Part shown: in pieces, positions 1 to 37,772 of the stretch | Numbering within the stretch: position 1 is the first letter of the stretch | Layout of the letters: each line of letters begins with the position of its first letter | NCBI GenBank assembly: GCA_005885245.1 | Contig: VAWR01000106.1 | Location: 1 to 37,772 of the forward strand | Length of the DNA: 37,772 bases | Reading direction: 5' to 3' | Source of the DNA: Actinomycetota bacterium | GTDB taxonomy: Bacteria > Actinomycetota > Thermoleophilia > Gaiellales > Gaiellaceae | The notes under the pieces: model-generated | The model's input: the letters and a program-made list of their open reading frames with translations, nothing else | What the model was told of the DNA's origin: nothing | The model's database searches: none | Made by a program: the position numbers and the translations under genes

Positions 1-2759
1 TCGCTCACGAGAAGCGTCATCGACGGCTGCTCTTCTTCGGCGTCGCGACGCTCGTCGGTCTGGCCGTCATGGCTGCGATTGCGGTCTACGCGTTTGCGCA
101 GCGAAGTAATGCCAACCATCAGACGGCTGTCGCGCAGGCCGAGAGGACGAAGGCGGAACAGCAACGGAACATCGCGGTCGACCAACGCCGGCGGGCGCAG
201 CACCAGGCAGCGTTGGCAACGCAAAGGACCAGAGAGGCGCAGACGGCAAAGAGTGAAGCGCAGAGGGCGCAACAGGAAGCACAGTCGAATGCGAAGCTCG
301 CGAACGCCGCCAGGCTCGAAGCTCTCTCGCAAAAGGCTGCTGCAGAGGGCAACCGGAAACAGGCCCTGGCGTTCGCTGCTGCTGCGGATGCCGCGCGAGG
401 CCGAGCCCAGCATCAGGCAGCGATTGCGAAGAGCGAGCGAAACAAGGCAGTTCGCGCCCGAGAGATCGAGAAGCGTCAGAGGCGGATCGGCCTGGCGAGA
501 GAACTGGTCGCTTCCGCTGGAGCATTGCTCGGCAACGATCCTGAAGCGAGCGTTCGCACCTCGCTTGCTGCCGTCACAGCCTTCCGGCGCGCGAGAGTCG
601 CGCCCGGGAGGTCACTCGAACGCACGCTTCGGGATGGACTGCTCGCTCTGCGCCTGAAGGCGGAGCTGCGGGCCGGCGGCCCCGTCAGCGGTCTTCAGGT
701 CAGCCCGGACGGCTCGCTCTTGCTCGTCTACGGGAGAGGCGGTGCGCGGCTGTACGACCTCGCCCACGGCTTCCGCGTGCGGCGCCTCCAGCCTTCTTCC
801 GCTCTCTCGACCGCTGCCTTCAGCCCGGATGGGCGGCTGGTGGCAGGGGGCGGGACCGGCAGCGACCATTCGGTGCATATCTGGGACGCGCAGTCCGGCC
901 TGCCGCTGACGACGCTTCAGCATCCGGCCAACGTGCTGTCACTCGACTTCTCGCCGAGCGGCCGCTTGATCGCCACCGGGTGCGCGGACGGCAACGCACG
1001 CGTCTGGAACGTCGCCGGCGGACTGCTGCTGTCGCCGCTGCTCCCACATGATCGCGGGGCGCGCGGCGACGACGTCCGGATGGTTGCTTTCAGTCCGGAC
1101 GGCTCTCGCTTACTGACGGTCGGAGGTGACAAGTACGCGCGGATCTTCACCGTCGACGGGCGCGGCGAGGTCCGGAAGCTCAACAACGTCGTGCTTGTCA
1201 ATAGCGCGCGGTTCAGCCACGACGGCAAGTTCGTGGCCACGGGCGGATCGGATCTCTTCGTGCGACTCTGGGACGCCGGCACCGGCCAGGCAAGAGGGTC
1301 GATGCCGACCACAGGCAATACGACCGATCTCGCGTTCAGCCCGGACGACACGCTGCTGGCGGCGGCCGGAAGCATCGATACGACCGCGCGGATCTGGTCT
1401 CTCCCTGAAGGCGACCTGGTCGGCATTGTCAGCGGTCATCGCAGCGGCGTCGAAACGGTCACCTTCAGCCCTGACAGCCGCTCCGTCCTGACGACCGGCC
1501 GTGATGGGAAGGTCCTGGTCTCGCGGGCTGTGGGTGGATTCATGCAGGCAACCCTGTTTGGTCACCGAGCATCCGTGCCGGCCGCGGCCTTCAGTCCGGA
1601 CGGCCAGACGATCTTCACCGGAAGCGACGACGGCTCGGCCAGAGTGTGGGATGGAAGAATCGATCCGTCCGGCCCGGGGCCTCCGGGCGTCCCGCGGCTG
1701 GTCGGCGACCACGGAGCTGAAGTCAACGCCGTCGCCTACAGCCCCGATGGGAAGTCGCTGCTGAGCGCGGGCTCGGACGGAACAGCGCGAATCTGGCGTC
1801 AAGATGGCACCGCGCTCACGCTGAGGCACGTCGGTGCGGTCACGGCCGCCACGTTCGGCACTGGTGGACAGCGCTTGATCACTGCAAGCGCAGACCGCAG
1901 CGCCAGAATCTGGAATGCCAGAACCGGCGCGCTCGTCGTCACCCTTCCGCACGGTGCCGCCGTGAACGCCGCCCAGCTCAGTCCCGATGGGCGTCTCGCA
2001 GTGACAGCGGGCGCTGACGGAACGGCTCGTCTCTGGAATGCGGTCAGCGGTGCGCTGCTGCGTCGACTCGATCACGACGGTCCGGTCAACGACGCCCGGT
2101 TCAGTCCAAACGGCAAGCTCGTCGTCACCGCGAGCGACGACCGAACTGCGGCGCTCTGGCGAGTCTCCGACGGGAGGCGCCTCGTGACGTTGAGCGGACA
2201 CACCGACAACGTCGTCGCCGCGATCTTCTCTCCGGACGGGCGCCGCGTGGCGACGGCTTCCGCAGATAACACCGCCCGGGTCTGGAATGTCGCCTCCGGG
2301 CGAAGCGAGCACACGCTCAGCGGGCACACGGACGACCTGACGGCGATTGCCTTCAGTCCGGAGGGCTCGACGCTCGCGACCGCGAGCACCGACCGGGACG
2401 CGCGCGTGTGGAATGTGAAGTCCGGCAATCAGGTGGCGCTGCTTCGAGTTCATTCAGGACCCGTGAACGACGTCACCTTCAGCGCAGATGGGCGCTGGAT
2501 TGCCACGGCAGGTCCTCTCGCCGCGGGGATCTGGGAGACGAGGCAGGACAGGCGCTGGCCCACACTTCCGGTCTACCTCGTGCGCGGCCCGGTACGGCCG
2601 ATCAACGACGTCGCGTTCTCGCCGCACGGCTGGCGCCTGGCCATGGGCAGTCGTGATGGCTCGGTCCGAACGTTCGACTGCCGCCTCTGCGGCACCACCA
2701 GGCAATTGACGGCGATTGCGCGCGCGCGTCTCCACGAGATCGTGCGCGTCAAGCCGTAG
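1..2759 (+). CDS. WD40-repeat membrane protein, C-terminal part (probable STAND-NTPase fusion), 5' truncated by window
   Basis: The frame is open from base 3, so the ATG at 69 is internal and the true N-terminus is upstream of the window. The visible part begins with basic residues and one transmembrane helix (through about base 108). A roughly 130-residue charged, Ala/Gln/Arg-rich coiled-coil linker follows, then a short helical segment with the ELVASAGALLGNDPEAS type sequence seen before WD40 domains of actinobacterial STAND proteins. About 16 WD40 repeats follow, many with the FSPDG...ARVWN pattern, enough for two propellers. The protein ends in a short basic tail. Known relatives join an N-terminal nSTAND/AAA NTPase or protease to this TM-coil-WD40 arrangement and act as sensors. 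That N-terminal domain is inferred, not seen. The stop is 4 bases from the convergent DUF1360 stop. Confidence 0.85.
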   Translation, partial: AHEKRHRRLLFFGVATLVGLAVMAAIAVYAFAQRSNANHQTAVAQAERTKAEQQRNIAVDQRRRAQHQAALATQRTREAQTAKSEAQRAQQEAQSNAKLANAARLEALSQKAAAEGNRKQALAFAAAADAARGRAQHQAAIAKSERNKAVRAREIEKRQRRIGLARELVASAGALLGNDPEASVRTSLAAVTAFRRARVAPGRSLERTLRDGLLALRLKAELRAGGPVSGLQVSPDGSLLLVYGRGGARLYDLAHGFRVRRLQPSSALSTAAFSPDGRLVAGGGTGSDHSVHIWDAQSGLPLTTLQHPANVLSLDFSPSGRLIATGCADGNARVWNVAGGLLLSPLLPHDRGARGDDVRMVAFSPDGSRLLTVGGDKYARIFTVDGRGEVRKLNNVVLVNSARFSHDGKFVATGGSDLFVRLWDAGTGQARGSMPTTGNTTDLAFSPDDTLLAAAGSIDTTARIWSLPEGDLVGIVSGHRSGVETVTFSPDSRSVLTTGRDGKVLVSRAVGGFMQATLFGHRASVPAAAFSPDGQTIFTGSDDGSARVWDGRIDPSGPGPPGVPRLVGDHGAEVNAVAYSPDGKSLLSAGSDGTARIWRQDGTALTLRHVGAVTAATFGTGGQRLITASADRSARIWNARTGALVVTLPHGAAVNAAQLSPDGRLAVTAGADGTARLWNAVSGALLRRLDHDGPVNDARFSPNGKLVVTASDDRTAALWRVSDGRRLVTLSGHTDNVVAAIFSPDGRRVATASADNTARVWNVASGRSEHTLSGHTDDLTAIAFSPEGSTLATASTDRDARVWNVKSGNQVALLRVHSGPVNDVTFSADGRWIATAGPLAAGIWETRQDRRWPTLPVYLVRGPVRPINDVAFSPHGWRLAMGSRDGSVRTFDCRLCGTTRQLTAIARARLHEIVRVKP

Positions 2760-2763
2760 CGAG

Positions 2764-3261
2764 TTACGCCTCGGCGCGCTCTTCGAGTTCGTTGGCCCTG
2801 TTCCTGAGCGCGGCGAACCCGGCCTGCAGGAAGTCGTTGAGGCCGGCACCGGCGAGCGTCCAGGTGAGCGTGCGCCCGAAGCGGGGCGCCAGGAGCTGCG
2901 CGGTTGCCAGGCCGGCTGCCGCCCAGGTTCCCACGCACCGGCTGCACGTCACCAGCTCGCCGATCGCCTGCTCCATGCCACCTGTCTGAACCGGCCGTTC
3001 GTCCTCGGCGTGCAGCGGCTCTCCCTCGACGAACGGCTCACGGATGAAGCTCGTCACGTCGTCACGGACGATTGTCCTGGCCGCCTTGAAGCTGGCGATC
3101 GAGAGCGTCGCGAGGTCGAGCCAGGAGTGGTCACGAGGGTCCCGTCCGAGCGCACGCGCGAGTCCCCCGGCCAGCGCCAGTCCGCCCGCGAAGACGCCCA
3201 CGATGGTGGCGTACGCCTGGTAGGGAGGACGCGTGCTGGATCGTTCGGTCACGACTGCCAT
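2764..3261 (-). CDS. DUF1360 family membrane protein
   Basis: A protein of about 165 residues with an N-terminal hydrophobic helix ([20 protein letters not shown]), a central stretch resembling the DUF1360 pattern ([20 protein letters not shown]), and a [11 protein letters not shown] motif leading into a second hydrophobic segment. The paired cysteines before a membrane helix are typical of this family. Its function is unknown, although Bacillus members are linked to spores. I chose the ATG at 3261; a GTG at 3252 is possible. It diverges from uvrB across only 20 bases, and the two -10-like boxes overlap there. It converges with the WD40 gene. Confidence 0.75.
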
Positions 3262-3263
3262 CG

Positions 3264-3273
3264 AGGCTACGCT
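3264..3273. promoter_or_regulatory. Overlapping divergent -10 boxes between DUF1360 and uvrB
   Basis: The 10-mer AGGCTACGCT reads TACGCT on the plus strand, 8 bases before the uvrB ATG, and TAGCCT on the minus strand just before the DUF1360 start. No convincing -35 box or SOS box is visible in the 20-bp gap. The plus-strand spacing predicts a leaderless or nearly leaderless uvrB mRNA. This is inferred from sequence only. Confidence 0.4.
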
Positions 3274-3281
3274 TGGACGCA

Positions 3282-5297
3282 ATGCCCGAGTTCAAAACAT
3301 CCGCGGCCTATCGCCCGACCGGAGACCAGCCGACCGCGATCGCCGCGCTGGCCGAGGGCCTCGGGGCCGGCGAGCGCTACCAGACTCTGGTCGGGGCGAC
3401 CGGCACCGGCAAGACGGCGACGATGGCCTGGACGATCGAGCAGGTGGGACGCCCGGCACTGGTGATCGCCCACAACAAGACCCTGGCCGCGCAGCTCTGC
3501 AACGAGTTCCGGGAGTTCTTTCCGCAGAACGCTGTGGAGTACTTCGTTTCCTACTACGACTACTACCAGCCCGAGGCTTACGTTCCTCAGGCAGACCTCT
3601 ACATCGAGAAGGACTCGTCACAGAACGACGACATCGCACGGCTGAGGCTCGCGGCCACCTCCGCTCTCTTCACCCGTCGCGACGTCGTCGTGGTCGCGTC
3701 GGTCTCCTGCATCTACGGGCTCGGCTCGCCGGAGGAGTGGCGGGAGCGGGTGATCATCCTCGAAGTGGGCGGAGAGCACGACCGGGATCTCATGTTGCGC
3801 AAGCTGATCGACTCGCAATACGTCCGCAACGACACGATGCTCGGACGTGGACGATTTCGCGTGAAGGGCGACGTCGTGGAGGTCCAGCCTGCGAACCAGG
3901 AGACTGCGTATCGGATCTCCTTCTTCGGCGACGAGGTCGAGCAAATCAGCCATTTCGACCCGCTCACCGGCGAGATCTTCACGAGGCTCGACAACATCGC
4001 CATCTGGCCCGCGACCGAGTACGTGACGTCCCGGCCGACGATCGAGCGCGCCGTCAGCGACATCCGGCACGAGCTCGAGCAACGTGTCAAGGAGCTGGAC
4101 AGCGAGGGGAAGATGCTCGAGGCGCATCGCCTGCGACAGCGCACCGAGTACGACCTCGAGATGATGCAGGAGCTCGGCTTCTGCAACGGGATCGAGAACT
4201 ATTCACGCGTCCTGGAGGGTCGCGCGCCCGGCACGCACCCGTTCACGCTCCTCGACTACTTCTCCAACGACTTCGTCGTCTTCGTCGACGAGTCGCACCA
4301 GACCGTGCCGCAGATCGGCGGCATGTACGAAGGCGACCGCTCGCGGAAGCAGACGCTCGTGGACTACGGCTTCCGGTTGCCCTCGGCCCTGGACAACCGG
4401 CCACTGCGCTTCGACGAGTTCCTGGACAAGGTGCCGCAGCTCGTGTTCGTGTCCGCCACGCCTGGGCCGTTCGAGCAGCGCCATTCGACGCGAACGGCCG
4501 AGCAGCTGATCCGGCCGACCGGCGTCGTCGACCCCGACGTCGAGTTGCGCGCCACGAAGAACCAGATCGACGACCTGCTGAACGAGGTCCGCCGTCGTGA
4601 AGAGGTGGGCGAGCGGGTGCTCGTCACGACGCTGACGAAGAAGATGGCCGAGGACTTGACCGACTACCTGCTCGAGTCCGGCGTCAAGGCCCGGTACCTC
4701 CACTCCGAGATCGACACGCTCGAGCGGATCCAGATCATCCGCGAGCTCCGCCTCGGAGACTACGACGTTCTCGTCGGCGTGAACCTGCTGCGCGAGGGCC
4801 TCGACCTCCCCGAGGTCTCGCTCGTCGCGGTGCTCGATGCGGACAAGGAAGGATTCCTGCGCGGCCGTACGTCGCTGATCCAGACGATCGGCCGGGCGGC
4901 GCGAAACGTGAACGGCAAGGTGCTGCTGTACGCCGACAAGGTCACGCAGGCGATCAAGGATGCGATGGACGAGACGGACCGGCGCCGCTCGATCCAGCTC
5001 GCCTACAACGAGGAACAGGGAATCACGCCGGAGACGATCGTGAAGGGCGTCTCCGACATTGCAGAGTTCCTCGCGCTCGAGTCGCCGAACGTGCCGAAGT
5101 CGAAGCGCCGCCGCGGACGAAAGGACGTCGAAGGCATGGCGCCGGGCGAGCTCGAGCGGCTCATCATCGAGCTCGAAGAGGAGATGTTCGCGGCCGCCGA
5201 GGAGCTGAGGTTCGAGTACGCGGCGAAGCTGCGGGACGAGATCAAAGAGCTGCGGCGCGAGCTCGTCGCGACGGCGAGCACCCCGGCGTCAGCCTAG
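3282..5297 (+). CDS. uvrB: Excinuclease ABC subunit B
   Basis: This 671-residue protein is the usual length for UvrB, the damage-verifying helicase-like subunit of nucleotide excision repair that is loaded by UvrA and recruits UvrC. Visible features are Walker A GATGTGKT (residues 38-45), the beta-hairpin [13 protein letters not shown] used for strand separation, the DESH Walker B box (336-339), helicase motifs [18 protein letters not shown] and QTIGRAARN, and a C-terminal UVR motif (about 625-660) for UvrC contact. I chose the ATG at 3282 ([16 protein letters not shown]) over the TTG at 3273, which overlaps the -10 box. Unlike uvrA in this window, no GAAC-N4-GTTC box lies in its short upstream gap. 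The gene is intact. Confidence 0.98.
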
Positions 5298-5300
5298 AAT
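5295..5300 (+). promoter_or_regulatory. -10 box TAGAAT overlapping the uvrB stop codon
   Basis: TAGAAT begins with the uvrB stop codon and lies 8 bases before the GTG start at 5309. It fits the TANNNT pattern found at the same distance before several other genes here, which predicts a leaderless mRNA. No Shine-Dalgarno sequence precedes the GTG. Confidence 0.4.
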
Positions 5301-5308
5301 CGGCGCTC

Positions 5309-5782
5309 GTGCTCGGCTCGATCATCCTGATCATGATCTTCGGGTTCATCACCGGCAGCCTGGCGCGGCTGGCCGTCCCCGGTCCGGACCCGATGCCCAT
5401 CTGGCTGACGGTCGCGATCGGTCTCGCCGGCTCGGCAGGCGGCGGTGCGGTCGCCCTGGCGATCTGGGGTAGAGGGACGCAGGCGGTCGGTCTCTTCTCG
5501 TTCCTGGGCGCGATCCTCCTCGTCGTCGCATACAGACGCCTCGTCCAGAAGCGGCCGCTGACCGGGCCGGACGCGATGAAGTTTCCGGAGCGCGGGATCG
5601 GGATCGATCGTTTCCAGGATCGGCGTCGAAAGATGGAGGACCTACTGCGACACACCCAGGGGACGCCGGACGCCTCTGACGCCGACGCGAACCTTCGGAA
5701 GCTGAGCGACCTGCACGATGCCGGCGTTCTGACCGACGAGGAGTTCGAAACGAAGAAGGCGCAGCTCCAGGGCCGGGCGTAG
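5309..5782 (+). CDS. GlsB/YeaQ (transglycosylase-associated) membrane protein with C-terminal SHOCT domain
   Basis: A 157-residue protein. The N-terminal half has three hydrophobic segments rich in Gly/Ala (IILIMIFGFITGSLARLAVP onward), which matches the small GlsB/YeaQ/YmgE integral membrane family often tied to envelope or general stress. A charged linker follows. The last 30 residues (LRKLSDLHDAGVLTDEEFET) are a clear SHOCT domain, a short helical module that mediates oligomerisation. GTG at 5309 is the only sensible start. The second YeaQ-type gene at 5991 lies downstream, beyond a 150-bp hairpin element, so the two may be a separated pair. The exact biochemical role of the family is unknown. 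Confidence 0.8.
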   Translation: MLGSIILIMIFGFITGSLARLAVPGPDPMPIWLTVAIGLAGSAGGGAVALAIWGRGTQAVGLFSFLGAILLVVAYRRLVQKRPLTGPDAMKFPERGIGIDRFQDRRRKMEDLLRHTQGTPDASDADANLRKLSDLHDAGVLTDEEFETKKAQLQGRA

Positions 5783-5793
5783 TAGAGAGGCCC

Positions 5794-5943
5794 GATGTGA
5801 AATTCCGCCGGGCCGGATGACGCTCCAGACACGGCGCCGGATCAGCACGTTCGCGCGCGGCACGTAGCGCCGCTACGCACCGCGAACGACCGCACTGCCC
5901 GGCTTGGTCTGGAGCGCCCCCGACGTCGGCCGAATTTCACATC
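5794..5943. repeat. 150-bp imperfect palindrome (element C)
   Basis: The ends are a perfect 12-bp inverted repeat, GATGTGAAATTC at 5794-5805 and its complement at 5932-5943. Inside lie matching arms GCTCCAGAC / GTCTGGAGC (about 5822-5830 and 5908-5916) and CGTTCGCG / CGCGAACG closing on the perfect core CGTAGCG-C-CGCTACG (5863-5877). The whole 150 bp can fold into one long interrupted hairpin. It fills the gap between two tandem YeaQ-type genes, has no coding potential of its own and resembles a miniature inverted-repeat element. A structured RNA is the alternative. Confidence 0.7.
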
Positions 5944-5990
5944 AACCCTCCGAGTGGTTTCGAGCTGACCGGCCCGGGAATTCAAGGCCC

Positions 5991-6239
5991 ATGCACTGGA
6001 TCTGGTTGATCATCGTAGGCGCGGTCGTGGGAGCGCTGGGTCGCCTGTTCCATCCGGGGGTTGATCCGATGGGGTGGGTGCTCACGATCCTGATCGGCAT
6101 CGCGTCGCTCGTCGTCGCCGGGCTGATCTTCAGCAACGGCGTGCTCGAGTTCATCGTCGGGATCATCGTCGCGGTGATTCTGGTCGCACTCGTCGGACGC
6201 TTCTACGGCGGCCGGCGTACGCTCGCACGCGGCGTCTAG
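5991..6239 (+). CDS. GlsB/YeaQ/YmgE family small membrane protein
   Basis: An 82-residue, almost entirely hydrophobic protein with three predicted membrane helices: HWIWLIIVGAVVGALGRLF, MGWVLTILIGIASLVVAGLI and LEFIVGIIVAVILVALVGRF. It has the short basic tail usual for the transglycosylase-associated family. ATG at 5991 (MHWIWLI) is chosen because it matches the family start; the open frame extends further upstream only into the palindromic element. Its stop TAG shares the CTAG at 6236-6239 with the stop of the convergent phosphoesterase. Function is unknown; family members are stress-associated membrane proteins. Confidence 0.75.
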   Translation: MHWIWLIIVGAVVGALGRLFHPGVDPMGWVLTILIGIASLVVAGLIFSNGVLEFIVGIIVAVILVALVGRFYGGRRTLARGV

Positions 6240-7057
6240 ACAGGCTCGGATTCCAGGGGCTCACGGCCGCGAGGGAACTCCCGCTCGGCCGTTAGCCCCC
6301 AATCCGTGTCGCGCCAGACGAACGTTCGGACTCGCAGGCACGCGTGCTCGATCTCGTAAACGTGAACGCCACGAGCCTCGCCTTGCCGCTTCGGGCGTGG
6401 CTGTCCAAGGCCGGGCGCGACCGAGACGACCACGCTGGGCTCGTCGCCTCTCGAGATCTCGAACTCACGGCGTTCGCTGACGGCAGCCTGGTGGATGTGA
6501 CCGGCGAGGATCAGGTCGGCCCCCGCGGCGACGAGTCCGGCGAGGACGTGATTGCGCCGTGCGACCGGCTTCTTCCGCGAGCGCCAGGGCGCACCGACCA
6601 GGTGGTGGTGCAGGACCACGATCTGAAACGCACCGGGTGGGGCCTCGCGCAGCCTCTCGTCCGCGCGAGCAAGCTGCGAGCCGCGAATCCCACCCGACTG
6701 GTGGCGCCAGGGGCGAACCGAGTTGAGGCCGATCACGTGGAGCGTGGGGGACGAGTACGTCGGCTCGGTCGTGTCCCACTGCCGCTCGAACTCCACGAAG
6801 GACCTGGTGAAGCGTCCCGGGAAGCTGTGGGGGATGTCGTGATTTCCGGGAATGGCAAGCACCGGCAGGCCGAAGCTGCGCAGAAAGCGGGACGCGTTCG
6901 CCAGCTGGTCCTCACGCCCGCGGTGGCTCAGGTCTCCGCTTGCGATGACGAGCTCGGGCTCGAAAAGCTCGATCAGCACCGCCGCACCGCGCTCGATCGC
7001 CTGGTCGTCGCCCGCTCCGAAATGGAGGTCCGACAGGTGTAGAACGCGTGTGAGCAC
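6236..7057 (-). CDS. Calcineurin-like metallophosphoesterase (CpdA/Icc-like)
   Basis: A 273-residue cytosolic hydrolase with every metal-binding block of the family in order: SDLHFG near the N-terminus, SGDLSHRG, PGNHD, VVLHHHLVG and LAGHIHQ. These ligate two metal ions that activate water for phosphoester hydrolysis. The closest well-known type is the cAMP phosphodiesterase CpdA/Icc group, but substrates vary widely and cannot be told from sequence. The start is GTG at 7057 (MLTRVLHLSDLHFG), close to the first motif as usual. It is transcribed divergently from the small membrane protein at 7086, with only 28 bp between start codons. Confidence 0.85.
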   Translation of the reverse strand: MLTRVLHLSDLHFGAGDDQAIERGAAVLIELFEPELVIASGDLSHRGREDQLANASRFLRSFGLPVLAIPGNHDIPHSFPGRFTRSFVEFERQWDTTEPTYSSPTLHVIGLNSVRPWRHQSGGIRGSQLARADERLREAPPGAFQIVVLHHHLVGAPWRSRKKPVARRNHVLAGLVAAGADLILAGHIHQAAVSERREFEISRGDEPSVVVSVAPGLGQPRPKRQGEARGVHVYEIEHACLRVRTFVWRDTDWGLTAEREFPRGREPLESEPV

Positions 7058-7066
7058 GGCCGGAGC

Positions 7067-7078
7067 AGGCTATAGACT
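7067..7078. promoter_or_regulatory. Back-to-back divergent -10 boxes
   Basis: The 12-mer AGGCTATAGACT holds TAGCCT on the minus strand (7067-7072), 9 bases before the GTG at 7057, and TAGACT on the plus strand (7073-7078), 7 bases before the GTG at 7086. The two boxes abut and are nearly symmetric. Both predicted transcripts would start at or next to their start codons. No -35 element is obvious, and any would have to lie within the opposite gene. Confidence 0.45.
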
Positions 7079-7085
7079 GACTTGT

Positions 7086-7325
7086 GTGACGGAAGATTCA
7101 GGCGAGATCTTCGACGACCTCTATCTCGGTCTCCGGGCGGGCGGAGCAATCCGCAAGCAGCGCCGGGGCGAGCCGCTCACCACCGAGGAACGGGAGGCGC
7201 TCGGCCGCTGGCAGCGGCTGTCGACGTGGCGAAAGGCCCTCGCAGTGGGCGGCTTCGCATTCGGCACTTTCGGCCTCGGGTTCACCCTGGGCGGCCTGAT
7301 CTTCGGTCGCTGGCGGAAGGCCTAG
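7086..7325 (+). CDS. Small membrane protein, unknown function
   Basis: A 79-residue protein starting at GTG 7086 (VTEDSGEIFDDLYLGLRAGG). The first half is acidic then basic and soluble. Residues of about 50-73 (ALAVGGFAFGTFGLGFTLGG) form one glycine-rich transmembrane helix, and the tail is basic (GRWRKA). I do not recognise the family. The gene has a well-placed -10 box and no Shine-Dalgarno sequence, so it is probably translated from a leaderless mRNA. Element A copy 1 begins 7 bases after its stop, and the first 12-bp hairpin there could end its transcript. Confidence 0.55.
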   Translation: MTEDSGEIFDDLYLGLRAGGAIRKQRRGEPLTTEEREALGRWQRLSTWRKALAVGGFAFGTFGLGFTLGGLIFGRWRKA

Positions 7326-7331
7326 CGGCCT

Positions 7332-7770
7332 CGCGGCGAAAGCTGCGCTTTCGCCGCGATCTAAGGTACGCCGCATTCGCGGGGAACGTGCGCGGGCGGA
7401 GCCCGCGCACTTCTCTGGTGTTGGTGCTGGGCGGTTGTTCTCGAACCGTGCGGGCACGGGCGCCGGAGGCGTCCGCGCCCGCATCAGTCCGCCTGCGGCT
7501 AAGCCCGGCTTCGCCTGGTCTTAGCCTCCGGCCCTGATCTTGCTGGTGAACGCGCGTTCACCAGCAGCACCGAGGGCCGGAGCGTAGACCAGGCGCAGCC
7601 GGGCTACGAGGAGGCCGACCTCACACGGGCGGGGACGCCGCCGGCGCCGCCGCCCGCGGACCACTTCAAGCGGCAAGAACAAACCCGAAAGGGAGCGCAC
7701 GGGCTTCGCCCGTGCGCGTTCCGCGCGAAGCGCCGTACCCAAACCGCGCGAAAGCGAAGCTTTCGCGCGG
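7332..7770. repeat. Element A copy 1: 439-bp giant palindrome with nested hairpins
   Basis: A non-coding stretch built of mirror-ordered hairpins. Left arm: a 12-bp stem with TGC loop (7332-7358), the end motif GGTACGCCGCATTCGCG (7365-7381), a 10-bp stem GTGCGCGGGC with GGA loop (7388-7410), a 15-bp stem (7450-7482), and an arm starting GCCCGGCTTCGCCTGGTC (7503-7534). Centre: a perfect 26-bp palindrome (7541-7566). Right arm in reverse order: 7574-7604, 7626-7656, 7695-7717, the end motif 7717-7739, and a 12-bp stem with GAA loop (7744-7770). Copy 2 is at 13763-14152. It explains all of the gap between the genes ending at 7325 and starting at 7862 except the last 90 bases. Confidence 0.85.
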
Positions 7771-7828
7771 TCATACGGAATTCATGCCAAGGGGGGCACC
7801 GTCCGCATTCCGGGGGTTCCGATGTTCT

Positions 7829-7858
7829 GCGTGTCAACCAGTGAAAGGACTGACACGC
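7829..7858 (+). promoter_or_regulatory. Leader hairpin with Shine-Dalgarno in the loop, before the TasA-like gene
   Basis: GCGTGTCA (7829-7836) and TGACACGC (7851-7858) form a perfect 8-bp stem. The 14-base loop holds AAAGGA (7844-7849), a Shine-Dalgarno sequence 12 bases from the ATG at 7862. The stem ends three bases before the ATG, so folding would bring the ribosome-binding sequence close to the start. It could tune translation, or be a protein operator. It is a hypothesis from base pairing only. Confidence 0.4.
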
Positions 7859-7861
7859 ACA

Positions 7862-8392
7862 ATGCTCAAGAAGCTCCCACTCTCGAAGATCCTCCTCAGC
7901 CTCGCGGCCGTTTCGGTAGTCACGGTTGCGGCGGTGGGGGGTACCTTCGCCAACTTCACCGCGACCCCGACCACGATCGCATCCAACGCCTTCGCCTCGG
8001 GCTCGCTGACGATGAGCCGCTCCGGCTCCGGAGCCATCTTCAGCGCCTCGGCGATGAAGATCGGCGACACGGCCACCGGCTCGGTCACGATCACGAACAC
8101 CGGCAGCCTTTCCGGCGCCTACTCGCTGGCCGGCTCGAGCTCCGGCAGCTCGGCTCTGTCGAGCCAGCTCAACCTGAAGTTGTACAAGGACGTCGACGGC
8201 GGCACCGCGATCTACGACGGTTCCCTCGGCGGCTTCAGCTCGGTCGCGCTCGGCACGTTTGCGGCCAGCGGCGACTCGCACACCTTCTACTTCCACGTCA
8301 GCTTCCCGACGACGGGGACGGACGCCGGTGACAACGCCCTCCAGGGCCTGTCTGCCAGCACGACGTTCACCTGGTCGGCGACGCAGGCGTAG
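7862..8392 (+). CDS. TasA/CalY-like secreted fibre protein with SipW-type signal
   Basis: A 176-residue protein with a basic start (MLKKLPLSKI), a hydrophobic helix (LLSLAAVSVVTVAAVGG) and the TFANFTATPTTIASNAFASG segment typical of SipW-processed proteins of the TasA/camelysin (CalY) family. The mature part is Ser/Gly/Thr-rich beta-type sequence with GDTATGSVTITNTGSLSG, the recurring family motif. In Bacillus, TasA and CalY form biofilm amyloid-like fibres; the family name peptidase M73 is historical. The next gene, 8 bases downstream, is the matching signal peptidase, which supports the assignment. ATG at 7862 is preceded by AAAGGA in a hairpin loop. The fibre role here is inferred. Confidence 0.8.
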   Translation: MLKKLPLSKILLSLAAVSVVTVAAVGGTFANFTATPTTIASNAFASGSLTMSRSGSGAIFSASAMKIGDTATGSVTITNTGSLSGAYSLAGSSSGSSALSSQLNLKLYKDVDGGTAIYDGSLGGFSSVALGTFAASGDSHTFYFHVSFPTTGTDAGDNALQGLSASTTFTWSATQA

Positions 8393-8400
8393 GGGGAACG

Positions 8401-8922
8401 ATGCGGCGGTCCCTCCGGACGGTGAGCAAGGTGACGGTTGGCCTCTTTGCGGGGTCGGCCGTCGCCTTCGCCGTCTTCTACGCGGCTCTGATCGCCGGCG
8501 GCTACAGGCCTGTCGCGGTCTATTCGGGCTCGATGACGCCGACGATCGCCGTCGGTGGGCTTGCCGTAGACCGCGCGATTCCGGCGAAGGACGTCCGGGT
8601 CGGCGACGTGATCACGTTCACCGACCCCTACGTGAAGGGTCGCATGGTCACGCACCGGGTCGTCGCCGTCATCCCGACGGCGCACGGACTCGCCTACCGC
8701 ACGAAAGGTGACGCGAACCCGAGCCGCGATCCCTGGACGATCCGGCTGAAGGGACAGGTGGGTCGCGTCGCCTTCAGCGTTCCGGTCGCGGGCTACGTGC
8801 TCGTGTACGCCCACACGCGCGAGGTCCGTGGAGTCCTGATCTGCCTTGCCGCGGTACTGATGCTCCTCGGCCTGCTCCGTCGGATCTGGCGAAAGGAGAC
8901 GATCGCGCCGGTCGGCGCGTAG
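8401..8922 (+). CDS. Signal peptidase I, SipW/S26B type
   Basis: A 173-residue membrane protease with an N-terminal membrane helix (about residues 12-33), the catalytic serine in YSGSMTPT (S44), and RMVTHRVVAV, where histidine (H85) replaces the lysine of ordinary type I signal peptidases. TKGDAN (D104) and a C-terminal membrane helix (about 143-161) follow. The Ser-His arrangement marks the S26B (SipW/archaeal/ER) class. Such enzymes release a restricted set of TasA-like exoproteins. It lies between two proteins with SipW-type leaders, starts 8 bases after the first with a GGGGG ribosome site, and ends 4 bases before the next, so the three form an operon. Confidence 0.9.
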   Translation: MRRSLRTVSKVTVGLFAGSAVAFAVFYAALIAGGYRPVAVYSGSMTPTIAVGGLAVDRAIPAKDVRVGDVITFTDPYVKGRMVTHRVVAVIPTAHGLAYRTKGDANPSRDPWTIRLKGQVGRVAFSVPVAGYVLVYAHTREVRGVLICLAAVLMLLGLLRRIWRKETIAPVGA

Positions 8923-8926
8923 TCCC

Positions 8927-10336
8927 ATGCGGAAGCTCGTCGTTGTCGGTTGTCTCTGCCTCGCGGCATCGGGGCTCGGTGCAGGTTTCAGCGCTGCTGC
9001 TTTCACGCGCTCGACCTCGGTGCCTGCAAACGGGATCACGGCCGACGCCCTCAGGAACTATTTCTCGGTCACGCCTGGCTCGGACGTGCAGCCGGGCACC
9101 TCGAACGCGGTTGCCGGCGGAGACGTCGACAGCCTGTCGATCGACCTCGGCACCGTTCCGTCTGCACGGACCTTCTCCAACGTCTTTCGAATCACGAACG
9201 TGAGCGGCGCGACGCGAACTGCGACGCTGACGCTCTCTTCCGTCTCGCAGGTCTCGTCCGCAGTCTTTGCTTCGAGCGGCAGCGGCTCGGTGACGCTCGC
9301 AGCCGGCGCCTCGACCACGCTGTCCGTCACGACCTCGGCAACGGTTGCAGGACGCGGTGTGGGCACGCTTCGCCTCGGACTCTCCGGTTCGAGCTGGCTC
9401 TACCGGGACTACACGTTCAGGCTCGACGAAGCCCCTCAGGCTCCCGGAGCTCCGACCGCCGCACAGAAGCCGGCCGGCCGGATCGACCTGTCCTGGCCCG
9501 CGTCGTCCACGACCACCAACCTCGCCGGCTACGACGTCTACCGCTCGAGCGGTGGCGCATACACGAAGATCAACGGCACGTTGCTCACCACGCTCGCGTA
9601 CAGCGACACGGCGACGGTCGACGGCACGGCGTACACGTACAAGGTGCTGGCCGTCTCGAGCGGGATCCCGGTGCTGACGAGCGTGGACAGCACCACCGTG
9701 AACGCGACGGCCGACGCCACGCCGCCAGGCCAGCCGAGCGGGATCGTGCTGGCAAACGGCGGCGGTGGGGGCGGCGCTTACATCAACGCTGCGAATGCAG
9801 GCAGCATCTCCATTTCTGTGAACCTGCCGGCGAACTCGCTCACGACCGACACCGTCCAGCTCACGGTTTCGCACGGGGCGAGCGTGACCGCGAGTCACGC
9901 CGGGTTGGCCGGGGCCGGCACGATCACCTTCACGGGGCTGAACCTCTCGGGTCTCAACGAAGGCGGCGTCACGATCAGCGCGATCTCGACCGATCTGGCC
10001 GGCAACGTCTCGACCGCGGGCACTGCGACGGTGACGAAGGACACGGTCGCACCCGGCGTGCCGACGGCGAACTACACGGACAACAACAACGCCAATGCAG
10101 ACCAGGTCTCCGGCACGGCCGAGGCGAATGCCTCGATCGCGGTGACGAAGACGGCGCCGGCACCGACGGCGACGTATTCGACGACCGCGTCGGGGGCGGG
10201 AGCGTACAGCGTCCTGGTTGCCGCCGTGGCCGGGAAGCCGAACCCTCCGACCGCCGTGACGTACACCATTACGGCTACGGATGCCGCAGGAAACACGAGC
10301 GGGGCTGCCACGCTCAACTACAACGACACGAAGTAG
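8927..10336 (+). CDS. Secreted fibronectin-III / Ig-like repeat protein with SipW-type leader
   Basis: A 469-residue exported protein. The leader (MRKLVVVGCLCLAASGLGAG) runs into FSAAAFTRSTSVPANGITAD, the SipW-substrate pattern. Residues of about 50-165 form a beta domain with FRITNVSGATRTATLTL, similar to TasA-type repeats. A fibronectin type III domain follows (about 165-265; RIDLSWPASSTTTNLAGYDV), then bacterial Ig-like modules with DLAGNVSTAGTATVTKDTVAPG and TDAAGNTSGAATLNY. The role is likely extracellular adhesion or matrix, as a second substrate of the adjacent signal peptidase. It has no sortase motif or C-terminal membrane anchor. The start ATG is 4 bases after the preceding stop. 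Confidence 0.8.
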   Translation: MRKLVVVGCLCLAASGLGAGFSAAAFTRSTSVPANGITADALRNYFSVTPGSDVQPGTSNAVAGGDVDSLSIDLGTVPSARTFSNVFRITNVSGATRTATLTLSSVSQVSSAVFASSGSGSVTLAAGASTTLSVTTSATVAGRGVGTLRLGLSGSSWLYRDYTFRLDEAPQAPGAPTAAQKPAGRIDLSWPASSTTTNLAGYDVYRSSGGAYTKINGTLLTTLAYSDTATVDGTAYTYKVLAVSSGIPVLTSVDSTTVNATADATPPGQPSGIVLANGGGGGGAYINAANAGSISISVNLPANSLTTDTVQLTVSHGASVTASHAGLAGAGTITFTGLNLSGLNEGGVTISAISTDLAGNVSTAGTATVTKDTVAPGVPTANYTDNNNANADQVSGTAEANASIAVTKTAPAPTATYSTTASGAGAYSVLVAAVAGKPNPPTAVTYTITATDAAGNTSGAATLNYNDTK

Positions 10337-10341
10337 ACGGC

Positions 10342-10369
10342 TAAGTCCAGCCTCGTTTCCTGCCGATAG
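10342..10369 (+). promoter_or_regulatory. Sigma-28/WhiG-like promoter for the histidine kinase gene
   Basis: TAAG (10342-10345) and GCCGATAG (10362-10369) are separated by 16 bases, close to the FliA/SigD/WhiG consensus TAAA-N15-GCCGATAA. The predicted start site near 10376 leaves a short leader with AGAGAG before the GTG at 10385. The -10 half also lies in a small hairpin (CTGCC-GATA-GGCAG, 10360-10373). In actinobacteria, WhiG is controlled by the c-di-GMP-binding anti-sigma RsiG. That link is inference here. Confidence 0.5.
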
Positions 10370-10384
10370 GCAGCCCAGAGAGAC

Positions 10385-12115
10385 GTGAACGCCGCCGGAC
10401 TTCGCACGCTGCCGCTCGCGCGCGTGTACCTCGTCGCGGGCCTCATGGCCACTGGGCTGTACTTCGTCCTGCCGTGGAACTCGTTTTCGCAGGAGCTTCT
10501 CTACGACGCAATCGGTGCTTGCTCCGCGGTGGTCGTGGTGCTCGGGGCACGCATCAACCGGCCGCGGCAGATGCTGCCCTGGTATCTCTTCGGCGCAGGC
10601 CTGCTCGCTTTCAGCCTCGGCGACGTCGTCTTCAACCTCTACGCGCAGGTCTGGCACCGCGATCCGCCGGTGCCGTCCGTCGCGGACCTCTTCTATCTCG
10701 CCGGCTATCCGTTCCTGGCCGCCGGTCTGGTGGCACTCGTGTTGCGGATGCGGCGGCAGGACCGGCGGTTCGGTCTTCTCGATGCCGCGCTTCTGACCGT
10801 GGCCTTCGCGCTCTGCCAGTGGGTGTTCGTGATGAGGGGCGTCGCCAAGGGTTCGGCCTCCGGGACCGATCGAGCCGTGGCTCTGTCGTACCCGGTCATG
10901 GACATCGTCTTGCTCGCCGCGCTGGTCTTCTTTGCAATGACCCCGGCCTGGCGTACGGCCGCCTACCGGTATCTCGGCCTCAGCCTCGCGCTGATGCTTT
11001 TCGGGGACGAGGTCTACGGAGTGTCCCCGAACTCATATGCCGGGGCGTCCTGGCTCGACGCGGCCTGGCTGCTGTCCTACCTGTTCTGGGCGGTCGCAGC
11101 GCTCAGCCCGTCGATGCGCTCGCTGTCCGAACGGCCGCGCCCGAGAACGCCTGGGCTGACCAGATCGAGACTCCTCGTTCTCGGTGCGGCGCTCGGCACT
11201 GCCCCGGCCGTGATCGTCGCTGAGCGCGCGCTCGGCAGAGGAGTCGATGCGGACGCCGTCGCGATCGGAGCGACGGTCCTGTCGGCCCTGGTGCTTGCGC
11301 GCCTCGCCGGCATGGTCCGATCGCTCGATCGGCTGCGCGAGCGCGAACGCGTCGCGCGGGCGGAGGCCGAGTCGGCGCACCATCAGCTTGCCCTACGGAA
11401 CGAGCAGCTACTCGAGGCCGATCGCCTCAAGGACGAGTTCGTCGCGCTCATCTCGCACGATCTCCGTACTCCCTTGACTTCGATCATGGGCTATCTCGAG
11501 CTCACGCTCGGGGACGGGAACCTGACCGACGACCAGCGTGGCTATCTCGATGTCGTCGACCGGAATGCGGACCGTCTGCTCAGGCTCGTCAACGACCTCC
11601 TGTTCGTCGCCCGCCTCGAAGCCGGCCAGCTCGACCTCCATCCGAGCGAGCTCGATCTCGCCGCGATCGTCCGGCAGTCCGTGAGCGAGGCAGAGCCGAG
11701 GGCTGCTGCGAAGCGGATCGCTCTGACCTGCAACGCCGCCGAGCTGCCTGTGGTGCGGGCCGACAAGGGCCGTATCTTCCAGCTCCTCGACAACCTCGTC
11801 TCGAACGCGATCAAGTTCACCCCCGAAGGCGGCGACATCCAGGTCTCGGTCGCGCGGGTGAACGGCGCCGTGCAGCTCGAGGTCGCGGATACCGGCATCG
11901 GCATCGACTCGACGGAACAACTGCAGCTGTTCGAACGGTTCTTCCGCGCCTCGACTGCTGCGCAGCGCCAGATCCCCGGGACCGGACTGGGCCTCTACAT
12001 CGCCCGGGCGATCGTCGAAGCGCACGGCGGCTCGATCTCGGTCGACAGCGAGCTGGGCCGGGGAACCTCGTTCCTGATCGACCTACCCCTGTCCTCGGAG
12101 GCGGTGACGGCGTGA
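10385..12115 (+). CDS. Membrane sensor histidine kinase with about ten N-terminal TM helices
   Basis: A 576-residue kinase. Residues 1-310 hold about ten hydrophobic helices with the FVLPWNSFSQELLYDAIG and PSVADLFYLAGYPFLAAGL segments. From memory, this integral membrane sensor type also occurs in front of GGDEF/EAL enzymes in related actinobacteria. A short coiled coil leads to the HisKA domain, with phospho-acceptor His358 in ISHDLRTPLTSIMGYLEL. The HATPase follows with N box (NLVSNAIKFTPEGG), G1 (VADTGIGID), F box (LFERFF) and G2 (GTGLGLYIARAIV). All blocks are intact, so it should be active. The GTG start at 10385 follows AGAGAG. The single-domain receiver at 12300 is the natural partner, now separated from it by element B. 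Confidence 0.92.
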   Translation: MNAAGLRTLPLARVYLVAGLMATGLYFVLPWNSFSQELLYDAIGACSAVVVVLGARINRPRQMLPWYLFGAGLLAFSLGDVVFNLYAQVWHRDPPVPSVADLFYLAGYPFLAAGLVALVLRMRRQDRRFGLLDAALLTVAFALCQWVFVMRGVAKGSASGTDRAVALSYPVMDIVLLAALVFFAMTPAWRTAAYRYLGLSLALMLFGDEVYGVSPNSYAGASWLDAAWLLSYLFWAVAALSPSMRSLSERPRPRTPGLTRSRLLVLGAALGTAPAVIVAERALGRGVDADAVAIGATVLSALVLARLAGMVRSLDRLRERERVARAEAESAHHQLALRNEQLLEADRLKDEFVALISHDLRTPLTSIMGYLELTLGDGNLTDDQRGYLDVVDRNADRLLRLVNDLLFVARLEAGQLDLHPSELDLAAIVRQSVSEAEPRAAAKRIALTCNAAELPVVRADKGRIFQLLDNLVSNAIKFTPEGGDIQVSVARVNGAVQLEVADTGIGIDSTEQLQLFERFFRASTAAQRQIPGTGLGLYIARAIVEAHGGSISVDSELGRGTSFLIDLPLSSEAVTA

Positions 12116-12306
12116 GCGTCGCTCGCCTTCGGCTCGCTCCCGTGAGGGAAACCATGTTTCCCTCACGAGCTCCCTTCTTCAGGTGTCGCTTCCGCCCACG
12201 CGCCGCCGAGATCGCCGCGTGTGCGGAGGAGCAGGAAGGGGGAAACCTCACGGTTTCGCCCGACGCCCCTTCCCTCGCTCATCGGGCCGAGGCTGCCCAG
12301 TGAGCG
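12112..12306. repeat. Element B copy 1 at the kinase/receiver junction, flanked by GTGAGCG direct repeats
   Basis: GTGAGCG occurs at 12112-12118, holding the kinase stop TGA, and again at 12300-12306, holding the receiver start GTG. Between them are a perfect 12-bp hairpin with CAT loop (12141-12167; arm CGTGAGGGAAAC) and a second hairpin, GAAACC-TCAC-GGTTTC (12242-12257, extended by GGG/CCC). Deleting one repeat plus the interior would recreate a 4-base GTGA overlap of the two genes. Copy 2 at 27040-27192 shares its beginning, both hairpins and its end. Unlike copy 2, it has about 40 extra bases between the hairpins. Confidence 0.85.
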
Positions 12307-12680
12307 GCGGTCGGCTGGTGCTCGTCGCCGACGACGAGGAGGACATCCTCACCCTCGTAACGACGGTGCTCCAGAACGCCGGCCACCAGGTCGTACCCGT
12401 TCGCGACGGGGCGGAGGCGCTCGCGGCGGTCCGCGACCGCAAGCCGGACCTCGCGGTCATCGACATCTCCATGCCGGAGGTGGACGGCCTCGAGGTGCTT
12501 CGCCGGCTCCGTGCGGACGCAGAGACGAGCGAATTGCCCGTCGTCCTGCTGAGCGCTCAGGCCCAGGAGGCCGATGTCGCGCGCGGATTCGAGACGGGCG
12601 CCAGCGCCTACGTGAAGAAGCCGTTCAGCCCTCGCGAGCTGGCGCAACGCGTCAACGACCTGCTCGGCAGCTCCGATTAG
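12300..12680 (+). CDS. Single-domain response regulator (CheY-like receiver)
   Basis: A 126-residue receiver without an output domain. The acidic pocket is ADDEED (residues 10-15), the phospho-acceptor is Asp55 in LAVIDISMPEVDG, the switch Ser is in VVLLSAQ, and the conserved lysine is in YVKKPFS. All are present, so it should accept phosphate, most likely from the kinase just upstream. GTG at 12300 (VSGGRLVLVADDEED) is chosen because the receiver fold begins there. The frame is open upstream into element B, but that sequence is repeat DNA. Its stop overlaps the stop of the convergent OmpR-type gene by 4 bases. Confidence 0.88.
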   Translation: MSGGRLVLVADDEEDILTLVTTVLQNAGHQVVPVRDGAEALAAVRDRKPDLAVIDISMPEVDGLEVLRRLRADAETSELPVVLLSAQAQEADVARGFETGASAYVKKPFSPRELAQRVNDLLGSSD

Positions 12681-13366
12681 TCCTTCTTGTACCGGTAGCC
12701 GAAGCCGCGCACGGTCTCGATCGGGACATTGCCCGGATCCGTCGGGTCCAGCTTCTTACGAAGGTAGCCCACGTAGAGTTTCACCTGGTCGCCGGAGACG
12801 CCGTACGCACTGCCCCAGACCAGCTCGAGCAGCTGGTCTCGCGAAAGCACCTGGCGCGGATTCCGGACGAACGCCGAGAGGAGCTTGAACTCCAAGGGCG
12901 TCAGGGAGACGTTGCGGCCGTCGAACGCGACGGATCGCTGTGCGAAGTCGATCGTCAGCCGCGCGTCGGAGTAGGTGTCCTGCCGGTCGCCAGTCTCGGC
13001 GGAACTGCGGCGAAGCAGCGCCTCGACGCGCGCAATCAGCTCCTGGCGTCCGAACGGCTTCACGACGTAGTCGTCCGCGCCCGCCTTGAGACCTCGGACG
13101 CGCTCGAGCTCCTCTCCTCGTGCTGTCAGCATGAGCACAGGCACGTCGCTGAGATCCCGGATCCGCTCGAGCGTCTGCCACCCATCGAACTCGGGCATCG
13201 ACACGTCGAGCACGACGAGATCGGGAGGCGATTTGTGGAACGACCGCAGGCCGACACGGCCGTCGGGAGCCCCCTCGACCTGCAGGCCGGCTCGGCCGAG
13301 CAGCTCGGCGACGAGCCCACGGATGTCGGCATCGTCATCGATGACGAGGACTCGGGCGGCGTTCAT
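12677..13366 (-). CDS. OmpR/PhoB-family response regulator (winged helix)
   Basis: A 229-residue DNA-binding regulator. The receiver domain (1-120) has VIDDDAD, phospho-acceptor Asp54 in VVLDVSMPEFDG, MLTARGEE and KPF (K103). The C-terminal winged helix (about 130-227) has LTPLEFKLLSAFVRNPRQVL, LRKKLDP and ETVRGFGYRY, the recognition-helix and wing pattern of MtrA/KdpE/PhoB relatives. It converges with the single-domain receiver and diverges from the degenerate receiver at 13425. Its kinase may be the one at 10385, but that is unproven. The ATG at 13366 is preceded at 6 bases by TATGAG (13373-13378, minus strand), a possible -10 box. Confidence 0.92.
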   Translation of the reverse strand: MNAARVLVIDDDADIRGLVAELLGRAGLQVEGAPDGRVGLRSFHKSPPDLVVLDVSMPEFDGWQTLERIRDLSDVPVLMLTARGEELERVRGLKAGADDYVVKPFGRQELIARVEALLRRSSAETGDRQDTYSDARLTIDFAQRSVAFDGRNVSLTPLEFKLLSAFVRNPRQVLSRDQLLELVWGSAYGVSGDQVKLYVGYLRKKLDPTDPGNVPIETVRGFGYRYKKD

Positions 13367-13424
13367 ACCGTTCTCATACTGGACCGAAAGCGGCTTCCCT
13401 ACCAGTCAGGCCGACAGTCAAGCC

Positions 13425-13751
13425 ATGGCACGGATCCTGATCAGCGAGCCCCATCCCGACCTCAGGGTCCTGCTCGAGGCGATCGTCAGGAGAGCCGGTC
13501 ACGAACCGGTGGGCCACGGCGAGCTGGCCTTGGACGAAGCGCCCGCGGTGATGATCCTCGAGCCGGCCTCTGCGGCCGACCTGGCAGCGGCAGCCGGGCT
13601 TCGGCGCCGGCTCGAGGATCTTCCGATCATCTGCACGAGCATCCTGCCGCCGAGCGAGCACACACGCGCCCTCGGGCCGGTGGCGTATCTGCTGAAGCCG
13701 TTTCGGGTCGTCGAGCTCGAGACAGCGATCGCCTCGGCGCTCGCGGCGTAG
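13425..13751 (+). CDS. Degenerate (pseudo-)receiver domain protein
   Basis: A 108-residue protein with a receiver-like layout: the first strand MARILISEPHPDLRVLLEAI, the helix pattern, TSILPPSEH at the switch position and YLLKPFRVVELE, with the conserved Lys91-Pro at the end. The acidic pair is reduced to one Glu (E8), and the phospho-acceptor Asp is replaced by Glu46 in AVMILEPAS. It therefore cannot be phosphorylated in the normal way, and Glu may mimic the phosphorylated state. It is divergent from the OmpR-type regulator. Its stop lies 11 bases before element A copy 2. Its partner is unknown. Confidence 0.7.
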   Translation: MARILISEPHPDLRVLLEAIVRRAGHEPVGHGELALDEAPAVMILEPASAADLAAAAGLRRRLEDLPIICTSILPPSEHTRALGPVAYLLKPFRVVELETAIASALAA

Positions 13752-13762
13752 CCGCGTAGCCG

Positions 13763-14152
13763 CGCGGCGAAAGCTGCGCTTTCGCCGCGATTGAGGTACG
13801 GCGCTTCGCGCGTAACGTGCGCGGGCGAAGCCCGCGCACTTTCATTGGTGTTGGTGCCTGCAGCTTGTTCGCTTCCGTGCGGGCACGGGCGCCGGAGGCG
13901 TCCGCGCCCGCATCGGTTCGCCTGCGGCTAAGCCCGGCTTCGCCTGGTCTTACCCTCCGGCCTTTGTGGTTCTGCTGGAAGCGCGCGTCCACCGACGCCA
14001 GAGCGGGCCGGAGCGTAGACCAGGCGCAGCCGGGCTACGAGGAGGCCGGACTCACTCGGGCGGCGACGCCTCCGGCGCCGCTGCCCGTGGACCGCGCGTT
14101 CCGCGCGAAGCGCCGTACCCAAATCCCGCGCGAAAGCGCAGCTTTCGCGCGG
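13763..14152. repeat. Element A copy 2: 390-bp giant palindrome between convergent genes
   Basis: It has the same order as copy 1. Left: a 12-bp hairpin (13763-13789), end motif GGTACGGCGCTTCGCGCG (13795-13812), a 10-bp hairpin with GAA loop (13817-13839), a 15-bp hairpin (13879-13911) and an inner arm (from about 13932). Right: an inner arm (about 14005-14034), a GC hairpin (about 14057-14087), the end motif 14097-14119 and a 12-bp hairpin with GCA loop (14126-14152). Its two end motifs are inverted repeats of each other. About 55 bases present in copy 1 are absent, including one right-arm hairpin. The last hairpin touches the stop codon of the AI-2E-type gene, so it can end both convergent transcripts. 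Confidence 0.85.
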
Positions 14153-15208
14153 CTAATTCTCCGCCTCCTTGGCGGGGAACAGGACCGCCGGTATGTCCTC
14201 GTCGGCCGGATCCTTGTCGCGAACGACGACGTCCACCAGCGTGACGAGGACGGCGACCAGCGGCACCGCGAGCACCACCGCAAATCCACCGAACAGGATT
14301 CCGACCGCGGTCACCGAGATCAGGACGAGCAGCGGCGACAGTCCGACCGCATCCCCGAGCACGCGCGGAACGATCAGATAGTCCTCGAGCAGCCGCACGA
14401 CGAAGACGCAGATCCCGGCCGCGAGCGCGACGTGCCAGGAGGACGTGAACCCGACGCCCACCGCCAGCGCGCCGGCCGCGATCGGTCCGATCACCGGCAC
14501 GATCTCGACGAGGCCGGCGAACGCGCCGACCAGGATGAAGTAGGGCTCGCCCACCGCCCAGAAAGCGAGGGTCAGCAACGTTCCGACCAGAACGATCAGC
14601 AGCGCCTGGCCGCGCACGAAGGCGCCGAGCTTCAGGTCGATCAGGTCCCACGTGTCGCGCACCTTCTTCCGTCTGGGGCGAGGTAACAGAGAGGTGACGA
14701 AGGCGACCGCGCGTTCCCGCTCGAAGATCCAGTACGCGGCCGTCGAGAGCACGAAGAACAGGCCGAGGATCGCCTCGAAGACCTTGACGGTCACCTCCAC
14801 GGCCGGATGCAACAGCGCACCAGCCTTCGGCACCTCGCGCAGGCGCTTGTCGATCGCCGTGAGGACCTCGTGCTTGATCCCCGTCGATGTCTTCGCCTCG
14901 CGATGGATCTGCGCCTTGGTATCGGTACCCAGGGCGTTCTGGATCTGGTCGATCGCGCGCGGTACGACGATCCAGAGGAAGAGCGTTAACAGAGCTGCAA
15001 GGGCGAGGTAGTGGACCAACAGCCCGACTCCTCGCGGCAAGCCGGCCCGATTGAGCCGGTCGATGCCCGGGCGCATGGCGGCAGCGAGGATGAAGCCGAG
15101 GAAGACGAGCGCCAGCACGAGCTTCAGCTTCCAGAGCGCCAGGACGGTCGCGACGATCGCGATCACGACCAGCGTCGAGAGCGCCACACGCTTCGCAGAT
15201 TCCGCCAT
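14153..15208 (-). CDS. AI-2E family transporter (UPF0118/PerM type)
   Basis: A 351-residue polytopic membrane protein with the family layout. Two N-terminal helix pairs (LSTLVVIAIVATVLALWKLK; LVFLGFILAAAMRPGIDRLN) are followed by a long soluble segment (IDQIQNALGTDTKAQIHREA and so on). Five or more C-terminal helices include LLTLAFWAVGEPYFILVGAF and GLVEIVPVIGPIAAGALAVG, the conserved Pro-Gly-rich block. Members export diverse small molecules or ions; the AI-2 name is historical. ATG at 15208 (MAESAKRVALS) is chosen because upstream codons run through a palindrome. It diverges from the PH-like gene at 15250. Confidence 0.88.
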   Translation of the reverse strand: MAESAKRVALSTLVVIAIVATVLALWKLKLVLALVFLGFILAAAMRPGIDRLNRAGLPRGVGLLVHYLALAALLTLFLWIVVPRAIDQIQNALGTDTKAQIHREAKTSTGIKHEVLTAIDKRLREVPKAGALLHPAVEVTVKVFEAILGLFFVLSTAAYWIFERERAVAFVTSLLPRPRRKKVRDTWDLIDLKLGAFVRGQALLIVLVGTLLTLAFWAVGEPYFILVGAFAGLVEIVPVIGPIAAGALAVGVGFTSSWHVALAAGICVFVVRLLEDYLIVPRVLGDAVGLSPLLVLISVTAVGILFGGFAVVLAVPLVAVLVTLVDVVVRDKDPADEDIPAVLFPAKEAEN

Positions 15209-15218
15209 GACCAGGGAT

Positions 15219-15238
15219 CTTTCGCCGCTCGGCGAAAG
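15219..15238. promoter_or_regulatory. Operator-like palindrome between divergent genes
   Basis: CTTTCGCCG-CT-CGGCGAAAG is a perfect 9-bp inverted repeat centred in the 41-bp gap between start codons 15208 and 15250. It could be a dimeric repressor site or a hairpin. It has the same core as the outer hairpin of element A but with the arms in the opposite order, so it may be a remnant of that family. Confidence 0.4.
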
Positions 15239-15249
15239 CGGCAAACGCG

Positions 15250-15675
15250 ATGGTGACTGCCGGCTGGGAACGAATCTGCCTCGATCAGCGGCGACATGTC
15301 GTCGTGCTCGCGGGTCCATTGCTGCGTGCGTCCGGGCTCGCGGTCGTGGGAATCGGGTGCATGGCCGTCGGCTGGCCGGCCTCGATCGCAGGTGTGATCC
15401 TGCAAACGCTCGCGGCTGCGATCGCCCTGCGCGCCGTGTGGACCTGGGAGCGGACGCGTGTCGTCCTGACGACCGAGAAGCTGTTCGTCGTGCACGGAAC
15501 GTTGCGTCGACGGGCCGCCGCAGTCAGGCTATCGCGCCTCGGCGCGGTCGAGATCGAGCAAGGGCTCGCAGGGCGCCTCCTCGGGTACGGGACGATCGTC
15601 GCCGGCGATCTGGAGATCACCTACGTGCCGGAGCCTCGCCGCGTCTACGGCCTCGTCGAGCGTCTCGACCGCTGA
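15250..15675 (+). CDS. Membrane protein with bacterial PH (YdbS-like) domain
   Basis: A 141-residue protein with two hydrophobic helices (about 18-62: VVVLAGPLLRASGLAVVGIG; ASIAGVILQTLAAAIALRAV). A compact beta-rich domain follows with TRVVLTTEKLFVVHGTLRRR and AVRLSRLGAVEIEQGLAGRL, the pattern of YdbS/bPH2 domains (TEKRLIVRRG...I..V..I...Q...). Such proteins sit at the inner membrane face and their role is poorly known. It lies upstream of an ABC exporter with its own likely promoter, 21 bases away. The start is ATG 15250. Confidence 0.7.
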   Translation: MVTAGWERICLDQRRHVVVLAGPLLRASGLAVVGIGCMAVGWPASIAGVILQTLAAAIALRAVWTWERTRVVLTTEKLFVVHGTLRRRAAAVRLSRLGAVEIEQGLAGRLLGYGTIVAGDLEITYVPEPRRVYGLVERLDR

Positions 15676-15684
15676 CGGCCGCCG

Positions 15685-15690
15685 TAGGAT
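15685..15690 (+). promoter_or_regulatory. -10 box TAGGAT for the ABC exporter operon
   Basis: TAGGAT lies 6 bases before GTG 15697, in the 21-bp gap after the PH-like gene. No Shine-Dalgarno sequence is present. The placement predicts a leaderless mRNA for the two-gene ABC operon. Confidence 0.4.
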
Positions 15691-15696
15691 CACGAC

Positions 15697-16581
15697 GTGA
15701 TCGAGGTCGTCGATCTGCGGAAGCGCTATCGCAAAGCGACGGCCGTCGACGGACTGACGTTCATGGTTCGCGACGGCTGCATCTCCGGCTTCCTCGGTCC
15801 GAATGGAGCAGGCAAGACGACCACCCTGCGGATCCTGCTCGGTCTCGTGCATCCGACCTCGGGCAGAGCCACGATCGACGGGCACCGCTACCGTGCGCTC
15901 GAGCGTCCGCTCGGACGTGTCGGCGCGGTTCTGGAAGCGTCCAACTATCATCCGAAGCGATCCGGCCGAAATCATCTGCGCGCATTGGCTGCGGCCGGCG
16001 AGATCCAGCCCGCTCGCATTGACGAGTTGCTCGACTTCGTCGGACTGGGGAGGGCCGGTCGGCGCGCGGTCGGCGGCTACTCACTCGGGATGCGCCAGCG
16101 GCTGAGCGTCGCAGGCGCGTTGCTCGGCGATCCCCAGATCCTCCTGCTGGACGAGCCGGCAAACGGACTCGACCCCGAAGGAATCCGCTGGCTGCGTGAT
16201 TTCCTACGCGGGTTCGCCGGCGAGGGAAAGACTGTGTTCATCTCGAGCCACGTGCTGGGTGAGATGCAGCAGCTCGTCGACGAGGTCGTGATCATCCATC
16301 ACGGACGGCTCGTCGCCCACGAGACGGTCGGGGAGCTGACGGCGCGTGCCGCGGGCGGTACGCGATTGCGCTCACCGCAGGCGGCCCGTCTCCGCGAGGC
16401 GCTGGAGCGGGAGGGGATCGATGCTCGGGGCGAGGGCGACCGCCTCGTCACGGCGGCGCCGTCGGAACGCGTCGGCGAGGTCGCGGCTGCGAACGGCATC
16501 GTCCTGCACGAGCTCGCAGCCGACACGGCTTCGCTCGAAGAGGCGTTCCTCGAGTTGACGGCCGGCGGGGGAATCGAATGA
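15697..16581 (+). CDS. ABC exporter ATP-binding protein
   Basis: A 294-residue nucleotide-binding subunit with Walker A GPNGAGKTT, a Q-loop region (VGAVLEASNYHPKRSGRNHL), signature YSLGMRQRLS, Walker B ILLLDEPANGLDPEG and the H-loop VFISSHVLGEM. The C-terminal 80 residues (after about 215) form the accessory domain of DrrA/BcrA-type ATPases. It powers export through the permease encoded next; the ATGA overlap at 16578-16581 shows tight coupling. Bacitracin/daunorubicin-type exporters are the nearest class, but the substrate cannot be inferred. The GTG start at 15697 gives the usual VIEVVDLRKRY opening. Confidence 0.93.
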   Translation: MIEVVDLRKRYRKATAVDGLTFMVRDGCISGFLGPNGAGKTTTLRILLGLVHPTSGRATIDGHRYRALERPLGRVGAVLEASNYHPKRSGRNHLRALAAAGEIQPARIDELLDFVGLGRAGRRAVGGYSLGMRQRLSVAGALLGDPQILLLDEPANGLDPEGIRWLRDFLRGFAGEGKTVFISSHVLGEMQQLVDEVVIIHHGRLVAHETVGELTARAAGGTRLRSPQAARLREALEREGIDARGEGDRLVTAAPSERVGEVAAANGIVLHELAADTASLEEAFLELTAGGGIE

Positions 16582-17288
16582 GCGCTCTCCTCCGCTCCGA
16601 GCTGCTGAAGGTACGGACGGTCAGAACGTTTCTCTGGCTCGCTCTGGCGAGCGTCGCCCTCGTCGTCATCGCCTCGATCTCGGTATCGGCCTCGACCGGT
16701 GCGATCGGATCGGCTTCGGATGACCGCTCCGTCGCGCAAATCGCCGCGATCGCGCTGATCTTTTCCCTGATCGGCGGGATCATCGTGATGGCGGGTGAGG
16801 TCACACACGGAACGGTCACCCAAACTCTGCTCGCAACGCCTGTTCGCGAGCGCATCGTGCTCGCAAAGGCGGTCGTGGCTGCGCTCATCGCGATCGGGTT
16901 TGCGCTCGTGGCCGAGCTGCTCGTCCTTGCGATCACGGTGCCCGGTGCATCCCTCGATTTCCACAACGCCAGGCTCGTGTTCCTCGGCATCCTGATCGCC
17001 GCCCCGCTGGCCGCCGTGCTCGGAGTCGGCCTCGGCGGAGTGGTCAAGAGCCAGGGGTCCGGCATCGCGGTCAGCCTCGTGTGGCTCCTGATCGGCGAGC
17101 ACATCGTCCTGCTGATCAGCGAGTCGGCCTCGAAGTACTCGCCGGGGAGGGCGTTCGCGGCGCTTGCCTCCGGCGAGCGCTCCGGCCACGTGCTCCTCGG
17201 CATGAGCGCGGGCGGCTTGGCATCCGTGGTCTGGGCCGTCGCGTTCGTCTCCTTCGGGCTGCTGGTCTTCCTCCGCCGCGATGTCTAG
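16578..17288 (+). CDS. ABC-2 type permease
   Basis: A 236-residue membrane protein with about six helices: FLWLALASVALVVIASISVS, IAAIALIFSLIGGIIVMAGE, VVAALIAIGFALVAELLVLA, FLGILIAAPLAAVLGVGLGG, SLVWLLIGEHIVLLI and VVWAVAFVSFGLLVFL. The EVTHGTVTQTLLATPVRERI loop is characteristic of ABC-2 permeases working with DrrA/BcrA-type ATPases. It overlaps the ATPase gene by 4 bases (ATGA). This junction reads ATGAGCG, the same 7-mer that flanks element B elsewhere, but it is uninterrupted here. Confidence 0.88.
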   Translation: MSALLRSELLKVRTVRTFLWLALASVALVVIASISVSASTGAIGSASDDRSVAQIAAIALIFSLIGGIIVMAGEVTHGTVTQTLLATPVRERIVLAKAVVAALIAIGFALVAELLVLAITVPGASLDFHNARLVFLGILIAAPLAAVLGVGLGGVVKSQGSGIAVSLVWLLIGEHIVLLISESASKYSPGRAFAALASGERSGHVLLGMSAGGLASVVWAVAFVSFGLLVFLRRDV

Positions 17289-17324
17289 AATCCCGCATCG
17301 GAAGCGGGCTTGCGGACGACAAAA

Positions 17325-17338
17325 CGAACGCTTGTTCG
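17325..17338. promoter_or_regulatory. LexA (SOS) box upstream of uvrA
   Basis: CGAACGCTTGTTCG is an exact CGAAC-N4-GTTCG palindrome, the Gram-positive and actinobacterial LexA/DinR operator form. It ends 16 bases before the uvrA -10 box, so bound LexA would cover the -35 region (TTGTTC at 17333-17338). This predicts damage-inducible uvrA. No equivalent box is seen before uvrB. Confidence 0.8.
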
Positions 17339-17354
17339 ATCCGATCCGCCCGGC

Positions 17355-17360
17355 TAAACT
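17355..17360 (+). promoter_or_regulatory. -10 box TAAACT of uvrA
   Basis: TAAACT lies 9 bases before the uvrA ATG (17370) and 16 bases after a TTGTTC -35-like hexamer inside the SOS box. The predicted start site is at or within about two bases of the ATG. Confidence 0.55.
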
Positions 17361-17369
17361 GGACAAGTT

Positions 17370-20210
<2,841 letters not shown>

Positions 20211-20211
20211 G

Positions 20212-20877
20212 GTGTCCGCGCGGGCCGACGCGCGCACGCGCAGCGAGGAGAAGGCGTGGTTTCTGCGGGCGCTGCTAGTCCTGCAGGACCCCCGTCCGGT
20301 CTTCGCCGCCCTGCGTGACGACTCGGACGAGGTTGCGGAAACCCGGCAGGACGCCGCCGGCGCGATCGTCTGGCTCGCCGGCATCGCCGCGGTCCTGGCC
20401 ACCACGGTTGCGAGCAAGCTGCTCGACGACGTCGAGATGGACGCCTCGCTGGTCGCGGTCTGGGCCTTCTTCGCCGGCGGCCTCTACGGCTTCGGCCTGT
20501 ACCTGGTCGTGGGCAAGGTCTTCCACGTCGCGCTGCGGCGGCTCGGTGGCCGCGGTAGCTTCCGGGGCGCGCGCCACGTGCTCGCGTTCGCAGCCGCGCC
20601 GATCGCGCTCGCGCTCTTCATCTACTGGCCGGTCCGGATTGCGCTCTACGGCGAGGACGCTTTCCGCACAGGCGGCGCGGACGGTGGCACCGCGGGGACG
20701 GCCCTGTCATGGGTGTTCTACGGCTTCGTGCTCTGGGCACTCGCCCTTCTCGTCGTCGGCGTTCGAACCGTGCACGGCTGGAGCTGGAGCCGCTCGCTGG
20801 CCGGCGTCGCGTTCGCGGCGTCGATTGCGGCGGCGCTAGCCGTCACCGTGAGCGTGCTCTACGCGCTCGGCGGCTGA
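20212..20877 (+). CDS. Yip1-domain membrane protein
   Basis: A 221-residue protein. The soluble N-terminus (about 50 residues: RALLVLQDPRPVFAALRDDS) has the 'DP...F..L' opening of Yip1 domains, and five hydrophobic helices follow (GAIVWLAGIAAVLATTV through AASIAAALAVTVSVLYALGG). Bacterial Yip1-domain proteins are uncharacterised membrane proteins. GTG 20212 begins one base after the uvrA stop, which suggests cotranscription, although no link to repair is known. The 3' end overlaps the end of convergent panB by 42 bases. Confidence 0.7.
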   Translation: MSARADARTRSEEKAWFLRALLVLQDPRPVFAALRDDSDEVAETRQDAAGAIVWLAGIAAVLATTVASKLLDDVEMDASLVAVWAFFAGGLYGFGLYLVVGKVFHVALRRLGGRGSFRGARHVLAFAAAPIALALFIYWPVRIALYGEDAFRTGGADGGTAGTALSWVFYGFVLWALALLVVGVRTVHGWSWSRSLAGVAFAASIAAALAVTVSVLYALGG

Positions 20878-21711
20878 CGAGAACAGCTCGAGCTCTTCCT
20901 CCGGCATCGCATAGGTGTGCTCTGGAGCCGGATACGAGCCGTTCCGGACCTCCTCCGCGTAGGTCTCGAGCGCCCCGCGGATCGATTCCGCCAGCTGCGC
21001 GTAGCGCTTGACGAAGCGCGGAGCCCGGCCCTCGGTCAGGCCGAGCAGATCGTGGTAGACGAGGACCTGCCCGTCGCACTCGCCGCCGGCGCCGATCCCG
21101 ATCGTGGGAACCGTCAGCGCCTCGGTGATGCGGGCCGCCACCACGGTCGGCACCGCCTCGAGCACGACGGAGAAGCAGCCTGCCGCCTCCAGTGCAAGCG
21201 CATCCGACAACAGCCTCCGCGCACGGGCAGCGGTGCGGCCCTGCGTCTTGAACCCGCCGAGCATCGTCTCGGTCTGCGGCGTGAGGCCCACGTGCCCCAT
21301 CACCGGAATGCCCGCAGCGACGATCGCCGCCGCGCGTGAGAGCGACGGACCGGCACCCTCGAGCTTGACCACGTCCGCGCCGCCTTCCTTGACGAAGCGG
21401 ACCGCGTTACGCACCGCCTCGTCGTCCGAGACGTTGTAGCTGCCGAACGGCATGTCGCCGACAACGAGTGGACGTTCGACCGTGCGTGCGACGGTGCGCG
21501 TGAGGAACAGCATCTCGTCCATCGTCACCGGCACGGTGCTGTCGTGGCCGAGCACCACCATCGCCGCCGTGTCGCCCACCAGCAAGACGTCGATTCCGGC
21601 CTCCTCGGCCAGACGCGCCCCCGGCGCGTCGTAGGCGGTGACCATGACGATCTTGTCGCCGCGTTCCTTCATGGCCGCGAGATCGGTGAGCGTGAGCTTG
21701 CCCGGTTTCAC
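20836..21711 (-). CDS. panB: 3-methyl-2-oxobutanoate hydroxymethyltransferase
   Basis: A 291-residue enzyme that makes ketopantoate from ketoisovalerate and 5,10-methylene-THF, the first committed step of pantothenate synthesis. Recognisable blocks are MVTAYDAPGARLAEEAGIDV, LLVGDTAAMVVLGHDSTVPV, MPFGSYNVSDDEA, VKLEGAG, GHVGLTPQ, the catalytic-Glu motif VLEAVP and TIGIGAGGECDGQVLV. GTG 21711 (VKPGKLTLTDLAAMK) overlaps the panC stop as GTGA. The C-terminus is longer than in E. coli PanB by about 25 residues (ELFSSAAERVEHAHGDG) and runs over the end of the convergent Yip1 gene. Confidence 0.95.
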   Translation of the reverse strand: MKPGKLTLTDLAAMKERGDKIVMVTAYDAPGARLAEEAGIDVLLVGDTAAMVVLGHDSTVPVTMDEMLFLTRTVARTVERPLVVGDMPFGSYNVSDDEAVRNAVRFVKEGGADVVKLEGAGPSLSRAAAIVAAGIPVMGHVGLTPQTETMLGGFKTQGRTAARARRLLSDALALEAAGCFSVVLEAVPTVVAARITEALTVPTIGIGAGGECDGQVLVYHDLLGLTEGRAPRFVKRYAQLAESIRGALETYAEEVRNGSYPAPEHTYAMPEEELELFSSAAERVEHAHGDG

Positions 21712-22496
21712 CTCAGTTCTCCTTCCAGGACGACGTTGTCGATCAAACGAGTAGCGCCGATTCGCGCGGCCGACGCGAGGAGGGTCGCGCCGCCGACATC
21801 GACGAGCTCGACGTAGTCGGGCTGCAGACCGTTCAGCGCCGCCTGCGCTACGGCGACGGGGTCGTCCCCGCGGGCGTGAGCGGCCTTGCCTGCCTCGAGG
21901 GCTCGGGGTAGCGCGAGCGCCCGCGCTCGTTCCTCCGACGAGAGATAGGCATTGCGCGACGACAGCGCGAGCCCGTCGACGTCGCGTACGGTCGGCAGGA
22001 CGCGTAGCTCGAGTGGAAGGTCGAGGTCGCGCACGAGACGACGCAGCACGGCGGCCTGCTGGGCGTCCTTCTGTCCGAAGTAGGCCACGTGGGGACGGAC
22101 GATGTTGAAGAGCTTGAGGCACACCGTCGCCACGCCGCGAAAGTGTCCCGGCCGCGCCTTGCCTTCGGCGCCTGTCTCCTCGACGTCGACCCAGGTTGCG
22201 AAGCCCTCCGGATAGAGCTCGCCCGGCTCCGGCGCGAAGAGGAAATCGACGCCCTCGCGCTCGGCAAGCCGCGCATCCTGTTCCTCGGTCCGTGGGTATC
22301 GGGCGAGGTCCTCGTTCAGGTCGAACTGCGCCGGGTTGACGAACAAGGACAGAACGACGACCTCGCAGTCGGCCCGCGCTGCACGAAGCAAGGACAGATG
22401 TCCGTCATGCAACGCGCCCATCGTCGGGACGAGCCCAATCCGCTTGGCGGGATCGATCGCTTCGCGAACCTCGCCGATCGTGCGCAGCGTCTTCAC
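21708..22496 (-). CDS. panC: Pantothenate synthetase
   Basis: A 262-residue ligase that joins pantoate and beta-alanine with ATP. Visible blocks are VPTMGALHDGHLSLLRAA (HIGH-type nucleotide site), SLFVNPAQFDLNEDL, RPGHFRGVATV, YFGQKDAQQ and LSSRNAYLS. The length is slightly short of E. coli PanC (about 283) but nothing essential is missing. The GTG start at 22496 overlaps the stop of the DUF2520 gene (GTGA), and its own stop overlaps panB, so the three genes are a tight operon. panD is not in the window. Confidence 0.95.
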   Translation of the reverse strand: MKTLRTIGEVREAIDPAKRIGLVPTMGALHDGHLSLLRAARADCEVVVLSLFVNPAQFDLNEDLARYPRTEEQDARLAEREGVDFLFAPEPGELYPEGFATWVDVEETGAEGKARPGHFRGVATVCLKLFNIVRPHVAYFGQKDAQQAAVLRRLVRDLDLPLELRVLPTVRDVDGLALSSRNAYLSSEERARALALPRALEAGKAAHARGDDPVAVAQAALNGLQPDYVELVDVGGATLLASAARIGATRLIDNVVLEGELR

Positions 22497-23245
22497 CGTG
22501 CCGTCGCCTCGCTGTGATCGCCGCGGCGGGCGAGGAGTCCCTCGGGGGAAACCTCCCGGTTTCCCCCTTCCCCTTCCACATGCGCGCGGAGCTGCGCTGT
22601 CGCGCGCGCCAGCATGTCGTACAGGGGCTCGAGCTCAGGTCTGGCAGCGCGAATCGCCTGCCGGTGAGCCTCGACGGTCGACCAGTCACCGCGCTCGATC
22701 GGCCCCGTCAGCTCGAAGCCGTTGTCGATCGTCCGCCGCATGAGCGGAACGAGCGCTTCGGAGGGAGCGCCGGCGGCGCGGAACAGCTCAGCGGCGACCT
22801 GGTGAAGCGTGACGAGGTAGTTCGACGCGATCGCAGCGCCCGCGTGGTAGAGCGGCCGGACTTCGTCCGCCAACTCGAATGGTCGGAGTCCGAGCGTCTC
22901 CGCGAGCCAGAACCCGGCGCGCCGCGCTTCTTCGGACTCGCTCGTGACGGCTGCCCAGGCGCCGTCGAGCTGCTCTGGTCCCCGCGCGCGCGTGAACGTC
23001 TGCAGTGGATGGACGCCGAAGCGCCGCCGGTGCGGCTCCAGTGCAGCCAGCGGCGTGGCGCCCGAGACGTGCGCAACCCAGGGCCCGGGCTCGACCTCGG
23101 CGGCGACCTCGGCGATCGCCTGGTCGGGCACACACAGCAGGACGAGGCCGGCAGGTTCACCGGCGGCGACGCCCCGCTCGCTCAGGCGAGCAGAGACGGC
23201 CGAGCCGACGCGGCCGGAACCGATGACTCTGACACTCTCGAACAC
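22493..23245 (-). CDS. Rossmann-fold DUF2520 protein, candidate ketopantoate-reductase-like enzyme
   Basis: A 250-residue protein beginning with an NAD(P)-binding glycine motif (VRVIGSGRVGSAVSARL). A short Rossmann half is followed by HVSGATPLAALEPH and GVHPLQTF, then a helical C-terminal domain (YHAGAAIASNYLVTLHQVAA) of the DUF2520/COG5495 type. It resembles ketopantoate reductase and 6-phosphogluconate dehydrogenase relatives. It heads the panC-panB operon, and no recognised panE is present, so ketopantoate reduction is a plausible but unproven role. GTG 23245 follows GGAGCTAGGA. The last roughly 26 residues (including GEGGNREVSPEG) are encoded by a hairpin of the element B family and look like an added tail. 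Confidence 0.8.
   Translation of the reverse strand: MFESVRVIGSGRVGSAVSARLSERGVAAGEPAGLVLLCVPDQAIAEVAAEVEPGPWVAHVSGATPLAALEPHRRRFGVHPLQTFTRARGPEQLDGAWAAVTSESEEARRAGFWLAETLGLRPFELADEVRPLYHAGAAIASNYLVTLHQVAAELFRAAGAPSEALVPLMRRTIDNGFELTGPIERGDWSTVEAHRQAIRAARPELEPLYDMLARATAQLRAHVEGEGGNREVSPEGLLARRGDHSEATAR
22544..22567. repeat. Element B-type hairpin inside the end of the DUF2520 gene
   Basis: GGGGGAAACC-TCCC-GGTTTCCCCC is a perfect 10-bp stem with a 4-base loop. It is the same hairpin class as the second hairpin of element B copies 1 and 2 (GAAACC-TCAC-GGTTTC and GGAACC-TCCC-GGTTCC). It lies about 50 bases before the stop/start overlap with panC and is read in frame. Confidence 0.7.
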
Positions 23246-23317
23246 TCCTAGCTCCAGTTCCGTAGCGGATACCGGGCCTAGGAAGGGTACATCGGCACTG
23301 GTACCCTGGCGTACCTC

Positions 23318-25147
23318 TTGGGTCGCCGCCTCCTTCCGGGGCTCTTGGTCGCCGTCGCGCTGTTCCTGCCGGGCAAGGCGCATGCGGCCATCTCCCTGAC
23401 CCCGTGTGCGGACAAGAGCGGCGTCGAGTGCGGCACGGTCGAAGTTCCGGTCGACCGCACCGGCGCGGTGCCGGGAACGATCGGTCTGCACGTCGAGGTG
23501 TTGCCGGCGTCGGGGGTGCCGCGCGGCACGATGTTCCTGATCGCCGGCGGCCCGGGCCAGGGATCTGCGGGCTCCTTCAACCTCGCACCGGGATTCAACC
23601 GGGATCTCATGCGGTTCCTCTTCCCCGGCTACACGCTCGTCGCCTTCGACAACCGCGGGACGGGTCAGTCGGGGGTCATCCGCTGCCCGGCCCTGCAGAC
23701 CGCGGTGAATCCGAGCGTCGAGGAGGACGCTGCCCTCGCACGTGATTGCGCTGCCATCATCGGCCCGCAGCGAGTGTTCTACGCGACCCGCGACCACGCG
23801 GAGGACATGGACGCCGTGCGCGCGGCGCTCGGCGTCGCCCGGATCGGTCTCTACGGCGTCTCCTACGGCACCAAGCTCGCGGTCGCCTACGCGCTCGCAC
23901 ACCCGGCCAACGTCGAGCGCGTCATCCTCGATTCGGTCGTCGTCCCGACGTATCCCGATCCCTTCGATCGGAACGTCTTGACGCAGATGCCCGCGACCCT
24001 GCGCAGGTTCTGCAGCGGCGGGTTCTGCCGGGGTGCGACCTCTGACTACGGGGGAGATGTCGCGAAGCTCGCGAACCGCCTCGAGGCGCGTCCGATCCGG
24101 GGAAAGATCATCGCTCCGAACGGAAGGCTCAGGTCGGTGCGGATGAACGGCGAGGACGTCATCTCGTTGATCATCGACGCGGACCTCTCGCCGGGCCTGG
24201 CCGCCGAGGCTCCGGCCGCGGTCCATGCGGCGCTTTCGGGCAACGCGCGGCCGCTGCTCCGCCTTCGGGACCTCGATCTGCGCTCCAACGAGCTCAAGGC
24301 CGAGGATCTCAGCTTCGGGCTCTACGCCGCCACGAATTGCGCCGACGGCCAGTTCCCGTGGACGCCTGAGACGCCTCCGTCGGCCCGCGCCGCCATCCTG
24401 CAGTCGACTGTCGCGGGCTTGCCGAGCGGAGCGTTCGGCCCGTTCGGCAACTGGGCCGGTCGGACCGGCAACGCGTTCTTCTGCGAGGAGTGGCCGTCCC
24501 CCGCGGGAAACACGCCGCTCGGGCCCGGGCCGCTGCCGAATGTCCCGATGCTCGCGATCAACGGCGGTTTCGATCTACGGACGCCGACCACGAACGCTCT
24601 CGCCGTCGTTTCGCAATTCCAGCAGGGGAGGTTGATCGAGGTGCCGGGCGTCGGACACAGCGTGACCGGGGCGGACGCCTCCTTCTGCTCGCAGCGCGCT
24701 CTCAGAGAGTGGATTCTCGGGACTCTCAACGCACCCAGACTCGCGTCGTGTCCGCGAGTTGCGCCGGTGGCCAAGGTGCTCGTGGCGTTTCCTCGAGCAC
24801 CCAGAAGACCCTCGGTGCAGTCGACCCTCGCCCTCGCAGCCAAGACCCTGCGCGAGGCCGAAGCCTCCTGGTGGCAGCTGAACCCGCCCGCGACGAGCCT
24901 GCGCGGTCTCTTCGGCGGCAAGCTCGTGCAGTTGAAGAAGGGCGACGGTTTCACGTTGGCGAGGTACGCCCTCGCTCCCGGCGTCTTCGTCACGGGCAAG
25001 GTTGCTTTCGCCGACATCGGCCCCCCGGCGACCTTCAAGGGAACGGTGAAGGTGTTCGGCCCGCGAGCGGTAGCCGGCACGCTCAAGCTCTCGAAGAAGT
25101 CGGTCTCCGGCAGGCTCGGCGGCCGGCCCGTCAAGGCCTCCTACTAG
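23318..25147 (+). CDS. Exported alpha/beta hydrolase (tripeptidyl aminopeptidase-like, S33 family)
   Basis: A 609-residue protein with a clear Sec signal (GRRLLPGLLVAVALFLPGKA, cut near AHA). The fold blocks are FLIAGGPGQGSAG (oxyanion loop), FDNRGTGQSG, nucleophile Ser182 in YGVSYGTKLAVAYALAHP, NGGFDLRTPTTNAL (acid) and GVGHSVTG (histidine). The cap-domain cysteines (FCSGGFCRG) and TAP-like C-terminal part match Streptomyces SlpD/E and tripeptidyl aminopeptidases. An extra C-terminal region of about 150 residues is beta-rich and unassigned. The start is TTG 23318, directly before the signal sequence; TACCCT at 23302-23307 may be its -10 box. It diverges from the DUF2520 gene. Confidence 0.85.
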   Translation: MGRRLLPGLLVAVALFLPGKAHAAISLTPCADKSGVECGTVEVPVDRTGAVPGTIGLHVEVLPASGVPRGTMFLIAGGPGQGSAGSFNLAPGFNRDLMRFLFPGYTLVAFDNRGTGQSGVIRCPALQTAVNPSVEEDAALARDCAAIIGPQRVFYATRDHAEDMDAVRAALGVARIGLYGVSYGTKLAVAYALAHPANVERVILDSVVVPTYPDPFDRNVLTQMPATLRRFCSGGFCRGATSDYGGDVAKLANRLEARPIRGKIIAPNGRLRSVRMNGEDVISLIIDADLSPGLAAEAPAAVHAALSGNARPLLRLRDLDLRSNELKAEDLSFGLYAATNCADGQFPWTPETPPSARAAILQSTVAGLPSGAFGPFGNWAGRTGNAFFCEEWPSPAGNTPLGPGPLPNVPMLAINGGFDLRTPTTNALAVVSQFQQGRLIEVPGVGHSVTGADASFCSQRALREWILGTLNAPRLASCPRVAPVAKVLVAFPRAPRRPSVQSTLALAAKTLREAEASWWQLNPPATSLRGLFGGKLVQLKKGDGFTLARYALAPGVFVTGKVAFADIGPPATFKGTVKVFGPRAVAGTLKLSKKSVSGRLGGRPVKASY

Positions 25148-25176
25148 GTAGTTTGGCGCCCGTCCGGTGACGCCCC

Positions 25177-25182
25177 TAAACT
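25177..25182 (+). promoter_or_regulatory. -10 box TAAACT before the FmdB-like gene
   Basis: TAAACT is followed by 9 bases and ATG 25192, the same box and spacing as at uvrA. A leaderless transcript is expected. It may drive the run of genes through tsaD, since the following gaps are absent or negative until element B. Confidence 0.45.
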
Positions 25183-25191
25183 GCCGGGGCG

Positions 25192-25401
25192 ATGCCGATG
25201 TACGAGTACGTCTGCATGAAGTGCGAGGCGCACTTCGAGGAGCTCGTTCGGGGCGATGAAGAGATCGCCTGCCCGCACTGCGGCGGGACGAAGGTCGCCC
25301 GGCAGCTTTCCACGTTCTCGATGATCGGCACCGCCGGGCAGACCGGCGCATTCGGTGGTGGCGGCGGTTGTTGCGGCGGATCGTGTGGCTGCGGTCACTG
25401 A
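25192..25401 (+). CDS. FmdB-type zinc-ribbon protein
   Basis: A 69-residue protein with MYEYVCMKCEAHFEELVRG and IACPHCGG, the CxxC...CxxC zinc ribbon of the FmdB family. A Gly-rich tail ends in extra cysteines (GGCCGGSCGCGH). Family members are called putative regulators; FmdB was named from a formamidase/acetamidase regulatory gene, and the function is generally unknown. The Cys-rich tail may bind additional metal. The 3' end overlaps the start of the uracil-DNA glycosylase gene. Confidence 0.85.
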   Translation: MPMYEYVCMKCEAHFEELVRGDEEIACPHCGGTKVARQLSTFSMIGTAGQTGAFGGGGGCCGGSCGCGH

Positions 25402-26044
25402 GCTGACGCGCGCCGACGAGCTTCGCGCCTTCGGTGAGGTCGTTGCCGGCTGCACGAAGTGCGCGCTTGCCGGCGGCCGGACGCAGGTCGTCTTCGGCTC
25501 CGGGGATCCGAACGCGGATCTGATGTTCGTCGGCGAGGCGCCGGGGTTCCACGAGGACAAGCAGGGCGTCCCTTTCGTCGGAGCCGCGGGGAAGCTGCTG
25601 GAGCAACTGCTCGCGGGTATCGGCCTCGCGCGCGACCAGGTGTACATCGCCAATGTCATCATGTGCAGACCGCCTGGCAATCGGGATCCCCTGCCCGACG
25701 AGATCGAGGCCTGCGAGAGCCACCTGTGGCGGCAAATCGAGCTGATCGAGCCCCGCGTGGTCGCGACGCTGGGCAACTTCGCGACCAAGCTGCTCTCCGG
25801 CAGGCCGACCGGGATCACGCGCGTGCACGGCCAGGAGCAGGAGACGACGCTGGGCGGACGACGCCTGCTGCTCTACCCGATCTACCATCCGGCCGCCGCG
25901 CTCTACACGCCGCGCATGCTCGAGGTCTTGCAGTCCGACTTCGCCCGCCTGCCCGAGCTGCTCGGCCGTGTGGTCGCACCGCCGGAGCCGCTCTACGTCC
26001 CGCCCGCGGTTGCGGAGCCGGCCGTGCAGCTCGGCCTTTTCTGA
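25385..26044 (+). CDS. Family 4 uracil-DNA glycosylase (Fe-S)
   Basis: A protein of about 219 residues that removes uracil from DNA to start base-excision repair. It has four conserved cysteines for the 4Fe-4S cluster (C23, C26, C94, C110: CTKC, IMCRPPGNRDPLPDEIEAC), motif GEAPGFHEDKQGVPFVG, and a C-terminal YPIYHPAAALY with the active-site His-Pro. This cysteine spacing defines the thermophile-type family 4/5 group. GTG 25385 (VAAVTELTRADEL) is chosen, overlapping fmdB by 17 bases; GTG 25355 is an alternative. The stop TGA at 26042-26044 overlaps the CTG start of tsaE. Confidence 0.9.
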   Translation: MAAVTELTRADELRAFGEVVAGCTKCALAGGRTQVVFGSGDPNADLMFVGEAPGFHEDKQGVPFVGAAGKLLEQLLAGIGLARDQVYIANVIMCRPPGNRDPLPDEIEACESHLWRQIELIEPRVVATLGNFATKLLSGRPTGITRVHGQEQETTLGGRRLLLYPIYHPAAALYTPRMLEVLQSDFARLPELLGRVVAPPEPLYVPPAVAEPAVQLGLF

Positions 26045-26475
26045 TCCAGTCTCACTCTCCCGAGGAGACGGAGCAGATCGCGGCGCGCCTTGCCGCCGAT
26101 CTGCAGCCGGGCGACGTGGTGACCGTGTCCGGCGAGCTCGGCTCCGGAAAGACGACGTTCGTTCGTGGAGCCTGCCGCGCGCTCGGCGTCGAGGGTCCCG
26201 TCACCAGCCCCACGTTCACGATCGGCCATCGCTATCGAGGTCGCGTCGACGTCTCCCATCTCGACCTGTTCCGCTTTCGCGACGTGTCAGCGGCGGAGTG
26301 GGGCGACCTGGAGCCCTACTTCGACGACGCGGTCGTGTTCGTCGAATGGCCCGAGGCTGGTACAGGGGTCCTACCGCTGCCGCGCGTCGAGGTATTGCTC
26401 GAGCACGGCGAACCGGGCAGTCGAGTTGTCACGATTCGGGGCGATGTTGATCCTGGCCTTCGACACGGCCACTGA
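26041..26475 (+). CDS. tsaE: t6A biosynthesis ATPase TsaE, apparent CTG start
   Basis: A protein of about 144 residues with the family opening SHSPEETEQIAARLAADLQP, Walker A GELGSGKT (31-38), the switch segment VTSPTFTIGHRY, HLDLFRF and VFVEWPE. TsaE is the ATPase that drives the TsaB-TsaD complex in making N6-threonylcarbamoyladenosine on ANN-decoding tRNAs. The conserved N-terminus leaves only CTG 26041, within a CTGA overlap with the glycosylase stop; no ATG, GTG or TTG exists in frame nearby upstream. The first downstream GTGs fall just before Walker A and would delete the N-terminal helix. The 3' end overlaps tsaB by 32 bases. Confidence 0.88.
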   Translation: MIQSHSPEETEQIAARLAADLQPGDVVTVSGELGSGKTTFVRGACRALGVEGPVTSPTFTIGHRYRGRVDVSHLDLFRFRDVSAAEWGDLEPYFDDAVVFVEWPEAGTGVLPLPRVEVLLEHGEPGSRVVTIRGDVDPGLRHGH

Positions 26476-27043
26476 CGTCGCGACGAGCGCGCTCGTCTCC
26501 GACGGCGAGGTGCTCGGCGAGCGGGTTTCGACCGCCGTCACCTTGCTCGAGGACCTCGATGCGCTGCTTCGACAGGCAGGGACCCAGACGCGGCAGGTGG
26601 AAGGGCTCGCGGTCGGGATCGGGCCGGGCAGCTTCACGGGGATCCGCATCGGGCTGGCGACGGCGCGTGGGCTCGCACTCGCGCTCGGGACGCCCGCTGC
26701 CGGCGTCTCCACGCTTGCGGCGCTCGCCGCCGGGGCTCCGCGCGCCGTTCCCGTCATCGATGCGCGGCGCGGAGAGGTCTTCGTCCTGCAGGAGGAACCG
26801 CGCGTGCTCGTGCCAGGCGCGTTCCGGCCGGCACCGGGGACGCTCTGCGTCGGCAGCGGGGCCGTCCGGTACCGGTCCGTGCTCGAAGCGGCCGGGGCCG
26901 AGATACCGCCCGACCGTGACGAGCGGCACCTGCCGCGGGCCCGTTTTCATGCGGCGCTCGCGCGAAACTTCGGACCGGCGGAGGCGCTCACGCCGCTGTA
27001 CCTACGGATCCCCGACGCTGATAGAACCCGAACACGGGCATGA
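26444..27043 (+). CDS. tsaB: t6A biosynthesis protein TsaB
   Basis: A 199-residue protein of the ASKHA fold: MLILAFDTATDVATSALVSD (phosphate-1-like loop), then GIGPGSFTGIRIGLATARGL, the hallmark TsaB motif, and GTPAAGVSTLAAL. It lacks the metal-binding HxxxH of TsaD and serves as its platform partner. The ATG at 26444 overlaps the end of tsaE. The stop lies inside the ATGAGCG repeat that flanks element B copy 2, so without that element tsaB and rimI would overlap by 4 bases. The C-terminus is somewhat short but complete. Confidence 0.93.
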   Translation: MLILAFDTATDVATSALVSDGEVLGERVSTAVTLLEDLDALLRQAGTQTRQVEGLAVGIGPGSFTGIRIGLATARGLALALGTPAAGVSTLAALAAGAPRAVPVIDARRGEVFVLQEEPRVLVPGAFRPAPGTLCVGSGAVRYRSVLEAAGAEIPPDRDERHLPRARFHAALARNFGPAEALTPLYLRIPDADRTRTRA

Positions 27044-27192
27044 GCGTCGCTCGCTTTCAGCTGGCTCCCGCGGGGGAAACCATGTTTCCCCCACGAGCCC
27101 CCTTCTTTGATGTACGGCCGGTGGAACCTCCCGGTTCCCCCGGCCGGCCCGCCCCCTCCCCCGCTCGTTGGGCAGAGGTTGCCCAATGAGCG
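27040..27192. repeat. Element B copy 2 at the tsaB/rimI junction, flanked by ATGAGCG direct repeats
   Basis: ATGAGCG at 27040-27046 (with the tsaB stop) and 27186-27192 (with the rimI start) flank the element. The interior starts TCGCTCGC, as in copy 1. It has a 9-bp hairpin GGGGGAAAC-CAT-GTTTCCCCC (27072-27092) followed by CCCTTCTT. It then has a 13-bp interrupted stem, GGCCGG-T-GGAACC with loop TCCC (27116-27145). It ends in GAGGTTGCCCA, matching GAGGCTGCCCA of copy 1. Collapsing it to one repeat restores the ATGA overlap. Confidence 0.85.
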
Positions 27193-27662
27193 CCACTGCG
27201 AACAAGGTCGACTTCAGGCGTCTCGAGCTGCGGGACCTCACCGCGATCGAGACGATCGAGCGTGCGTCCTATTCGACCCCCTGGTCGCGCTCGATGTTCG
27301 CGGGTGAGCTCGCCAAGCCGTCCTCGATCTCCCTGGGCGCGTTCGAGCCGGACAGCCGCGAGCTGCTCGGCTTCCTGATCATCTCCCGGTACGTCGACGC
27401 GTGGCACGTGATGAATCTCGCGGTCGCTCCCGAACACCGCCGCAAGCGCATCGCGACGAGCCTGCTCGAGCGGCTCTTCGAGCTCACCGCGGGCGAAGGC
27501 CGCCGCGGTTACACGCTCGAGGTCCGCATCTCCAACGACGTCGCGATCCGGCTGTACGAGCAGGCGGGATTCAAGGCGCGCGGGATTCGTCGCGGGTATT
27601 ACACGGACAACCGTGAGGACGCACTGATCATGTGGCGGGACCCCGAGCCGCACCGGGCGTGA
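27186..27662 (+). CDS. rimI: RimI-like GNAT N-acetyltransferase
   Basis: A 158-residue GNAT enzyme with VMNLAVAPEHRRKRIATSLLERL (acetyl-CoA pyrophosphate loop), LEVRISNDVAIRLYEQAGF and GYYTDNREDALIM, the RimI pattern. RimI acetylates the N-terminus of ribosomal protein S18; in t6A clusters it is a standard neighbour of tsaB and tsaD. ATG 27186 (MSATANKVDFRRLELRD) is chosen, although an in-frame ATG at 27168 lies in element B. Its stop overlaps the tsaD start as GTGA. Confidence 0.9.
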   Translation: MSATANKVDFRRLELRDLTAIETIERASYSTPWSRSMFAGELAKPSSISLGAFEPDSRELLGFLIISRYVDAWHVMNLAVAPEHRRKRIATSLLERLFELTAGEGRRGYTLEVRISNDVAIRLYEQAGFKARGIRRGYYTDNREDALIMWRDPEPHRA

Positions 27663-28627
27663 TCCTTGGCATCGAGACGTCGTGCGACGAGACCGCGGCC
27701 GCGCTCATTTCGGAGGGCGGCCGGATTTTCGCCAACATCGTCTCCTCTCAGGCCGATCTGCATGCACGCTACGGCGGAGTCGTGCCGGAGGTTGCGTCGC
27801 GGCGGCATCTCGAGCTCGTCACGCCGGTCGTGCGCGAGGCGCTCGGGATGGCGGGGGCGACGCTCGACGACGTCGAGCTCGTCGGGGTCACCACAGGCCC
27901 CGGCCTGATCGGCGCCCTGCTCGTCGGTCTCTCGGCGGCCAAGGCGATCGCCTGGGCGCGCAGGCTGCCCCTCGCGGCGGTCGACCATCTGGACGGTCAC
28001 GTCGCTTCGCTCTATCTTGAACCGGCCCCGCTCGAGCCCCCTTTCCTCTGCCTGTTGGCGAGCGGCGGCCACACGCTCTTGCTCGACGTCGCAGATCGTG
28101 GAGCGAAACCAAGGCTCCTCGGCACGACGCTCGACGACGCAGCCGGAGAGGCGTTCGACAAAGGCGCGAGGCTGCTCGGCCTGGGATATCCGGGCGGCGC
28201 TGCGATCGATCGCCTCGCGCGGGACGGCGATCCCGAGGCCTACGACTTTCCCGTTGCTCGCGTATCCGGGTTCGACTTCTCCTTCTCGGGCCTCAAGACG
28301 GCGCTTCTCTATGCGGTCCGCGAGCTCGAGGCCGCCGAGCTGGAGCTGCGGCGCGCCGATCTCGCCGCGAGCTACCAGCGGGCGATCGTTCGGGCCCTGG
28401 CAGAAAGGACCCGCGAGGCTGCGGCTGCGACGGGAGCCCGGAAGCTCGCGGTCGTCGGAGGTGTCGCCGCCAACTCCGAGCTTCGTCGCGCCCTGCCGGA
28501 CGCGGCGCTCGCTCCGCTCGAGCTCTGTACCGACAACGCGGCGATGATCGCCTCCGCTGCGCGCTTCACGGAGGCCATCTCGTATCCCGGCTATCTTGGG
28601 CTCGATGCCTACGCGTCCACCGCGTGA
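27659..28627 (+). CDS. tsaD: tRNA threonylcarbamoyltransferase TsaD
   Basis: A 322-residue enzyme that transfers the threonylcarbamoyl group to A37 of tRNA. It opens with ILGIETSCDETAAALISEGG, has VPEVASRRHLE, TTGPGLIGALLVGLSAAKAI, the metal motif DHLDGHVASLY, LLASGGHTLLL, GEAFDKGARLLGLGYPGG, SGLKTALLYAV, GGVAANSELR and TDNAAMIA. All catalytic blocks are intact. GTG 27659 gives a GTGA overlap with rimI; ATG 27632 is a weaker alternative. The 3' end overlaps the protease gene by about 23 bases. Confidence 0.96.
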   Translation: MILGIETSCDETAAALISEGGRIFANIVSSQADLHARYGGVVPEVASRRHLELVTPVVREALGMAGATLDDVELVGVTTGPGLIGALLVGLSAAKAIAWARRLPLAAVDHLDGHVASLYLEPAPLEPPFLCLLASGGHTLLLDVADRGAKPRLLGTTLDDAAGEAFDKGARLLGLGYPGGAAIDRLARDGDPEAYDFPVARVSGFDFSFSGLKTALLYAVRELEAAELELRRADLAASYQRAIVRALAERTREAAAATGARKLAVVGGVAANSELRRALPDAALAPLELCTDNAAMIASAARFTEAISYPGYLGLDAYASTA

Positions 28628-31184
28628 GCCGTTCAACGCACTCGTGCTGGCGGCTCTCGCGGTCGCCGTCACAGGCGTCCTGATCGCGGCGGGCGGTGGA
28701 CGCGGCAGAGGAACCTCGACAGAGGGTGACGCCAGCTGGCAGGGGCTTGCCGGTGCGCAACGGCCACGGGTTGCCGTCGGGCAGCGCGTGATCGTCGTGC
28801 TCAAGACGCCGGCCGTGGCGGATCGAGTCGGCGACGCCGGCGGTCTTGCGACGAGCGAGGACGAACGGCGGTGGGAGCGGACCGCGCTCTCGTCGCAGAA
28901 GCTCCTGATTGCGCGGCTCCGCCTCGAGGGCCTCCTCGTCCAGCCGGAGTTCAGCTACACGCGCACGATCAACGGCTTCTCGGCCGCCTTCGACGCGCGC
29001 GGGATCGCGTTGCTCGAGCGAGCAGCGGACGTTGCGGGCGTCTATCCCGTCCGCGCCGCGTATCCCGCGTCGTTGAGCTCGCGCCTGGTGGCCGGCTCGG
29101 AGTTCGGTGAGCGTCCGAACATCAGTCTCTCCGACAAGGACGGGCGCGGTGTCACGATCGCCCTCCTCGACACCGGTGTCGACCGTGCGCACCCGTTCCT
29201 CCGGGGCCGTGTCGCGAGTGGGATCGACATCGTCGGCGGAGATGCCGGTGCGCTCGCCGCCCCGCAACCGGACGAGCCGGCGGAGCTCGAGCGCCACGGC
29301 ACCGAGATGGCCGGACTCCTGGTCGGCTCGGGTGGACCCGGAGCGCTCGCCGGCGTTGCTCCCGGCGCGACGGTTCTGCCGATCCGGGTTGCCGGCTGGC
29401 AGCGCGACGCGTCTGCGCGCTGGGCCGTGTACGGACGGACCGACCAGATTCTGGCGGGCCTCGAGCGCGCCGTCGATCCGAACGGAGACGGCGACGCGCA
29501 TGATGCTGCACGCGTGGCACTGATCGGCGTAGCCGAGCCGTTCGCAGCGTTCACCGACGGGCCGCTCGCGCTCGCTGCCGCAGGTGCAACCCGCCTCGAC
29601 ACTCTCGTCGTCACCCCGTCCGGCAACGACGGCCCTGCCGGACCCGGGTACGGGAGCGTTTCGGGACCGGGTGGCGCGCCGGCCGCCCTGACGGTTGGCG
29701 CTCTCGACGTCCGTGCGCGCTTCGGTCAGGTGCGAGTCGTGCTGCGCGCCGGACTTCGCGTGGAGCTCGACGGGACGCGTCCGCTTGCCGGTGCAGTTGC
29801 GCCGGCACGGGCGATCGACGCCGGGATCGGTGCCCCTCGCGCGCAAAGCACCGCGCCGGTCGGCTATCACGGAGCGGTGCCGCTGCTCGACTTCTTCGAC
29901 CGGCGCGGCGTGAGCCTTGTTGCCGGCCGCGCTGCGCTGCTGCCCGCCGGCCCGGACCCGAACGGTTCCGTCGAGAACGCGGCGCGAGCGGGGGCCGTGG
30001 CTGCGGTGTTCTACGGTGTCGACCTTCCTGCAGGAGGGATCGCCCTGGACGAGAGCGCTCCGATCCCCGCCGTTTCGGTGCCCGTCGACGTTGCGGAGAC
30101 CCTGCTGTCGAGGATCCACAACGGCATCGCCACGAGCGTCTCGCTCGGTGCGACGCGGACCGCCTCGAACAGCGGCGCGGATCGTGTCGCGCGCTTCTCT
30201 TCGACGGGACTCGCCTTCGACGGGCGCGTGAAGCCGGAGCTCGTTGCACCCGGCGTTGCGCTCGAGACTGCGGAGGCCGGTGCCAATCCCGACGGATCTG
30301 CCCGCTACGGAACCGTGAACGGCACCAGCGCGTCGGCCGCGCTCGTCGCCGCCTCCGCGGCGTTGCTCGCGCAAGCGCGTCCGTACCTCGACGCAGAGGG
30401 GTTGAAGAGTCTGCTCGTCGGCTCCGCGCGCCCGCTACCTGACGATCGCGTTACGGCACAAGGCGTCGGACTCATCGACGTCGGCGGGGCGACCGCAACG
30501 GAGGTCGGCGCGAGTCCCACGACGCTTGCGTTCGGCCGGGCGGCCGGTCGTAAGTGGCGCGGCGAGCAGGAGTTCCTCCTGCGCAATCTCTCGTTCCGTC
30601 CCCTCACTCTCGGGCTGGACGTGCGCGTCGCGAACGAAGGTGCCGCCTCCGTGCGGCTCGACGTGCGACCGCAGCGCCTCACGCTCGCGGCGGGACGCGC
30701 AATTCGCGTGCACGTGCGCGCGCGCGTGAGCAGCGGGCTCGAGGGCGACGCACCGACCGAAGGCGTCGTCCTCGTTACTCCGGTGGCGGGCCGCGAGATA
30801 CGCGTGCCCTGGACCATCCTCTTCGGAGAGCGGGGGCTGCCGGGGCTCGCCTCGGTCCGCCTCTCGACGCGCGCGTTCGCTCCGTCCGATGCTGCACCAG
30901 CTTTGCTCAGCTTCGTCGCCGGGTCCGTGCGCCGGTCGGGCGGCTTGCCGGACGTTCTGCCGCTGACGCGCCTCGACCTCGAGCTCTGGAGTCCGACCGG
31001 CGGACGGATCGGGCTCCTCGCGCGACTGCGCGACGTGCTGCCCGGCCGTTATTCGTTCGGAGTGACGGGGCGGGACCCGACGGGCGCAGTGCTTCCGAGA
31101 GGTGAATACCAACTCAGGCTGGTCGCTTTCGGCACCGATGATGGACCGCCGACCATCCGGACGGTCACCTTCACCATCAAGTAG
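28605..31184 (+). CDS. Subtilisin-like serine protease (S8) with PA-type insert
   Basis: An 859-residue exported or membrane-tethered protease. The N-terminus has one hydrophobic helix (FNALVLAALAVAVTGVLIAA), then a propeptide-like region. The catalytic triad is intact: Asp189 in IALLDTGVDRAHPF, His231 in ELERHGTEMAGLLVG and Ser575 in VNGTSASAALVAAS, with the oxyanion Asn341 in TPSGNDGPAGPGYGS. A PA-like insert (about 420-510; AARAGAVAAVFYG) sits before the Ser motif, and a beta-rich C-terminal half of about 260 residues follows. ATG 28605 overlaps tsaD by 23 bases. Link to the t6A genes is probably only transcriptional. A lipobox is not apparent. Confidence 0.9.
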   Translation: MPTRPPREPFNALVLAALAVAVTGVLIAAGGGRGRGTSTEGDASWQGLAGAQRPRVAVGQRVIVVLKTPAVADRVGDAGGLATSEDERRWERTALSSQKLLIARLRLEGLLVQPEFSYTRTINGFSAAFDARGIALLERAADVAGVYPVRAAYPASLSSRLVAGSEFGERPNISLSDKDGRGVTIALLDTGVDRAHPFLRGRVASGIDIVGGDAGALAAPQPDEPAELERHGTEMAGLLVGSGGPGALAGVAPGATVLPIRVAGWQRDASARWAVYGRTDQILAGLERAVDPNGDGDAHDAARVALIGVAEPFAAFTDGPLALAAAGATRLDTLVVTPSGNDGPAGPGYGSVSGPGGAPAALTVGALDVRARFGQVRVVLRAGLRVELDGTRPLAGAVAPARAIDAGIGAPRAQSTAPVGYHGAVPLLDFFDRRGVSLVAGRAALLPAGPDPNGSVENAARAGAVAAVFYGVDLPAGGIALDESAPIPAVSVPVDVAETLLSRIHNGIATSVSLGATRTASNSGADRVARFSSTGLAFDGRVKPELVAPGVALETAEAGANPDGSARYGTVNGTSASAALVAASAALLAQARPYLDAEGLKSLLVGSARPLPDDRVTAQGVGLIDVGGATATEVGASPTTLAFGRAAGRKWRGEQEFLLRNLSFRPLTLGLDVRVANEGAASVRLDVRPQRLTLAAGRAIRVHVRARVSSGLEGDAPTEGVVLVTPVAGREIRVPWTILFGERGLPGLASVRLSTRAFAPSDAAPALLSFVAGSVRRSGGLPDVLPLTRLDLELWSPTGGRIGLLARLRDVLPGRYSFGVTGRDPTGAVLPRGEYQLRLVAFGTDDGPPTIRTVTFTIK

Positions 31185-31223
31185 GCTCGGCTCGGCCCGA
31201 AAATGCCTGAATTTGCGCGGGAA

Positions 31224-31229
31224 AAGGAG
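31224..31229 (+). promoter_or_regulatory. Strong Shine-Dalgarno AAGGAG of the glutamate dehydrogenase gene
   Basis: AAGGAG lies 5 bases before GTG 31235 and decides that start. It is one of the few strong ribosome-binding sites in the window, in contrast to the many genes with an adjacent -10 box and no such site. Confidence 0.7.
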
Positions 31230-31234
31230 CTGAA

Positions 31235-32509
31235 GTGACGACCGTTGACGTGCCCGTCTCGCATCTTCGCGAGAACCCCTACGAGATCGCCAAGTCCCAG
31301 CTACGCAAGGTTGCACAGACGTTCGCGATCGACCCGAACCTGATCAACGTTCTGCAACAGTGCAAGAAGTCGCTCGCGGTTTCCATTCCCGTCGCCATGG
31401 ACGACGGCACGACGCGGGTATTCGAGGGCTACCGGGTCACGCACAACGTCGCGCGTGGTCCGTCGAAGGGCGGAATCCGCTACCACCCCGACGTGACGCT
31501 CGACGAGGTCAAGGCGCTCGCGATGTGGATGACGTGGAAGTGCGCCCTCTCCGGCATTCCATTCGGAGGCGCGAAGGGCGGTGTCGTCTGCAACCCCAAG
31601 ACGATGTCCGAGGGCGAGTTGCAGCGCATGACGCGGCGCTTCACTTCCGAGATCATCAACGAGATCGGGCCGGAGAAGGACATCCCCGCACCGGATGTCG
31701 GCACGGATGGCCGGGTGATGGCCTGGATCTTCGACACCTACTCGATGAACAAGGGCCACTCGGTGCTCGGGGTGGTGACGGGCAAGCCGCTCACGATCGG
31801 CGGCTCGCTCGGACGAGAAGAGGCGACCGCCCGAGGCGCGCTCTACTGTGTCCGCGAAGCGGTTCGGAAGCGGCAGTTGTCGCTTGAGGGTACGACCGTC
31901 GCCGTGCAGGGGTTCGGCAACGTCGGCTCGTTCCTCGCCAAGTTCCTTGCCGAGGACGGTGCGACCGTCATCGCGGTCTCGGACTCGACCTCTGGTCTGC
32001 ACAACCCGAACGGCATCGACGTTCAGGCGGCGCTCGCGCACAAGCGCGAGACTGGCGCGCTCGGAGGGTTCAGAGGCGCGGATCCGATCTCGAACGACGA
32101 GTTGCTCTTACTGGACTGCGATGTGCTCGCGCCCTGCGCGCTCGAGCAGGTGATCACCACCGAGAACGCCGACAAGGTGAAGACAAAGATCATTGTCGAA
32201 GGCGCGAACGGTCCCGTGACTCCAGCCGCTGACGAGATCCTCGAAGAGAAGGGCGTGCTCGTTCTGCCGGACATCCTGGCGAACGCCGGGGGCGTGATCG
32301 TCTCCTACTTCGAGTGGGTCCAGGGCCTCCAGGAGTACTTCTGGAAAGAAGCCGAAGTGAACGCAAAGCTGAACGACATCATCACCCGGGCGTTCAACGA
32401 GACCTGGAGCACGATGGAGAGTCGCGGCGTGTCGATGCGGATGGCCTCCTACGGGCTCGCCGTGCAGCGCGTGGCCGAGGCGACCACCACTCGAGGCATC
32501 TACCCGTAA
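31235..32509 (+). CDS. Glutamate dehydrogenase (Glu/Leu/Phe/Val dehydrogenase family)
   Basis: This 424-residue enzyme interconverts glutamate with 2-oxoglutarate and ammonia. Substrate-site residues are visible in GPSKGGIRYHPDV (K78), PFGGAKGGV (K114) and IPAPDVGTD (D154). The Rossmann domain has TVAVQGFGNVGSFLAKFLAE. The length and the FEWVQGLQEYFWKEAEVN segment fit the small hexameric type found in bacteria and archaea. Cofactor preference cannot be set by eye. It is followed 12 bases later by a glutaredoxin-like gene and then rex, so the region links nitrogen and redox metabolism. The function call is firm; gdh numbering is not. Confidence 0.93.
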   Translation: MTTVDVPVSHLRENPYEIAKSQLRKVAQTFAIDPNLINVLQQCKKSLAVSIPVAMDDGTTRVFEGYRVTHNVARGPSKGGIRYHPDVTLDEVKALAMWMTWKCALSGIPFGGAKGGVVCNPKTMSEGELQRMTRRFTSEIINEIGPEKDIPAPDVGTDGRVMAWIFDTYSMNKGHSVLGVVTGKPLTIGGSLGREEATARGALYCVREAVRKRQLSLEGTTVAVQGFGNVGSFLAKFLAEDGATVIAVSDSTSGLHNPNGIDVQAALAHKRETGALGGFRGADPISNDELLLLDCDVLAPCALEQVITTENADKVKTKIIVEGANGPVTPAADEILEEKGVLVLPDILANAGGVIVSYFEWVQGLQEYFWKEAEVNAKLNDIITRAFNETWSTMESRGVSMRMASYGLAVQRVAEATTTRGIYP

Positions 32510-32520
32510 GGCGCGTAACG

Positions 32521-32748
32521 CTGTACCACGCGGAGGGCTGTCACCTCTGCGAGCGCGCCCGGGGGATCCTCGAAGAGGTCCGCAGCGACGTGCCGTTCGA
32601 CTTCGAGGAGATCGACATCGGCGGCGACCCGGAACTGGAGTCGCGGTATCGCGAATGGCTGCCGGTAGTGGAGATCGACGGCGAGCGCGCATTCGTCTAC
32701 TACGTCGATCCGGGAGCGTTCCGTCGCAAGGTCGCCGCACAAAGTTGA
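32521..32748 (+). CDS. Glutaredoxin-like (DUF836-type) thiol protein, apparent CTG start
   Basis: A protein of about 75 residues with YHAEGCHLCERARGILEEVR (CxxC at 7-10), FEEIDIGGDPELESRY and WLPVVEIDGERAFVYYVD, the cis-Pro region of a minimal thioredoxin fold. Such proteins probably act in thiol exchange. No ATG, GTG or TTG lies in frame between about 32404 and the CxxC motif. The nearest codon that fits is CTG 32521, 12 bases after the dehydrogenase stop. The family usually begins RVTLY just before the motif, so the two or three preceding codons may also be translated from another unusual start. The product is clear; the start is not. Confidence 0.75.
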   Translation: MYHAEGCHLCERARGILEEVRSDVPFDFEEIDIGGDPELESRYREWLPVVEIDGERAFVYYVDPGAFRRKVAAQS

Positions 32749-32775
32749 TCTACGCGCCGGCTCAGCGGTGCGTGA

Positions 32776-32781
32776 TAGAAC
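32776..32781 (+). promoter_or_regulatory. -10-like box TAGAAC before rex
   Basis: TAGAAC precedes the rex ATG by 9 bases, like the boxes at uvrA and the FmdB gene, though the last base is C. No convincing Rex operator (TTGTGAA-type palindrome) is visible in the 42-bp gap. Confidence 0.3.
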
Positions 32782-32790
32782 GGCTGCGCG

Positions 32791-33447
32791 ATGTCACAAA
32801 CTCTCGAGACGAGGAGCTCGGCGTCGGGATCCGATCGCCTGACCGTCGGGGTGGCGGCGCGGCTCTCCCGATATCTCCAGGTGCTGACGCAGGCCAAGAA
32901 GATGGGCAAGGACCGCATCTCCTCCCAGGAGATCTCGGACTACACCAACATCAACGCCACCCAGATCAGGCGCGACCTCTCCGCCTTCGGGAAGTTCGGC
33001 AAGCGCGGGGTGGGCTACAACATCGACTCGCTGCTCGGAGAGATCAGGAAGATCCTCCGCACGCAGGGACAGCACAACATCGCCCTGATCGGCGCTGGAC
33101 GCCTTGGGCAGGCAATCGCGAGCTCGCCGATCTTTGCCGAGCACGGCATCAACATTGCTGCGGTGTTCGACACAGATCCCGACAAGGTCGGCCGCCCGGT
33201 CGGCAACGTGCCGGTCAGCGACTACGCTCGGCTTGCCGATGCGATCAGGGAAAAGAACATCATCGTCGGAGTCGTCGCCGTGCCGGCTGACAATGCCCAG
33301 CGCGTGGCCAACGACCTCGTCTCGTCGGGCGTGAGGATCATCTTCAACTACTCCGAGGCTCTGCTCGACGTGCCGCAAGACGTTGCGGTGCACACCTCGA
33401 ATCCCGCGGTCGAGCTGCTCTACGCGCTCTACTTCTATCTGACGTAG
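32791..33447 (+). CDS. rex: Redox-sensing transcriptional repressor Rex
   Basis: A 218-residue NADH/NAD+-responsive repressor. The N-terminal winged helix (about 15-80) includes RLSRYLQVLTQAKKMGKDRI, SSQEISDYTNINATQIRRDL and FGKFGKRGVGYN, the Rex recognition region. The Rossmann domain has IALIGAGRLGQAI, AAVFDTDPDKVG and the C-terminal HTSNPAVELLYALYFYL domain-swap helix. Rex usually represses fermentation, respiration and NADH-recycling genes when NADH is low. Downstream targets are not evident here. The short N-terminal tail (MSQTLETRSSASGS) is disordered. Confidence 0.96.
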   Translation: MSQTLETRSSASGSDRLTVGVAARLSRYLQVLTQAKKMGKDRISSQEISDYTNINATQIRRDLSAFGKFGKRGVGYNIDSLLGEIRKILRTQGQHNIALIGAGRLGQAIASSPIFAEHGINIAAVFDTDPDKVGRPVGNVPVSDYARLADAIREKNIIVGVVAVPADNAQRVANDLVSSGVRIIFNYSEALLDVPQDVAVHTSNPAVELLYALYFYLT

Positions 33448-33458
33448 CGGCCGCGTAG

Positions 33459-33473
33459 CCGGGAGGTTCCCCC
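33459..33473. repeat. Half copy of the element B hairpin after rex
   Basis: CCGGGAGGTTCCCCC is the reverse complement of GGGGGAACC-TCCC-GG, one arm and the loop of the element B hairpin, without its second arm. It sits in the 44-bp gap between rex and the glycosyltransferase gene. The preceding CCGCGTAGCCG also occurs just before element A copy 2. It is probably a degraded remnant. Confidence 0.45.
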
Positions 33474-33491
33474 AGCGGGGATGATGAGCCC

Positions 33492-34739
33492 ATGCGGATC
33501 CTGCTCTGGCATGGCTATCTGCTCGGCGGGACCGGATCCAACGTGTACACGCGGGCCCTCGCGCGGGAATGGAGCAAGGCCGGGCACGACGTCGTCGTGA
33601 TCTGCCAGGAGCCCCATCCTGAGCGCTATGACGTGGGCAACGCCCGGATCTTCCGACCGAACGTCGGCGGTCTGCTGCCTGTCTTCGTGCTCGACCGCTA
33701 CGAAGGTCTCGAGGCGAAGCTGCTGCAGGACTTCACCCATGCGGAGCGCGACCGCTACGTTGCCCTGAACGCGACGGCTCTGTGTGCTCAATCGCCGGCC
33801 GATCTCGTGTTTGCGAACCACGTCCTGCTCGGGGGGCCCGTCGCGGTCACCACCGGTCTTCCGTTCGTGGTGAAGGCGCACGGCTCCGAACTCGAATACT
33901 CGATGCGCGGCAACGAGGACCTCGCTGCGTGGGGCCGCAAGAGCCTCCTGCAGGCTGAGGCGGTCTACGTCGGCTCGAAGCACATTCGCGAGGTGCTGGA
34001 GGACGTCGTGGGACATCTCGAGCGGGTGCACGAGGTCCCGCCGGGCGTCGACGTCGAGGAGTTCCGGCCGGAAGAGCGCCGGCAGGCGCTGGCGCGCCTC
34101 CTCGCCGAGGCGCGGGCGGACCCAACGAACCCGGGCAACGCGGCCGACCGTCTTCCCGACGAGAACAATGCGGAGCGGTTCGAACGCTTCTTCGCGACAG
34201 ACGAGCCGACGATCCTGTACTTCGGCAAGCTGCTCTACAACAAGGGCGTCCACGTGCTGCTCGAGGCGCTTGGCTCGCTGGATGCGCGTACGGTCATCGT
34301 CGGCTTCGGCGACTACCGCGGGCAGCTCGAGCGTCTGGCCCCCCGCCGAACGTTGTTCACCGGGCCGCTCGACCACCGGCACCTCGTGCATCTGCTCCCG
34401 CTCGCGGACGTCACCGTCGTCCCCTCGATCTTCCCCGAGGCCTTCGGGATGGTCGCTGCCGAAGCGGCGGCCGCGGGGTCGCCGCCGCTCGTTGCCCGAC
34501 ACTCCGGCCTCGCCGAGGTCGCCGCCGGCCTCGAGGAGCACTACCCAGCGGAGCAGCGGCACCTGGCGAGCTTCGAGACGGGCAACCCGCACGATCTCGC
34601 CGCCAAGCTCCGGGAGCTGCTCGGGCTTCCTGCCGAGGTGCGAGCCGCGCTCGGCGTCGCAGCCCGGCGCGCGGCCCTCGAACGTTGGAGCTGGACGAGC
34701 GTCGCCACTCGCTTGCTGGAGCCCTTCCAGCGCGGGTAG
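33492..34739 (+). CDS. GT4 family glycosyltransferase
   Basis: A 415-residue GT-B enzyme. The N-terminal half has MRILLWHGYLLGGTGSNVYT (acceptor-side glycine loop) and KAHGSELEYSMRG. The C-terminal half has VPPGVDVEEF, ILYFGKLLYNKGVHVLLEAL and VVPSIFPEAFGMVAAEAAAAG, which is the retaining GT4 EX7E signature for nucleotide-sugar binding. Donor and acceptor are unknown. It stands between rex and a carboxylate-amine ligase, with no other sugar gene nearby, so a cell-surface or small-molecule glycoside role cannot be chosen. A middle insert (ARADPTNPGNAADRLPDENN) is unusual. ATG 33492 is supported by the conserved first strand. Confidence 0.88.
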   Translation: MRILLWHGYLLGGTGSNVYTRALAREWSKAGHDVVVICQEPHPERYDVGNARIFRPNVGGLLPVFVLDRYEGLEAKLLQDFTHAERDRYVALNATALCAQSPADLVFANHVLLGGPVAVTTGLPFVVKAHGSELEYSMRGNEDLAAWGRKSLLQAEAVYVGSKHIREVLEDVVGHLERVHEVPPGVDVEEFRPEERRQALARLLAEARADPTNPGNAADRLPDENNAERFERFFATDEPTILYFGKLLYNKGVHVLLEALGSLDARTVIVGFGDYRGQLERLAPRRTLFTGPLDHRHLVHLLPLADVTVVPSIFPEAFGMVAAEAAAAGSPPLVARHSGLAEVAAGLEEHYPAEQRHLASFETGNPHDLAAKLRELLGLPAEVRAALGVAARRAALERWSWTSVATRLLEPFQRG

Positions 34740-34755
34740 TCGAGATTGCTTCATT

Positions 34756-34761
34756 TACGCT
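34756..34761 (+). promoter_or_regulatory. -10 box TACGCT before the carboxylate-amine ligase gene
   Basis: TACGCT is followed by six bases and GTG 34768 without a Shine-Dalgarno sequence. It is the same hexamer as before uvrB. It predicts an independent, leaderless transcript. Confidence 0.45.
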
Positions 34762-34767
34762 AGCGAG

Positions 34768-35928
34768 GTGGGGGACGAGCAGCGACTGAGCCCGGGCGAG
34801 CAGATTCGCGCGGCGCGCGACGCCTTCGAGTCGGGGCAGGACTTCACGATCGCGGTCGAGGAGGAGTTCGCGCTGCTCGATCCCGACACGCTCGAGCTGA
34901 CGAGTCGCTTCGAGGAGCTCAAGGCGGGCGCAGCCGGGACCGAGCTCGACGAGCACCTCGTCGGCGAGCTGATCGCGTCCGAGATCGAGGTGAAGACCGG
35001 CCGCTGCCCCGACTTCGGCGAGGCGGCCGAGCGCATGGCGCAGCGGCGAGCGCAGCTTGCCGACCTGGCGGACCAGTTCGGCGTGGCGCTCTCGTCGACC
35101 GGGACGCATCCCTGGAGCCGCTGGCAGGACCAGCGGATCATCGACACGCCTCACTACCGCCGTAACAACGAGGTTCTGCAGTACGTCGTCTGGCGCAACA
35201 ACAGCTTCGGGATCCACGCGCACATCGGCATTCGCGGCGCCGACCGGGCCATCGCGGTCTGCAACGCATTTCGCAACGTCTTGCCGGAGCTGCTCGCGCT
35301 CTCCGCCAGCTCGCCGTTCCTCGAGGATTGCGTGACAGGCCTCCATTCGGCGCGGACGGAGATCTTCACGAAGCTGTTCCCGCGGTGCGGTGTCCCCGAC
35401 GCGTATGAAGGGTGGGCTGCCTACGAGGAGTACGTCCGCTTCCTCTACGACACCCGCTCGATCGACGAGCACACCCAGATCTGGTGGAGCGTACGCCCGC
35501 ATCTGGCGTTCCCGACCGTGGAGGTCCGGATCTGCGACGCGCAGCCCGACCTTGGTCAGGCTCAGGCGCTCGCCGCGCTCATACACTCGCTGGGTGTTCG
35601 GTTCGCGCACGCCCTCGACGACGGCGAGCCGCTGCCGAACCTGCCGCATCGTCTGATCGAGGAGAACATGTGGCGCGCGATCAGGCACGGTCTGGGCGGA
35701 GAGCTGATCGACTTCGAACGAGGAGAAGTCGTGCCGGCGCGAGCGCGGATCGAGGCGCTGATCGATTGGGTGCTGCCAGTTGCCGGGGAGATCGGCGCGG
35801 CGCCTTACCTCGCCGTGCCCGAATCGAATGCCGCCGAGGGCCAGTACGCGCGGCTGGGCAACCTCGGGTCTCACCGCGACGTGTTCGCGGAGCTCGTGCG
35901 CCGCCCACGGGAGCGAGTAGTTGGCTGA
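34768..35928 (+). CDS. YbdK-type carboxylate-amine ligase (glutamate-cysteine ligase GCS2 family)
   Basis: A 386-residue ATP-dependent ligase with FTIAVEEEFALLDPDTLELT (metal-binding Glu cluster), ASEIEVKTGRCPDF, GTHPWSRWQDQRIIDTPHYR, NNSFGIHAHIGI and TVEVRICDAQPDLGQAQALA, all typical of the YbdK/GCS2 group. YbdK makes gamma-glutamyl-cysteine weakly; actinobacterial relatives (EgtA) supply ergothioneine synthesis. The natural substrate here is not fixed. The GTG start at 34768 is supported by the -10 box and by the family start near FTIAVEEEF. Its end overlaps the next small gene by 8 bases. Confidence 0.9.
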   Translation: MGDEQRLSPGEQIRAARDAFESGQDFTIAVEEEFALLDPDTLELTSRFEELKAGAAGTELDEHLVGELIASEIEVKTGRCPDFGEAAERMAQRRAQLADLADQFGVALSSTGTHPWSRWQDQRIIDTPHYRRNNEVLQYVVWRNNSFGIHAHIGIRGADRAIAVCNAFRNVLPELLALSASSPFLEDCVTGLHSARTEIFTKLFPRCGVPDAYEGWAAYEEYVRFLYDTRSIDEHTQIWWSVRPHLAFPTVEVRICDAQPDLGQAQALAALIHSLGVRFAHALDDGEPLPNLPHRLIEENMWRAIRHGLGGELIDFERGEVVPARARIEALIDWVLPVAGEIGAAPYLAVPESNAAEGQYARLGNLGSHRDVFAELVRRPRERVVG

Positions 35929-36229
35929 TCCGCCGCAGCCCTCGGACGAGGAACTCGTCCAGCAGCTCGAGGCCGAGCTGCAGAAGCTCAAGGTCTCCGA
36001 CCTCCTCGTCCAGACGCTCTACACGGTCTCGTCGCTCGGTTATCGCCGCCTGTCCGACGAGCATCGAGACCTCGAGCAGGCACGGCTGGCGATCGAGGCG
36101 CTCCGTGCGCTTCTGCCGGTCCTCGAAGGCTCGGTGGGCGAGGAGCTGGTGCGCGACTTCAAGCAGGTCACGGCCAACCTTCAGCTCGCGTACGCCGACG
36201 CGTCGAAGGTCGGCGATCAGGCGGACTGA
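35921..36229 (+). CDS. Small conserved helical protein (DUF1844-like)
   Basis: A 102-residue acidic, all-helical protein: EELVQQLEAELQKLKVSDLL, then QTLYTVSSLGYRRLSDEHRD, then LEQARLAIEALRALLPVLEG and ELVRDFKQVTANLQLAYADA. The pattern resembles DUF1844, a small uncharacterised family. Function is unknown. TTG 35921 lies inside the end of the ligase gene, after GGAGCGAG, so translation is probably coupled. The family assignment is moderate. Confidence 0.6.
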   Translation: MADPPQPSDEELVQQLEAELQKLKVSDLLVQTLYTVSSLGYRRLSDEHRDLEQARLAIEALRALLPVLEGSVGEELVRDFKQVTANLQLAYADASKVGDQAD

Positions 36230-36275
36230 GAGCGGCTGGGAAGGAACGCCCCGGCCGGCACGTCTTGTGTTCGTG

Positions 36276-36452
36276 ATGCAGATCGCCGACGTGATCCAGT
36301 GCGGTTGCGGCTACGTCCTCCTGGGTGACGAGGAGGAAGAGATGCTCCGGGACGCCGACGAGCACGTCCGCAGCATCCACCCGGAGCTCATCGGGACGCT
36401 CTCCCCGCTCGAGCTCGCGCGTCCTCCGCACGAGGACGAAGCGGCTTCCTGA
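36276..36452 (+). CDS. Small DUF1059-like protein
   Basis: A 58-residue protein, MQIADVIQCGCGYVLLGDEE then EEMLRDADEHVRSIHPELIG. It has a CxC near the start and an acidic helix with H...H spacing, the pattern of the small DUF1059 family, whose function is unknown. ATG 36276 is preferred; in-frame GTGs at 36267 and 36273 could add two or three residues. It lies 46 bases after the DUF1844-like gene. The tail is acidic and disordered. Confidence 0.6.
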   Translation: MQIADVIQCGCGYVLLGDEEEEMLRDADEHVRSIHPELIGTLSPLELARPPHEDEAAS

Positions 36453-36480
36453 GCCGTCCAGCGGCGCTCGCGGCGCCTCA

Positions 36481-36520
36481 TATGATAAAAACCTGCCCGC
36501 GCCGAGGTCACTCGGCGCGG
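36481..36520 (+). promoter_or_regulatory. -10 box and leader hairpin upstream of hppA
   Basis: TATGAT at 36481-36486 is the best -10 match in the window. A perfect 10-bp hairpin follows: CCGCGCCGAG, loop GTCA, CTCGGCGCGG (36497-36520). GAGGGG (36528-36533), a ribosome site, comes 9 bases before CTG 36543. The hairpin would be at the very 5' end of the hppA leader. It could stabilise the mRNA or terminate upstream transcription; it lacks a T run. Confidence 0.5.
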
Positions 36521-36542
36521 ACTTTGTGAGGGGGTACGAACG

Positions 36543-37772
36543 CTGATCGTCGGGAGCTTCTTCAACGACCATCCGGTGCTGTTCGCGCTCGTTTGTGCGG
36601 GCGTGGCGATCGCCTACGGGGTCGGGTTGACCGTCTGGCTGCTCGGGCGGCCCGACGGCAACGAGCGGATGCGCGAGATCGCTCGCGCCGTCCAGGAAGG
36701 GGCCGCCGCCTATCTGCGCAGGCAGTACACGACGGTCGCCGCGGTCTCGATCGTGCCGTTCCTGCTGCTCGGCTTCTACAACAAGCTCGGCTGGGGTACG
36801 GCCCTCGGGTTCCTCGTCGGCGCAACGCTCTCGGCGGCCGCCGGCTTCATCGGCATGAACGTCGCAGTGCGTTCGAACGTGCGCACAGCGGAGGCCGCCC
36901 GGCAAGGGTTGAAGCCGGCCCTCAACGTCGCGTTCCGTGCTGGCTCCGTGACGGGCTTGCTCGTCGTCGGGCTCGGCCTGCTGGGAGTCGCAGGCTACTA
37001 CTGGATCCTCACCGGCTGGGTCGGCAACTCGCAAGACTCGGCGATCAACGATCTGATCGGCCTCGCCTTCGGTGGGTCGCTGATCTCGGTCTTCGCCCGG
37101 CTCGGCGGCGGCATCTACACCAAGGCTGCCGACGTGGGCGCCGATCTCGTCGGGAAGATCGAGGCCGGAATCCCGGAGGACGACCCGCGGAATCCTGCGG
37201 TGATCGCCGACAACGTCGGCGACAACGTCGGCGACTGCGCGGGTATGGCCGCCGATCTCTTCGAAACGTATGCCGTCACTGCTGTCGCAGTGATGCTGCT
37301 GGGCACGCAGTTCCCCTCGAGCAGGTTGGCGCTCTATCCGCTCGCGCTCGGCGGGATGTCGATCCTCGCCTCCGTGATCGGGACCTTCTTCGCCCGCGTC
37401 GGACGCAGCGGCTCGATCATGAACGCGCTGTACAAGGCTGTCCTCGTCGCGACCTTCCTGTCCGCGATCGGGTTCATCCCCGTCACTCTGGCGTATGACG
37501 GCGGCAAGTTCAGCTTCACCGACCTCTACGCGGCCTCGCTCGTCGGTCTCGTCGTCACCTTCTTGCTCGTCGCGATCACCGAGTACTACACCGGGACCCG
37601 CTGGGGGCCGGTGAAGTCGATCTCTTCGGCATCACAGACAGGCCACGCGACCAACATCATCTCCGGTCTCGCCGTGGGGATGCAGGCGACCGCGCTCCCG
37701 GTGATCGTGATCGCGGCGGGCATCCTGATCGCCCACCATTTCGCCGGTCTCTACGGCATCGGCGTGGCGGTG
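36543..37772 (+). CDS. hppA: Membrane-bound proton/sodium-pumping pyrophosphatase, 3' truncated by window, apparent CTG start
   Basis: About 410 residues are visible of an enzyme of usual length near 700. It hydrolyses pyrophosphate and pumps ions across the membrane. The signature is intact: [20 protein letters not shown] followed by [20 protein letters not shown] and ADLFETYAV, together with the N-terminal [20 protein letters not shown] and [15 protein letters not shown]. The residues that set potassium dependence and H+ versus Na+ lie beyond the window. No ATG, GTG or TTG precedes the conserved N-terminus. CTG 36543 (with GAGGGG upstream) gives the usual [10 protein letters not shown] start. 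GTG 36576 would cut into the first helix. Confidence 0.95.

Follow-up and report, generated by a model that had tools for sequence, protein, structure and literature searches.

What is the stretch at positions 7332-7770 of the window, and how has it come to lie between two gene regions? By the window we mean the whole stretch of DNA that was analysed, 37,772 nucleotides in length. An earlier note had described the locus as a giant palindrome made of nested hairpins in mirror order, and had suggested either a non-autonomous mobile element with terminal inverted repeats or a large structured RNA. Our analysis indicates that the element, called copy A in the following, probably belongs to a repeat family of Gaiellaceae-type soil bacteria, a family that is non-autonomous, encodes no protein and in build and behaviour resembles an oversized REPIN or BIME.

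Anatomy of copy A

The 439 bp (about 440 bp) at 7332-7770 are non-coding and hold eight local hairpins in mirror order, and every part of the series was found where the earlier note had placed it. Its statement that the interval has no credible protein gene was confirmed as well. A 226-aa open reading frame at 7712-8392 was rejected as a candidate; it runs in another frame than the gene for a secreted protein at 7862-8392, which starts the downstream operon. This secreted protein begins MLKKLPLSKILLSLAAVSVVTVAAVGGTFANFTATPTTIASNAF, is presumably TasA/CotN-like, and is present in most genomes of the same genus and missing in genome G036.

The L half is read on the plus strand. Its outer hairpin H1 (7331-7359) begins 5-6 nt past the stop codon TAG at 7323-7325 and combines the conserved core GCGAAAGC-TGC-GCTTTCGC with a variable, compensated base. 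It is followed by the end motif GGTACG with the small hairpin CCGC-ATTC-GCGG (7365-7382), by H2 (GTGCGCGGGC-GGA-GCCCGCGCAC, 7388-7410), by H3 (7448-7484) and by H4 (7487-7536), an imperfect hairpin whose internal loop and bulge are conserved and which the covariance model scores at 72.6 bits. On the minus strand the R half presents the same parts inverted: H4 (7572-7619, 35.5 bits), H3 (7623-7661), H2 (GCGCACGGGC-TTC-GCCCGTGCGC, 7695-7717), the end motif (inverted GGTACGGCGCTTCGCGCG, 7722-7739) and H1 (7743-7771). Both outer hairpins have perfect 13-bp stems and 3-base loops. The outer arms 7336-7354 and 7748-7766 are complementary at 95%, and the inner arms 7450-7553 and 7554-7657, which meet with no spacer, at 72%. 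The core pattern GCGAAAGCN(2-6)GCTTTCGC occurs 4 times in the window and 0 times in 100 shuffles.

The perfect central palindrome of 26 bp (7541-7566, assigned to neither strand) is indeed present in copy A and specific to it; judged from the printed copies it is not a feature of the family, and a shorter central palindrome was seen also in the copy at site C123. To speak of terminal inverted repeats proved misleading, since hairpins form the ends and two inverted half-elements give rise to the palindrome.

The repeat family and its conserved hairpins

When the genome to which the window belongs (G000, 3.2 Mb in 213 contigs) was searched with the element, 34 matches were obtained, corresponding to 14 distinct copies; for this count the two strands of the palindrome were merged, as were the contig ends C139/C194 (a single copy in G005) and the contigs C60/C180 (common flank), and a weak 38-nt match at C93:45050 was left out. 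With others in relatives, the idea that the sequence might be found only here can be dismissed. The second copy of the window (13763-14152, plus strand) is 86% identical over query positions 1-331, after which a terminal part follows; it lies between two convergent genes, and the one on the minus strand has its stop codon (14153-14155) directly at the end of the copy.

A full copy consists of two half-elements of about 200 bp, of L and R type, joined tail to tail in inverted orientation, and many copies are single halves or remnants. Each half contains H1 (core GCGAAAGC-nnn-GCTTTCGC), the end motif with its small hairpin, H2, H3 and H4; the two halves of copy A are about 72% alike or complementary. 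The split between L and R is the deepest one in a tree of 43 halves (100/100), with several genomes on either side, and therefore the composite is older than these species. In locus L238 (G005:C40), at site C71b, two tandem H1-like hairpins stand at one half-element end, suggesting a partial duplication of an end.

Among the 101 genomes of the family 20 matched the element, several of the single hits outside the same genus and the sister genus g31 being short and possibly due to chance; in the same genus 8 of the 10 genomes matched (G000 counted), with the longest matches. In the sister genus g31 the H3-H4 core was matched by the element search, and the order of the hairpins recurs there with a mostly different sequence, in an element of roughly 570-600 bp as estimated from printed sequences. 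The self-complementarity of three such stretches, flanking DNA included, was 50, 54 and 56%, compared with 55% for shuffled copy A, and thus the mirror in g31 is one of order, not of sequence. A phage or plasmid passenger was rejected: neither the phage records (50,697) nor the plasmid records (72,556) contain a match, and viral contigs scanned with two patterns gave none.

A second, unrelated repeat family of about 200 bp was recognized at 12110-12306 of the window, with partial members at 27037-27107 and 22510-22577. It starts at the stop codon of a plus-strand gene ending at 12115, has 36 matches in G000 and occurs also in G005, G036, G065, G077 and G058. It likewise forms a hairpin series (z -3.7) and has no similarity to copy A beyond short words.

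The signature of the family is H4 (GCCTSCGGCTAAG...CTTAGCCTCCGGC, preceded by GCCTSCGG), in which an unpaired internal loop and a bulge are kept across genera while the inner stem is variable. The rows of the H4 alignment (A2) were chosen by pattern and its outer letters are fixed by design; most rows of L type in a blast-based alignment likewise show the loop and bulge. When 84,980 genomes were scanned with the H4 pattern, 37 stretches were returned from 12 assemblies (by accession prefix), all of them in MAGs titled Actinobacteria, Actinomycetota, Thermoleophilia or Gaiellaceae. The covariance search which the earlier note had proposed was carried out with an H4 model derived from the pattern-scan alignment and, for the class, under stricter filters: it matched 17 of 299 Thermoleophilia genomes, which represent 3 of 114 genera, all in the window's own Gaiellaceae-type family, with up to 20 scored places per genome. 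As far as searched, the repeat family appears to be confined to this one family of Thermoleophilia. In the window the model recovered both halves of both copies, plus three weak further matches. A weak match at 894-932 (20.8 bits, E 0.03), remote from the other element parts, is probably due to chance.

The position of the most conserved motif bears on a classical MITE, an element whose terminal inverted repeats are recognised by a DDE transposase that moves it by cut and paste. In favour of it, coding capacity is absent and the outer arms form inverted repeats at either end; nevertheless H4 is internal, the ends are hairpins whose base varies from site to site, which leaves no fixed terminal sequence, and half-copies are common. 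We regard a MITE as very unlikely.

The fold of copy A is far from random. Its minimum free energy as RNA is -318 compared with a shuffle mean of -220 (z -15.8), folding as DNA gave z -14.4, and a chance fold was rejected, 0 of 100 shuffles being as stable. When the base-pair span was limited to 70 nt, copy A retained 83% of this energy and 12 elements retained 73-89%; because so much survives the limit, most of the stability is local and does not stem from the giant palindrome. For the covariation analysis eight genomes of the genus supplied 40 halves. With the structure drawn from copy A, 94.8% of 1903 cells were paired and double-sided changes occurred in 24 of 50 pairs, 0 of 500 shuffles attaining the observed values; a slid-structure control, biased towards the structure of copy A, was paired at only 30-49%. 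H2 (helix 3) was paired in 97.8% of cells with double changes in 6 of 10 pairs, H3 (helix 4) in 91.0% with double changes in 10 of 16, and in the outer pair of the end-motif hairpin (helix 2) both sides were changed in 11 of 38 lettered cells. The local hairpins, rather than the giant palindrome, are the conserved feature. The part of the structured-RNA proposal that concerns structure is supported by these compensatory changes, which would fit RNA and single-stranded DNA as the folding strand equally.

Beyond its constant core the stem base of H1 exists in 23 versions (no extension counted as one) among 46 hairpins, and this extension is compensated, with at least 4 bp in 36 of the 46. At site C123 the base includes the stop codon of the host gene and differs accordingly (TAG in G000, TGA in G036). 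Selection for the stem or arm-to-arm copying during replication would both account for such a compensated base.

A very stable fold with covariation is also what a gene for a large structured non-coding RNA would display. We consider such a gene extremely unlikely: the halves do not keep a constant order with respect to the flanking genes, copies are often reduced to single halves or remnants, they stand at unrelated genes, and no Rfam family reached the gathering score, the best weak match having E 0.1. A tRNA/tmRNA search found none.

Insertion at gene ends and likeness of the copies

The earlier note had named empty sites in relatives as a sign of mobility, and three sites were found to be occupied in some genomes and empty in others. 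Site A is empty in G082, and the element is missing in G049 and G071 too; site C123 is empty in G049, G071 and G082 and holds remnants in G077 and G005; the third is empty in G049 and G058 and lies between two genes which we take to be rnc and smc, as we take a further neighbour to encode DUF1059. Since the same places are empty in relatives, the copies were inserted; gain is more likely here than loss on several occasions. The rnc gene terminates within the H1 loop (TGA) in G000, reads through H1 in G005 and has its own C-terminus, with no element, in G049; insertion of the element into the 3' end of rnc is supported. These observations, with the 14 copies in G000 and the occupied and empty orthologous sites, uphold the proposal of a non-autonomous mobile element. 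A target-site duplication was not readable, the flanks of the nearest relatives being only about 80% identical, and transposition within a species was not seen. At the element-free site A of G049 (L161) the last ~45 bp of the upstream gene are tandemly duplicated.

The insertion into rnc belongs to a general placement at gene ends. By raw count, 24 of 35 records have a gene that enters the element and whose stop codon is -15 to +6 nt away from an element edge, and in 3 further records the stop codon is 22-47 nt inside; genes were called by a codon-position heuristic, and 8 of the 35 have no abutting called gene, of which L001 and L105 are a site whose short gene went uncalled and L005 and L009 are other ends of copies counted elsewhere. 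At several copies both neighbouring genes converge on the element.

This placement, at stop codons and often at those of two convergent genes, together with the compensated hairpins, among them the H1 stem base with the stop codon at C123, would also suit a 3'-end structure serving the host. In it the outer hairpins, standing between convergent genes, would act as strong two-way transcription barriers or protect mRNA 3' ends, and the symmetry would be of use to both strands. Against such a role, an intrinsic terminator scan gave nothing, no T-run following the G+C-rich stems; several genomes of the genus have no element at the sites, and neither 440 bp nor a cross-genus H4 is necessary for a terminator. 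Moreover, REPs occupy the same places without having such an origin (PMC3733652). A host-serving structure is in our judgement unlikely, and the inserted repeat family is preferred.

At least 9 of the 14 sites of G000 are also occupied in another genome (A, B, C93, C123, C30, C139/194, C45, C71a and C71b; site B was counted by its junction), and at site A and C123 the position of the left junction does not differ between species. The tree of 43 halves groups them by genome, with many inner branches weakly supported (29/40 open) and a tree model that recombination breaks. The median identity is 85.5% within one genome (109 pairs); between genomes it is 80.5% for different sites (137 pairs) and 80.2% for the same site (16 pairs, including C23 in G058, which with ~300 nt of other DNA intervening is not strictly the same place). 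A clade uniting the three site-A halves was rejected (p-AU 0.005). This genome-wise likeness likely reflects concerted evolution, that is, homogenised copies.

The order of the halves is not constant: at site C139/194 it is L-R in G000 and R-L in G005, and at the DUF1059-smc site G005 and G036 have opposite orders. Such flips could come from repeated invasion of each lineage, with strictly site-specific insertion at the same gene ends in place of gene conversion, and the grouping of halves by genome could have this source too. Inversion between the two arms explains them equally well, however, and the number of sites common to another genome would call for very strict targeting, while the left junctions of site A and C123 are the same across species. 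Re-insertion is therefore somewhat doubtful in our view, and homogenisation of resident copies is the explanation we retain.

Rearrangements were seen as well. In G036 the upstream flank of copy A is joined to the downstream flank of copy B through one half-element (L111), the intervening genes being missing, and G005 has the order rnc-element-DUF1059-element-smc where G000 has rnc-element-smc. Both the deletion in G036 and the difference between G005 and G000 fit recombination between copies. G071, however, is without most of the secreted-protein interval although no element stands at that place, so the loss in G036 is simply consistent with an element-mediated deletion.

Proposed mobilisation and relation to known repeats

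The following course of events may be proposed for the family. A trans-acting enzyme recognising the folded single strand would insert the copies, and recognition would most likely proceed through H4, in which the unpaired loop and bulge are conserved and the inner stem is not. Only insertions behind genes or into their last codons would survive. By recombination or gene conversion, resident copies would then replace one another's sequence, leading to homogenisation within the genome, and through this exchange halves may disappear or change orientation and the genes between two copies may now and then be deleted.

Y1_Tnp (RAYT-like) genes are present in 9 of the 10 genomes of the genus, with up to 7 per genome. 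In the flanks of 37 distinct genes out of the 43 found, covered by 43 records, neither element DNA (blastn) nor H4 (covariance model) was found; two short weak blastn matches (E 0.009 and 0.03) were attributed to chance. The second repeat family is likewise not near the examined Y1_Tnp genes. The number of copies does not track that of Y1 genes, G082 having 7 Y1 genes and 1 H4 and G058 having 1 and 20, and G031 and G095 have H4 copies and no Y1_Tnp match, with the reservation that MAGs are incomplete. By eye, several Y1_Tnp genes look orthologous between species; they may have resided there for long and been domesticated. In assembly VAXA01 the paired H4s were considered as borders of a composite transposon, and this was rejected: the intervening genes look ordinary, as far as can be told from reading their translations.

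A more far-reaching proposal can be formulated, which taken as a whole we hold to be rather unlikely: that these are lineage-specific giant composite palindromes mobilised through H4 by an enzyme outside the known RAYTs, which dock behind stop codons and rewrite them and then undergo concerted evolution, the copies at fixed gene ends converting one another. If it were true, the copies throughout a genome would act together as interchangeable 3'-end modules and as recombination points at which the genes between them are deleted.

REP-like repeats are mostly known from other bacteria, as short units, and two papers on REPs do not mention actinobacteria. A composite of eight hairpins which is held at its sites across species and yet is alike within each genome offers a natural test case for the homogenisation of repeats, and the family also tests whether recognition of single-strand hairpins can exist without a linked RAYT. 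It may serve, in addition, to study how repeats of this sort reshape gene ends and delete neighbours. Among open-licence papers none was found that deals with repeats of this type in Gaiella, Gaiellales or Thermoleophilia.

The earlier note knew of no described element with this architecture. In its details this is right, but BIMEs and REPINs, as described in PMC3116915 and PMC3733652, are close in kind. According to Bertels and Rainey 2011 (PMC3116915), a REPIN is an inverted doublet of two REPs of about 20-60 bp and is present in hundreds of copies. Like the REPINs portrayed there, our element has two inverted half-units in one long hairpin and is intergenic, non-autonomous and multi-copy, and its single halves resemble decayed remnants, as REP singlets do. 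The general traits of REPs and REPINs, namely imperfect palindromes, multiple copies, intergenic position and inverted pairs, were all found in the family. It differs from those REPINs in its length of ~440 bp, its four hairpins per half and its ~14 copies, and furthermore no RAYT was found adjoining an element copy (37 Y1_Tnp genes examined).

BIMEs (PMC2817692, PMC3116915 and PMC8266576) share with the element several palindromic units of alternating orientation in non-coding DNA; in our case the order is fixed and mirror-symmetric and the units are without the GTAG tag, their likeness to REP units being one of description. GTAG/CGTC-tagged REPs between convergent genes lie less than 20 bp from both 3' ends and often provide the stop codon TAG of an ORF (PMC3733652). 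Placement at convergent 3' ends and the supply of stop codons are thus shared, whereas GTAG precedes only 2 of 46 H1 hairpins and it is GCCTSCGG that precedes H4. For the E. coli REP, recognition by TnpA-REP requires a conserved mismatch or bulge in the hairpin (PMC8266576); H4 similarly keeps an unpaired loop and a bulge with a varying inner stem, any recognition of H4 by a protein being putative. From the MITEs the family is set apart by the lack of fixed terminal inverted repeats, the H1 base varying from site to site.

Because there is no GTAG tag and neither the element nor H4 lies near the 37 Y1_Tnp genes, we have not filed the family as a member of the REPs. It is REPIN/BIME-like in anatomy and location and is not assigned to the RAYT-mobilised REP family. 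What is new compared with the REP, BIME and REPIN kind, which was already known, is the unusual size, the fixed mirror order and, likely, the concerted evolution of the copies.

Follow-up and report, generated by a model that had tools for sequence, protein, structure and literature searches.

The usual view is that the ends of bacterial genes evolve in situ. In hairpin-cluster terminators, several hairpins follow one another after a stop codon. Enterobacterial intergenic repeat units such as ERIC are imperfect palindromes of 100 to 170 bp that lie between genes and are non-coding; we know of no enzyme of their own. According to the accessible text of PMC3733652, REP/BIME repeats are intergenic palindromes close to gene 3' ends that often form inverted pairs between convergent genes, and REP ends of the GTAG family often supply the TAG stop codon. 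In Escherichia coli, REPs close to a stop codon can influence translation, as described in the accessible part of PMC12306157.

Here, we analyzed a 37,772-nucleotide stretch of DNA (the window) from an Actinomycetota bacterium that carries a repeat, element A, at a convergent gene pair. The repeat unit resembles REP repeats in place and habit and differs from them in size, tag, and transposase. Like REP/BIME as described in the accessible text of PMC3733652, it is palindromic, intergenic, repeated, located at gene 3' ends, and found as inverted pairs between convergent genes. Unlike REP/BIME, which span 20 to 40 bp and occur in hundreds of copies, the unit is ~200 bp long, has five different hairpins in a fixed order, and occurs in tens of copies; by inspection, our alignment (A1) has no conserved GTAG or CGTC columns beside the first hairpin (HP1), and we found no RAYT (REP-associated tyrosine transposase) gene flanked by the repeat at the loci examined. 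While GTAG REPs often supply a TAG, here the stop codon is the host gene's own at the one site where this could be tested. The unit also differs from ERIC-type units, with which it was compared by description rather than by sequence, in its modular build of five hairpins and its pairing with the stop codon, and from hairpin-cluster terminators in that the hairpins belong to a homologous element that is dispersed and was apparently gained at new gene ends. We found no account of such a five-hairpin unit in the literature searched, in which coverage of subscription journals was slight.

RESULTS

Element A consists of two units arranged head to head

Positions 13763 to 14152 of the window form a non-coding quasi-palindrome that takes up the space separating two convergent genes (Table 1) and that, folded as single-stranded DNA, has a z score of −13 relative to shuffles. 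Element A is two ~200-bp units head to head. The TAG stop codon of the upstream gene (13749-13751) is separated by 11 bases from HP1 of the left unit, and HP1 of the right unit abuts the opposing stop codon (CTA, 14153-14155); the coordinates, spacing, and contact given in the initial annotation are all correct on the sequence. The upstream gene has no Pfam match, and the C terminus of its product resembles a receiver domain as judged by eye only.

This copy of element A aligns with copy 1 in blocks of 87 to 97% identity. Its right unit has 148 nt compared with ~200 nt for a complete unit; the ~55 bases reported as missing relative to copy 1, including a 10-bp hairpin, correspond to HP3 and its linker. 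The idea that hairpins are gained or lost as modules is supported for loss. The GGTACGG motif had been taken to define the true ends of the element; instead, the outer hairpins are the ends, and the motif lies just inside them.

Table 1. Features at and around element A in the window
Feature	Coordinates	Strand	Basis
Upstream gene, ~108 aa	13424..13751	+	Codon-usage gene call
HP1, left unit (12-bp stem, 3-nt loop)	13763..13789	+	Sequence
Left unit, complete, five hairpins	13762..13962	+	Covariance model R1, 194 bits; covariation
Conserved linker GGTACG and HP2 (end motif GGTACGGCGCTTCGCGCG)	13795..13812	+	Sequence; alignment A1
HP3, 10-bp stem followed by T-rich TTTCATTG, terminator-like	13817..13839	+	
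HP4	13878..13912	+	Alignment A1, pair counts
HP5	13920..13961	+	Alignment A1, pair counts
Centre separating the two units	13963..14005	.	Lies between R1 model matches
Right unit, inverted, without HP3 and its linker	14006..14153	-	R1, 109 bits
GGTACG-HP2 motif, inverted copy	14102..14119	-	Sequence
HP1, right unit, directly after the opposing stop codon	14126..14152	-	Sequence
Opposing gene, AI-2E family transporter	14153..15319	-	Pfam PF01594, E 2e-40
Copy 1	7331..7771	.	R1 matches at 7331-7533 (+) and 7575-7771 (-)

The window holds other repeats. A second dispersed repeat at 12109-12179 and 27037-27107 (copies 89% identical) also begins at stop codons (TGA at 12113-12115 and 27041-27043) and contains the hairpin GTGAGGGAAAC-CAT-GTTTCCCTCAC. 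Related-looking GGGGGAAACC...GGTTTCCCCC hairpin sequences are present as inverted copies at 12234-12263 and 22542-22571.

The unit has a covarying five-hairpin structure

Aligned genus copies share one architecture: HP1, a linker ending in GGTACG, HP2, HP3 with its T-rich tail, HP4, and HP5. Alignment A1 contains 32 of 41 two-ended units, while nine with doubtful ends or that were not needed were omitted. On these 32 units, a 57-pair structure has 93.2% of its cells paired, and 31 pairs are changed on both sides; because this structure was drawn on one member, slid controls favour it. The whole-unit covariation score was 0.213 compared with 0.078 ± 0.005 for shuffled alignments, and none of 500 shuffles reached it. 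Kinship of the sequences can raise such scores above shuffles; the pair and type counts were also far above those of shuffles. When HP1 was considered separately, 50 distinct arm pairs had complementary bases at 291 of their 350 arm positions compared with 187 ± 6.7 after shuffling. On the outward strand, HP1 loops read G-N-A or G-N-N-A in 68 of 86 rows, some of which are the palindrome read again from the reverse strand. Loops of this type are very stable in DNA.

Two remnants, L376 (G003:C371) and L389 (G003:C71), lack HP1 and keep HP2 or HP3 directly after a stop codon. These remnants represent decay by module.

The unit is dispersed within one family

In the 3.2-Mb draft genome, we counted 23 occurrences of the HP1 core CGAAAGC-N3-4-GCTTTCG, every one at an element end, and none of the reversed control pattern. 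By DNA search, the element is present at ~16 places in this genome. The original description of 13763-14152 as the second copy of a dispersed element situated exactly at gene ends is supported. Contigs C60 and C180 share a 40-bp flank and possibly represent one place. Five contigs of the genome (C60, C139, C180, C194, and C210) have a terminus within the element or close to it; assembly of the draft was probably interrupted there, so that the number of copies counted is a minimum.

A covariance model built from the aligned units had matches at E ≤ 0.001 in all 10 genomes of the genus. Across the order, it matched 27 of 129 genomes, all within one family, and across the class 29 of 399, of which 26 belong to that family and three weak ones to another. 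Because plain DNA comparison detected little beyond the genus while the model matched other genera, the structure reaches further than the sequence. In an exact 17-mer scan of named genomes, the matches listed were mostly due to chance. Rfam 15 gave no match in the window, and the best match on six loci was Yfr1 with an E value of 0.5, under the gathering score.

Filled and empty sites occur among relatives

The initial annotation proposed a comparison with orthologous loci for an empty site and a target duplication, and held that the element's presence at the same place in all distant relatives would speak for an old fixed structure. Seven relatives were informative in that the 3' end of a clear transporter ortholog could be seen; in G007, a contig end truncates the locus, and in G006, a clear transporter ortholog is lacking. 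In six of the seven (G001, G002, G003, G004, G005, and G009), the element is absent, and the stop codons overlap, abut, or lie at most ~26 bp apart. The seventh, G008, has a single unit after the transporter stop codon and a different sequence beyond it. The empty site was thus found, and the element is not carried by all relatives at this locus. With six of seven informative relatives empty, the element was probably gained here, or was cleanly lost several times. No clear direct repeat that would indicate a target duplication was seen at the one site with empty orthologs that was compared, where the relatives are too diverged.

Among other loci, 17 groups are orthologous between species, with many sites common to two to four species; groups were joined by flank comparison, except that L256 and L236 were joined by eye, and one survey of genus loci omitted 11 of 76. 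At the iron-sulphur-assembly gene (PF01521), the site is filled in 3 of 10 genomes and empty in 7. The gene whose protein ends in PAGGDGGV has a unit or a remnant in all seven clear orthologs; this is the pattern that the initial annotation had named as speaking for an old fixed structure. These comparisons indicate that mobility and long retention both occur.

Units are anchored at stop codons

To describe gene context, we used the 85 of 167 model matches that scored at least 45 bits, 83 of which have a 5'-side gene call based on a home-made codon-usage score. A same-strand stop codon precedes 61 of these 83 units, while the 5' end of the remaining 22 faces the start of a divergent gene. Relative to the first model position, the end of the stop codon falls between −11 and +6 in 43 of the 61 units, and exactly at +1 in 11. 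Of 22 units from another genus of the family, 20 are preceded by a same-strand stop codon, at an offset of −5 to +8 in 18 cases. In tandem gaps in the genus, 15 units are sense and 7 antisense, a bias that is not significant (p 0.13).

The stop codon lies wholly inside the HP1 stem region in 11 units, and 28 of its 33 bases are paired in these units compared with 11.1 ± 2.9 after shuffling (maximum of 23 in 5000 shuffles). At the iron-sulphur-assembly gene, the protein end GCGSGCS is common to all ten genomes with or without the unit, so that the stop codon is the gene's own at this one testable site. Two of the three filled genomes pair TAG with CTA there, and the third pairs TGA with TCA. 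Similarly, a gene ending in EVLR has TAG/CTA in one species and TGA/TCA in another, and a length change is mirrored on the other arm.

Strong hairpins are present at the stop codons of 4 of 34 window genes, three of which are the element, and of 0 of 27 genes in a relative's contig. The suggestion that terminators were the insertion targets is contradicted by this rarity, by the empty sites, which are hairpin-free, and by the HP1 core, which occurs nowhere else in the genome. Rather, the hairpins come with the element, and the stop codon is the anchor.

A T-rich tail follows HP3 on the gene strand

HP3 has a 10-bp G+C stem, and its T-rich tail is kept even though the stem sequence changes. At least four T residues in the 8 nt after HP3 were found in 36 of 66 cases on the gene strand compared with 5 of 66 on the opposite strand; in the other genus, the counts were 7 of 12 and 0 of 12. 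At HP1, 15 of 78 reached this threshold, and HP1 itself is without a T-run. A directional T-rich tail retained as the stem varies is as expected of an intrinsic terminator. A terminator scan found HP3 of the left unit, yet with 1 site compared with 0.7 ± 1.0 in shuffles there was no excess. Based on these sequence features, the unit is probably a portable terminator module. Since the right unit of this copy of element A has no HP3, the transporter gene lacks the proposed stop.

Stems change on both arms

Template switching makes and repairs hairpins, as set out in the accessible part of PMC8794818. We compared HP1 in 28 ortholog pairs, in which comparisons within a group are not independent and from which one ortholog with a changed core was omitted. 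Both arms were changed at 36 positions, 29 of which are Watson-Crick in both species, and one arm at 24; this excess of both-arm changes fits template switching at the DNA level. The stems resemble the template-switch hairpins in the accessible text of PMC8794818 in being perfect via both-arm changes and in having a bulge or insertion copied across. They differ from the RNA genes in that text in that one arm is partly protein-coding and bears the stop codon.

Over 100 units, mismatches were balanced overall (120 G.U and 109 A.C), whereas 19 tRNAs from the studied loci had 23 G.U and 0 A.C. The lack of an overall strand bias, unlike in tRNAs, fits upkeep of a palindrome at the DNA level. An equal count could also arise from selection acting on both strands, and individual helices depart from the balance in opposite directions (G.U and A.C of 6 and 23 in HP3, and 56 and 21 in HP4). 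The counts also split by gene context, with 21 and 18 in tandem gaps and a lean to G.U in convergent gaps (42 and 20). Because of these splits, we do not claim a DNA-level structure as proven.

No link between PF01797 genes and the element was seen at the loci examined

PF01797 transposase genes are present in 9 of the 10 genus genomes. None of the 19 PF01797 loci examined of 37 listed has an element-end hairpin; two of the 19 have a fuzzy match to the end motif with the hairpin absent. Across genomes, the number of element copies does not follow the number of PF01797 genes (rho −0.02). On these grounds, a RAYT is not supported as the mover, and no transposase for the element was found at the loci analyzed.

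At three PF01797 loci, L287 (G000:C42), L293 (G009:C50), and L298 (G008:C19), a different hairpin family was observed, with the sequences GGTGTC...GACACC or GTACCGGTGCC...GGCACCGGTAC. These hairpins are possibly the REPs of RAYT-like genes.

DISCUSSION

In our view, element A is a dispersed repeat, non-coding and specific to its lineage, that acts as a portable 3'-end module, with one unit serving each convergent gene; we give this reading about an even chance of being right. The same data could be read as a vertically inherited, immobile structured RNA, i.e., a 3'-UTR element of particular genes whose absences are losses. The 17 site groups, many common to two to four species, the gene end filled in all seven clear orthologs, and the strong covariation of the stems are as this explanation has it. 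We nevertheless consider it unlikely, since six of seven relatives are empty at this site with stop codons abutting or close, and the 3 filled and 7 empty genomes at the iron-sulphur site call for several clean losses or independent gains. In addition, the two Pfam matches among five flanking proteins scanned belong to unrelated families, and the mismatches lack the overall strand bias of tRNAs. An artefact of assembly or binning, which a draft assembly with several copies at contig ends might bring to mind, deserves almost no weight because the copy in the window is internal to a contig of 51.6 kb and the assemblies of other species have the unit at orthologous sites.

Two known classes of mobile repeat were also weighed. 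A classical MITE derives from a DDE transposon by deletion and has terminal inverted repeats and a target duplication; inverted ends, dispersed copies, and empty sites are all present here. However, half-elements in which the second end is absent are common, the loci read include no ORF-carrying relative with the same ends, the one site compared has no clear target duplication, and conservation of a five-hairpin interior between genera is unexpected for a decaying derivative; we find this origin quite improbable. We consider it very improbable that the unit belongs to a REP/BIME family moved by RAYT. Its intergenic location at 3' ends, the inverted pairs, the terminal hairpins, and the PF01797 genes in nine of ten genomes recall such a family, but a length of ~200 bp is far above 20 to 40 bp, the alignment has no GTAG or CGTC tag by inspection, the 19 PF01797 loci examined lack the element-end hairpin, with a different hairpin family at some of them, and PF01797 counts do not track copy number.

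Under the reading as a portable 3'-end module, the unit would be moved in trans by some enzyme, and HP3 would end transcripts. The head-to-head pair may insulate the two convergent genes from each other. The stems, including the stop-pairing part of HP1, would be kept perfect largely at the DNA level by template switching, and broken copies would be removed by selection. A bolder version, which we put forward tentatively and think more likely wrong than right, is that of a self-tailoring 3'-end cassette: a mobile unit lands at a stop codon and refits the inner arm of HP1 to complement the last bases and the stop codon of the host gene, thereby providing a transferable terminator. The arm might be rewritten after insertion by template switching, or the target might be chosen by pairing, with DNA as the guide.

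Since few stop codons here have a strong hairpin of any other kind, the unit would supply a terminator where a gene has none. If true, genes could acquire terminators through a stop-codon module whose terminal hairpin is fitted to each of them, and ortholog pairs with joint changes in the stop codon and the opposite arm would be a natural test of the upkeep of hairpins by template switching.

Follow-up and report, generated by a model that had tools for sequence, protein, structure and literature searches.

A MIRU-like short interspersed element at stop/start overlaps in operons of a Gaiellaceae-like family that probably preserves translational coupling

The stretch of DNA analyzed here (hereafter the window; 37,772 nt) carries on its forward strand a tsaB-like gene (26165–27043; Pfam TsaD family PF00814), which ends with a TGA stop codon at 27041–27043, and a downstream rimI-like gene encoding a GNAT acetyltransferase (27186–27662; PF00583). 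An element designated copy 2 lies between them on the same strand and occupies 27040–27192 when both of its junction sequences are included. The heptamer ATGAGCG was indeed present at both ends of this copy (27040–27046 and 27186–27192), as had been claimed from inspection of the sequence. The entire copy reads as a single open frame: a bridging mini-ORF of 49 codons (MSVARFQLAPAGETMFPPRAPFFDVRPVEPPGSPGRPAPSPARWAEVAQ*; 27040–27189, forward strand) has its ATG on the tsaB stop codon and its TGA on the rimI start codon, giving the order tsaB–ATGA–(49 codons)–ATGA–rimI. Hairpin 1 (GGGGGAAAC-CAT-GTTTCCCCC; 27072–27092, forward strand), which has an in-frame internal ATG at its loop and covaries among copies, is followed on its 3′ side by the conserved CCCTTCTT tract (27100–27107, forward strand). 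RNA folding revealed hairpin 2 (CGGCCGG-t-GGAACC-TCCC-GGTTCC-c-CCGGCCG; 27115–27146, forward strand). The copy ends with a terminal hairpin of 13 bp (27162–27192, forward strand), in which the loop contains a Shine–Dalgarno-like GAGG and the 3′ arm, made up of the second ATGAGCG, includes the start codon and second codon of rimI. By RNA folding, the z scores of copies 2 and 1 were −6.2 and −3.9, respectively.

Copy 1 (12112–12306, forward strand) is located between genes for a histidine kinase and a response regulator; it has GTGAGCG at 12112 and 12300 and is bridged by an ORF of 63 codons (12112–12303, forward strand). Copy 2 matched copy 1 with an E value of 5.5e-21 in a search of their own genome. 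The two copies begin with a common 71-nt segment (12109–12179 and 27037–27107) that is 89% identical, and the blocks proposed to be common to copy 2 and the copy 1 region (12109–12312) were all found in both, namely TCGCTCGC, GGGAAAC-CAT-GTTTCCC, CCCTTCTT, a second hairpin, and the GAGG(C/T)TGCCCA end. A third copy in the window, partial and inverted (class B; 22510–22579, reverse strand; match with a class B copy at E = 2e-14), supplies in frame the C terminus (VEGEGGNREVSPEGL...) of a DUF2520 protein and ends where the gene for this protein overlaps panC in a GTGA. The bridging mini-ORF, the bridging inverted copies described below, this third partial copy, and the terminal 13-bp hairpin had not been part of the original prediction. 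The window also contains two long hairpin-rich repeats of a different family (7331–7770 and 13763–14152), which are about 87–89% alike over 110-nt blocks, match in inverted orientation as well, and contain GCGAAAGC..GCTTTCGC palindromes.

A query consisting of the initial 73 nt of copy 1, run against the genome of origin (3.2 Mb in 213 contigs), gave 34 matches over many contigs with E values from 3e-31 to 2e-4, indicating that the element is an interspersed repeat and not a chance pair. With the full-length query, 62 of the 151 nearest genomes gave matches, nearly all of which belonged to the window's own family. A search of 396 genomes of the phylum likewise confined the strong matches to this family, and, across the class and phylum, the matches outside the order were weak and partial only. 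The named carriers (GTDB contigs) were mainly soil and sediment MAGs labeled Actinomycetota, Thermoleophilia, Gaiellaceae, or Candidatus Gaiellasilicea. The element region of one contig labeled Acidobacteria (L123, QHWT01000143.1) seems identical to that of an actinobacterial MAG (L079, VAWI01000014.1), and the former contig is probably misbinned. A literature search for the same element in Gaiellales returned nothing relevant.

The idea that a discrete element has been inserted at an RTGA stop/start overlap was borne out by empty orthologous sites in relatives. The tsaB/rimI junction has no insert in seven congeners (e.g., ...GGGGATGAGCGCGACTGCG in G008) and is occupied in three genomes at four loci (G000, G001, and two loci in G005), where the inserts are 145, 195, 76, and 178 nt long. 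The element types at this junction differ, suggesting that the same overlap was hit more than once. In G009, the kinase and regulator genes meet in a bare ATGA overlap, and two sites of inverted copies are empty in the relatives G009 and G001.

The view that the RTGAGCG heptamer is a duplicated target held only in part. Apart from the TGA itself, the left and right junctions agreed more often than in permutations at position 1 (p = 0.004) and position 5 (p = 0.0009), and the short NTGA(N)C agreement between the two ends was significant but weak (p ~0.001); agreement at position 7 was no better than chance. In other copies, the two ends frequently disagree in the seventh base and in the second codon, so that NTGA, and no fixed heptamer, describes the junction in general. 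In addition, about 123 copies include 15 with flanking direct repeats of 13–72 nt, which exceed the 99th percentile of the null obtained by cross-pairing flanks; these repeats usually abut the element, and several of them include a gene start (ispH, ABC permeases). At ispH, the insert in G000 is accompanied by a 48-nt duplication, whereas the insert in G009 is not. The presence of such repeats in a subset of copies raises the possibility that the length of the target duplication varies and that survival has sifted the outcomes. Direct flanking repeats of 25–72 nt were seen at L082, L051, L110 (near 3883), L108, L105, and L066 and may be long target duplications.

The predicted preference for RTGA overlaps was evident in genome-wide searches: 31 of the 34 own-genome matches bridge stop/start junctions, as do 23 of the 24 non-edge copies in three congeners. 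Among the own-genome copies in sense orientation, 20 from the first 30 matches and three more without hairpin 1 form a bridge from NTGA at the upstream gene to RTGA at the downstream gene, and the copy at ispH (L011) also bridges, after its 48-nt duplication. A further seven own-genome copies are inverted and bridge in an open frame that encodes a quite different peptide, although these seven include a near-identical pair, possibly a single copy duplicated in the assembly, as well as a copy whose right junction differs slightly. The own-genome matches that do not bridge are two copies of a related non-bridging form (L028 and L030) and a fusion with thiM (L292). The start of the mini-ORF overlaps the upstream stop codon as ATGA, GTGA, or TTGA, and its stop overlaps the downstream start codon as ATGA or GTGA. 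Such an in-frame bridging mini-ORF explains why the occupied sites are stop/start overlaps.

We then considered all fetched loci together. The sole criterion for including a sense copy was an NTGA immediately to the left of the core; of the 70 copies so chosen, 65 were open to the right RTGA. The five exceptions comprise one with assembly Ns, two whose CTGA junction belongs to a different form, and two with early stops (L135 and L143), in both of which an in-frame internal ATG follows the stop. Random placement of each copy's substitutions left on average a fraction of about 0.68 of the copies open, so that 65 of 70 corresponds to P ~6e-7 if the copies are taken as independent; because the copies are related, this independence is only partial, and the length variants and the inverted copies provide separate evidence. 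The in-frame length variants range from 22 to 65 codons, meaning that insertions and deletions have occurred in multiples of three, and the remaining forward frames are open in 0 of 24 and 3 of 24 copies. The frame is retained even in deletion variants that have lost hairpin 1, indicating that it outlives the structure. The dN/dS-like ratio was 0.81 of the expectation, and codon positions 1 and 3 were similarly variable. The peptide is thus hardly constrained: the frame is kept, and the product is not.

The expectation that the stems are kept was examined by covariation analysis and was well supported. In 29 long copies, 16 base pairs had undergone double changes that keep pairing, compared with 6.6 in shuffles, and in 24 short copies the number was 11 compared with 5.0; neither count was reached in any of 500 shuffles. 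The signal was lost when the pairing partner was slid by one to three columns. The strongest covarying helix in the element family is the terminal hairpin, whose 3′ arm consists of the downstream start and second codon, and its stem is retained where the second codon differs, for example, GATCAT...ATGATC, GTTCAT...ATGAAC, and ACTCAT...ATGAGT. GGAG, GAGG, or AGGA was found within 20 nt of the downstream start in 30 of 56 copies, compared with 13.2 expected, and nearly all of these motifs were located at 6–8 nt.

We consider it likely that this is a short, non-autonomous, MIRU-like mobile element that inserts at 4-nt NTGA overlaps within operons and preserves translational coupling, the coupling being inferred from the reading frame and the layout of the junctions. 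Ribosomes finishing the upstream gene would re-initiate at the element's own start codon by termination–reinitiation at the NTGA overlap and would then translate the mini-ORF. A ribosome on the mini-ORF would in turn open the terminal hairpin, whose covarying stem includes the downstream start codon, permitting re-initiation at this codon, often with GGAG, GAGG, or AGGA at 6–8 nt. In this manner, coupling would be relayed across the insert, the operon would not be silenced, and the insertion would be nearly harmless; operons carrying an insert probably stay translated. The hairpin at the start codon could instead serve the DNA-level chemistry of insertion and not translation.

Other readings place the weight on the RNA, on the peptide, or on a known transposition system. 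The hairpins might constitute a regulatory RNA between operon genes (an attenuator, a riboswitch-like element, or a protein-binding leader), with the open frame being incidental. The strong fold of copy 2 and the covariation in all hairpins would fit this idea, but Rfam gave no match at the gathering threshold in the window, nor a permissive one at the site, and a search for terminators and promoters at the copy 2 junction found none. Moreover, the neighboring genes are unrelated (tsaB/rimI, kinase/regulator, ispH, and ABC permeases), orthologous sites are empty in close relatives, the deletion variants lacking hairpin 1 keep the frame, and the inverted copies present the opposite strand as mRNA; we regard a regulatory RNA as unlikely. 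It is even harder to credit that the element is a gene cassette whose mini-ORF yields a small protein with a function of its own. The N-terminal MSVARLRLAPVRETMFPSRAPFF is conserved in many copies, but the substitution pattern described above is that of a nearly unconstrained peptide, deletion forms of 22–38 codons lack most of it, the peptide of the inverted copies is unrelated, and neither Pfam nor NCBIfam gave a match to it. A REP/IS200–IS605-type origin, in which a Y1 (RAYT) transposase would mobilize the element and two hairpins of the same orientation would form its termini, is suggested by the presence of two such hairpins that resemble each other and each precede a CCCTTC tract, and by the occurrence of Y1 transposases in the own genome (six matches) and in 87 of 151 relatives. 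Hairpins of such elements flank Y1 genes, but the element's hairpin was absent from 150 kb of loci fetched around the Y1 genes, and some copies have no hairpin 1. Flanking target duplications, some of them long, are not expected of REP/IS200–IS605-type elements, but candidate duplications flank some copies of this element, and this origin too seems quite improbable.

A further alternative concerns the origin of the sites and is compatible with the coupling model. Insertion may have been random in and around gene starts, with target duplications of about 5 to 70 nt, and only insertions that kept the two genes readable survived, so that the NTGA preference would reflect selection and not targeting. 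The 13–72-nt direct repeats, some including gene starts, and the ispH site, duplicated in one genome and not in another, speak for such a process. On the other hand, the left junction lies at −7 relative to NTGA in 58 of 72 sense copies, which selection alone would not force, and the tsaB/rimI overlap was seemingly hit more than once; random insertion therefore seems to us a possible but less probable account of the sites. More speculatively, and with considerable doubt on our part, the element may represent an undescribed mobile class whose insertion duplicates about 5–70 nt of target and generates the 5′ arm of the terminal hairpin by copying the target start region in inverted form, as if by a hairpin-primed or RNA-templated process. 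The product would be a ribosome-binding hairpin that is portable, adapts itself to its site, and links the translation of whatever gene lies downstream to that of the gene upstream.

We favor the MIRU-like coupling element, and the wider literature comparison yielded only MIRU and the Rickettsia palindromic elements (RPE) as relatives in kind. MIRU stands for mycobacterial interspersed repetitive units, reportedly described by Supply et al. in 1997. They are described as mobile repeats that insert at start codons and whose internal ORF is coupled to the next gene at −4 nt (PMC12548453), with a unit size of 40–100 bp (PMC2734929). Both MIRU, as so described, and the present element are short dispersed repeats between operon genes with start-codon insertion and a coupled internal ORF, and the MIRU type locus, like copy 1, lies in a sensor kinase/response regulator operon. 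The present element likewise inserts at NTGA overlaps in operons and has an internal ORF overlapping both neighbors. It differs in that it is about 70–200 nt long (main forms ~140–190 nt, with only the deletion forms within the MIRU range), has covarying hairpins, is not tandem as a rule, and bridges in inverted orientation too. Since size and structure differ and the likeness is drawn from published descriptions and not from sequence, we do not claim that this element, found in one Gaiellaceae-like family, is a MIRU. To our knowledge, a mobile repeat with a coupled mini-ORF that survives in operons has been described solely in mycobacteria, as MIRU. A second such family in a distant actinobacterial class would turn a single case into a testable rule, namely that selection on operon translation decides which repeats spread. 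This family comes with orthologous sites that lack the insert, numerous length variants that stay in frame, and bridging by sense and inverted copies alike, and its copies constitute dozens of natural replicates for the measurement of translational coupling.

MITEs and ERIC/REP-type repeats resemble the element in being non-autonomous, present in high copy number, hairpin-forming, and located in transcribed intergenic places. The element differs from them in its insertion at stop/start overlaps and in having no terminal inverted repeats, the best match between its ends being no better than in shuffled sequences; no transposase partner or autonomous relative was found in our searches. As candidates for a longer autonomous version, matches to the left end only were inspected, and they turned out to be shorter bridging copies or N-terminal fusions and not transposons. 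RPE are mobile palindromic elements of about 150 bp that keep the reading frame of the host gene, and nearly half of them lie inside ORFs, giving fused proteins (PMC10969869). In contrast, the present element mostly forms a separate ORF between genes, bridging being the rule, and fusion is seen only in some decayed copies.

These fusions illustrate how repeats may become protein termini, N-terminal in thiM, argD, and a comEC-like gene and C-terminal in the DUF2520 protein. The products of thiM (L292, G000:C47 near 26787), the comEC-like gene (L296, G009:C74 near 26451), and argD (L297, G009:C134 near 1999) begin with MSVARLRxAP, which corresponds to the element's first codons; judging from this match, they appear to carry decayed copies turned into N termini. 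In addition, a related form of the element (GCACGGGGGAAACCATGTTTCCCCCGTG, CCCCCTTCTT, then GGCTCCCGCCGGGCAAAGCCCGGCTCCGCCGG) was observed in non-bridging places at L068, L075, L095, L097, L125, and other loci, with several of its copies apparently beside tRNA genes or past gene ends.
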